Positions 1-33,072 of a DNA stretch of 33,072 nucleotides are shown here, piece after piece (position 1 is the first letter of the stretch; each line of letters begins with the position of its first letter). A model generated the notes under the pieces. That model was not told where the DNA came from, did not search any database, and worked only from the letters and a program-made list of their open reading frames with translations. The DNA comes from a virus: IMG/VR virus record IMGVR_UViG_3300048929_000282, positions 1 through 33,072 of that record; one strand, written 5' to 3'. Both the position numbers and the translations under genes were made by a program.

Positions 1-263
1 ACCGGAGAATAAGTGACGATAAACAGCGCGTCGCCGAAGGTTTCCAGCTTGGGGCGGCTGTGTTTTTCCAGGGCGTCTTCGATGGCCAGTTCATGCAGGT
101 TGAACTGGCGTTGCAGGTTGGCCAGCTCGCGGGCGTCGGGCTCTTCCAGGCCGATCCAGACAAAATGCCCGGGTTTGGCGGCCCAGGCCGCGCCTTCGTC
201 GAGGGTGATATCGGTAACTTTCTTTCCGGCACTGTAAACAGCGGCCGCAACAACTCTACCCAT
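1..263 (-). CDS. corA: CorA-family Mg2+/Co2+ transporter, N-terminal part
   Basis: Partial gene: the ATG is at 263 and the frame runs off the left edge, leaving 87 N-terminal residues. The peptide begins MGRVVAAAVYSAGKKV and includes FVWIGLEEPD and LHELAIEDALEKHSRPKLE. This is the usual start of the cytoplasmic domain of CorA-type divalent cation channels, in which a short beta strand is followed by the H-x-L-x-x-E-D-A-L-E segment. The C-terminal membrane helices and GMN motif that would settle the family are outside the window. It lies 42 bases downstream of the plsC-like gene on the same strand and may be co-transcribed with it. This is ordinary host chromosome. Confidence 0.8.
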   Translation of the reverse strand, partial: MGRVVAAAVYSAGKKVTDITLDEGAAWAAKPGHFVWIGLEEPDARELANLQRQFNLHELAIEDALEKHSRPKLETFGDALFIVTYSP

Positions 264-305
264 GGTGCCGATCACTTCTTATCAGGGGAACAGATGTTGG
301 GCAGC

Positions 306-1058
306 TTAGCTGGAAGCGAGTTCTATTGTTATGGCACTTTGCAGTTCGTGGTCCATCGCCTTGATGCATTCATCCATCTGCGCGTAGCAGGCTTGCATCA
401 ACGCCGGGATGTCATCCGCCGTCAGTCCGGTGGTAGGAATCGGCGGCAGCGAGCGTATGCGTACATCGCCACTGTTCCAGCGATTGAGTTGCATATGGGT
501 GACGTAATTGCTCACGCACACCTGCACGATGGGCACGCCAGCGGCAATCGCCATGTGGAACGCGCCTTTCTTGAACGGCAGCAGGCCCTTGCCCAGGTTG
601 CGCGTGCCTTCCGGGAAGACCCAGATCGACGTGTCCTTATGCTGCAACGTCCGGGTGGTGGTGAGCATCGCACGGCGTGCCTTGTACGCATTGCCGCGGT
701 CGATCAGCACGTTGCCCGCCAGCCAGAACAGCTGGCCGAACAACGGCACCCATTTCAGGCTTTTCTTGGCGATACACACGGTGCGGTGCGGCACCACGGT
801 GCCCAGCACAAACAGGTCATAGTTGGACTGGTGGTTGGCGATGATCAGACAACTGCCGGGCTTGTTGCGCAGCGAATCGACATCGGCCTTGACGCGCAGC
901 CCCAGTATTCGCATCGCCGGCAGCGCATACAGGCGCGCGCACAGACGGCTGTTGTCCGGGTTGAACGGCCGACAGATCCCCAGCAACACGCCTAAGCCGC
1001 CGGCGAGGATAAAGTGCAGGCCCATCAACGACATACGCAACAGAAACAGCATCGACAC
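306..1058 (-). CDS. PlsC-type 1-acyl-sn-glycerol-3-phosphate acyltransferase
   Basis: This is a membrane-associated lysophospholipid acyltransferase, expected to transfer an acyl chain to lysophosphatidic acid in phospholipid synthesis. The 250-aa product has the family's N-terminal hydrophobic segment (about residues 3-30). It also has the catalytic NHX4D motif as NHQSNYD (75-81) and the substrate-binding motif FPEGTR (148-153). Block IV looks like AAGVPIVQV (172-180). The length is typical of the family. The start is uncertain: GTG at 1058 is used, an in-frame ATG at 1052 is equally possible, and neither has a strong ribosome site. A sigma70-like promoter overlapping a perfect inverted repeat lies just upstream. 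Pseudomonads carry several PlsC paralogues, so no symbol is given. Confidence 0.9.
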   Translation of the reverse strand: MSMLFLLRMSLMGLHFILAGGLGVLLGICRPFNPDNSRLCARLYALPAMRILGLRVKADVDSLRNKPGSCLIIANHQSNYDLFVLGTVVPHRTVCIAKKSLKWVPLFGQLFWLAGNVLIDRGNAYKARRAMLTTTRTLQHKDTSIWVFPEGTRNLGKGLLPFKKGAFHMAIAAGVPIVQVCVSNYVTHMQLNRWNSGDVRIRSLPPIPTTGLTADDIPALMQACYAQMDECIKAMDHELQSAITIELASS

Positions 1059-1083
1059 GGCACCATCGAGACAAAAGGTGGCG

Positions 1084-1113
1084 CAGTGTACGGATGTACA
1101 CTGTATTCGGCAA
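1084..1113 (-). promoter_or_regulatory. plsC-like promoter with palindromic operator
   Basis: On the minus strand, TTGCCG (1113-1108), a 17-base spacer and TACACT (1090-1085) form a plausible sigma70 promoter. It is correctly placed about 27 bases before the acyltransferase start. A perfect inverted repeat, CAGTGTAC-GGAT-GTACACTG (1084-1103), covers the -10 and half of the spacer. The overlap suggests that a dimeric repressor, perhaps TetR type, blocks the promoter. The identity of that regulator is inference. Confidence 0.6.
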
Positions 1114-1210
1114 TTGCCCCGATAGAGGTAGGAGATAGGCGATGTTTAAGTACATGTTTCAATAAGTGCCAGCAGGGGCAGACTAGAGCGGCCAAGGATT
1201 AGTCGGTTGT

Positions 1211-1246
1211 TTTTGTAAGAAAAAGCCCGACTCAAGGTCGGGCTTT
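1211..1246 (-). terminator. Rho-independent terminator of the crotonase gene
   Basis: A perfect 10-bp stem, AAAGCCCGAC (1222-1231) with GTCGGGCTTT (1237-1246), encloses a 5-base loop. Read on the minus strand it is followed by a T-rich tract (TTTTTC). It lies about 20 bases past the stop of the gene ending at 1268. Confidence 0.9.
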
Positions 1247-1267
1247 GATACGGCACATGCAGGCGGC

Positions 1268-1960
1268 TTAGCTCAAAATATGGCCCTGGTCCTGGATGAT
1301 TGCTTCATCCAAGGCTTCGAGCAGAGCTTTGCGCACTTTCAATTTGGTCTGCTTGTGGGCGTTCATATTGAGCTTCTTCAACTGCCGCGCCGCTTCCAGT
1401 GCCGCGGTGTGCAACGCTTCTGGCGCCACCACCTTGTCGAGGAAACCGGCTTGCAATGCGCCTTGCGGGTCGAACATCTCGGCGTTGATCACCGAACGCT
1501 GAAACGCCGACTTGCGCAGACGATCGCGCGCCAATTCGATCCCCGCATGGTGCATGGTCATGCCGATCGCCACTTCATTCAGGCCAATGCTGAACGGGCC
1601 CTCGACCCCGATCCGATAATCCGCCGACAACAGCAGGAACGCGCCCTTGGCCACCGCATGCCCAGGGCACGCGACGATCACCGGGAACGGATGCGCCAAC
1701 AGGCGCCGCGCCAGCGTCGAGCCCGACGTCACCAGGCCGATCGCCTCTTTAGGACCGGCGGTCATCACTTTCAAATCATAGCCACCCGACAGAATCCCCG
1801 GCGTTCCGGTGATGATCACCACCGCCCGATCCTTCTCGGCCTGATCCAGCGCTTCATTAAATGCACTGACCACCGCCGGAGAAATGGCATTCACCTTGCC
1901 GTTGCTCAAGGTCAGGGTCGCGATACCGTCTTCCAGGTGGTAGGAGATCAACTCACTCAT
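1268..1960 (-). CDS. Enoyl-CoA hydratase/isomerase (crotonase) family protein
   Basis: This is a crotonase-fold CoA enzyme, probably a hydratase or isomerase acting on an acyl-CoA in the cytoplasm. The substrate is unknown. The 230-aa product shows the two oxyanion-hole segments of the family: ILSGGYDLKVM (56-66) and GHAVAKGAFLLLSADYRIG (100-118). These are followed by the usual FSIGLNEVAIGM stretch (123-134). The start at ATG 1960 is preferred over an upstream in-frame start because AAGGA sits 7 bases before it and the family alignment begins there. A good -10 (TATAAC, minus, 1988-1983) lies just upstream and a terminator follows. It appears monocistronic. Confidence 0.88.
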   Translation of the reverse strand: MSELISYHLEDGIATLTLSNGKVNAISPAVVSAFNEALDQAEKDRAVVIITGTPGILSGGYDLKVMTAGPKEAIGLVTSGSTLARRLLAHPFPVIVACPGHAVAKGAFLLLSADYRIGVEGPFSIGLNEVAIGMTMHHAGIELARDRLRKSAFQRSVINAEMFDPQGALQAGFLDKVVAPEALHTAALEAARQLKKLNMNAHKQTKLKVRKALLEALDEAIIQDQGHILS

Positions 1961-2041
1961 GACGTGGTTCCTTGTAGGACTTGTTATAGAGGTGCATGCG
2001 CAGACGTTACTCACCACGCCCGGCCTGGTAAAGCGCTGTGA

Positions 2042-2057
2042 CTGACTGGCCAGTCAG
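2042..2057. promoter_or_regulatory. Perfect 16-bp palindrome upstream of crotonase gene
   Basis: CTGACTGG-CCAGTCAG is a perfect inverted repeat without spacer. It lies about 80 bases upstream of the crotonase start and about 55 bases upstream of its -10. This form is common for TetR- or GntR-type operators. No regulator gene is adjacent within the window, so the role is inferred. Confidence 0.4.
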
Positions 2058-2213
2058 GCTTTCCCTCTATACCCGGCGATAAACCGCCTGGGGCAGGGCG
2101 CAGCAACCGTCCCAGACGCGTGCCGTCGATGCCTGAGAATGGCAGAATCATCGCCCTCGCCTGGCCCGTCACGGAATACCGGTCTAACCGCATGAAAATT
2201 CTGAAAAAAACCT

Positions 2214-2242
2214 TTGCCATCAGCAAGTCTTTCGACTACATT
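2214..2242 (+). promoter_or_regulatory. Promoter of tRNA-Ser
   Basis: TTGCCA (2214-2219), a 17-base spacer and TACATT (2237-2242) are followed by a GC-rich discriminator (GCGCGCC). The first tRNA base is about 38 bases after the -10. A GC-rich discriminator is typical of stringently controlled tRNA promoters. Confidence 0.65.
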
Positions 2243-2280
2243 AGCGCGCCTCGACAGACTGAACTGGTTTGACGAGATAC

Positions 2281-2370
2281 GGTGAAGTGTCCGAGTGGCT
2301 TAAGGAGCACGCCTGGAAAGTGTGTATACAAGAAATTGTATCGAGAGTTCGAATCTCTCCTTCACCGCCA
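2281..2370 (+). tRNA. tRNA-Ser (anticodon GGA)
   Basis: This is a 90-base class II tRNA. The acceptor stem GGTGAAG (2281-2287) pairs with CTTCACC near the 3' end. The anticodon stem CACGC/GTGTG (2308-2312/2320-2324) holds the loop CTGGAAA with anticodon GGA at 2315-2317. A long variable arm follows, as expected for serine. The T-arm contains GTTCGAATC, and CCA is encoded at 2368-2370. It reads UCC and UCU codons. Its 3' end is the inferred prophage attachment site and the gene remains complete after integration. Confidence 0.97.
2340..2370. other. Inferred left attachment site (attL) in the tRNA 3' end
   Basis: Host sequence gives way to phage sequence just after the tRNA, and the integrase gene faces it within 900 bases. 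P2/phiCTX-type integrases recombine within the T-arm to CCA part of a tRNA, leaving the gene intact. The exact core cannot be fixed because the matching attR copy is outside the window. Confidence 0.55.
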
Positions 2371-2384
2371 AATTTGAAACGACT

Positions 2385-2418
2385 AAACCCCTGAAAACGT
2401 TAAAGTTTTCAGGGGTTT
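2385..2418 (+). terminator. Terminator after tRNA-Ser / phage left end
   Basis: A perfect 14-bp stem, AAACCCCTGAAAAC (2385-2398) with GTTTTCAGGGGTTT (2405-2418), encloses the loop GTTAAA. It lies 15 bases after the tRNA. The stem ends in A/T tracts, so it may work in both directions. It would end the tRNA transcript and could also protect against readthrough from the leftward integrase operon. Confidence 0.8.
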
Positions 2419-2449
2419 TGTGTTTTCAGAGGGTCAAAAAACGCCGATA

Positions 2450-2543
2450 TGGGAACATCCATGGGAACACGGGATGCTCACTGATTGATCAATGGCTGGC
2501 ACGAAGGGCAACATTTGGATGGTGAAAGGACGATCTGGGAACA
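2450..2543 (+). repeat. Three TGGGAACA direct repeats, possible integrase arm sites
   Basis: TGGGAACA occurs at 2450-2457, 2462-2469 and 2536-2543, all on the plus strand. The first two are exactly 12 bases apart and share ATGGGAACA. They lie in the non-coding DNA between the attachment site and the first phage gene, where tyrosine integrases of lambda and P2 bind short direct repeats with their N-terminal arm domain. Confidence 0.5.
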
Positions 2544-2562
2544 TGGGTAGGGCGGACTGGAT

Positions 2563-3174
2563 CTAATCGAAGGCAAAGGGGAATTCCCAGGCGCAACCGT
2601 CTTTCAAACGATCAAACAGCCCTTGCTGGTCGTCCAACGAGCTATGGTCCGCCAAGTCCAGGTAGTAATTCAGCCCGTCATGCACGTAGTAAACGAGCCA
2701 TTCCCCCGTTAACGCCCCCCTCTTTTTTCTCTCCTCAATTGCTCCGTAGACAAAAGAATGTGAAATTCGATTGGCAACAGCCTCTCGATAGTTATCCATA
2801 TCTGTATCGTCTTCTCCCATTAGAATTTCTCGGAACATGGCTTGCAGTAACCCTTGCTTCTTTGCAAACCCTCCAAACCATCTGTTGTTTATGTTTTCGG
2901 GCAAGTGATATGCGTCAAAGTAATGCTTGTGCCAGAAACGCCCCAGAATAGGCCCTCTGAATTTCTCAGCGGCTTTTGTGCCTGTAGGTCGGCTGGTGGG
3001 CGTTTTCTCGAGAAAAGCAATCTCGTCCAATACCGAAAATTTATTGATCCGCCGGAGTAACGATCCGTTGTGTAGCCGCATAGCCAGGCACTGGCTGACA
3101 CGATTCCAGTAGGGTTGAGCTAGGGTTACGTTTTTTTTAAGCAGCAGCGATTCGTATCTATGCAGTAAGGGCAT
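2563..3174 (-). CDS. Unknown protein between integrase and attachment site
   Basis: I do not recognise a named family. The 203-aa product has no signal peptide or membrane segment. It has a basic N-terminal half with FRGPILGRFWHKHYF (about 73-87). The C-terminal part reads GEWLVYYVHDGLNYYLDLADH, with C194 and a final EFPFAFD, which looks like a conserved domain rather than random sequence. The ATG at 3174 is 29 bases after the integrase stop, so the two may share a transcript. Base composition is lower in G+C than the flanking phage genes. Its place between int and att is a classic cargo-gene position, so a lysogen-expressed or defence role is possible but unproven. Confidence 0.75.
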   Translation of the reverse strand: MPLLHRYESLLLKKNVTLAQPYWNRVSQCLAMRLHNGSLLRRINKFSVLDEIAFLEKTPTSRPTGTKAAEKFRGPILGRFWHKHYFDAYHLPENINNRWFGGFAKKQGLLQAMFREILMGEDDTDMDNYREAVANRISHSFVYGAIEERKKRGALTGEWLVYYVHDGLNYYLDLADHSSLDDQQGLFDRLKDGCAWEFPFAFD

Positions 3175-3203
3175 AAGCTCATCTCAATGACGCTGACAGA
3201 CAT

Positions 3204-4370
3204 CTATAAACCAAGTGCGTGTTGAAGCAAACCAACGATGTCCGGGCCGTCCTCATTGATCCATGTTCCATAGTGCTGTCGGATCATGTTCGCACTGGTG
3301 TGGCCCATCTGCTCTGCAATCCAGTCAACCGAGGCGACGCCCGTGGTAAGCAGTTGGCTGGCATAGGTGTGCCGGCACTGGCCAGGTCCGCGATAACGAA
3401 CGCCGGCCGCTTTCAGGTGCGCTTTGAAGAACCTGTCCCTCACGACAAAGTCGCTGACGTGTGGCAGGCCGCTCTTGGTGTTCAGGAATACAAAGTGCAG
3501 CTTGTGCTTGCGGACGGTCTTGTTGTCCCGCTCGACGACGTCAACCGTGTCCACAGTCTTGAGTTGGTTGATGGCGTCCAGTTTCCGCAGGGCATCCCAC
3601 GCGGGCTCCAGCAGGCGTACCTTACGCGTCGAGCGCCGGGTTTTGGTCACGCGGTAGGCCCCGCGCACCTTGGATCGGCGAAAAGTCACTGTCCCCTGCT
3701 TCAGATCGACGTCCTCCCAGGCCAGCGCGATGGTCTCCGACACCCGTGGCCCCGCCCAAATCATGAACTGCACCATCAGCAGCTCCTGGGTGCGGCTGGT
3801 GTGTGTGTCGAGGATCTGCTTGATTTCCGCCCTGGTGAACGGGTCCGGTGCCTCCGGATCGGGTAGGCGCACGAATAACCCCTCGGTTGGGTCGTGCGCG
3901 ACCTTCTTCCGGGTGCGGTAAAGCCGGAACACCTGGCGCACATTGCTAATGATGTCGCGAATGGTCTTGTTCTTCAGCCGCTTCGAAAGCGGCCCCTGAA
4001 TCCACTCTTGCAGGTCCAGATGGTCGATCTGATCGATCTGAACGTCACCCCAGCGCGGCCGCACATGGACCTCAGCCTTGTTTTTGTACCCTCGGAAAGA
4101 CGTCGCAGCCACGCTGTTGCTTTTGATGGTCAGCCAAAGGTCCAGGTAATGGCCGAAGCTGTTCTCTACCAGTTTGGTCGACTCGGGAAAATGCCGGCGG
4201 TAATCGAAGGTGCCGGCCTGTATCTCGTATTCGATCACCGTCACCAGGCGCTTGGCATGCTCCCGGTTGGCCGGTGTGTTGCCGCCGGGCACCAGCTCCC
4301 GGCACAGCTCGCCATTGAAACGAAAATAGACCCGTACCGAATTGCCACGGGCCTCTACGCCATCTGCCAT
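3204..4370 (-). CDS. int: Tyrosine recombinase (phage integrase)
   Basis: This enzyme integrates and excises the prophage at tRNA-Ser. From ATG 4370 it has 388 aa: an N-terminal arm-binding region (about 1-60), a SAM-like core-binding domain (about 65-155), and a catalytic domain. The catalytic residues visible are R209 (AGPRVSET), R333-H334 (QCRHTYAS), H357 (MGHTS) and nucleophile Y367 (RQHYGTW). The first position of the H-x-x-R box is glycine, which occurs in this branch. The ATG is chosen over a GTG at 4382 because GGGGA lies 6 bases before it. The length fits phiCTX- and P2-type integrases. It is the last gene but one of the leftward region. Confidence 0.95.
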   Translation of the reverse strand: MADGVEARGNSVRVYFRFNGELCRELVPGGNTPANREHAKRLVTVIEYEIQAGTFDYRRHFPESTKLVENSFGHYLDLWLTIKSNSVAATSFRGYKNKAEVHVRPRWGDVQIDQIDHLDLQEWIQGPLSKRLKNKTIRDIISNVRQVFRLYRTRKKVAHDPTEGLFVRLPDPEAPDPFTRAEIKQILDTHTSRTQELLMVQFMIWAGPRVSETIALAWEDVDLKQGTVTFRRSKVRGAYRVTKTRRSTRKVRLLEPAWDALRKLDAINQLKTVDTVDVVERDNKTVRKHKLHFVFLNTKSGLPHVSDFVVRDRFFKAHLKAAGVRYRGPGQCRHTYASQLLTTGVASVDWIAEQMGHTSANMIRQHYGTWINEDGPDIVGLLQHALGL

Positions 4371-4413
4371 ATGCGTCCCCACGCGATGTATCGAAAGACT
4401 CTTCCAACAGGAA

Positions 4414-4437
4414 GAAAAAAGGCCCGTCGCCGGGCCT
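4414..4437 (-). terminator. Rho-independent terminator upstream of int
   Basis: The 7-bp stem AGGCCCG/CGGGCCT (4420-4426/4431-4437) has a 4-base loop and, read on minus, a run of six Ts. It would end the early operon after the small zinc-binding gene, separating it from int. Confidence 0.85.
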
Positions 4438-4464
4438 GATGTATTGCGGTTTTAGTGTTGCCGA

Positions 4465-4674
4465 TCACTGCTGGCGAAGTAACCAGAACAGGCCGGCACT
4501 TTTTCTAGGTGCCGGTGTGGCCCCGGCTTGGGCTTCCTCGGCCCGACGCTTGGCGTTGAGGGCCTGACGCGCTTTGCTGCACTTCTGATGGTTGCCGTGG
4601 GCACGGGATTTGTCGCATTGGTCGCAGACGCCGGTTATGTCGAGGTTCCAGGGGAAGGATTTACCGTTGTTCAT
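4465..4674 (-). CDS. Small putative zinc-binding phage protein
   Basis: The 69-aa product has C17-x2-C20, H26, H29 and C32 within VCDQCDKSRAHGNHQKC, an arrangement suggesting a single zinc site. A basic helix (KARQALNAKRRAEEAQA) follows. The function is unknown; a nucleic-acid or protein-binding role is plausible. The ATG at 4674 is chosen over an upstream in-frame start because GGGGGTG precedes it and it starts 2 bases after the previous gene's stop. It is the last gene of the early operon, followed by a strong terminator. Confidence 0.75.
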   Translation of the reverse strand: MNNGKSFPWNLDITGVCDQCDKSRAHGNHQKCSKARQALNAKRRAEEAQAGATPAPRKSAGLFWLLRQQ

Positions 4675-4676
4675 GG

Positions 4677-4985
4677 TTACACCCCCGGACGGTTTTTGAA
4701 GGCAAGCCAAATGTAATGGCGCCCTTTGGCGGTCACCTTGATCTTGCTGGTTTGCTTGTTCCAGGTGATCAAGCGGAGTTCATCTAGGATGGTCGTCAGC
4801 GTGTGGCCCTGGTGCCAGCCTGCCAGAGCTTTGATGCAGCCCTGGGCAAGCAAGCCGCGATAGTCGGTGTGGCCGAAGTTGGTACCCAGGAACGAGCCCT
4901 GCATCTGCTCATCGCTCACAAGATCAGTGACGGCGCGCACCTCTGGATCGCGTCGGTAGCATTTCCATCGCATTACTTCGCTCAT
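4677..4985 (-). CDS. Hypothetical early phage protein
   Basis: The 102-aa product has no recognised domain. It begins MSEVMRWKCYRRDPEVRAV and ends with KIKVTAKGRHYIWLAFKNRPGV. The segment LLAQGCIKALAGWHQGHTLTTILDELRLI resembles a small helical, perhaps winged-helix, unit, but this is only an impression. A strong ribosome site (GGGAGG) lies 6 bases before the ATG. It is tightly packed in the early operon. Confidence 0.7.
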   Translation of the reverse strand: MSEVMRWKCYRRDPEVRAVTDLVSDEQMQGSFLGTNFGHTDYRGLLAQGCIKALAGWHQGHTLTTILDELRLITWNKQTSKIKVTAKGRHYIWLAFKNRPGV

Positions 4986-4996
4986 ACAACCTCCCT

Positions 4997-5248
4997 CTAC
5001 ATCCGAAACGACTGATGAATGAACGCCGGCTGAGCCTTATGTTCTGCGGGTTTCGGCCCGTCGCCCTGAATCTCGCAAATGAACCGATGCCGCTTTCGGT
5101 TGGGCGCAGTCAGTGACTTGGTCAGACCTGGCACGACGTCGATGCATTGCTCGTAGGCGTAAGGACCACTCCAGCTATCAGCCTTCACCACTTGGCAATC
5201 CGTTCGGGTCGCATCCGCGCACAGGTAAAGCAGAAGGAAAACAGTCAT
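4997..5248 (-). CDS. Small hypothetical protein, possible signal peptide
   Basis: The 83-aa product starts MTVFLLLYLCADATRTDCQ, a short hydrophobic stretch that could be a signal or lipoprotein-like sequence, though there is no good lipobox. Four cysteines (C10, C18, C35, C58) suggest an oxidised periplasmic fold or a metal site. The start is supported by AGGAGG 8 bases upstream and by an ATGA overlap with the methyltransferase stop (5245-5248), indicating translational coupling. The function is unknown. Confidence 0.65.
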   Translation of the reverse strand: MTVFLLLYLCADATRTDCQVVKADSWSGPYAYEQCIDVVPGLTKSLTAPNRKRHRFICEIQGDGPKPAEHKAQPAFIHQSFRM

Positions 5249-6921
5249 ACGCCAACCTCCTGTTGCGCCACGCTCAGCGCCACCGCCACGGGTTGAACCC
5301 AGATCGGCATGCTGTTGAGCATGAAGGTCTCGCCGGCTTGGGCCAGCAACAGGGTGGTACCCATCACATGGGCGATTGCTTCGGCGGCTGCCGGTGGAAC
5401 GGCGTTGCCAATCCGCTCGCGCCAGGCTTGGTCGCTCAGGCCATCCAGCTCAAACAGTTCCTCGGGCTCGACAAGGCTTTGCAGCGCAGCCAACTCCAGC
5501 GTGGTAAACGGTCTGTGCCAGGTGCCGTCGAGGCTTTCGATAACGCAGGTCAGCCGCTCGTTGGCTTCTGGCATGCGGGGGTCAGCGACGGACCACCGCC
5601 CATTGTCCTGGCGGGCACTGGCTGAAACGGCACCGCATTGGTCGCTCCAACCCACAACGCCGTAATGGCCGCCGGTTAGGTAGGCGTCGCCCTTGGTTCG
5701 TTTCATGCCTGGGCGTGGGTCTTGAACAGCGAATGCGCCCTGGCCCGTTGTGCTGCCGGAAATTACCGTGCGCGATACGCCATCCCACTGGGCCACGTTG
5801 TACTTGGCGTGCCCAATACCTGGGTCGCGGGGATCAGCAACACTAAACGTCCCTTGCCCGGGCGACTTCACGCCGATCACCGCGCCGCTCGTTTCATCCC
5901 AGCGACGGACGCCGTACTGCTGGTATTGCAGGGCACCGGTCCTGGCCCGTGGATCGGCCACCGAGAACTTGCCATTGGTTGGGCCGCTGCGCGCGGCGAC
6001 GGTACCGGCGGTTTCGCTCCAGTCGTGAACGCCGAGGAAGCCATCCCGGAACTGGGGAACAATAGCCAGGTCGCGCAGATAGCCGTCCTCGATCGCTAAA
6101 TCATTCAGGCAGCGCCAATCCTTCCCGGCCTCGACCAGGGCCAGGCGGACCCATGTTTTCCATTGCAGCGCCGGAACCCGGTGCATCGGGCCGCCGGCTT
6201 CCACGTCGCCGGCCATGGGCATACGGCCCAGGATCGAACCGACGGACTTGAGGGTTTTCTTTTCCGGCTCGTAAAGGAAGGGCGGCACCTTCTCGATGTG
6301 CCTGGCAACCAGCAAGAAGCGCTTGCGGCTCTGGGCCAGGCCGCCGATCACGCCACAGTCGTGGGTGGTTTCTGCAACTGCATAACCGTAGTGGTTCAGC
6401 AGCTTATTGATCTGGTCCAGCAGGTGCCGGCCACGGGTGGCCAGGCGGGGCACGTTCTCGAAAACGATCAACGATACCGGGTCATCCTTCCAAGCCTCGC
6501 ACATCAGCCACACGCAGCGCAGCGTCAGTTCGTTGAGCGCCTGGTACTTCGGTGTCAGGCTCATTGTTTCGGACAACAGCCCTGAGGCGCCTTTGCATGG
6601 GCTGCTGATGAATACGGCGTCCGGGCGTTCGTAGCCGGCGGCGCGGCGCACGTCGTCCGGGCCGGCCTCAATCCAACCAGCTGGTGGTGGCTTGCCGTGG
6701 AACGCGGTGTACATGTTGAGGGTGAACAGGTCCATCAGGGTGCCCGGTACGCCAGACAGGCGCTGGAAGTCGCGCAAACCTGCCGGGTCAACGTCGATGC
6801 CGCCGATGCACCGCCACTCGGCCTGAATGTTGCCCACTACGGGCTTGGCATTGTTGAACCCTTTCGCGCCGCCGCCGAGGCCACAGCAAAAATGGAAGTG
6901 GGTGAGGGTGCGCTTAAGCAT
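5245..6921 (-). CDS. C5-cytosine DNA methyltransferase with four internal repeats
   Basis: This enzyme should methylate cytosine in phage or host DNA, probably to evade restriction. Motifs in the 558-aa product: I FCCGLGGGAKGF (11-22), IV SSPC with nucleophile C109 (107-109, followed by K instead of the usual Q), VI VFENV (153-157), VIII QSRKR (197-201) and X RIGNAVPP (503-510). Between VIII and X, where target recognition usually lies, are four imperfect repeats (about 298-325, 336-365, 374-403, 420-449). Each has W-[DS]-x-x-[SAC]-G/R-x-V, then G-x-[FW]-[SA]-V-x-DPR. The gene overlaps the upstream gene by 8 bases; GAGG precedes the ATG. No cognate restriction enzyme gene is visible. Confidence 0.92.
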   Translation of the reverse strand: MLKRTLTHFHFCCGLGGGAKGFNNAKPVVGNIQAEWRCIGGIDVDPAGLRDFQRLSGVPGTLMDLFTLNMYTAFHGKPPPAGWIEAGPDDVRRAAGYERPDAVFISSPCKGASGLLSETMSLTPKYQALNELTLRCVWLMCEAWKDDPVSLIVFENVPRLATRGRHLLDQINKLLNHYGYAVAETTHDCGVIGGLAQSRKRFLLVARHIEKVPPFLYEPEKKTLKSVGSILGRMPMAGDVEAGGPMHRVPALQWKTWVRLALVEAGKDWRCLNDLAIEDGYLRDLAIVPQFRDGFLGVHDWSETAGTVAARSGPTNGKFSVADPRARTGALQYQQYGVRRWDETSGAVIGVKSPGQGTFSVADPRDPGIGHAKYNVAQWDGVSRTVISGSTTGQGAFAVQDPRPGMKRTKGDAYLTGGHYGVVGWSDQCGAVSASARQDNGRWSVADPRMPEANERLTCVIESLDGTWHRPFTTLELAALQSLVEPEELFELDGLSDQAWRERIGNAVPPAAAEAIAHVMGTTLLLAQAGETFMLNSMPIWVQPVAVALSVAQQEVGV

Positions 6922-7516
6922 TGGACACCTCGACTGCTTTCAACTTCGCTGCGCGTGCGGCCTGGAATTCGCTCGCCAGAATCTCAACCGCGCCATCGAT
7001 CCAACCACTTGATGGCTGCCCTTCCGCGACATTGGAGTGGTGTTCAGCTTTATTGATCTGGAAGCCCAGGTGAAAGTAGGCGGTGCCGTCGAGTTCAAAC
7101 TTGATTCCGCCGCACAACCACAGGCTGCCGCTATTTACGCCGAGTCGATCCCAGTACTCGGTGTTGCTCAAACGTTTTGGGCAATGCTCATTCCACATAG
7201 CGATAAGTCGTTCGTGCTCTGCCCGGATAGCAGCCCGTTTCTCCTTCGGGATGCCTTTTCCAGGCTTTGCAGCTGCGCGCAGTGTTCGGTAGCCGTGATC
7301 ATCAGGACGGCACCAGTGCAAATCATGCTCGCGACCGCTGGTGAGTTTTACGCCGCCGGCGAAGTTGGAATCTACATCCCGCATTGGTGCAACCTTGCCG
7401 CCGAACATAGTGCCCAGCACTACCAACTGGTTTAGAAAAATTTCCTTTTGGGCATAAAACTCGCGAACAATGGCAACGATTGCTGGCTCGCTGGATTTGT
7501 AGAAAAAACCGGACAT
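6914..7516 (-). CDS. Hypothetical early phage protein
   Basis: The 200-aa product has no assigned family. It contains EFYAQKEIFLNQLVVLGTMFGGKV, SGREHDLHWCRPDDHGYRT and a C-terminal SSGWIDGAVEILASEFQAARAAKLKAVEV helix. The ATG at 7516 is chosen over GTG 7522 because GGAGG lies 9 bases before it, against 3 for the GTG. Its 3' end overlaps the methyltransferase start by 8 bases, so both are made from one transcript. A role connected with the methyltransferase is possible from position only. Confidence 0.72.
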   Translation of the reverse strand: MSGFFYKSSEPAIVAIVREFYAQKEIFLNQLVVLGTMFGGKVAPMRDVDSNFAGGVKLTSGREHDLHWCRPDDHGYRTLRAAAKPGKGIPKEKRAAIRAEHERLIAMWNEHCPKRLSNTEYWDRLGVNSGSLWLCGGIKFELDGTAYFHLGFQINKAEHHSNVAEGQPSSGWIDGAVEILASEFQAARAAKLKAVEVSNA

Positions 7517-7518
7517 GG

Positions 7519-7824
7519 TCACTGTCCTCCTTTTTCATTTGCTTCTGTTGGAGCTGGCTCCCAGCCACGGGCGCATCGCAACTCCATGAGGTCTAGGGCC
7601 TTTTGCGCTCGCTCAGCAATGTCGCAGTCGCCCTCGGCCAGTTCTTTTACGAACTCCTCCAGAGCGTTAATGGCAGCCAGTTCATGGCCGCGACTCCAAG
7701 AAACTACTTCACCACCGTCCACTTCTCTCGGAACGGTATTTCCCTGTGCTCCACGGATAACGATGGTGTCGTATCGCGGTGTGGTAGCCTTTTGGCTGCT
7801 GCCTTTGGGTTGATTCACTTGCAT
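7519..7824 (-). CDS. Hypothetical early phage protein
   Basis: The 101-aa product starts MQVNQPKGSSQKATTPRYDTIVI. An acidic helical segment (GHELAAINALEEFVKELAEGDCDIAERAQKAL) fills its centre. ATG 7824 is preferred to an upstream in-frame start because AAGGAG lies 7 bases before it. It stops 2 bases before the next gene. No function is recognised. Confidence 0.7.
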   Translation of the reverse strand: MQVNQPKGSSQKATTPRYDTIVIRGAQGNTVPREVDGGEVVSWSRGHELAAINALEEFVKELAEGDCDIAERAQKALDLMELRCARGWEPAPTEANEKGGQ

Positions 7825-7881
7825 GGTGCTTCTCCTTTTGGTGGTAGGTGTCGGGGAGTTGGCGCTCCTCGACACCATCTT

Positions 7882-8088
7882 TCAGGCCGGTTTGGCCTGG
7901 TCTCGCTCAATGATCGTTATGACTTCGTCCCGGTCTTTCGCATAAGCGAAGGGCAGTTCGCCGCCTGGCCGAGTTACGGGGTAGCGCGACTCTGGCAACC
8001 GGCACAGCGCGACGGTGTAGCCGCTGTCGGTAACCCAGCAGTTCTGCTGGACTTGCCCGTCCCTATTGCGCTTCGGCGCCCATTTCAT
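7882..8088 (-). CDS. Small hypothetical phage protein
   Basis: The 68-aa product has a positively charged start (MKWAPKRNRDGQVQQNCWVTDSGYTVALCRLPESR) and ends in a short helix (DRDEVITIIERDQAKPA). It resembles small single-domain early proteins of pseudomonad phages but has no known role. ATG 8088 is chosen over ATG 8094 because GGAG lies 7 bases before it and it overlaps the preceding stop as ATGA. Confidence 0.65.
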   Translation of the reverse strand: MKWAPKRNRDGQVQQNCWVTDSGYTVALCRLPESRYPVTRPGGELPFAYAKDRDEVITIIERDQAKPA

Positions 8089-8432
8089 GCCCATGCTCCG
8101 ATCAGGTCTTCCCAGATGACATCGCCGTCGGGGAGGTACGTATGCACTTCTTGTTCAGGCGCGTAGTCCAGTTGCAGCACCGCCAGGCAATCGTCGAACA
8201 ATGCGGTGTCGAGCCCGCGCAGGCTGGTCAGCACGAAGGGGTAGTCGTGGCCGTTGTAGAGCCCGAGCAGGAAGCGACCGATCACCGCGCTCTGGCCTGT
8301 ATCGCGCTGGGCGACAGTGACCAGCCGGCCCAGGGCCTCGATACCAGCCTTGCGGATGGCAGGGCGCTTGGCTTCAAACTCTTGCAACTGCTCAAACCAG
8401 TTGGGCTGCGGTTTTTTGGCAGGCGTATTCAT
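8085..8432 (-). CDS. Hypothetical protein, resembles DUF7673-type phage proteins
   Basis: The 115-aa product contains AGIEALGRLVTVAQRDTGQSAVIGRFLLGLYNG followed by LRGLDTALFDDCLAVL and an acidic end. This pattern (a helix with G-R-L-x-x-V-A-Q-x-D-T-G-Q-S, then a segment near the C-terminus with L-D) is one I associate with the DUF7673 group of small early proteins; the assignment is from memory. ATG 8432 has AAGGAG 7 bases upstream. It lies 25 bases after the ATPase gene in the early operon. Confidence 0.72.
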   Translation of the reverse strand: MNTPAKKPQPNWFEQLQEFEAKRPAIRKAGIEALGRLVTVAQRDTGQSAVIGRFLLGLYNGHDYPFVLTSLRGLDTALFDDCLAVLQLDYAPEQEVHTYLPDGDVIWEDLIGAWA

Positions 8433-8457
8433 GCGGATTCTCCTTTCGAAGGCCGGA

Positions 8458-9276
8458 TCAATAGGGGATCGTGTCGAGGAAGGCGATTTCGTGAACCAGC
8501 TTCCTGGTCTCAAGCTGAAGGTCCTGCGGGATCGCGAGAAGATTGCAAAGCAGATCGATCAAACAGATCAATTGTGCGCAGTTGAGTGCGGTACGCGCGT
8601 TTAGGCATGCCCCGTATTTACGAGTGAGCTGGCCTTTGTATGCGGGTAGAAAAGCCTGGAGGCTGCCGCAAATCCATTCTCCGGACTGAGCGACTTCGAC
8701 ACCGAATGCACTTGCCTCCGATGCGTTGAGGTTGCCGATGGCTTCCGGCCGGATTCTGGGTGTATGGGCGTCGGTAGCTGAAAGATCGAGCATAACCATT
8801 CTGCTGGTGACCGCATCACTGCAGTCCAGTGGCTGGTTTGCGGTTATCACCAGAGCACCGCGGAATGTCACTTCTTCACTCCGACCGTCCCCTGAGCGCA
8901 GGCTCACGCTGCCTGAGCTAAAAAGCGGCTTCAGTTCATCCCAATCAATGGACTGGCCTAACTCACCTTGTTCCTCGCAAATAACAATCCGCTGCCCTGC
9001 GCTGGCAAATGTGCGCGCTCGTCCGGCCGGAGTGGCATGGGCAAGTGCATGGGAGTAAGGCGTTTGCCCGTTCAGCTTTTGGAGGTAATCCAAAAGAAGA
9101 GTCTTGCCGCTGCCGGCGGTACCGACGATCTGCAGGAACGGGAAGCTGTTCTGGTCCTGACGAATTCGTGCGGCATGCACAGCCCCCATCCACCAGGCCA
9201 TAGCCAGTACCCCCCGTGCGCCGAAGTACGCGGCAAAGTCGTTGAAGCGAATGGCCGATTTCAGTTCGTTTTGCAT
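8458..9276 (-). CDS. ATPase-only relative of the phage primase-helicase
   Basis: The 272-aa product aligns with the ATPase half of the adjacent 907-aa protein, from about its residue 533 onward. It has FGARGVLAMAWWMGAVHA matched to FGVQGLVVLAWWLGALHA, Walker A GTAGSGKT (52-59) matched to GEAGSGKT, then IDWDELK matched to FDWDELK, and RGALVITANQPL matched to RAALLIAQNNPV. The zinc finger and TOPRIM domain are absent. The gene has its own ribosome site (AGGAG, 7 bases before the ATG) and starts 25 bases after its relative. Divergence is substantial, so it is not a recent duplication or simple fragment. It may form mixed rings with the full-length helicase or load it; this is inference. Confidence 0.85.
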   Translation of the reverse strand: MQNELKSAIRFNDFAAYFGARGVLAMAWWMGAVHAARIRQDQNSFPFLQIVGTAGSGKTLLLDYLQKLNGQTPYSHALAHATPAGRARTFASAGQRIVICEEQGELGQSIDWDELKPLFSSGSVSLRSGDGRSEEVTFRGALVITANQPLDCSDAVTSRMVMLDLSATDAHTPRIRPEAIGNLNASEASAFGVEVAQSGEWICGSLQAFLPAYKGQLTRKYGACLNARTALNCAQLICLIDLLCNLLAIPQDLQLETRKLVHEIAFLDTIPY

Positions 9277-9301
9277 GGTGCTGCTCCTGTTGTTGCGGTG
9301 G

Positions 9302-12025
9302 TTACACGCCCTGGAATACCCAGCAGCGAATGGTTTTAGGTTTGTCGAAAGCGTCGACCTGGCGCGCCGAGTTGACGGGCTTGTTCGACTCCAGAAATTT
9401 GGGTGACTTGCTGGTCTTGAGTAGGCGTTTCAGGTCACTCAGCGGCGGCACCTGCTGCCGTTTGTTGGCCGCCATTTCCACAAACTCGTTGAGGTTCACG
9501 GCGATCAGTCCATCGCGACGCGCATGGTTCAGCGCGGCTTTCTCGTCCATGCCATTGAGGAATTCGTACAGGTCCCAAAACTCGCGCACGGTTGGGTGGT
9601 CGGCGTTGATTGCCTGCTGCCGCTCTAGGGCCATGCGGCTGATTTCGGCGTGCGCGAGGGCCTTGCGGTGTTCGCCGAGCGGCACGACTCCGGCCAGTGC
9701 ATCCACCAGGCTGCGCAATTGGGCGTGGTTCTTGGCGATACGCACGGTGCGAACGCCTGGCTGGGCCAGCAGCTCCTGTTCGTAGCCGGAGGTGTTTTCC
9801 TCCATCAGGCGCATAGTTTCGGATTCGCGTTGCAGCGCCTTGACCAGGAAGCCGCTGATGCTGTCCATCGGCATGCGCTCCAACTGCTCGGCGTACTGCT
9901 TGGTCTCCGGCGTGTGGTGCTCGCGTGTCAGATGGACGTGACAGATACGCTGCAGGATCGGTTCCGAGGCGTTCACCGGGTTGTTTTGCGCGATCAGTAA
10001 CGCGGCGCGGAACGGTGGTTCATGGGTGTCGTTGCCGTTGTTTTTCACCCCGGTGGAGCGAACGCTGCGGCCGTTGTAGGCGGTTTTAAGTTCATCCCAG
10101 TCGAAGTGTTTAACCGGCTGGCCTTCCTTTTGTTCACGCTCAGATTCGATCAGCACCACCGGCAAATTGCTGACCTGCGAGAAGTTTCGCGCACGGCTTG
10201 CAGCGGTCGCTTTCGACGGGTCGAAACCTTCGTAATCGGTACGTCCGACCGACTTCCACAGCAGCTCCACCAAGGTGGTCTTGCCCGAGCCGGCCTCACC
10301 CACCAGCTCCAGGAACATCAGTGACTTGTGGATCTGGCGGATTTGCTCTGCGTGCAACGCACCCAGCCACCAGGCCAACACCACCAGGCCCTGGACGCCA
10401 AAGCAGCGCCAGTAGATGTCGAACCAACCTTCGTTGTAGGCATTGAGGTCGGTGTTGATGTGCAGTACCGGCGACTGGCTCTGCGATTTGATGCTCAGCT
10501 TGCCGAGGTCAAAAAAGTCTTCCTTGTTGCGCACCTGGGCCGCGCCGCCGAAAAAGGCCAGGTCGTTGAAGACATAAGCCCCGTGATCGCGGCTGTAACC
10601 GATCCATTCGATGGTGTTGACGGCTTTCAGGCAGTCCAGCTGGGGCGCCAAGATCCGTTTCAGTTGCTGGGCGCTGCCCTCAAACATCGCGCCGTTGGAG
10701 ACGTTGAGCAGGCGGTTAGCGAACTCAGGCGCCGACGTCAGCTGCTTGGCCGTGAACGTGCTTTTGATGGCAGGCCCCTGCGGGCGCTCGATCCGGAAGT
10801 AGTACCAGGCCTCGTCGGTCAGGTCGTTGCGCATGTAGTACAGCGCCTGGAAATTGCAGTTGGCGATGCAGGTCACTGAGCCGGCCTGGCGCAACGCTTT
10901 GTAACGACGCTCGTCGTCGTTAAGCAGTTGGTCATCGTGCCGTTTTGAGTTCTCCAGATCGCTCATGGCGCGGTCGTACTTATCAAGGTCCAGCCGAAAC
11001 CAGTACAGGCGCTTGCGGAACGTGAAGTTGAATTCCTTGCGCTCGTCGCGCAGGTAGATGAGGAACCCCTTTTCTTCAGCCGAATCAGCCAGCAGCAAGT
11101 CGCCGTGATGGCGGGCTTCGTCGAGGTCCTGCTCGATGCGCTCGGCGCGTTTGTCGTCACCCTCGATCGGTTTCCAGCGCAGGTGCAGGTCGTTCCAATC
11201 AACCTTTTTGCCGTTGGGCTGCGGGATCACCGCCGCCTTGCAGGTGAAGCCCAGGTCGTGGGCCTCCTTCGCCCAGCGGCGCATGTTGGCCTTGGCAACG
11301 GGCTCGTTATCCAGTGCCCAGACCAGCAGCGGCAAGCGCTTGTCGGCGTCGTGGCGCAGTTTGGCCAGGGCCTTGAGTGAGTCGATCGGGCAGGGGGCGC
11401 TGGACATCATCGACACGGCCGACACGTCGTTATGTAGCAGTGCGATGGCGTCGAAGATGCCCTCTGTTATCCAGAGTTCGTCGACTTCCAGCAGGTCCAC
11501 GCTCGGCGGGCACCACCAGACGCCCTTGTAACCGGTCAACCCTTCGCCGGTAGGGCGGAAGCGGGCTTTCATCTTGCCGAAGCGTTCTGGCCGATCGATC
11601 AGGCGTTCCCAGTACCCACCTTTATCCAGGGCAAAACGCACCGTGGCACTGCCGATGTTCTGCCGGCCATCCCAGTAGTTGTCCTGGGTGAACCAACCGG
11701 CGATCAGCTCAAATTTGAAGCCCCGCGAAAACTCAAGGTAGGCGCGGGCCGTGGCGAGGGGATTGTCCGGTGTCGACGGGGCGGTCTTGCTCCAGTCGTT
11801 GAACAGGTCGTCGTAAACGTCCTTAACGTGGACGCGGTGGTCGCACTTTTCCGGCCGTCCGCAGATCAACGTCCAGGGCGAGTTGTAGAAGGTGTAGAGG
11901 GTCTTCTGGCCGCAGGCAGGGCAAACACCCTTACGCATATAGTCGGTGCCGCGCATGTGCTTGAGCTGGTAATCCCGCTCAATGCGTTGAATGACGTCGG
12001 CGCGCAGCCTTTCTTTCATTTCCAT
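9302..12025 (-). CDS. Primase-helicase: zinc finger, TOPRIM and P-loop ATPase domains
   Basis: This is the likely phage replication protein, combining primer synthesis and DNA unwinding. The 907-aa product has an N-terminal zinc finger (CPAC at 35-38, with C55 and C61), a TOPRIM-like domain (ITEGIFDAIAL 186-196 with catalytic E188; ALDNE 237-241), a middle linker, and a helicase-type ATPase with Walker A GEAGSGKT (576-583). Acidic FDWDELK and a sensor-like LLIAQNNPVNASEPILQR follow. It replaces the P2 gpA nicking protein, so replication is probably not P2-type rolling circle. ATG 12025 has only a weak ribosome site and lies 6 bases after the upstream stop, suggesting translational coupling. 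Confidence 0.9.
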   Translation of the reverse strand: MEMKERLRADVIQRIERDYQLKHMRGTDYMRKGVCPACGQKTLYTFYNSPWTLICGRPEKCDHRVHVKDVYDDLFNDWSKTAPSTPDNPLATARAYLEFSRGFKFELIAGWFTQDNYWDGRQNIGSATVRFALDKGGYWERLIDRPERFGKMKARFRPTGEGLTGYKGVWWCPPSVDLLEVDELWITEGIFDAIALLHNDVSAVSMMSSAPCPIDSLKALAKLRHDADKRLPLLVWALDNEPVAKANMRRWAKEAHDLGFTCKAAVIPQPNGKKVDWNDLHLRWKPIEGDDKRAERIEQDLDEARHHGDLLLADSAEEKGFLIYLRDERKEFNFTFRKRLYWFRLDLDKYDRAMSDLENSKRHDDQLLNDDERRYKALRQAGSVTCIANCNFQALYYMRNDLTDEAWYYFRIERPQGPAIKSTFTAKQLTSAPEFANRLLNVSNGAMFEGSAQQLKRILAPQLDCLKAVNTIEWIGYSRDHGAYVFNDLAFFGGAAQVRNKEDFFDLGKLSIKSQSQSPVLHINTDLNAYNEGWFDIYWRCFGVQGLVVLAWWLGALHAEQIRQIHKSLMFLELVGEAGSGKTTLVELLWKSVGRTDYEGFDPSKATAASRARNFSQVSNLPVVLIESEREQKEGQPVKHFDWDELKTAYNGRSVRSTGVKNNGNDTHEPPFRAALLIAQNNPVNASEPILQRICHVHLTREHHTPETKQYAEQLERMPMDSISGFLVKALQRESETMRLMEENTSGYEQELLAQPGVRTVRIAKNHAQLRSLVDALAGVVPLGEHRKALAHAEISRMALERQQAINADHPTVREFWDLYEFLNGMDEKAALNHARRDGLIAVNLNEFVEMAANKRQQVPPLSDLKRLLKTSKSPKFLESNKPVNSARQVDAFDKPKTIRCWVFQGV

Positions 12026-12031
12026 CGTGGC

Positions 12032-12265
12032 TTACTTCGCTTCGTCGAGACTGTGTTTAAGGGCGCCAATCAGGCTTTTTCGCGCGGCCAATGCGGGGAA
12101 GGCCACCAACAATGAGCCGTGCCGCAAACCCTCGGGGATCATGCGAAAACGGTCGTCATACCAATGCTCGTTGAACAGCAACGCGTACTGCGCGCGCAGG
12201 TCCTGGAGCAGTGCCTCGGCCTGGTCGCGGGGCAGTTTTGCGGTGATGGCGATGTCGATTTCCAT
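12032..12265 (-). CDS. Small hypothetical early protein
   Basis: The 77-aa product starts MEIDIAITAKLPRDQAEALLQDLRAQYALLFNEHWYDDRF. It has a beta strand and helix followed by a basic middle (HGSLLVAFPALAARKSLIGAL). There is no known family. ATG 12265 is preferred to a GTG at 12295 because GAGGTGG lies just upstream. It is directly upstream of the primase-helicase and probably coupled to it. Confidence 0.68.
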   Translation of the reverse strand: MEIDIAITAKLPRDQAEALLQDLRAQYALLFNEHWYDDRFRMIPEGLRHGSLLVAFPALAARKSLIGALKHSLDEAK

Positions 12266-12340
12266 GGTCCACCTCGGATTGCGGGCAAAGCTCACCCAAA
12301 CCCATTGGGGATGGGGCAGGGCGGGGTTTAAAAGGGAGCG

Positions 12341-12712
12341 TTACTGAGGGTGTGGCTTGTGAACGGTGCTGCGCTGGTCGAGCAGTTTCTGTGGCAGAAA
12401 GCGAGCTGAAACCGGGAAGCGTTGATCCGCAAGAACGTCCACCAGGTGGACACGGGTGCTGTCAGCCCCACTGGCCCAGTCGATGCCTATCCAACGGCGC
12501 TTCTTGATCACCTGCAATTCAGTCCAGGCGTTGTGGACAAGTTTTGGTGCCATGAATACGGGCACTTCCAGCGCGAGGGTCAGGTGGCGAATGCAGCGAT
12601 CGAATAACAGATCGGAATCCACAAGGTGTTCTGCATCATGGCGTTGCAGGTAGGCGAAAGCAGCTTGCTGCATGCTGCTGCGGTAGTCATGAGTCTGTTG
12701 ATCAAGGTTCAT
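12341..12712 (-). CDS. Hypothetical early phage protein
   Basis: The 123-aa product has RHDAEHLVDSDLLFDRCIRHLTLALEVPVFMAPKLVHNAW then KRRWIGIDWASGADSTRVHLVDVL. The function is unknown. ATG 12712 overlaps the upstream Ogr-like stop as TGATG and has GGAG 8 bases upstream; GTG 12715 is an alternative start. It belongs to the early operon between the late activator and the replication genes. Confidence 0.7.
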   Translation of the reverse strand: MNLDQQTHDYRSSMQQAAFAYLQRHDAEHLVDSDLLFDRCIRHLTLALEVPVFMAPKLVHNAWTELQVIKKRRWIGIDWASGADSTRVHLVDVLADQRFPVSARFLPQKLLDQRSTVHKPHPQ

Positions 12713-12999
12713 CACGCACGCTCCATTTCCAACTGGTCCAACAGATCTGGCTGATCGTTGGCTGTTTTCATTGCTTGGCGACGAATGACCACGTCCGCAA
12801 TCGGCAGCTTTACAGCTGGGTTGGGCATGCCGCTGGGGCTGAGTTCGTGGGTCATTTGAAATTCAGAACGCACCGACCAGCCGCATGCTTCGTTGGTGCA
12901 TTGCATGTAGGCGATGCGCAAAAAAATGTGCTGGCCTTCGCTGGTACGGATACGCATGCGGCCGTGGCAATGGGGGCAGACAAGTTTGTAGGTGCTCAC
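12712..12999 (-). CDS. ogr: Ogr/Delta-type late transcription activator
   Basis: P2 Ogr and P4 Delta are zinc-binding activators that recruit RNA polymerase to phage late promoters. This 95-aa protein has the hallmark C-x2-C-x22-C-x4-C spacing exactly: C8, C11, C34, C39. After it comes GWSVRSEFQMTHELSPSGMPNP, also typical of the family. The start is GTG 12999, with AAGGGG 8 bases upstream and a GTGA overlap with the previous stop. In P2 ogr follows D; here it sits in the early operon, so it would be made before late genes. Two candidate target sites lie at 22981-22999 and 27376-27394. Confidence 0.93.
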   Translation of the reverse strand: MSTYKLVCPHCHGRMRIRTSEGQHIFLRIAYMQCTNEACGWSVRSEFQMTHELSPSGMPNPAVKLPIADVVIRRQAMKTANDQPDLLDQLEMERA

Positions 13000-13469
13000 T
13001 GTATGGTCCCCTTGCTGTGCAACTGGATCGTTGCAAGCACTTCTGAGTGGCGGGCTGACATATAGCGGTTATGCGCCGCGATGATTGCCTCGGCTTCATC
13101 TGGCTCAATCACTCCATCGTCCAGGGCCTTGGCGATGATCTGGTCGACGACGCCACGTTTGGCAGCAGCATTGACGGAGCGGCTGTAGAGGTCGACGTTG
13201 TCCAGCTTCTCTGGCTTAGCCAGGGGAACGAACATGCCGCCATACAGCGCCGCGATGTACTCCGGTAGGTGCGTAGTTCCCGCATCCTGTTCCAGGCAGT
13301 GAATTTGCTCGTCCGTTAGAGGCCGGCTACCGGCGTTTTCGTAGATGTGGTTATCGAACTTCTTGAGTTCGTAACCGAGGCGAGCTGCTGCGCATTCGCG
13401 ACCACCTTTGTAGTCGTTGATCACTGCGCTCATGACTTGCCGCTTGGTCGCTAGAACTGGGCGTTTCAT
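12996..13469 (-). CDS. CII/YmfL-like phage regulatory protein
   Basis: The 157-aa product resembles the phage CII/CP76 (YmfL) group. It has VMSAVINDYKGGRECAAARLGYELKKFDNHIYENAG, an HTH-like N-terminal region in which A-A-x-x-L-G-x-x is the turn, then RPLTDEQIHCLEQDAGTTHLPEYIAALYGGMFVPL. The C-terminal half is helical and acidic. It is expected to bind DNA in the lysis-lysogeny decision or early control. AAGGGG lies 10 bases before the ATG. It overlaps the Ogr-like gene by 4 bases. Confidence 0.82.
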   Translation of the reverse strand: MKRPVLATKRQVMSAVINDYKGGRECAAARLGYELKKFDNHIYENAGSRPLTDEQIHCLEQDAGTTHLPEYIAALYGGMFVPLAKPEKLDNVDLYSRSVNAAAKRGVVDQIIAKALDDGVIEPDEAEAIIAAHNRYMSARHSEVLATIQLHSKGTIQ

Positions 13470-13498
13470 CTTCTGGTTTCCCCTTGGAGCCAGAGGCC

Positions 13499-13711
13499 CT
13501 AGTTTGTGATCACGCCGTCTTTAATTCCGAGCAGCACGGCCGCCCGGTGAGCTTCACCGCGCAGACACTTTTTCTGTCCGTTCAAAACCGCGTAGACCGT
13601 CGATGGGTTGAATTCATTTTTTTGGGCCCAGTCTTTGGCCGTGATCCCGAGACGTGCGAGACGATCACGGGCCTCTTGGCATGCTTGCTCGATGGGGGAT
13701 GCGTTCGGCAT
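13499..13711 (-). CDS. BcepMu gp16-like small DNA-binding protein (Cro/Cox position)
   Basis: The 70-aa product contains EARDRLARLGITAKDWAQKNEFNPSTVYAVLNGQKKCLRGEAHRAAVLLGIK. This matches the BcepMu gp16-type HTH pattern ending in R-G-E-A-H-x-x-A-x-x-L-G-L/I-K. It is the first gene of the leftward early operon and divergent from the repressor, so it probably serves as Cro or Cox, repressing the lysogeny genes or directing excision. ATG 13711 is used since the homology begins there, although its ribosome site (ACGAGAC) is weak. Further upstream in-frame starts lie in the operator. Confidence 0.82.
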   Translation of the reverse strand: MPNASPIEQACQEARDRLARLGITAKDWAQKNEFNPSTVYAVLNGQKKCLRGEAHRAAVLLGIKDGVITN

Positions 13712-13717
13712 AGTCTC

Positions 13718-13737
13718 GTTTCGTGTGGTTTCGTGTG
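13718..13737 (+). repeat. Exact tandem 10-bp repeat in the early leader
   Basis: GTTTCGTGTG occurs twice head to tail between the early promoter and the Cro-like gene. On the early transcript it reads CACACGAAAC twice, ending 6 bases before the ATG. It could be a binding iteron for the small HTH protein or a leader RNA element. Confidence 0.6.
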
Positions 13738-13748
13738 ATGACAGGGGA

Positions 13749-13777
13749 AGAATATTCAACGATTGTTGAATAGTCAA
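13749..13777 (-). promoter_or_regulatory. Early promoter with repressor operator in its spacer
   Basis: On the minus strand, TTGACT (13777-13772), exactly 17 bases, and TATTCT (13754-13749) form a near-consensus sigma70 promoter for the early operon. A perfect inverted repeat, TATTCAAC-GATT-GTTGAATA (13753-13772), fills the spacer and touches both boxes. A second half-site, GTTGAATA, lies at 13797-13804 over the repressor start. Binding by the repressor would block the promoter directly. Confidence 0.85.
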
Positions 13778-13797
13778 CTCAATAAGGGGTCGTTTTG

Positions 13798-14118
13798 TTG
13801 AATATTGGTGAAAGGCTGAGGGAAGAGCGTGTCCGCTTAGGTTTCAATCAATCGGATTTCGCCGCGATCGCGGGCGTAGCAAAGACCTCTCAGTTCAACT
13901 ACGAAAAAGGCGATCGAAGCCCAGATGCGGCCTACCTCGCCGCTGTGGCGGCCGAAGGTGTGGACATCCTTTACGTGGTTATTGGTCAGCGAATGCCAGT
14001 TGCAGAACCTACCCTGTCTGCTGATGAAGTCGAGATGGTCGAACATGTGCGGTCGCTCGACGACGAAGACAAAGGCGCAGTGAAACGACTGCTGCGAGCT
14101 TTCAATCAAAAAAAATAA
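13798..14118 (+). CDS. XRE-family phage repressor (C-type, short)
   Basis: This is the lysogeny repressor by position: it is divergent from the early operon with a palindromic operator between. The 106-aa product has an N-terminal HTH (about 3-58: IGERLREERVRLGFNQSDFAAIAGVAKTSQFNYEKGDRSPDAAYL). It has a short helical C-terminus and no S24/LexA peptidase domain. Like P2 C, it should not be cleaved by activated RecA, so induction by SOS is not expected directly. The start is TTG: 13798 has AAGGGG 8 bases upstream; TTG 13795 is the alternative. A half operator covers the start, which suggests autoregulation. Confidence 0.88.
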   Translation: MNIGERLREERVRLGFNQSDFAAIAGVAKTSQFNYEKGDRSPDAAYLAAVAAEGVDILYVVIGQRMPVAEPTLSADEVEMVEHVRSLDDEDKGAVKRLLRAFNQKK

Positions 14119-14128
14119 GGAATTGAGA

Positions 14129-14476
14129 GTGAACCAGGGAATCCAGGTTTTGGCGTTGATGGCTGCGTTTACTGTTTCTGCGAGTGCAATTGCGGGGACG
14201 AAGGTGCATGCGGTCTCAAGCGAGGATTTCGGCGACGCCTGGCCGTTCACGGTCGACAGCGTCGACCTTTTATGCGACGGCCCATCACCCAAGGCTTTGG
14301 CAAGAACCGCTGACGGAACCGTCTATGCGTTAAACGGGAATGCGCGAAGGATCGCGAAAATCCGAGGATGGGCAGACGGGCAGGACATTACAAAGCCGAG
14401 CCCAACAATGCCGGCTGTAAAGATGGACTACAGCAACATTGTCGTACTCGCGCAGGACTTATGCCCGAAGCCTTGA
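14129..14476 (+). CDS. Secreted YebY/DUF2511-like protein, co-transcribed with the repressor
   Basis: The 115-aa product has a signal peptide (hydrophobic IQVLALMAAFTVSASAIAG, likely cut near residue 22). Its mature part matches the YebY/DUF2511 pattern: EDFGDAWPFTV, then LLCDG, then TVYALNGNARRIAKIRGW. Two cysteines (in LLCDG and DLCPKP) may form a disulfide in the periplasm. GTG 14129 has AAGGA 7 bases upstream, against 1 base for an upstream TTG. It starts 10 bases after the repressor stop, so it should be expressed in the lysogen. A lysogenic-conversion function is a reasonable guess; the molecular role of the family is poorly known. Confidence 0.8.
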   Translation: MNQGIQVLALMAAFTVSASAIAGTKVHAVSSEDFGDAWPFTVDSVDLLCDGPSPKALARTADGTVYALNGNARRIAKIRGWADGQDITKPSPTMPAVKMDYSNIVVLAQDLCPKP

Positions 14477-14542
14477 TCCATTTTCTGGAAGTTATTACGT
14501 AGGCTGGTGGCATACCTTCATACACTGACAATCCCTCGCTCC

Positions 14543-14587
14543 TCCGGGTGCTTTGGGTGGCACCTAGGTTGGTGCCGAGCACCCGGA
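14543..14587 (+). other. Strong nested hairpin in leader of the 53-aa ORF
   Basis: The outer stem CCGGGTGCT (14544-14552) pairs perfectly with AGCACCCGG (14578-14586). An inner stem GGCACC (14559-14564) pairs with GGTGCC (14571-14576). There is no T tract after it, so it is not a normal terminator. It ends 21 bases before the small ORF and could be a regulatory leader, a processing site or part of a small RNA. Confidence 0.6.
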
Positions 14588-14607
14588 TGTGTTGAAGGGA
14601 GTGACAC

Positions 14608-14769
14608 ATGTCGACGTATAACGATGTGCAGGTCAAGCAGTCCGAAAACGTAGTTGTCGAGGAGATGAATCAACGTGAGAGGTTGGTCTTGCAAATGTTC
14701 AGACAGTTAGATCAACAGCAACAAAAAGATATTTTGCGCTTTATCGAAGTTTTAACGGCTGCAAAATGA
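14608..14769 (+). CDS. 53-aa small phage protein
   Basis: The ORF runs from ATG 14608 to TGA 14767-14769, with AAGGGAG 5-6 bases upstream and a terminator directly after. The product begins MSTYNDVQVKQSENVVVEE and ends in two amphipathic helices (RERLVLQMFRQLDQQQQKD and ILRFIEVLTAAK). The end resembles the helical tails of small phage or XRE-type regulators, but there is no HTH. It is in the same direction as the repressor cassette and preceded by a stable hairpin. The function is unknown; a small regulator or interaction partner is possible. Confidence 0.75.
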   Translation: MSTYNDVQVKQSENVVVEEMNQRERLVLQMFRQLDQQQQKDILRFIEVLTAAK

Positions 14770-14775
14770 AGTGAG

Positions 14776-14797
14776 AACCCGGCATTGCCGGGTTTTT
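14776..14797 (+). terminator. Rho-independent terminator of the rightward cassette
   Basis: The 8-bp stem AACCCGGC/GCCGGGTT (14776-14783/14787-14794) has a 3-base loop and ends in five Ts. It lies 6 bases after the small ORF. It also faces the opposite-strand gene ending at 14804 and may end both transcripts. Confidence 0.9.
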
Positions 14798-14803
14798 AGT
14801 TTG

Positions 14804-15892
14804 TTATTTTTTTTGCAACATTGCTTCTATCAGTCTTATGTATTCTGGTGATGTTGAGTCATCTGTAAGGTTGTTGTTTGTTGGCTTGAATAAGGTTGAA
14901 TAAAAAAGCATCCTGACATCATCAGATTTTTCTACTTTTGTTTTTTCCATGGCGATGAATGTTCTGATCATAGTAGAACGTTCCAGTGCTTCAATTTCAA
15001 GCGCTAGATTGGTCATCATGAGTTTGACTAGAACTCGAATGAACCATATGGCTGAGGTGGTGGTTAAGATTAGAAGTGCAATTCCATATTTGTCAGTAGG
15101 TATGGGTATTTGAACTCCAGCAATTTCATGGAGTTCACTTTTGCTATATACCGTAAACACAAGCGATATTATAGTTAATATAAAGAGTATGGCCGCTCCG
15201 ATTATAATTTTCAAATATGTTTTCGCTTTTTTGTTGTGATTGAGTTCCCTTTCTTTCCAGTATTTTACCGGTTCTTCAGCTAGGATTTCGCTTGATGTCC
15301 CCTTTGTAATAGCAATTATTTCTTCTACTGATTCTTTGCACTTTTCTTCTAGTTGGTTTTTTGTGTTTTCAACAAATTCTTTGATTTTTTCGTCAGAACT
15401 TGCTGATATTTCGTTGAAGTTGTTAGTGAAAGAGTTTTCTGTGTTAGTTAGATGGTTCTTGAAGCTATCTTCAATCAACTTCAAGTCGGCGGTATACGAT
15501 TTTATGTAAGTTGTGTATTGATTTTGGAGTGTTGTTTCAAATATGTAGAGCACTATGCTGAGTTGGCCATTTTTTGCGAACTCAATTATTCTTTTTGGGT
15601 TGAAGTTTGATTCGTCATGGAAAGGGAGCGGTGTATTGCTTTGTATTAATATTATATTTCGAGTGTCGGTTAACCCCTGTAGAGCAACGTCTATAGCCTT
15701 TAGGTATTGGGAGACTAAGCCTATATTCTCGTCAGGGAATTCATCATTGTTGAGGCTTTTTTTCAAAGTGAAGTGAATTTTTGACCAAAACTCTTGCTCT
15801 TTCGTCAACCAGGGAAGCAGCTCGGTTTTATGCATCGTCTTGAAACGATCGATTCGTTCAACGTGATTCAAAGGAATATCTGCAGTCTGCAT
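14804..15892 (-). CDS. DUF6161-like membrane protein, AT-rich cargo gene
   Basis: The 362-aa product (from ATG 15892; a TTG at 15907 adds five residues) has a long, partly coiled-coil N-terminal half. There are two membrane segments (about residues 226-249, YLKIIIGAAILFILTIISLVFTVY, and 268-291) and a C-terminal cytoplasmic tail with ALEIEALERSTMIRTFIAME. A PVKYWKERELNHNKKAK motif precedes the first membrane segment. This layout and tail resemble the DUF6161 family, whose function I do not know. The gene is much richer in A+T than all neighbours and uses AT-ending codons, which suggests recent acquisition. It lies between tail gene D and the lysogeny cassette. An inner-membrane exclusion or defence role is inference. 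Confidence 0.8.
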   Translation of the reverse strand: MQTADIPLNHVERIDRFKTMHKTELLPWLTKEQEFWSKIHFTLKKSLNNDEFPDENIGLVSQYLKAIDVALQGLTDTRNIILIQSNTPLPFHDESNFNPKRIIEFAKNGQLSIVLYIFETTLQNQYTTYIKSYTADLKLIEDSFKNHLTNTENSFTNNFNEISASSDEKIKEFVENTKNQLEEKCKESVEEIIAITKGTSSEILAEEPVKYWKERELNHNKKAKTYLKIIIGAAILFILTIISLVFTVYSKSELHEIAGVQIPIPTDKYGIALLILTTTSAIWFIRVLVKLMMTNLALEIEALERSTMIRTFIAMEKTKVEKSDDVRMLFYSTLFKPTNNNLTDDSTSPEYIRLIEAMLQKK

Positions 15893-15973
15893 GTCCGTTA
15901 TGCTCAACTCTGTAGGTGTGATTCTGAAATGCTATCAAACCGTTGAGCTGAGCGGTTATGAATATTTACGGGC

Positions 15974-17233
15974 CTAGCTGTTTAATCGAGCTAATTCTCG
16001 GGTAACTGCAGCTTTTGCATTTTTTTGGCTGGCATACAGCCAGCGTAAGCGCTTAGGTTTCGTTTGATCTCCAGCCGTGACTATCTTCTCTTTGCCAGTT
16101 TTTTCGTCACGATAAAACGCGATAATCCCGGTGTGGTCCTCCTTATTCTCTTCCGCCAAGTCTTCAACATTGTCCTCCGGCAGCTTGCTTTCAAGTTCCA
16201 GACTCACCATGTAACCGCCGTCGGCGGTGAGACTGTGCTGCACGTTGCCGCCATACCAGATGATCTCGTCGATTTCCTCCTTCACGCCCTGGAGCGTGTA
16301 CGTCAACTCGGGGATCAGATCTGGCCGGCCCATTGCCAAGTTGTAGCTGAGCGTGGCGCTCCCACGTTGCAGTCGCCGGAACTCCGCCCGGGCTGCGCGC
16401 AGGGCCGACTGCTGGTCGCTGTAGGTGTGGCGCAGGTCCTTGAGGTTATCGCCGCTGCCGGCAATAGCCTCCTGTTTCTTGGCGCTATTGACGTCGTAGT
16501 AATAGGCGCGCACGCCGTCGTAGCTGTCGCGGTCCGCTTGCAGATAGCGGTGCTGGTCGCCGTCGGCACGGGTGAGGGTGATGTGTGGCAGGTCCAGGCC
16601 GCTTGCAGTCTTGCCACCGCCCGCCGGCAGGCACAGCAGGCAACCGGCTTTGACGCTGGCCACCGCATCGAATTCTTCGCCCAGGCGGCTGATCAGGTTT
16701 GCGTCGGATTCGTTGGCCTGGTCGAGCTGCAGGATGGGCAAACCGTCGAGCGCGCCGGCAATGGTGGCGCTGAGGCCGTTGCCGATGGCGATATCGCCCA
16801 GGACTTTGCCGAGGGTGGTGTTGCTCCAGCTGCGCTCGCGTTTGGTTTTCAGGCCCTTGCGCAGGTCTGCCGATCGAGCGCGGATGCTCAGCACATCCGG
16901 CGCGCCGCTGTGTTCGGTTTCGTCGACGGTATAGGTGCCTTTGTCCACCAGGCCGGTGTCGCTCCAACCCAGCCACAACCGCAACACCGCGCCCTTGGGC
17001 GGGATCGCGAGTAGGCCGTCATGGTCACTGAGAGTAATGCTGAGTTGGTCGGCCTCGACTCCGCGGTTGTCGGTCAGCTCCAGGCTCATCAGGCGCGGGC
17101 TGACCAGTTGCGCGATGTCCATGCCGTCGACGGTGAGCCTGAAGGCCGGCACGGGATAGGCCGCGTCACGGACATACTGCTCGGCGGTGCTGCGCACGTA
17201 GCCGGTGACTTTGGAAATGACCGATTCGATCAC
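15974..17233 (-). CDS. D: Tail protein D (phage late control gpD family)
   Basis: P2 gpD is the baseplate hub/tail protein needed for tail assembly, related to the gp27-like hub fold. The 419-aa product starts VIESVISKVTGYVRSTAEQYV and has PAFRLTVDGMDIAQLVSPRLMSLELTDNRGVEADQLSI, a family signature. Further on come LWLGWSDTGLVDKGTYTVDE and a ratio of strands typical of the hub. GTG 17233 overlaps the U stop as GTGA and has GAGG 6 bases upstream; an apparent N-terminal extension upstream is only out-of-frame U sequence. It is the last gene of the F-to-D late operon. Confidence 0.92.
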   Translation of the reverse strand: MIESVISKVTGYVRSTAEQYVRDAAYPVPAFRLTVDGMDIAQLVSPRLMSLELTDNRGVEADQLSITLSDHDGLLAIPPKGAVLRLWLGWSDTGLVDKGTYTVDETEHSGAPDVLSIRARSADLRKGLKTKRERSWSNTTLGKVLGDIAIGNGLSATIAGALDGLPILQLDQANESDANLISRLGEEFDAVASVKAGCLLCLPAGGGKTASGLDLPHITLTRADGDQHRYLQADRDSYDGVRAYYYDVNSAKKQEAIAGSGDNLKDLRHTYSDQQSALRAARAEFRRLQRGSATLSYNLAMGRPDLIPELTYTLQGVKEEIDEIIWYGGNVQHSLTADGGYMVSLELESKLPEDNVEDLAEENKEDHTGIIAFYRDEKTGKEKIVTAGDQTKPKRLRWLYASQKNAKAAVTRELARLNS

Positions 17234-17670
17234 AGCAGGCCTCGCAGGATGTTGACACCGATGCTGGTAGCCGTGCCGAGCAGGTCGATGCGGTCGTCGT
17301 CGGTACGCTTCAGGCTCAGGGTGAACTCGATGCGCCGTGGGGTGCCGTCGCTGAAAAAGATGGTCTTGGTCTCGCTCATGCTTTCGATCACCCACAGGCC
17401 GTAGATCCGACCGCTGCCCTCGACCATGGGCCATGCCTTGCCGGTATTTGCCATCAGGCGGAGTGTGTCAAGGCTGAGGGAGCTGCCTGCCAGCTCCGGG
17501 AGGATGATGCCGGGGAGGGTGATAGCGTCTTCGCCACGGCCGACGAATTGCCGCGCGGGAGCGGCGCCGATGCGGTTGTTGCTGGCGTGGCGCCAATCGG
17601 TTTGGCGTTGCAGCTCCTGGTAGGCGGCGGTTCTGAGGCTGAACACGAACATGCCGAGGGCCATCATCAT
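17230..17670 (-). CDS. U: Tail protein U
   Basis: gpU is a P2-type tail completion protein acting at the tail end. The 146-aa product starts MMMALGMFVFSLRTAAYQELQRQTDWRHAS and has VGRGEDAITLPGIILPELAG and KAWPMVEGSGRIYGLWVIESM, the usual P2 gpU pattern, then GTPRRIEFTLSLKR. Three ATGs in a row (17670, 17667, 17664) make the exact start ambiguous. It lies between T and D in the P2 order. Confidence 0.92.
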   Translation of the reverse strand: MMMALGMFVFSLRTAAYQELQRQTDWRHASNNRIGAAPARQFVGRGEDAITLPGIILPELAGSSLSLDTLRLMANTGKAWPMVEGSGRIYGLWVIESMSETKTIFFSDGTPRRIEFTLSLKRTDDDRIDLLGTATSIGVNILRGLL

Positions 17671-17675
17671 GGTGG

Positions 17676-20657
17676 TTATTCCAGGTCAGAAAGTTTGCTG
17701 CGCTGACGCGCTTTCTTTTCGTTTTCGATGCGGGCCAGCATGGCGCGCACGCTCTTTTCCAGGCTTTGCAGGTCTGTGCCAGGCCCGGCGGTGATGGAGA
17801 ATTCGTAGATGTCGTGGCTGTCGTAAACGGCTGCGGCGGGCGCACTGCTGATAGGTGGCGTGTTATCCACGGCAAACGCCGGCATGGCGGTGGCGCCCAG
17901 GGCCAAGGTGCCGGCGGCGGTCAGCTGTTTGCTCATGCTGGTCAGCGCGTTCAGCGGGCCTTTCTGCCCACCTTCCAGGCCTTGGGTGAGGCCGGCCATG
18001 GTGAACCCACCCAGCTCCGCGAACACCCGTGACGGGCTGTGGATGCCGAGCTTTTCCTTGAACCAACCGATGCTGGCGTCGCCAATCGAGCTGATGGTGT
18101 CTTTGACGGCGCCGAGACCGGCTGTCAGCCCATTGATCAGACCATTCACGATCATGCTGCCGAACTCGGTGAATTTCCCTGGCAGTTCCACGCCGAAGTA
18201 GTTCATAACCCCGGAAAAGGCCTGGTAGAACAAGCCAAGCGGACTGAAGTTAGTGATCAACTGAAGAATGCCAGAGAGGCCCTGGTCAAAGCTGGTCTTG
18301 ATGTTTGCCCACAAATTGACGGCGCCGGTGGCGATTGAGCTGATGCTCTGCAGCAGCGTCATGATCATGTTGCCGAAGGCTGCGCCGAACCGCTGCCCCA
18401 TCGATTGGGCCGCGCCGCCGACGTCGTCGACCGGTTTCAACAGGTCACTGAACCAACCAATGAGACCGCTGATGCCGGCGGAGATCATGTCGAACAGTGG
18501 TTTTACGATGCTGCCAAGCAGCCGCAACGCAGTCCCCACAACAGGTATGGAATAGGCGGCTTTCGCCAGACTGCTCAACAGCCCGCCAAATTTACTGAAT
18601 CCACTGAGTACGGGTTGCAGGGCTGCGGTAAGCCCTTGCCAGAAGCCGAGGAAGAAACCTTTTATCGGTTTCCAGTATTTGTAAACAAGGAAACCAGCTG
18701 CGATGAGGGCTGCAATTGCTGCCATCAACCAGCCAATGGGTGTTGCCAGGATCGCGGTGCCGATTGTGCTGACAGCACCACCCAGTGTGGTAGCGAACAG
18801 ACGGGCTCCCTGGGCCAACATAGGGAACACGTTGCGAGCCAACCCGCCCAGCGTGGGGAGCAACCGGCCGAGCATTTTGGTGATGCCTCCACCCTGGAGA
18901 CCGAACATGGTCATGCCGTAGCGCAGCACTGCGAACGGTCCCAGCATGCTCGCCATGGTCAACGCCAGGCCACCAAACACGAATGCCAGCGCGGCGATCG
19001 CGGCCACGACCTTGACCAGGCCGCCGGCCAATTTCGGATTCTCCCGGGCCCAGGCTCCGATGCTGTTTGCGATCTCGCCCAGGGTTTTGATCAGGTCCTT
19101 TAGCTCCGGCGCAACGGCCGCGCCGAAATCTGCCATGGCGTTGGTGAAGCTGCCTTCAGCGGCTTCCATGATGTTGGTCAGGGTGTTGAGCTGTTCGTTG
19201 ACGCGGGTACGCAGATCGGCCTGAGTTTTCAGCTTCTGTTGGACCTCCTGGTATCCGGCCAGCCCCTTGTTCATCATGGTGTTCAACGTGGTCAGGGTTT
19301 CAGCGTCATCCCCGAACAGCTTCTTGATGATGGCGTTGCGGTCAACGTCGTTGAAGGCCTTGAGCTTTTCAACCTGGGCATACAGGTTCTCCAGACCGGC
19401 AAAGTTTCCCTTGTCGTCGGTGAACTTGAAGGACACGCCAGTATTGCCACCGGCCGCGATCTTGTTGGCGCTATTGACGTGGTCCCCATCCAGCCCTGCC
19501 TGGAATATTTTGCGGAAGGCGTTGCCGGCGGAACCGCCCTCCATGCCGGCTTGGTCCATCATGATCAGCAGCGGCGCCAGTTCCTTGGCTGCATCGATCC
19601 CTGACTTCTTGATGACGTCCATCACTGGGGCGATTTTGCTGAAGCCCTGGAGCATGTTGCCTGGGTCAACACCGGCATAGAACCCGCGCTGGATGGTGTC
19701 CATCAGGCCCATCATGTCTTTTTCAGTGGTGCGAGTGGCGTCCTGCATCTTGGCGGCAAATTCCGCCGCCTCAGTGGCTTCCATCTTCAACTGAACGCCC
19801 AGGTACGCGGCCGCCTCACCCGTGCCGCCGAGGATGCTTTGTGCGCTCAGGCCCTGACGCCGAAGCATGGTCATCATGTTCTGGAAGTCAGCCGTGGTGC
19901 CTGGCAAGCGGTCGCCCAGCTTGGTGGCCAGGTCGGTGATCTTCTGGAAGTCCTCCGAGACCTTGCTGGTGTCGTCCATCATCGACACCTTGAGCTGTGT
20001 GGCGGAGTCCTCATTGGGCGCGAAGGCTTTGACTGCGGCGGCAATCGGTCGGGTTGCTGCATAGCCCACGCCCAGCCCTGCGGCGCCGTTCACCGCGAGG
20101 TTGCCGGCGGCGCGCTGTGATTTCTCCATCAGGTTACGGGCTGCTGCGGCCTTCTTGTGCTGTGCGCTCAGTTCATTCAGACGCTGACTTTGCGTGCTGA
20201 TACTGGCGTTGGTCGCGCCGATCTGCTCGCGCAACTGACGTTCATGGCTACCAAGGTTCTTGGTGCTGATGCCGGCGTCATAGAGTTTTGAGCGCAGGCC
20301 TTGCAACTGCACGTTCTGCTGTTGGTGCTGCTGCTTGAGCCGCTGGGCCTCGCGCACCGCTGCTTGAAAGCTCCTGGTCATCGCCCTGGTCGGCGCGTCG
20401 GTCGCGGCGAGTTCCTGGCTGAGGGATTTGACTCGATCGCGTGCAGCGGTGAGTGACGCGCCGGTTTGTTCAGCGGCTGCCCGCTGAGCCCGCCAGGCGC
20501 TGACATCTTTCTGCTGGGAGGTGAGTTCTTTCAGGCGGTCGCGAGCAGCCTTGAGGGCGCCTGCGGTCTCAATGCCCCCTTCGCTGATGTGCTTCAGCGG
20601 GCGGGTGGCCTTGTCGATGGTACTGAGCAGCACCTGTAGTCGCAGATCATTTGCCAT
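17676..20657 (-). CDS. T: Tail tape measure protein T
   Basis: gpT sets tail length and helps DNA ejection. The 993-aa product has an N-terminal coiled coil (about 30-185), a core resembling TP901-type tape measure proteins (about 215-460, including FGDDAETL 448-455), hydrophobic segments (about 543-665) and a C-terminal part with LGIHSPSRVFAELGGFTMAGLTQGL, a common tape-measure motif. GGAG lies 8 bases before the ATG. It overlaps the end of E' by 11 bases, as in P2. The size predicts a P2-like contractile tail, somewhat longer than P2's, whose gpT is about 815 aa from memory. Confidence 0.95.
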   Translation of the reverse strand: MANDLRLQVLLSTIDKATRPLKHISEGGIETAGALKAARDRLKELTSQQKDVSAWRAQRAAAEQTGASLTAARDRVKSLSQELAATDAPTRAMTRSFQAAVREAQRLKQQHQQQNVQLQGLRSKLYDAGISTKNLGSHERQLREQIGATNASISTQSQRLNELSAQHKKAAAARNLMEKSQRAAGNLAVNGAAGLGVGYAATRPIAAAVKAFAPNEDSATQLKVSMMDDTSKVSEDFQKITDLATKLGDRLPGTTADFQNMMTMLRRQGLSAQSILGGTGEAAAYLGVQLKMEATEAAEFAAKMQDATRTTEKDMMGLMDTIQRGFYAGVDPGNMLQGFSKIAPVMDVIKKSGIDAAKELAPLLIMMDQAGMEGGSAGNAFRKIFQAGLDGDHVNSANKIAAGGNTGVSFKFTDDKGNFAGLENLYAQVEKLKAFNDVDRNAIIKKLFGDDAETLTTLNTMMNKGLAGYQEVQQKLKTQADLRTRVNEQLNTLTNIMEAAEGSFTNAMADFGAAVAPELKDLIKTLGEIANSIGAWARENPKLAGGLVKVVAAIAALAFVFGGLALTMASMLGPFAVLRYGMTMFGLQGGGITKMLGRLLPTLGGLARNVFPMLAQGARLFATTLGGAVSTIGTAILATPIGWLMAAIAALIAAGFLVYKYWKPIKGFFLGFWQGLTAALQPVLSGFSKFGGLLSSLAKAAYSIPVVGTALRLLGSIVKPLFDMISAGISGLIGWFSDLLKPVDDVGGAAQSMGQRFGAAFGNMIMTLLQSISSIATGAVNLWANIKTSFDQGLSGILQLITNFSPLGLFYQAFSGVMNYFGVELPGKFTEFGSMIVNGLINGLTAGLGAVKDTISSIGDASIGWFKEKLGIHSPSRVFAELGGFTMAGLTQGLEGGQKGPLNALTSMSKQLTAAGTLALGATAMPAFAVDNTPPISSAPAAAVYDSHDIYEFSITAGPGTDLQSLEKSVRAMLARIENEKKARQRSKLSDLE

Positions 20658-21110
20658 CGGTCGAACTCCGCACCCTGGCGCGCTCGCGCCATTCCATCAG
20701 CTCTTGCAGGCCCAACTGATCCATATCAGCCGGTGCCCAGTGAAAAACCACGGCCAGGTCGGCCATGGCGTCGTCTACGCAACGAGGGATGCGTCCGTCT
20801 TCATCGATTTCTGTAGCAAAAAACCGCACACCTTGGTGCCGAGTGCGAACAGATCGGCAGGGTCCATCGACGTGACTTCGACGGCAGTGAGTGTCGGGTT
20901 ACTGATGCGCGGCACGACCTTCACCAGGCTGTTGACGTCGATTTGCAGCAGTTCGGCCAGGCTCACACCGCGCAGCTCGCCCGCGTTGGGTTTGCGCAGG
21001 GTGATGCTGTTGATGGTGGTGGTGCCACGGCGGATCGGCGTGTCGAGGATTACGGTGTTGTCGTCGGCCAGTGGCTTAACTTCAGCTTCGTCGGTACCTG
21101 CGGTTTTCAT
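20647..21110 (-). CDS. E': Tail assembly fusion E+E' made by -1 frameshift
   Basis: At 20823-20817 (minus) the 0-frame reads xxT-TTT-TTG. A -1 slip there joins the first 98 residues of E to a further 56 residues (ATEIDEDGRIPRCVDDAMADLAVVFHWAPADMDQL...). The extension is P2 gpE'-like (GpE family). It cannot start well on its own: it has only a GTG at 20829 without a proper ribosome site. P2 makes E+E' by the same slip at T-TTT-TTG. Both forms act as tape-measure chaperones during tail assembly. Confidence 0.85.
20775..21110 (-). CDS. E: Tail assembly protein E
   Basis: This is the unshifted product, 111 aa, with KPLADDNTVILDTPIRRGTTTINSITLRKPNAGELRGVSLAELLQIDVNSL. It is the P2 gpE family found before the tape measure gene in myoviruses. 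It should coat the tape measure protein during tail assembly with the E+E' form. GGAG lies 7 bases before ATG 21110. Confidence 0.93.
   Translation of the reverse strand: MKTAGTDEAEVKPLADDNTVILDTPIRRGTTTINSITLRKPNAGELRGVSLAELLQIDVNSLVKVVPRISNPTLTAVEVTSMDPADLFALGTKVCGFLLQKSMKTDASLVA
20817..20823 (-). promoter_or_regulatory. T-TTT-TTG slippery site for E/E' frameshift
   Basis: The minus-strand heptamer TTTTTTG is in the right phase (G-G-T, T-T-T, T-T-G codons of E) for a canonical X-XXY-YYZ -1 slip. The next codons in -1 frame continue into E'. Confidence 0.88.
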
Positions 21111-21160
21111 GGGTATAGCTCCGGGTGATGGGTGAACGGGTTCTTGGGTGGGGTGGGTGG

Positions 21161-21676
21161 TCAGAAGCCCAGGGCGTTGCGCTGTTTCTCCAGCATGTCG
21201 ACGCCGTTGACCTTCTCGATGAAGTTGAGCAAGTCGATCTCGATGATCTCTTCGTTGTCGACGGTCAACTTGTAGTAGGTGCAGGTTGTGGTCATCGAAT
21301 GCTCGGTGTCTTCCCCTGGTGTGGCATCACCCATTTCGATGGTCTCGTGACGTCCGCGCACAACGATTTCCACAGCACTGATTTCGGCCGTGTCGTCCTG
21401 CTCAAAGGCCCCGGTAAAGCGAAGGGCAACGCCCGAGGCGTTCACCATGCCGAACTGTTTCAGGCTGATCAGATCGAGGCCGCCGGTCTTCCATTCGAAC
21501 TGGATGCCGTCATCGGAAAAGCCCAGGTCAGCCTTGACCGGGCCGTTCATGCCGCCGCCGCGATAGGCTTCCATCTTGCGGCCGAGGGCGGGCAGGGTGA
21601 CGGACTTCACCACGCCCCTGTAGATGTTGCCGTCGTTGAACAGCATGAGGTTCTTGAGTTTGCGAGGCAGGGCCAT
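21161..21676 (-). CDS. FII: Major tail tube protein FII
   Basis: gpFII forms the inner tube of the contractile tail. The 171-aa product begins MALPRKLKNLMLFNDGNIYRGVVKSVTLPALGRKMEAYRGGGMNGPVKADLGFSDDGIQFEW, the classic P2 gpFII start, and ends DLLNFIEKVNGVDMLEKQRNALGF. ATG 21676 is preferred over an upstream in-frame ATG because homology starts there and GGAG precedes it by 9-10 bases. It lies between sheath and E as in P2. Confidence 0.95.
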   Translation of the reverse strand: MALPRKLKNLMLFNDGNIYRGVVKSVTLPALGRKMEAYRGGGMNGPVKADLGFSDDGIQFEWKTGGLDLISLKQFGMVNASGVALRFTGAFEQDDTAEISAVEIVVRGRHETIEMGDATPGEDTEHSMTTTCTYYKLTVDNEEIIEIDLLNFIEKVNGVDMLEKQRNALGF

Positions 21677-21710
21677 GGCGGTGTTCTCCGGCATTCGGGT
21701 TCTGGGTGAA

Positions 21711-21726
21711 CTCCCCTTGCGGGGAG
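21711..21726. other. Short stable hairpin between FI and FII
   Basis: CTCCCC/GGGGAG with a TTGC loop lies between sheath and tube genes. There is no T tract, so full termination is unlikely. It may affect the relative expression or stability of the two messages. Confidence 0.35.
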
Positions 21727-21733
21727 GCCCGGT

Positions 21734-22903
21734 TTAGCTGTTGACGCCTTTGGCGAAGTCGATCAGGTAGCGGTCGGTGATTCGCTGGCGGAAGGTGAGG
21801 TCTTCCAGGGGCGGCACAGGCGTGTAGTCATAATCCACCCAGAGCTTGCCGGCCTTGAGGGTGTCCTTGTCGTTGATGTCTTCCGGGTACCAGCAGCTGC
21901 CGCCGATCAGGTAGCCCTCGGATTTCAGCTCGCGCATCTTGGCGTTCACGCCTTCGACCAGGTCGCGCACGAGTGAGGCGTGCATGGGGCGGTCAACTGC
22001 CCACATGTGAGCCTCGGCCATGGTGTCAGCGAGGATCTGCGCGGTGCGGGTGTAGTTCTCGAACGCGAACTGCGGATCGTCGCTACAGGTACGGCTGCCC
22101 CAAAAGCGAAAGCCGTTGGCGTTGATCAGGGTGGTGACGTCGTTGCTGTTGAGGTAGTTGGCGTCGGTGGCCGGGTTTTGCAGATCCCAGAACACGTCGG
22201 CGCTGATGCCGGTGACACCGCTGACTGCGACGTTGGACAGAGTTTTATGCCAGCCCGTCTCCTGATCGATCTTCGCGCGCAGACCGAGGGCGCGAGCCAC
22301 TGCCGAAGCGCTGGCAGTCTTGTTGGCGACGGTGTCCCAGCTCAGGAAGTCCGGCCAGATCACCATCATTTCACGGGCGCCGAAGTTCTCGCGGTACGCC
22401 ACCACCTCTTCCTTGGTTTTGCAGTTCCAGGCGCTGACGTAGGCGAAGGCGCGTAGGTCTTTGGCGATGGCGCCGAGGGCTGTGGCCACCGGCAAACTGT
22501 CCAGGCCAGGCACGCCGAGAATGCGCGGCGTCATGCCCAGGCGGGCCTTGGCGGCGAGCAGGGCTTTCATGCCGGTGTATTTGCCATCGGCATTGGTGGT
22601 GCCGATCAGCGCGGTGGTGGTAGCCGCTTCGTCTGCGCCTTCCTTGACCCGTACCACGATGACGTAGGGCTTGGTCTGGTCGGCGATACCTTGCAGGCTG
22701 GCTGCCAGGGTGCCCTTGACGCCGGCCTTGCCGACGGCGGTTTGCACGTTGGTGATCAGGACGGGTGTGTCCAGGGGGAAAACGAGCGGGTCCGCATCTT
22801 CAGCCGTGCAAACCATGCCGATAACTGCGGTGGGAATAGTGCGAATGGGGCGGGTGCCGTCGTTGAGTTCGATGACCCGCACGCCGTGGAGATAATCGGG
22901 CAT
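21734..22903 (-). CDS. FI: Tail sheath protein FI
   Basis: gpFI forms the contractile sheath around the tube. The 389-aa product begins MPDYLHGVRVIELNDGTRPIRTIPTAVIGMVCTAEDADP. It also has GMTPRILGVPGLDSLPVATALGAIAKDLRAFAYVSAWNC and FWGSRTCSDDPQFAFENYTRTAQILADTMAEAHMWAVDRPM, hallmarks of P2-type sheaths. It ends PPLEDLTFRQRITDRYLIDFAKGVNS. It is the first gene downstream of the candidate PF late promoter region, 78 bases from the activator-like site. Confidence 0.96.
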   Translation of the reverse strand: MPDYLHGVRVIELNDGTRPIRTIPTAVIGMVCTAEDADPLVFPLDTPVLITNVQTAVGKAGVKGTLAASLQGIADQTKPYVIVVRVKEGADEAATTTALIGTTNADGKYTGMKALLAAKARLGMTPRILGVPGLDSLPVATALGAIAKDLRAFAYVSAWNCKTKEEVVAYRENFGAREMMVIWPDFLSWDTVANKTASASAVARALGLRAKIDQETGWHKTLSNVAVSGVTGISADVFWDLQNPATDANYLNSNDVTTLINANGFRFWGSRTCSDDPQFAFENYTRTAQILADTMAEAHMWAVDRPMHASLVRDLVEGVNAKMRELKSEGYLIGGSCWYPEDINDKDTLKAGKLWVDYDYTPVPPLEDLTFRQRITDRYLIDFAKGVNS

Positions 22904-22980
22904 GGGTTGGTACCTGCGCTGTGATGGAATGACAGTGCAGAGGTTGCCGCGCGCGCGCCGGTTGGGCGAGGCGCAGGGCT

Positions 22981-22999
22981 TGTACAGCCCTGCGTTACA
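22981..22999 (-). promoter_or_regulatory. Candidate late-activator (Ogr) site upstream of FI
   Basis: On minus it reads TGTAAC-GCAGGGCTG-TACA. The same TGTAAC-N9-TACA arrangement recurs upstream of V. P2 Ogr sites are TGT-N12-ACA; here the spacing is 13. The centre, about 22990, would place a transcription start near 22935, about 32 bases before FI. A 9-bp hairpin (22972-22994) overlaps it. Confidence 0.6.
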
Positions 23000-23006
23000 A
23001 GGTGGA

Positions 23007-23432
23007 TCAGTTTGTTTGAGTGGTGCCCGGTTGTACCGGCCATTGAATGTCGTGCGGAAAGCCCGCTTGCTGCTCCAAGCGCATCAACGCAATGCGGTAG
23101 CGTTTCCAATCAACCAGCAGTGCCTTTTCTTCGGGTGTTGCTTCGCCCAGGTCCACGGCATCTTGCAATGTGGCAATCAGCGTGCTGGCGTCTTTAGCCA
23201 GGCTGTCGCGCGTTGCTGATGCCAGTGCCCGTTGTTCTTCTTCGGAAGGTGGCTGCACATCGACAAGCTTTGGATAGCCCGCGTGGTCAGGCACGATGCA
23301 TTTGCCTGACCTCTGCCCGTTGAGCAGCTCCAATCTGTAGGTGGGGTCAATTTCAACCTTGTCGTCTGGAATGCCCTTCCTGTTGATTGTGTCCTCATAA
23401 AAGCCACCCGTGCTGGCGCAGTAATAGATCAT
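23007..23432 (-). CDS. Tail fibre assembly protein (G-like)
   Basis: This is a chaperone-type protein for the adjacent tail fibre. The 141-aa product starts MIYYCASTGGFYEDTINRKGIPDDKVEI and ends ALLVDWKRYRIALMRLEQQAGFPHDIQWPVQPG. The ending W-x-x-Y-R-x-x-L followed by W-P-x-x-P is characteristic of Tfa/Caudo_TAP proteins. GGGGAA precedes ATG 23432. It lies directly after the fibre gene as in P2 H-G. Confidence 0.88.
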   Translation of the reverse strand: MIYYCASTGGFYEDTINRKGIPDDKVEIDPTYRLELLNGQRSGKCIVPDHAGYPKLVDVQPPSEEEQRALASATRDSLAKDASTLIATLQDAVDLGEATPEEKALLVDWKRYRIALMRLEQQAGFPHDIQWPVQPGTTQTN

Positions 23433-23441
23433 GCGATTCCC

Positions 23442-24887
23442 CTAATAGCCGATTGAGATCCACGGTGAATTGGGCTGCCCCTGGGTACCCACCGCGCTGA
23501 TCTTGAAGCGTGATTCGTTGATGTAGGCCACCCCGAGCGAGGAGGAGCCAGAGGTGTTGCCGGACGAATAGGAGCTGCCGACGATGGTCATCAGGTGTGC
23601 GCTGGGATAGGACACCGGGTAGGTGACCTCGACAGATGCACCGGCACCAATTGCGCCACCCGTTCCCCACTGGATCATCAAGCTCTTGAGCCAGGCCGGG
23701 AAACGGATATAACCCTGCGGGCCGATCAGGATTGCGAAACCGAACAGCAACTTTTTCGGCGTGACAGCGGTGGTATCATCTGTGCCGGCCGCAATCTGGT
23801 CGTGTGTAGTCACCCGCAGCAGGCCCATGGCGGAGTCAGTGGCTTGCACTACCTTGGCCGCAATCGCCTGCCACACGCGTAATGCGCTCATTGGTTTGTT
23901 GGTATCGGCACCCGCTTCAGCTTCCTGTTGGCTTGCGAACGCAACACCGTAGCCGCCCAGTGAGTTGGGCTGGCCGCTGATAGCGCCCCACTTCAACCCC
24001 GTGAGCCCGGCCCCGTTGCCGTTGATTACGCCAGTCACATCAACGCCGGCAGACGTCACCCGCACGCCGTTGCCGGATGCCCAGGGTGAATTGCCCAAGC
24101 CCATGAAGGCACAGCGCACCGTATCGCCATTACCCCAGACGCCTACGCCGCCGATGATGTTGCGGCCGTTGCGAGACTTCGACATGACACCGCCCGCCCA
24201 GGACTCAGCATCAGACGCCACTACGTTGAAACTGCGGCCACCTATCAGGTTGATTTCGCCATTCACATCCCCGCCCGTAAGCGGTAGTGCATCTGTGATG
24301 CCGAAGCCTTCCAGCGTCGTAGGGTTGTACCCACCCAACACCACGCCGCGTTTGTCGATGGTGATGCGGTGGTAAGTACCGGCTGTTTTATTCGGCGGCA
24401 GCACTGTATCAATCGACAGATCAACGTACTCCCGTGTCGCCAACACCACGGCTGGATCGATCTTCAGGACGATGTTGCCTGTGCTGGAAACAATGAAGTT
24501 CATCCGCACAATTTGCGTGCGCCCGGAGCCTTGGGACAATAGCGACTTGTAGCTAGGGGCACAGTTGGCGACGGCGACTAAATCACCGTCTTCGTCATAC
24601 AACCCCATCTCCCTAATCCACCAGCCCCCTACCTCTGCGGGAATGACCTGCTCGGCGATGATGACGGCGGGGTTTACCGGGTCGATCATGAGTTGATTCA
24701 GGGGCGCTCGGCGCCGCTCGTTGATCAGCTTGGTTTGGGTCGGATTAGGAATCGGATTAGTGTCGTTTGCATCGCCCACCCCCAGCGCCGTGAGCTTCCA
24801 AGGGAGCCCCAATGAATTTGCGTTTGCCAGTTTAGCCGCCCCCACATTGGTGAGGATCGCCATAAATTGCGAGTTCTGATCGATCAT
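23442..24887 (-). CDS. H: Tail fibre protein H
   Basis: This is the host-binding fibre. The 481-aa product has a P2 gpH-like baseplate-attachment domain (about 1-160: FMAILTNVGAAKLANANSLGLPWKLTALGVGDANDTNP, WIREMGLYDEDGDLVAVAN). Gly/Asn-rich repeats (LEGFGITDALPLTGGDVNGEINL) follow. The C-terminus (FPAWLKSLMIQWGTG... SRFKISAVGTQGQPNSPWISIGY) is like other gp53-type fibre tips. The tip determines host range and is often exchanged between phages. ATG 24887 overlaps the I stop as ATGA. Confidence 0.92.
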   Translation of the reverse strand: MIDQNSQFMAILTNVGAAKLANANSLGLPWKLTALGVGDANDTNPIPNPTQTKLINERRRAPLNQLMIDPVNPAVIIAEQVIPAEVGGWWIREMGLYDEDGDLVAVANCAPSYKSLLSQGSGRTQIVRMNFIVSSTGNIVLKIDPAVVLATREYVDLSIDTVLPPNKTAGTYHRITIDKRGVVLGGYNPTTLEGFGITDALPLTGGDVNGEINLIGGRSFNVVASDAESWAGGVMSKSRNGRNIIGGVGVWGNGDTVRCAFMGLGNSPWASGNGVRVTSAGVDVTGVINGNGAGLTGLKWGAISGQPNSLGGYGVAFASQQEAEAGADTNKPMSALRVWQAIAAKVVQATDSAMGLLRVTTHDQIAAGTDDTTAVTPKKLLFGFAILIGPQGYIRFPAWLKSLMIQWGTGGAIGAGASVEVTYPVSYPSAHLMTIVGSSYSSGNTSGSSSLGVAYINESRFKISAVGTQGQPNSPWISIGY

Positions 24888-25501
24888 GGGTACACGTCCA
24901 GGGTGTCAATGCTGTGTTCGCGCCCGACCACGCCGATGTAGCCAGTGACTTCAATGTCACGCTGCACGGGCGGGTAGACGTCGATTACGTCGCCGTCATA
25001 AACGGCGACACCGATGTTGATGGCGCCTTGCGTTTCTAGGCTGATTGCGAGGCCGGTCAGGGGGCGGGTGAGGGGCTTGGCGTCGTCGATCAGCCAGGTC
25101 AGTTCCAGGTACATTTCTTCGGTGATACCGGTGTCCAGTACACCCACCTTCAACGCGAACGTACCCGGTACGCCCTCGGGCACGGTCTGCCACCACTCCA
25201 GTACCTCAATTAGGTAGCCCAGCGGCTCGACGACGCGGCGCAGTGCCCCGATGGTGCCCTTGCGCGAGTGGATGTAGTGGGATGAACGAATGGCGGCGCG
25301 TTTCGCCGACTCCGTCCACTTGCTGTCCCAGCGGTCGACCGAAAAGGCCCATGCCAGGTACGGCAGAAGATCGACGGGGCAGGTGTCCGGGTTGCAGAGC
25401 TGTCGCAAGGGGATCGGTACGCGCTGGATCTGCGCGAGAGCCTGAGCCGCCTGGCGCTCCAGCGGCGTGGCGTTGGCCGGTAACAGATGCTGCTCAGCCA
25501 T
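24884..25501 (-). CDS. I: Tail protein I (baseplate)
   Basis: P2 gpI family baseplate wedge component, 205 aa from ATG 25501 (GTG 25504 possible). It contains PLRQLCNPDTCPVDLLPYLAWAFSVDRWDSKWTESAKRAAIRSSHYIHSRKGTIGALRRVVEPLGY, the well-known conserved block of the family. It overlaps J by TGATG and H by ATGA. Confidence 0.94.
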   Translation of the reverse strand: MAEQHLLPANATPLERQAAQALAQIQRVPIPLRQLCNPDTCPVDLLPYLAWAFSVDRWDSKWTESAKRAAIRSSHYIHSRKGTIGALRRVVEPLGYLIEVLEWWQTVPEGVPGTFALKVGVLDTGITEEMYLELTWLIDDAKPLTRPLTGLAISLETQGAINIGVAVYDGDVIDVYPPVQRDIEVTGYIGVVGREHSIDTLDVYP

Positions 25502-26412
25502 CACTCCGCGCCTCGAGTCAATCTGACATCGGTGCAGAAAGGGGCTTGAGCCTTAGTCGCGACGATGTCTACCCAGCCTTCCAGCTCGACCTTTCGCACA
25601 CCCTCGACATGCAGCGCGGCGTGCAGGGCTGATTCCGAGACCTCCATCCCCAGGCGGCGTCGCTGATGGACGTATGCCAGCAGGCGTTGCTCGGCAGCGG
25701 CCATCACCGGTTCCGACTCTGGCCCGCTCGACAGCAGGTAGAGCTTGGCCTTGACCGGATACTTTAGGATTTCGGCGCCCTGGACAATCAGGCGGTCGGC
25801 CACCGGCCGGCGGTCTTCATCGCTCAGGTAAGCATTGACGATGGCAAGCAGCTCGGGCGGCGCCGTGCCGTCGCCCAACAGGGATTGGACTGTCACCACG
25901 GCAACCGCCGGAGAGGGGCTTTCAGCCGTGGCGTCGCCCACGCGACCATCCGCAGCTCGGGCGTGGAAGATGTAACTGTTACGTGGACCGGCTGTGCTCA
26001 GACCCTCCCAGGCCATCTGCGCACGTTCGCGCAAGCTGTCGTCGCCTTCCATCAGCTTCGGGACTGGCGGCACCGCGTTGGCTTTGCCTTCCTGAATGAC
26101 CAGGCGCTTGACGTTGAAGTTGGCTGCAAGCTGTTCCAGGTCAGTGTTGCGCGCGGTGGCAAGCAGATTGGCAAGCGATGCCTCGTTGACTCGCTGGCGC
26201 CACACGGTTTCGCGGTAGGCGTTTTCCTGCAGCAGCTTGGTCAATGGTTCCGATTCAATCTCCAAGCGTGTGGCGATTTGGGCCTGCTCTTCGGGCGGCC
26301 AGAAGCTGATCATGTGAGCTTTGCGCTCGGCCAGGATCTTTTCGAAGTCGACCTGCTCGACGATCTGCGGCGCGGGCAGTTGGCTAAGGTCGATGGCGAC
26401 GAAACTGTTCAT
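25501..26412 (-). CDS. J: Baseplate assembly protein J
   Basis: gpJ forms the baseplate wedge with W and I. The 303-aa product shows PAPQIVEQVDFEKILAERKAHMISFWPPEEQAQI, then YRETVWRQRVNEASLANLLATARNTDLEQLAANFNVKR, and later ADGRVGDATAESPSPAVAVVTVQSLLGDGTAP, all typical. ATGA overlap with W. It is complete, like the whole V-W-J-I block. Confidence 0.95.
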   Translation of the reverse strand: MNSFVAIDLSQLPAPQIVEQVDFEKILAERKAHMISFWPPEEQAQIATRLEIESEPLTKLLQENAYRETVWRQRVNEASLANLLATARNTDLEQLAANFNVKRLVIQEGKANAVPPVPKLMEGDDSLRERAQMAWEGLSTAGPRNSYIFHARAADGRVGDATAESPSPAVAVVTVQSLLGDGTAPPELLAIVNAYLSDEDRRPVADRLIVQGAEILKYPVKAKLYLLSSGPESEPVMAAAEQRLLAYVHQRRRLGMEVSESALHAALHVEGVRKVELEGWVDIVATKAQAPFCTDVRLTRGAE

Positions 26413-26753
26413 ACACTGCCTCCCAACTGCAGCGGCACGCTGAGGCTCAGCGGTTCATTGGTGTCCACCACAGTGCCCTCCAGATCGATCAGGACTTGGC
26501 CTTGCATATTCGCTCCCACGAACTGCACGCGACTCAAGCTGATCCGGGTTTCCCAGCGCATCACTGCCATGACAGCGGCGGCGTATACGCGCAGGCGTGT
26601 GACGTCGTTGAACGGGTGGTCCACCAGCTCGGGCAACAGGCTGCCGTATTCGCGGCGCTCGACGCGTATGCCGATGCGAGTGGTGAGAATGTCGGTGATC
26701 GACTGACTGATGTGCTCGCGCTCGCTGATGGCGCCGCCGGTATGTCGATTCAT
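26409..26753 (-). CDS. W: Baseplate assembly protein W (gp25-like)
   Basis: P2 gpW/T4 gp25-like baseplate wedge protein that nucleates the sheath. The 114-aa product contains ISEREHISQSITDILTTRIGIRVERREYGSLLPELVDHP, including the Q-S-I-x-D-I-L-x-T-x-x-G-x-R and E-Y-G-S motif of the family. ATGA overlaps with V upstream and J downstream. Confidence 0.95.
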   Translation of the reverse strand: MNRHTGGAISEREHISQSITDILTTRIGIRVERREYGSLLPELVDHPFNDVTRLRVYAAAVMAVMRWETRISLSRVQFVGANMQGQVLIDLEGTVVDTNEPLSLSVPLQLGGSV

Positions 26754-27328
26754 GATGGGATGGGCGCCCCGGACTGATCGCCGCCGGACTTGACGCCGGT
26801 GTGCGGGTGGTTGACCAGGCTGACCCCGGCGGCGACCACGTCAATCGAGACTTCAACCCGGCCAGTGACAGTCTGATTGCCAGTCTGGATGTAGTCGCCC
26901 TGGTGCGTGATGTCGCCGACTAGGTTGATGCCGCCGGTGCTAATCAGGTTGGTAGTGCCGCCGTCGACCAGCGTGGCGTTAAGGCGGTGGGCCACGCTGT
27001 CGTACTCGATCACCGTGCCGTCGGCGTAGGTGCGGCGGTGCAGGCCGGCGCGGTTGCCATTGGCGGGGATGTGGTCGCTGGGTAGACCGGTGATGACGAC
27101 GCCATTGGCGAGCTGGCCGGATGGGCTGAACAGGATGACCTGTTCGTCGACGGTGGGCGGGTCCCATTCACGGTCTGCCCCGGCACGTAGGGCGAGCCAT
27201 GGAAGCCAGGCGGTGGTCAGTGTCCCGGTTTTTACCTGCACGCGTGGGGGCTCCATCTGCACGGCGGCGATGACGCCGAAGCGGATGAGATTTTCGAGCA
27301 TGCGGGAGAGGGCGGCTAAGTCGTTCAT
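26750..27328 (-). CDS. V: Baseplate spike protein V
   Basis: gpV is the membrane-piercing tip. The 192-aa product has an OB-like N-terminal domain (EPPRVQVKTGTLTTAWLPWLALRAGADREWDPPTVDEQVILFSPSG). A repetitive beta segment follows, then the C-terminal H-x-H metal site HPH at 174-176 (NHPHTGVKSGGDQSGAP), which in P2 binds iron at the apex. The start ATG 27328 matches P2 V's N-terminus, though no clear ribosome site is seen. It follows a candidate late-activator site. Confidence 0.95.
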   Translation of the reverse strand: MNDLAALSRMLENLIRFGVIAAVQMEPPRVQVKTGTLTTAWLPWLALRAGADREWDPPTVDEQVILFSPSGQLANGVVITGLPSDHIPANGNRAGLHRRTYADGTVIEYDSVAHRLNATLVDGGTTNLISTGGINLVGDITHQGDYIQTGNQTVTGRVEVSIDVVAAGVSLVNHPHTGVKSGGDQSGAPIPS

Positions 27329-27375
27329 GGCGCCGATGTTGGCGCCACGCGCGTGCGGGCGCAGCTTCGTTGCCT

Positions 27376-27394
27376 TGTAGGAGTGGCGGTTACA
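27376..27394 (-). promoter_or_regulatory. Candidate late-activator (Ogr) site upstream of V
   Basis: On minus it reads TGTAAC-CGCCACTCC-TACA, overlapping the S stop codon. It shares all ten fixed bases and spacing with the site before FI. The expected start, about 55 bases from the centre, would fall close to the V start codon, so either the spacing differs or V begins slightly later. Confidence 0.55.
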
Positions 27395-27848
27395 GTGTCA
27401 GGTGTGCGAGTAAGCCATCGCGGATCAAGTCGAGGTCAGCGTCGGTAAAGCCCAGAACCTCTCGCTGATCGTATTGGACCTGTGGCGCGTTGCGCTCTGC
27501 GCGATCCCTCAAGCCGTACTGGTGGACCCTGGCAATCCGGGCAACCCGGCCGGTGAAGCCCACGCTAATGGTACTGCCATCACCTTTAGCCTTTAGGTAT
27601 GTCACCTTGCGCAGCTTCTGGAACATCTCCAGCTTGCGGCGTATTCGTCCCTTCTTCCCACGTAAGTCGCGCTTCTTTCTGGGGGTGTACTTGCTGCCAT
27701 CTGGGTTCGCCTGGGCTTTCACACGTTGCTGCTGATTGCGCCGAAGCTGCTGGGCGAGGCTCCGGGCAAGTTTTCCGCGTTCTGCCGGCTCCAGCTTTCG
27801 GAGCAGGGGGCCGACCCAGTCCTCAAGTGCTTCCAGGCTTCCGTTCAT
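27390..27848 (-). CDS. S: Tail completion protein S
   Basis: This belongs to the P2 gpS/virion morphogenesis family at the head-tail joining end. It has 152 aa from ATG 27848, which overlaps the R stop as ATGA; an upstream ATG at 27863 is possible. The product has EALEDWVGPLLRKLEPAERGKLARSLAQQLRRNQQQRVKAQANPDGSKYTPRKKR, then GKKGRIRRKLEMFQKLRKVTYLKAKGDGSTISVGF, which are family hallmarks. Confidence 0.92.
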   Translation of the reverse strand: MNGSLEALEDWVGPLLRKLEPAERGKLARSLAQQLRRNQQQRVKAQANPDGSKYTPRKKRDLRGKKGRIRRKLEMFQKLRKVTYLKAKGDGSTISVGFTGRVARIARVHQYGLRDRAERNAPQVQYDQREVLGFTDADLDLIRDGLLAHLTL

Positions 27849-28321
27849 TTGGGCACTACCCATTCACTGGCGTTGCCCAGGGCACCAGGTACCCAGTTCG
27901 GATCAAGATAGTCCGCGACACGTTGCGGCTCGCCGGCATGCTTGACGGTGGTGTTGCCTTGGTCATCCCTGCCAACGATTACTCGTTCAGTGAGCGCCAG
28001 GGTCAGGCTCATGTCCACTTTGTTCTTGTCGAGGATATCGGCTTCGAACCGTATGCCCTGCTTGACCTTGTCGAGGTTTTCCAGCAACTCGGGTTGATTG
28101 ATCCTCAGCCAGCCCAGGATCGGCAGGATTACGCTGTCGGGATGACCGGCGAACTCGGTGAGGATTATCTGCAGGTCAAAACTGTATTCAAACGACAGGC
28201 TCGCCGCCGCCGTGCAGCAGACCTTTCCGTTGTCGATGAAGATCAGCAGGCGGTCGGGGTCGTACTTGAATTCGGCGACGGTGGCCAACAGGTGAGCGCG
28301 TAGGCTTTCGGGCTTGTTCAT
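27845..28321 (-). CDS. R: Tail completion protein R
   Basis: P2 gpR family, required to finish the tail. The 158-aa product begins MNKPESLRAHLLATVAEFKYDPDRLLIFIDNGKVCCTAAASLSFEYSFDLQIILTEFAGHPDSVILPILGWLRINQPELLEN, matching the P2 R pattern. ATGA overlaps with LysC and S. Confidence 0.93.
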   Translation of the reverse strand: MNKPESLRAHLLATVAEFKYDPDRLLIFIDNGKVCCTAAASLSFEYSFDLQIILTEFAGHPDSVILPILGWLRINQPELLENLDKVKQGIRFEADILDKNKVDMSLTLALTERVIVGRDDQGNTTVKHAGEPQRVADYLDPNWVPGALGNASEWVVPK

Positions 28322-28575
28322 GGCTTGGCCTGCTGGTGCTGATAAACCATATCGACCTGCGCGGCGCAGTCGGCCCAGGCAGCTTCGGCGCGGTCTTCGT
28401 CGGTCAGTAGGTCACCGTTGTTGAGGGGGCTGGTCGCCGGCAAGTGGCACGGCACCACGGCCGGACAGCCAGTCACGATAAGCGGCGGCGCCAGTGATGG
28501 CGGGGCGCTCGCGCAGCCGGCGAGCAGCATCAGGCAAAGGTTGATCAGCCCAGTTGCGTAGTTCGTCGTTTTCAC
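28318..28575 (-). CDS. lysC: LysC/Rz1-type outer-membrane spanin, nested in lysB
   Basis: The 85-aa product has a lipoprotein signal ending in LLAG-C with C21 as the lipidated residue, then a Pro-rich segment, as in Rz1/LysC proteins. Most of its reading frame lies inside the 3' part of lysB in another frame (28412-28575 shared), which is the classical embedded Rz/Rz1 layout. With LysB it should bridge inner and outer membranes in the last step of lysis. Confidence 0.88.
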   Translation of the reverse strand: MKTTNYATGLINLCLMLLAGCASAPPSLAPPLIVTGCPAVVPCHLPATSPLNNGDLLTDEDRAEAAWADCAAQVDMVYQHQQAKP

Positions 28576-28861
28576 GTTTCAGCTCCTCTATTGTTCGCTC
28601 GCGTTTCGCCAGGCTCTGGTGCAGTTGATCCTGCTGAGCGCGTAGGGTGCTCTGTGCGTCGCGTTCCTGTTTCAGGGTGGCAGTGAGGGTGTTAGCGGTC
28701 CGCAGGTTGCGGTTGGCGTCTTCGCGGGCGGTCTTGGCCGTAGCGTTTGCCAGCTCGGCTTGGCTTTCGGCGACGTCGATGCGCTGTTGCTGGCCCCAGA
28801 TCAGCAGCGCCAGGGCGCCGAGCAGGGCGATGCCGTACAGGGCCTGGCGCAAGGTACTCAC
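28412..28861 (-). CDS. lysB: LysB/Rz-type inner-membrane spanin
   Basis: The 149-aa product has one N-terminal membrane anchor (about 7-23, ALYGIALLGALALLIWG) and a long periplasmic coiled coil (about 25-103). The C-terminal part has DWLSGRGAVPLAGD. This is typical of LysB/Rz. GTG 28861 overlaps the upstream stop as GTGA. It encodes LysC in an alternative frame near its end. Confidence 0.9.
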   Translation of the reverse strand: MSTLRQALYGIALLGALALLIWGQQQRIDVAESQAELANATAKTAREDANRNLRTANTLTATLKQERDAQSTLRAQQDQLHQSLAKRERTIEELKRENDELRNWADQPLPDAARRLRERPAITGAAAYRDWLSGRGAVPLAGDQPPQQR

Positions 28862-29061
28862 GCGCGGTACCAGCCGAGTTTGTTCATAGCCGCGGAGTCG
28901 AGCTGCTTGATGGGGCCACGCACGATCACGGCCCTGGCGCCATTCATCAACTGGATGGACTCAGCCAACAGCTGCATGTCGTCCTGTTCTGTCGACTCCG
29001 GCACCACCAGCAGGTCACCGTCCTGCACCCGTAGTTTTTGCAACGCTTCGAAGTCGATCAT
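28858..29061 (-). CDS. Small hypothetical protein in the lysis cassette
   Basis: The 67-aa product is MIDFEALQKLRVQDGDLLVVPE followed by DDMQLLAESIQLMNGARAVIVRGPIKQLDSAAMNKLGWYRA. It has no signal or membrane segment. ATG 29061 overlaps the endolysin stop as ATGA and has AAGGGG 8 bases upstream, so it is a real gene of this operon. Such proteins occur at this place in pseudomonad phages and tailocin clusters; its role is unknown. Confidence 0.8.
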   Translation of the reverse strand: MIDFEALQKLRVQDGDLLVVPESTEQDDMQLLAESIQLMNGARAVIVRGPIKQLDSAAMNKLGWYRA

Positions 29062-29900
29062 GCCGCCACCCCTTGTCCGCAATCGCAGCCGGCGTGCCGC
29101 TCGTAGGCGCGCTGGAGCTTGGTGTCGTAGAGATTTCGCAGATAGTCCGGCCCGTTGTAGAGCTTGGCGAACTCGGCCCATTTGCGGGCTTTCAGGGCCT
29201 TGTGCAGCGCCGGGTCGGTCTCGATGAAGCGAGTGAAGGCGTCGAACTGCTGCGATTCGCCGGCACTCATCGCGGCCACGAATGCCTGCACACTGGCATA
29301 GCCGAGGTGCTTCCAGTGGAAGCCCATGATCTGGAACGCGCCCCAGGAAGCCGACTCCAGCGCGGCGGTGTCGTCGATCAAGCGGGCCATGGCCAGGCGC
29401 TGGTGTTCGGCGGTACCGCCGATGTATCCGCCGGGTTTTGGGTTGACCAGGGCAGGGTTGGCGGTGGCGAGCTGGTCGGCGTGTCGCTTGAGTTCGGCCG
29501 TGTCATCGCCTGCGTTTCGGGCCGTGGCGAGCTGGCGGTACATGATGTGCCGTTCGAACAGGATCACCGGCTTGCCGTTGTCGAGAAAGCCCTTGCCCTT
29601 GGATTCCACTTCGTTGACCGCGTAGATGGCCGCAAGCGGCACGCCGAGGCGTTCGGCAGCTACCACCAGATCGTTGTTTCGCAACAGAGCTGCGCAGTCG
29701 CCACCGGCCAGGCTGGTCTGGGTCTTGGTGCCGGCGATGCCATCGGCTACCAGGCCGACTTTGACCTGATAGGCGCGGACGGCGGCTTCAGTGGTGTCGC
29801 CGTAATCACCGTCCGGCATGAGGTTGGCGCCGTGCCGGTTGAGGTTCTTTTGCAGGATCAGCACCGCTTGCGAGCGGTCGCCGTGGCGAAGAGTGGTCAT
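29058..29900 (-). CDS. Endolysin: peptidoglycan-binding and N-acetylmuramidase domains
   Basis: This enzyme cleaves the glycan strand of peptidoglycan at lysis. The 280-aa product has a PG_binding_1 domain (about 5-65: RHGDRSQAVLILQKNLNRHG... DGDYGDTTEAAVRAYQ). A muramidase of the DUF3380 type follows (about 78-265), with VNEVESKGKGFLDNGKPVILFERHIM and probable catalytic E97, SWGAFQIMGFHW, and KWAEFAKLYNGPDY. There is no signal peptide, so release depends on the adjacent holin. It differs from P2 gpK, which lacks the modular binding domain. ATGA overlap with holin. Confidence 0.94.
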   Translation of the reverse strand: MTTLRHGDRSQAVLILQKNLNRHGANLMPDGDYGDTTEAAVRAYQVKVGLVADGIAGTKTQTSLAGGDCAALLRNNDLVVAAERLGVPLAAIYAVNEVESKGKGFLDNGKPVILFERHIMYRQLATARNAGDDTAELKRHADQLATANPALVNPKPGGYIGGTAEHQRLAMARLIDDTAALESASWGAFQIMGFHWKHLGYASVQAFVAAMSAGESQQFDAFTRFIETDPALHKALKARKWAEFAKLYNGPDYLRNLYDTKLQRAYERHAGCDCGQGVAA

Positions 29901-30220
29901 AGCTGCTCCACCTTACGGTTGAAAAACCTCTTGGCTGCCGCGCGGGTACCTTCGACGCCGAGCAGACCGATTACACCGCCGAAGAACGGCGCGGTGGATG
30001 TCGGAATGCCAAGCAGCGCCAGACCATGGCTTGCGGCCAGGGCCAGCGTGCCGCACAGCGGGGCCTCGATCAGCATGCGGCGCAGGGTGCCGCCGCCGTA
30101 CATGATCCGCAGGGCCGCGATGATCAAGGCGAGGACTCCTGCGTACAGAGTCGGCCAGTTCTGTTCGAGCCAGGCGGCGAGCCAGGCCCAGGTGTCGGGA
30201 CGTTCAGGCATGCGCTTCAT
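29897..30220 (-). CDS. Holin (lambda holin 3_1-like)
   Basis: This inner-membrane pore protein times lysis. The product has 107 aa from ATG 30220 (MKRMPERPDTWAWL). It has three hydrophobic segments: LYAGVLALIIAALRIMY, LCGTLALAASHGLALLGI and APFFGGVIGLLGV. The cytoplasmic tail is basic (RAAAKRFFNRKVEQL). The pattern matches the lambda-family holins of pseudomonad phages and pyocins. An ATG at 30211 or a TTG at 30247 are alternative starts. It overlaps the endolysin by 4 bases. Confidence 0.88.
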   Translation of the reverse strand: MKRMPERPDTWAWLAAWLEQNWPTLYAGVLALIIAALRIMYGGGTLRRMLIEAPLCGTLALAASHGLALLGIPTSTAPFFGGVIGLLGVEGTRAAAKRFFNRKVEQL

Positions 30221-30265
30221 TCCGTTGTCCAGGGTTGGTGGGTTCAAGGGCTTGGTGCTGCAGTG

Positions 30266-30478
30266 TCAGTCCCATAGGTTCACCATCTGCCGCTGGGGCG
30301 CGCTGGTTTGGGCTTCGGGCATGTTGACGACAAGGCCTTGCGGCAAGATGGGGCCGTGGTCGGCCAGGCCGGGGTTGGCTTCAAGCACGGCCTCGGTGAC
30401 GCCAGCGGTGCGGCCGTAGTGCCGCCAGCAGAGGGCGTCGACGGTGTCGTTTTGATTGGCGCGGACGGCGACGGGCAT
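30266..30478 (-). CDS. X: Tail protein X
   Basis: This is a 70-aa P2 gpX family protein with LysM-like repeat form: VRANQNDTVDALCWRHYGRTAGVTEAVLEANPGLADHGPILPQGLVVNMP. It overlaps the L stop as TGATG. Its place between L and the lysis genes matches P2. Confidence 0.94.
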   Translation of the reverse strand: MPVAVRANQNDTVDALCWRHYGRTAGVTEAVLEANPGLADHGPILPQGLVVNMPEAQTSAPQRQMVNLWD

Positions 30479-30939
30479 CAGATCAGCTCCACGGTGGTGC
30501 GGGTGCGGCCGAGGAAGTCGCGCACCGCCCAGCGCAGGTCGCGGCGGTAGTCGTCGATGTTCGGGGTGAGTGCTTCCGCTTTGTCGCTGCCGGTGTTGGT
30601 GGCGCTGTAGTCGCGGTAACGCTCGCAGACTTCGGCGCCGGTTCCTGCCTCGATCGCTCGGCGATAGAGGTGGACCTTTACCGACACGTCCTTGATGCGA
30701 TCACCCGGCACCTCGGCCAGGGTGGCGTAGCCAGCGGCCTGTTGGGCGACTCGCCATTCGCTCAGTTCGTTGTTCAGGTTGATTGCGGCGGCGATAACGG
30801 CGGTTTCCAGACGGGCCGGGGTGACGCTGCCGTCGATGCGCAGGGTGGCGCGCAAGCCGTCCAGGTCAATCGACGGCCAGAATGGATCGGTGTTGATATG
30901 GCCGCTGTCGACGGTGCCGCTGGCTACAAATGCGCTCAC
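30478..30939 (-). CDS. L: Head completion protein L
   Basis: gpL stabilises the packaged head. The 153-aa product contains TDPFWPSIDLDGLRATLRIDGSVTPARLETAVIAAAINLNNELSEWRVAQQAAGYATLAEVPGDR and YDVR-like RDFLGRTRTTVELI. GTG 30939 has GGAGG 8 bases upstream and a GTGA overlap with the preceding gene. Confidence 0.93.
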   Translation of the reverse strand: MSAFVASGTVDSGHINTDPFWPSIDLDGLRATLRIDGSVTPARLETAVIAAAINLNNELSEWRVAQQAAGYATLAEVPGDRIKDVSVKVHLYRRAIEAGTGAEVCERYRDYSATNTGSDKAEALTPNIDDYRRDLRWAVRDFLGRTRTTVELI

Positions 30940-31232
30940 AGGGCTGTCCTCCGGCTTTCTACGCGGGTGATTTCGCGCAGGATCTGCTGCCTGGTGAATT
31001 CGGGGTGTTGCGTACAGAGACGGTCCATTGCTCGAATGGCGTTGCGATTCACAAGCCAGCGCTCGTAAGAATTGGTCGGCATGATGGAGCCGTGTTTGAT
31101 AGGGCCGGTGCAGACGATGCGGTCATAAGCCTCTGTCTCGACGACGTACTGTTCAGCCGCAGCAGACAGGCGTCTTTCGGATTCCGTAGGAGTGAAATCA
31201 CTCTGGTAGAGGTTGGCAAAGGCGGTGTTCAT
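30936..31232 (-). CDS. Unknown protein inserted between M and L
   Basis: The 98-aa product has MNTAFANLYQSDFTPTESERRLSAAAEQYVVETEAYDRIVCTGPIKHGSIMPTNSYERW and ends in RQQILREITRVESRRTAL. I do not recognise a family. It is overlapped by L (GTGA) but separated from M by about 100 bases. P2 has no gene here, since M and L adjoin. The cysteines C42 and C73 are not in a recognisable motif. It may be a host-lineage-specific head-related gene or a small cargo gene. Confidence 0.75.
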   Translation of the reverse strand: MNTAFANLYQSDFTPTESERRLSAAAEQYVVETEAYDRIVCTGPIKHGSIMPTNSYERWLVNRNAIRAMDRLCTQHPEFTRQQILREITRVESRRTAL

Positions 31233-31334
31233 GACTGCACTCGAAAATAGGTCGCCGGTGGTCGGGGCTTCACGTTCAGGAGGAGCGGCCTGGCCGATCC
31301 GCCCCGAGCCGGCGGGGTGCGTGGGGACGCTCGG

Positions 31335-32051
31335 TTAGCTGCTGGGGGCAGCGTATTTTTTGAGGAGGCGCTCGACGCGCTCCAGATCCTTTTTGCCACC
31401 GCAGTTGGTGTGCAGCTCGATGGCGCGAGCCAGGTAGTTTTTTGCGGATTCCAGGTAACCGATGGCGATCACCTTGCTTTCTGAAGTTTCGTCGTCGGAA
31501 ACCTTCTCTGCACACGCTTTACCTAGCGCCAGATGTAGCTTGGCTTTGGCCTGGTCAGGCATATCCTCTTTACCTGCGATCTGCTCTGTGCGTAGCAGCA
31601 GATCCAGATCGAAGGTGCCTCCCGCCTTCTGTGCCTTCAGAGCTACTTCGGAAATTTCTTCCGCGACGATGGTGCCCGTGGTGCGTTCGAAGCGGTCAGC
31701 CATCAACAGTTGGTGATTAATGACGTACTCAGCAATGTCCAGGGCGCCGGCAAAGTCGCCGGCATCCATTCGCCATACCATCAGGGTGGTGAGCACCTGG
31801 TCTTGCGCGCCTTTACCTTCGGCGAGGACGCCTGTCACGTAAGGGACATATTCAGGCAGTAATTGCCGTTTCAACTCTGCTTTTCCTTCGATCGACTGCA
31901 CCTGTTTCAGGCGCAGATAGTCCTGCTGGAGTTTGGCAAGGTGCAGTTCATAAACGGTGGAACCTTCCATTGTCATAGTCGGGCCGGCCACAGCCGCCGC
32001 TGCTAAGGCTGCTGTGACGCGCTGGAAGTGATGACGGCAAGGATTGGTCAT
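31335..32051 (-). CDS. M: Terminase small (endonuclease) subunit M
   Basis: gpM, with gpP, cuts at cos for packaging. The 238-aa product has MTNPCRHHFQRVTAA then YELHLAKLQQDYLRLKQVQSIEGKAELKRQLLPEYVPYVTGVL and QDQVLTTLMVWRMDAGDFAGALDIAEYVINHQL, all usual P2 M features. It ends in EKVSDDETSESKVIAIGYLESAKNYLARAI. GAGG lies 9 bases before the ATG. It follows N by 11 bases. Confidence 0.94.
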   Translation of the reverse strand: MTNPCRHHFQRVTAALAAAAVAGPTMTMEGSTVYELHLAKLQQDYLRLKQVQSIEGKAELKRQLLPEYVPYVTGVLAEGKGAQDQVLTTLMVWRMDAGDFAGALDIAEYVINHQLLMADRFERTTGTIVAEEISEVALKAQKAGGTFDLDLLLRTEQIAGKEDMPDQAKAKLHLALGKACAEKVSDDETSESKVIAIGYLESAKNYLARAIELHTNCGGKKDLERVERLLKKYAAPSS

Positions 32052-32062
32052 GATCGCCGGCC

Positions 32063-33070
32063 TCAGCTCAAGGTGATGTTTTCGGCCATGGCAGCGCAGC
32101 CCAGGTCTTCGATCACGTAGCTCTCATTGACCGATTCGAAGTTCTCGATGCGGTCGCGTTTCGCGTTGTCGACGACGGTGCGGCGGCGGGTACCTTCCTG
32201 CCAGTACAGCGACAGGTTGTCGAGGCGGGTCACCATCAAACCGTTAGCCGGGAAGTGGGGCACGCGCACGGCTGGCAAGTTGCCGATACGCTTCTGGCTG
32301 GTGACGACATCCGCCGCCAGCATTTCGGTCGGTGCCTGGGTTTTGTTGATGATCGGGAAGTACTTGTCGGCCAGCAATTGGCGACCACAGATCACAACCA
32401 AGTCGGTGTCTTCCTGGTACCACGGTTCGATGAACTCGTTGACCATGCTGACGACCAGGGCGTCGATGTTTTCGAAGTCTTTGCCGGCACCGATATTGAT
32501 TTTTCCGCTGCCACCGACCACCTCGTGCAGAACGCGAGCCGCGTTCTCCAGGCGCATTTTTTGCAGCCAGCCGACGTTCACGTCCTGCAACAAAGGGCTT
32601 GTGGCTGGATTAGAGGTCGCTGCTCGGCTGATACCGTTCCAGCCGATCATGATCCGGTTGAGTGCCTGGGCCTTGATGATGGCGTCGCGGATACGTGCCT
32701 GGAAGTCCTTGAACTTGGCCCACTGGTCCAGCTTCTGGTAGCGGATACCAGTGTCGAAGTTGGTCTGGGTGCAGGTATATCCACGGTTATCCAGGCCGCT
32801 TGGGTCGCGAGGCTCACGGTCTTTGACGGTTGTATCGGTGGTGCTGGCGATGGTGCCGTCGATACCGATGCCAATTTTTTCACCCGACTGTTCGGATACG
32901 CCGTAAACATTGATGGAACTGAGGAATGCGCTGGATTCCTGGATGCGGGTTTCCAGAGTCTGGGCGACGCTTGGGGCAGCGGTGAATTTGGTGGTTACGT
33001 CGCTCACACCGTGCAGTTGCGCGAGTTGTTGCAGGTAGGCGTTGTACAGGACGCGGGTATCGTTACGCAT
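32063..33070 (-). CDS. N: Major capsid protein N (P2 family)
   Basis: This is the main head protein. The 335-aa product is complete, from ATG 33070 two bases from the right edge. It starts MRNDTRVLYNAYLQQLAQLHGV and contains FLSSINVYGVSEQSGEKIGIGIDGTIASTTDTT, RIMIGWNGISRAATSNP and VVICGRQLLADKYFPIINK, matching the P2 N pattern. Its ribosome site is beyond the window, as is the scaffold gene O expected next. Confidence 0.95.
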   Translation of the reverse strand: MRNDTRVLYNAYLQQLAQLHGVSDVTTKFTAAPSVAQTLETRIQESSAFLSSINVYGVSEQSGEKIGIGIDGTIASTTDTTVKDREPRDPSGLDNRGYTCTQTNFDTGIRYQKLDQWAKFKDFQARIRDAIIKAQALNRIMIGWNGISRAATSNPATSPLLQDVNVGWLQKMRLENAARVLHEVVGGSGKINIGAGKDFENIDALVVSMVNEFIEPWYQEDTDLVVICGRQLLADKYFPIINKTQAPTEMLAADVVTSQKRIGNLPAVRVPHFPANGLMVTRLDNLSLYWQEGTRRRTVVDNAKRDRIENFESVNESYVIEDLGCAAMAENITLS

Positions 33071-33072
33071 GG

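What the first reader, a model, noticed from the sequence alone, without database searches (positions are those of the whole stretch)
14804..15892. AT-rich DUF6161-like membrane gene inserted between tail gene D and the immunity cassette
Its base composition is far lower in G+C than all flanking genes, it is monocistronic, and it has no counterpart in P2. The protein has a long coiled-coil N-terminus, two membrane helices and a cytoplasmic tail with a conserved ERSTMIRTFIAME stretch. Cargo genes at such junctions of P2-like phages often block other phages (P2 tin, old and fun are known cases). A membrane protein with a cytoplasmic sensor-like coil fits superinfection exclusion or abortive infection. 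The function is inference only.
Basis: partly seen in the sequence, partly recalled or inferred. Interest (0 to 1): 0.65.

Follow-up and report, generated by a model that had tools for sequence, protein, structure and literature searches.

The report
Mobile membrane gene in prophage defence slot
A foreign-looking gene for an uncharacterised membrane protein (DUF6161) sits in a slot of P2-like Pseudomonas prophages where related prophages carry other exchangeable genes, about half of them matching known or candidate anti-virus defences, and cousins of the gene elsewhere lie inside restriction-modification operons, so it is probably an unrecognised anti-phage defence protein, although nothing has been tested.

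Summary
Window 14804-15892 (-) encodes a 362-aa protein at 36% G+C in a 59% G+C P2-like Pseudomonas prophage. It matches Pfam DUF6161 (54.2 bits, cut-off 27), with two membrane helices, a long helical coil and a strongly conserved cytoplasmic C-terminus. I surveyed the D-to-repressor junction in 92 relatives. It is an exchange site: 37 lack AT-rich cargo and the rest carry many unrelated cassettes. Of the 52 other cassettes, 29 belong to clusters matching defence models (KAP NTPase PDC-S20, the DS1_2 anti-phage protein with NA37, ThsB-TIR plus caspase, methylase plus PD-Lambda-5_A-like). DUF6161 genes elsewhere are rare (2-3% of genomes), occur in other prophages, and in 7 of 29 loci lie inside type I restriction operons, six directly after hsdS; 0 of 14 control regions had type I genes. 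D is 82-97% identical among the six carriers, while DUF6161 is only 43-80% identical, with an 86%-identical tail. Best reading: a single-gene membrane anti-phage effector with a variable cytoplasmic sensor and a conserved output end. The defence role is well supported by context; the mechanism (membrane-acting abortive infection rather than DNA-entry exclusion) is inference. No paper in the held library mentions DUF6161.

The parts
14804..15892 (-). DUF6161 membrane-protein gene (362 aa, 36% G+C)
15281..15562 (-). codons for the central long helix/coil, residues about 111-204
   Evidence: AlphaFold2 pLDDT about 90 over most of this stretch; weak matches only to coiled-coil proteins in PDB
15152..15208 (-). 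codons for membrane helix 1 (residues 229-247), preceded by the invariant YW (211-212) and the EPVKYW..RE..H motif
   Evidence: hydropathy, alignment
15026..15082 (-). codons for membrane helix 2 (residues 271-289)
14807..15016 (-). codons for the cytoplasmic C-terminus (residues 293-362): 51 of 70 columns invariant in six phage copies; contains invariant E304-R305 and L334-F335
15926..15939 (-). TTTGATAGCATTTC, conserved promoter-like (extended -10) block upstream of the start codon in all six phage copies
   Evidence: promoter activity inferred
14772..14798 (.). intrinsic terminator hairpin between the cassette and the immunity-side genes; similar hairpins remain at empty sites
15974..17233 (-). 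tail gene D (baseplate hub, 419 aa), left border of the exchange site
14608..14769 (+). 53-aa ORF, right border of the exchange site (cluster c5)
13795..14118 (+). HTH repressor-like gene of the immunity region (RstR/DicA-like, below curated cut-off)

Best explanation
The gene is exchangeable cargo in a defence hotspot of P2-like Pseudomonas prophages, between the D stop codon and the terminator of the immunity-side genes. It most likely makes a stand-alone, inner-membrane anti-phage effector. SHOWN: DUF6161 membership, two hydrophobic segments, a variable N-terminal and coil region with a strongly conserved C-terminus, an exchangeable location, and linkage of family members to type I restriction operons. 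INFERRED: the helical N-terminus and coil lie in the cytoplasm and oligomerise; they sense an incoming phage or a failed restriction attempt; the change is passed along the continuous helix to the two membrane helices and the conserved tail, which perturb the membrane or a conserved host partner and stop phage production (abortive infection). Probability of an anti-phage role about 0.75; of the abortive, membrane-acting mechanism given that role about 0.6. The confidence score is for the combined statement.
For: Location: 92 D-to-repressor junctions, 37 without AT-rich cargo, 3 DUF6161, 52 other cassettes of which 29 belong to clusters whose representative matches a defence model. These include the NCBIfam anti-phage protein DS1_2 above its equivalog cut-off, paired with an NA37 protein; PMC13092281 reports a YejK nucleoid-associated domain as newly validated in defence, and the link between the two is my inference. 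Independent acquisition: L156, a P2-like phage with 80% identical D, carries a divergent DUF6161 beside a methylase in the D-to-immunity interval. Family context: 7 of 29 loci inside type I restriction operons (L134, L158, L162, L181-L184), one also with Abi_2 and RhuM, against 0 of 14 control regions; other neighbours include PD-T7-3, SIR2-STAND and HEC-04-like genes. Patchy spread: 11 of 399 Pseudomonas, 11 of 398 Pseudomonadota. Exchange: D 97% but DUF6161 57% identical between L003 and L005. Modularity: N-part and coil about 35% identical, C-terminus 86%; identical-codon share is no higher in the tail, so this is protein-level constraint, not recent gene conversion.
Against: No experiment exists. 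DUF6161 is in no PADLOC, NCBIfam or PHROGs model. No fold match is significant and the model is of moderate quality (pLDDT 73, pTM 0.38). About 44% of the other cassettes match no defence model, and at least one, c44, looks like a lipoprotein. The background rate of PADLOC matches was not measured, and many hits are to candidate (PDC) or methylase models. L182-L184 look alike, so the seven restriction operons are fewer independent events; by hand, one-sided Fisher p against the small control is about 0.05. Nothing shows membrane damage or growth arrest.
Confidence: 0.5

Rival explanations
1. Superinfection exclusion: a constitutively expressed inner-membrane protein blocks DNA entry of competing phages, without cell death.
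For: Two-helix membrane protein in a prophage with its own conserved promoter-like block; the variable N-part could track different phages.
Against: Many DUF6161 genes lie in restriction operons rather than prophages. Most of the protein and its conserved tail are predicted cytoplasmic with only a short periplasmic loop in the phage copies, whereas entry blockers usually act from the periplasm (general knowledge).
Confidence: 0.2
2. Helper or safety partner of restriction: DUF6161 acts with or backs up restriction-modification (as PrrC does in hsd operons), and in prophages it works with a resident methylase or the host's system.
For: Direct position after hsdS in six loci, gene overlap in L134 and L162; methylases in the same prophage (window 5245-6921) and in the same interval as the divergent copy in L156.
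Against: Most DUF6161 loci, including the six phage cassettes and all but one of the 11 Pseudomonas genome loci, lack a complete type I operon beside them. The window methylase is elsewhere in the prophage.
Confidence: 0.15
3. Non-defence lysogenic-conversion or phage-life-cycle gene (membrane stress, lysis timing), read with the late genes from D.
For: Co-directional with D at 81 bp; other members sit near tail genes in a different phage type (L138-L140), in two of them right next to a baseplate gene.
Against: Absent from most relatives; replaced there by defence-type cassettes that often face the other way; family members in non-phage restriction loci.
Confidence: 0.15

Closest known systems
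Pfam PF19658 (DUF6161)
   Same: Window protein is a member (54.2 bits, cut-off 27, residues 146-348); shares the W, YW, ER and LF invariants with other subfamilies
   Different: Phage subfamily is short (about 360 aa), has a short periplasmic loop and a distinct near-invariant DDSTSPEYIR.IEAMLQKK tail; the family has no published function in the held library
P2/P4 defence hotspots of E. coli and the Vibrio P2-related cI-int hotspot (PMC9122126)
   Same: Small exchange site between two conserved genes of a P2-like phage holding many unrelated defence cassettes
   Different: Different position: E. coli P2 uses gpA-gpQ by cos, Vibrio uses cI-int; here it is gene D to the immunity region. I found no description of this site in the held library
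PrrC-type accessory effectors inside type I restriction operons (general knowledge)
   Same: Extra gene inside hsd operons that could act when restriction fails
   Different: PrrC is a soluble anticodon nuclease; DUF6161 is a membrane protein with no nuclease motif found
Two-helix (2TM/SLATT-type) membrane effectors of defence systems
   Same: Two membrane helices with cytoplasmic helices; weak fold match to one SLATT-named viral protein (E 0.1)
   Different: No sequence match and no signal-making enzyme encoded beside it; the fold match is not significant
DS1_2 anti-phage protein plus NA37 (NCBIfam NF053869; same junction, L017)
   Same: Shares the slot; membrane-helix-bearing partner
   Different: Two-gene system, unrelated sequence

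Membership tests
DUF6161 (PF19658) | score above the curated gathering cut-off | tested here: met
   54.2 against 27 bits
DUF6161 (PF19658) | conserved C-terminal half with YW, two membrane helices, ER and LF | tested here: met
   17-sequence alignment, profile comparisons E 1.4e-11 and 8.6e-6
Prophage defence hotspot cargo | lies between two conserved phage genes at a site with alternative cassettes and empty versions | tested here: met
Prophage defence hotspot cargo | neighbouring alternatives include validated or recognised defence systems | tested here: met
   DS1_2 anti-phage protein above equivalog cut-off; TIR plus caspase pair
Prophage defence hotspot cargo | the gene itself reduces plating of other phages | not testable with these tools
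   needs an experiment
Known PADLOC/NCBIfam/PHROGs defence or exclusion family | match to a model | tested here: not met
   only a weak coil match to LeoBC (E 0.003) in PADLOC; none in NCBIfam; PHROGs above 0.09
Type I restriction accessory gene (PrrC-like) | encoded inside a type I operon | tested here: not met
   window copy has no hsd genes beside it; 7 relatives do
SLATT/2TM effector | significant sequence or fold match | tested here: not met
   best E 0.1; no sequence hit
Virion-assembly protein | match to a structural or assembly family, or conservation in all relatives | tested here: not met

The most novel reading that the evidence does not exclude
DUF6161 is an unrecognised, widely scattered family of one-gene membrane anti-phage effectors, in which a fast-changing cytoplasmic sensor drives a nearly fixed membrane and tail module. 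It is used both alone in prophage hotspots and as a second line inside type I restriction operons, firing when restriction is beaten.
Probability: 0.3. Interest if true: 0.75.

Novelty: new variant of a known kind. Interest (0 to 1): 0.58.

Why it matters
It gives a testable function to a protein family with no mention in the held literature, and it marks the D-to-immunity junction of P2-like Pseudomonas phages as a defence hotspot distinct from those described in E. coli and Vibrio. Several other cassettes in the slot match no model, so the junction is a short list of new defence candidates. If the restriction link is functional, it would add a membrane effector to the backup systems that guard type I restriction.

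Tried and rejected
tblastn against cultured phages and plasmids: no match. Fold searches with two models: nothing significant; the axoneme and V-ATPase hits are generic long helices. Cluster c45, which shares the coil plus two-helix layout in the same slot, was tested as a distant DUF6161 and rejected (hhalign probability 1.6%). Gene conversion as the cause of the conserved tail was rejected by codon comparison. LeoBC and SMC-type hits are coil matches only. Literature searches for DUF6161 or for this junction as a hotspot found nothing on either.

Full report
WHAT IS THERE. The window is an IMG/VR virus record holding part of a P2-like prophage, from a tRNA-Ser (2281-2370) and integrase (3204-4382) to the capsid gene at the right end. 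Its relatives by gene D are all in Pseudomonas among the named genomes. At 14804-15892 (-) lies a 362-aa ORF at 36.4% G+C against 58.7% for the window. It matches Pfam DUF6161 over the cut-off and no model of PHROGs or NCBIfam. The PADLOC hit is a coil match. No paper in the held library contains 'DUF6161'.

THE PROTEIN. Hydropathy gives two membrane segments, 229-247 and 271-289, with lysine/arginine-rich flanks before the first, in all six phage copies and in the wider family. AlphaFold2 with 14 aligned sequences (pLDDT 73, pTM 0.38) gives helices at 10-107, one continuous helix 111-250 that joins coil and first membrane segment, a short hairpin, a second long helix 268-318, and two short helices. 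Nothing in PDB or the viral library matches significantly; the one suggestive row is a SLATT-named viral protein at E 0.1. Seventeen diverse members share invariant W36, Y211-W212, E304-R305 and L334-F335, and profile comparisons support one family. Among the six phage copies the N-part and coil are 34-35% identical on average, membrane helix 2 is 76% and the cytoplasmic tail 86%, 51 of 70 columns being invariant. Synonymous codons in the tail differ as much as elsewhere, so the tail is held by selection on the protein.

THE SITE. All six phage copies sit directly after D in the same direction, and share a TTTGRTAGCAT-like block just upstream of the start codon even though the sequence between it and D differs. 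I fetched 109 D loci from viral contigs and genomes and compared what follows D. Ninety-two junctions have an identifiable repressor. Of the 37 without AT-rich cargo, 16 have the D stop and the stop of the 53-aa ORF within 70 bp; in those inspected, 30-33 bp hold a terminator hairpin. Cargo lies between D and such a hairpin. Three junctions hold DUF6161 and 52 hold other cassettes. One representative of most large clusters was scanned: KAP NTPase/PDC-S20 (15 junctions), DS1_2 anti-phage protein with NA37 (5), C5-methylase with PD-Lambda-5_A-like protein (4), PDC-S49 (2), PDC-S42, ThsB-like TIR with caspase, and 2TM_IV (1 each): 29 of 52. Cargo was defined as AT-rich (below 50% G+C), so its low G+C as a class is partly by construction; that of DUF6161 is not. 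A filter on length (100 aa or more) also applies.

EXCHANGE. D is 82-97% identical among the six phages while DUF6161 is 43-80%, and the orders disagree: L003 and L005 are 97% in D but 57% in DUF6161; the window is nearest L003 and L005 in D (93%) but nearest L002 in DUF6161 (66% against 43-48%). The cassette has moved between phages. L156, another P2-like phage, holds a divergent DUF6161 with a methylase between D and the immunity region, a separate acquisition.

THE FAMILY ELSEWHERE. DUF6161 occurs in 11 of 399 Pseudomonas genomes, 11 of 398 Pseudomonadota and 8 of 395 in one further order. In 7 of 29 inspected loci it lies within a type I restriction operon, six times directly after hsdS and once between hsdR and hsdS; in L162 Abi_2 and RhuM are there too. 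None of 14 control regions from the same genomes has a type I gene. L182-L184 look related, so these are fewer than seven independent events. Other neighbours match PD-T7-3 (L135), SIR2-STAND (L137) and HEC-04-like ATPase (L133). Several further copies are in other prophages, some next to a baseplate gene (L138-L140).

INTERPRETATION. Shown: the protein's family, layout, modular conservation, exchangeable site and defence-rich company. Inferred: that it is itself a defence gene, and how it works. The layout suggests a variable cytoplasmic sensor that drives a conserved membrane and tail module. I favour abortive infection over entry exclusion because most of the protein and its constrained tail are predicted cytoplasmic, and because relatives sit in restriction operons, where backup suicide modules such as PrrC are known (general knowledge).

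Noticed in passing
window 2563-3174 (-): 203-aa protein without Pfam or NCBIfam match in an AT-richer stretch (about 47-49%) between tRNA-Ser and integrase; relatives 71-98% identical in three viral contigs. Possibly a second cargo slot.
   Followed up: partly
L027 3309-5303: Same junction carries a ThsB-like TIR protein, a caspase and a third membrane protein, resembling a TIR-caspase defence system.
   Followed up: partly
L074 6281-8484; also in L057, L064, L070, L112, L114: Three-gene AT-rich cassette (c23-c29-c30) in six junctions; the c23 and c30 proteins match no Pfam or PADLOC model and c29 no Pfam model: a new defence candidate.
   Followed up: no
L038 6872-8311, L088 6309-7673, L102 6249-7628: Cluster c45: about 455-480 aa, coil plus two membrane helices, in the same slot but not homologous to DUF6161: an independent protein of like layout.
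   Followed up: partly
L160 7852-11600: A DUF6161 gene directly followed by an FtsZ/tubulin-like GTPase gene, between transposase-like genes.
   Followed up: no
L156 3132-10131: A P2-like phage whose D-to-immunity interval holds UmuD/UmuC-like genes, a divergent DUF6161 and a C5-methylase together.
   Followed up: no
window 14123-14476 (+): DUF2511 protein with a signal-peptide-like start beside the repressor; recurrent in the immunity region of relatives (cluster c13).
   Followed up: no
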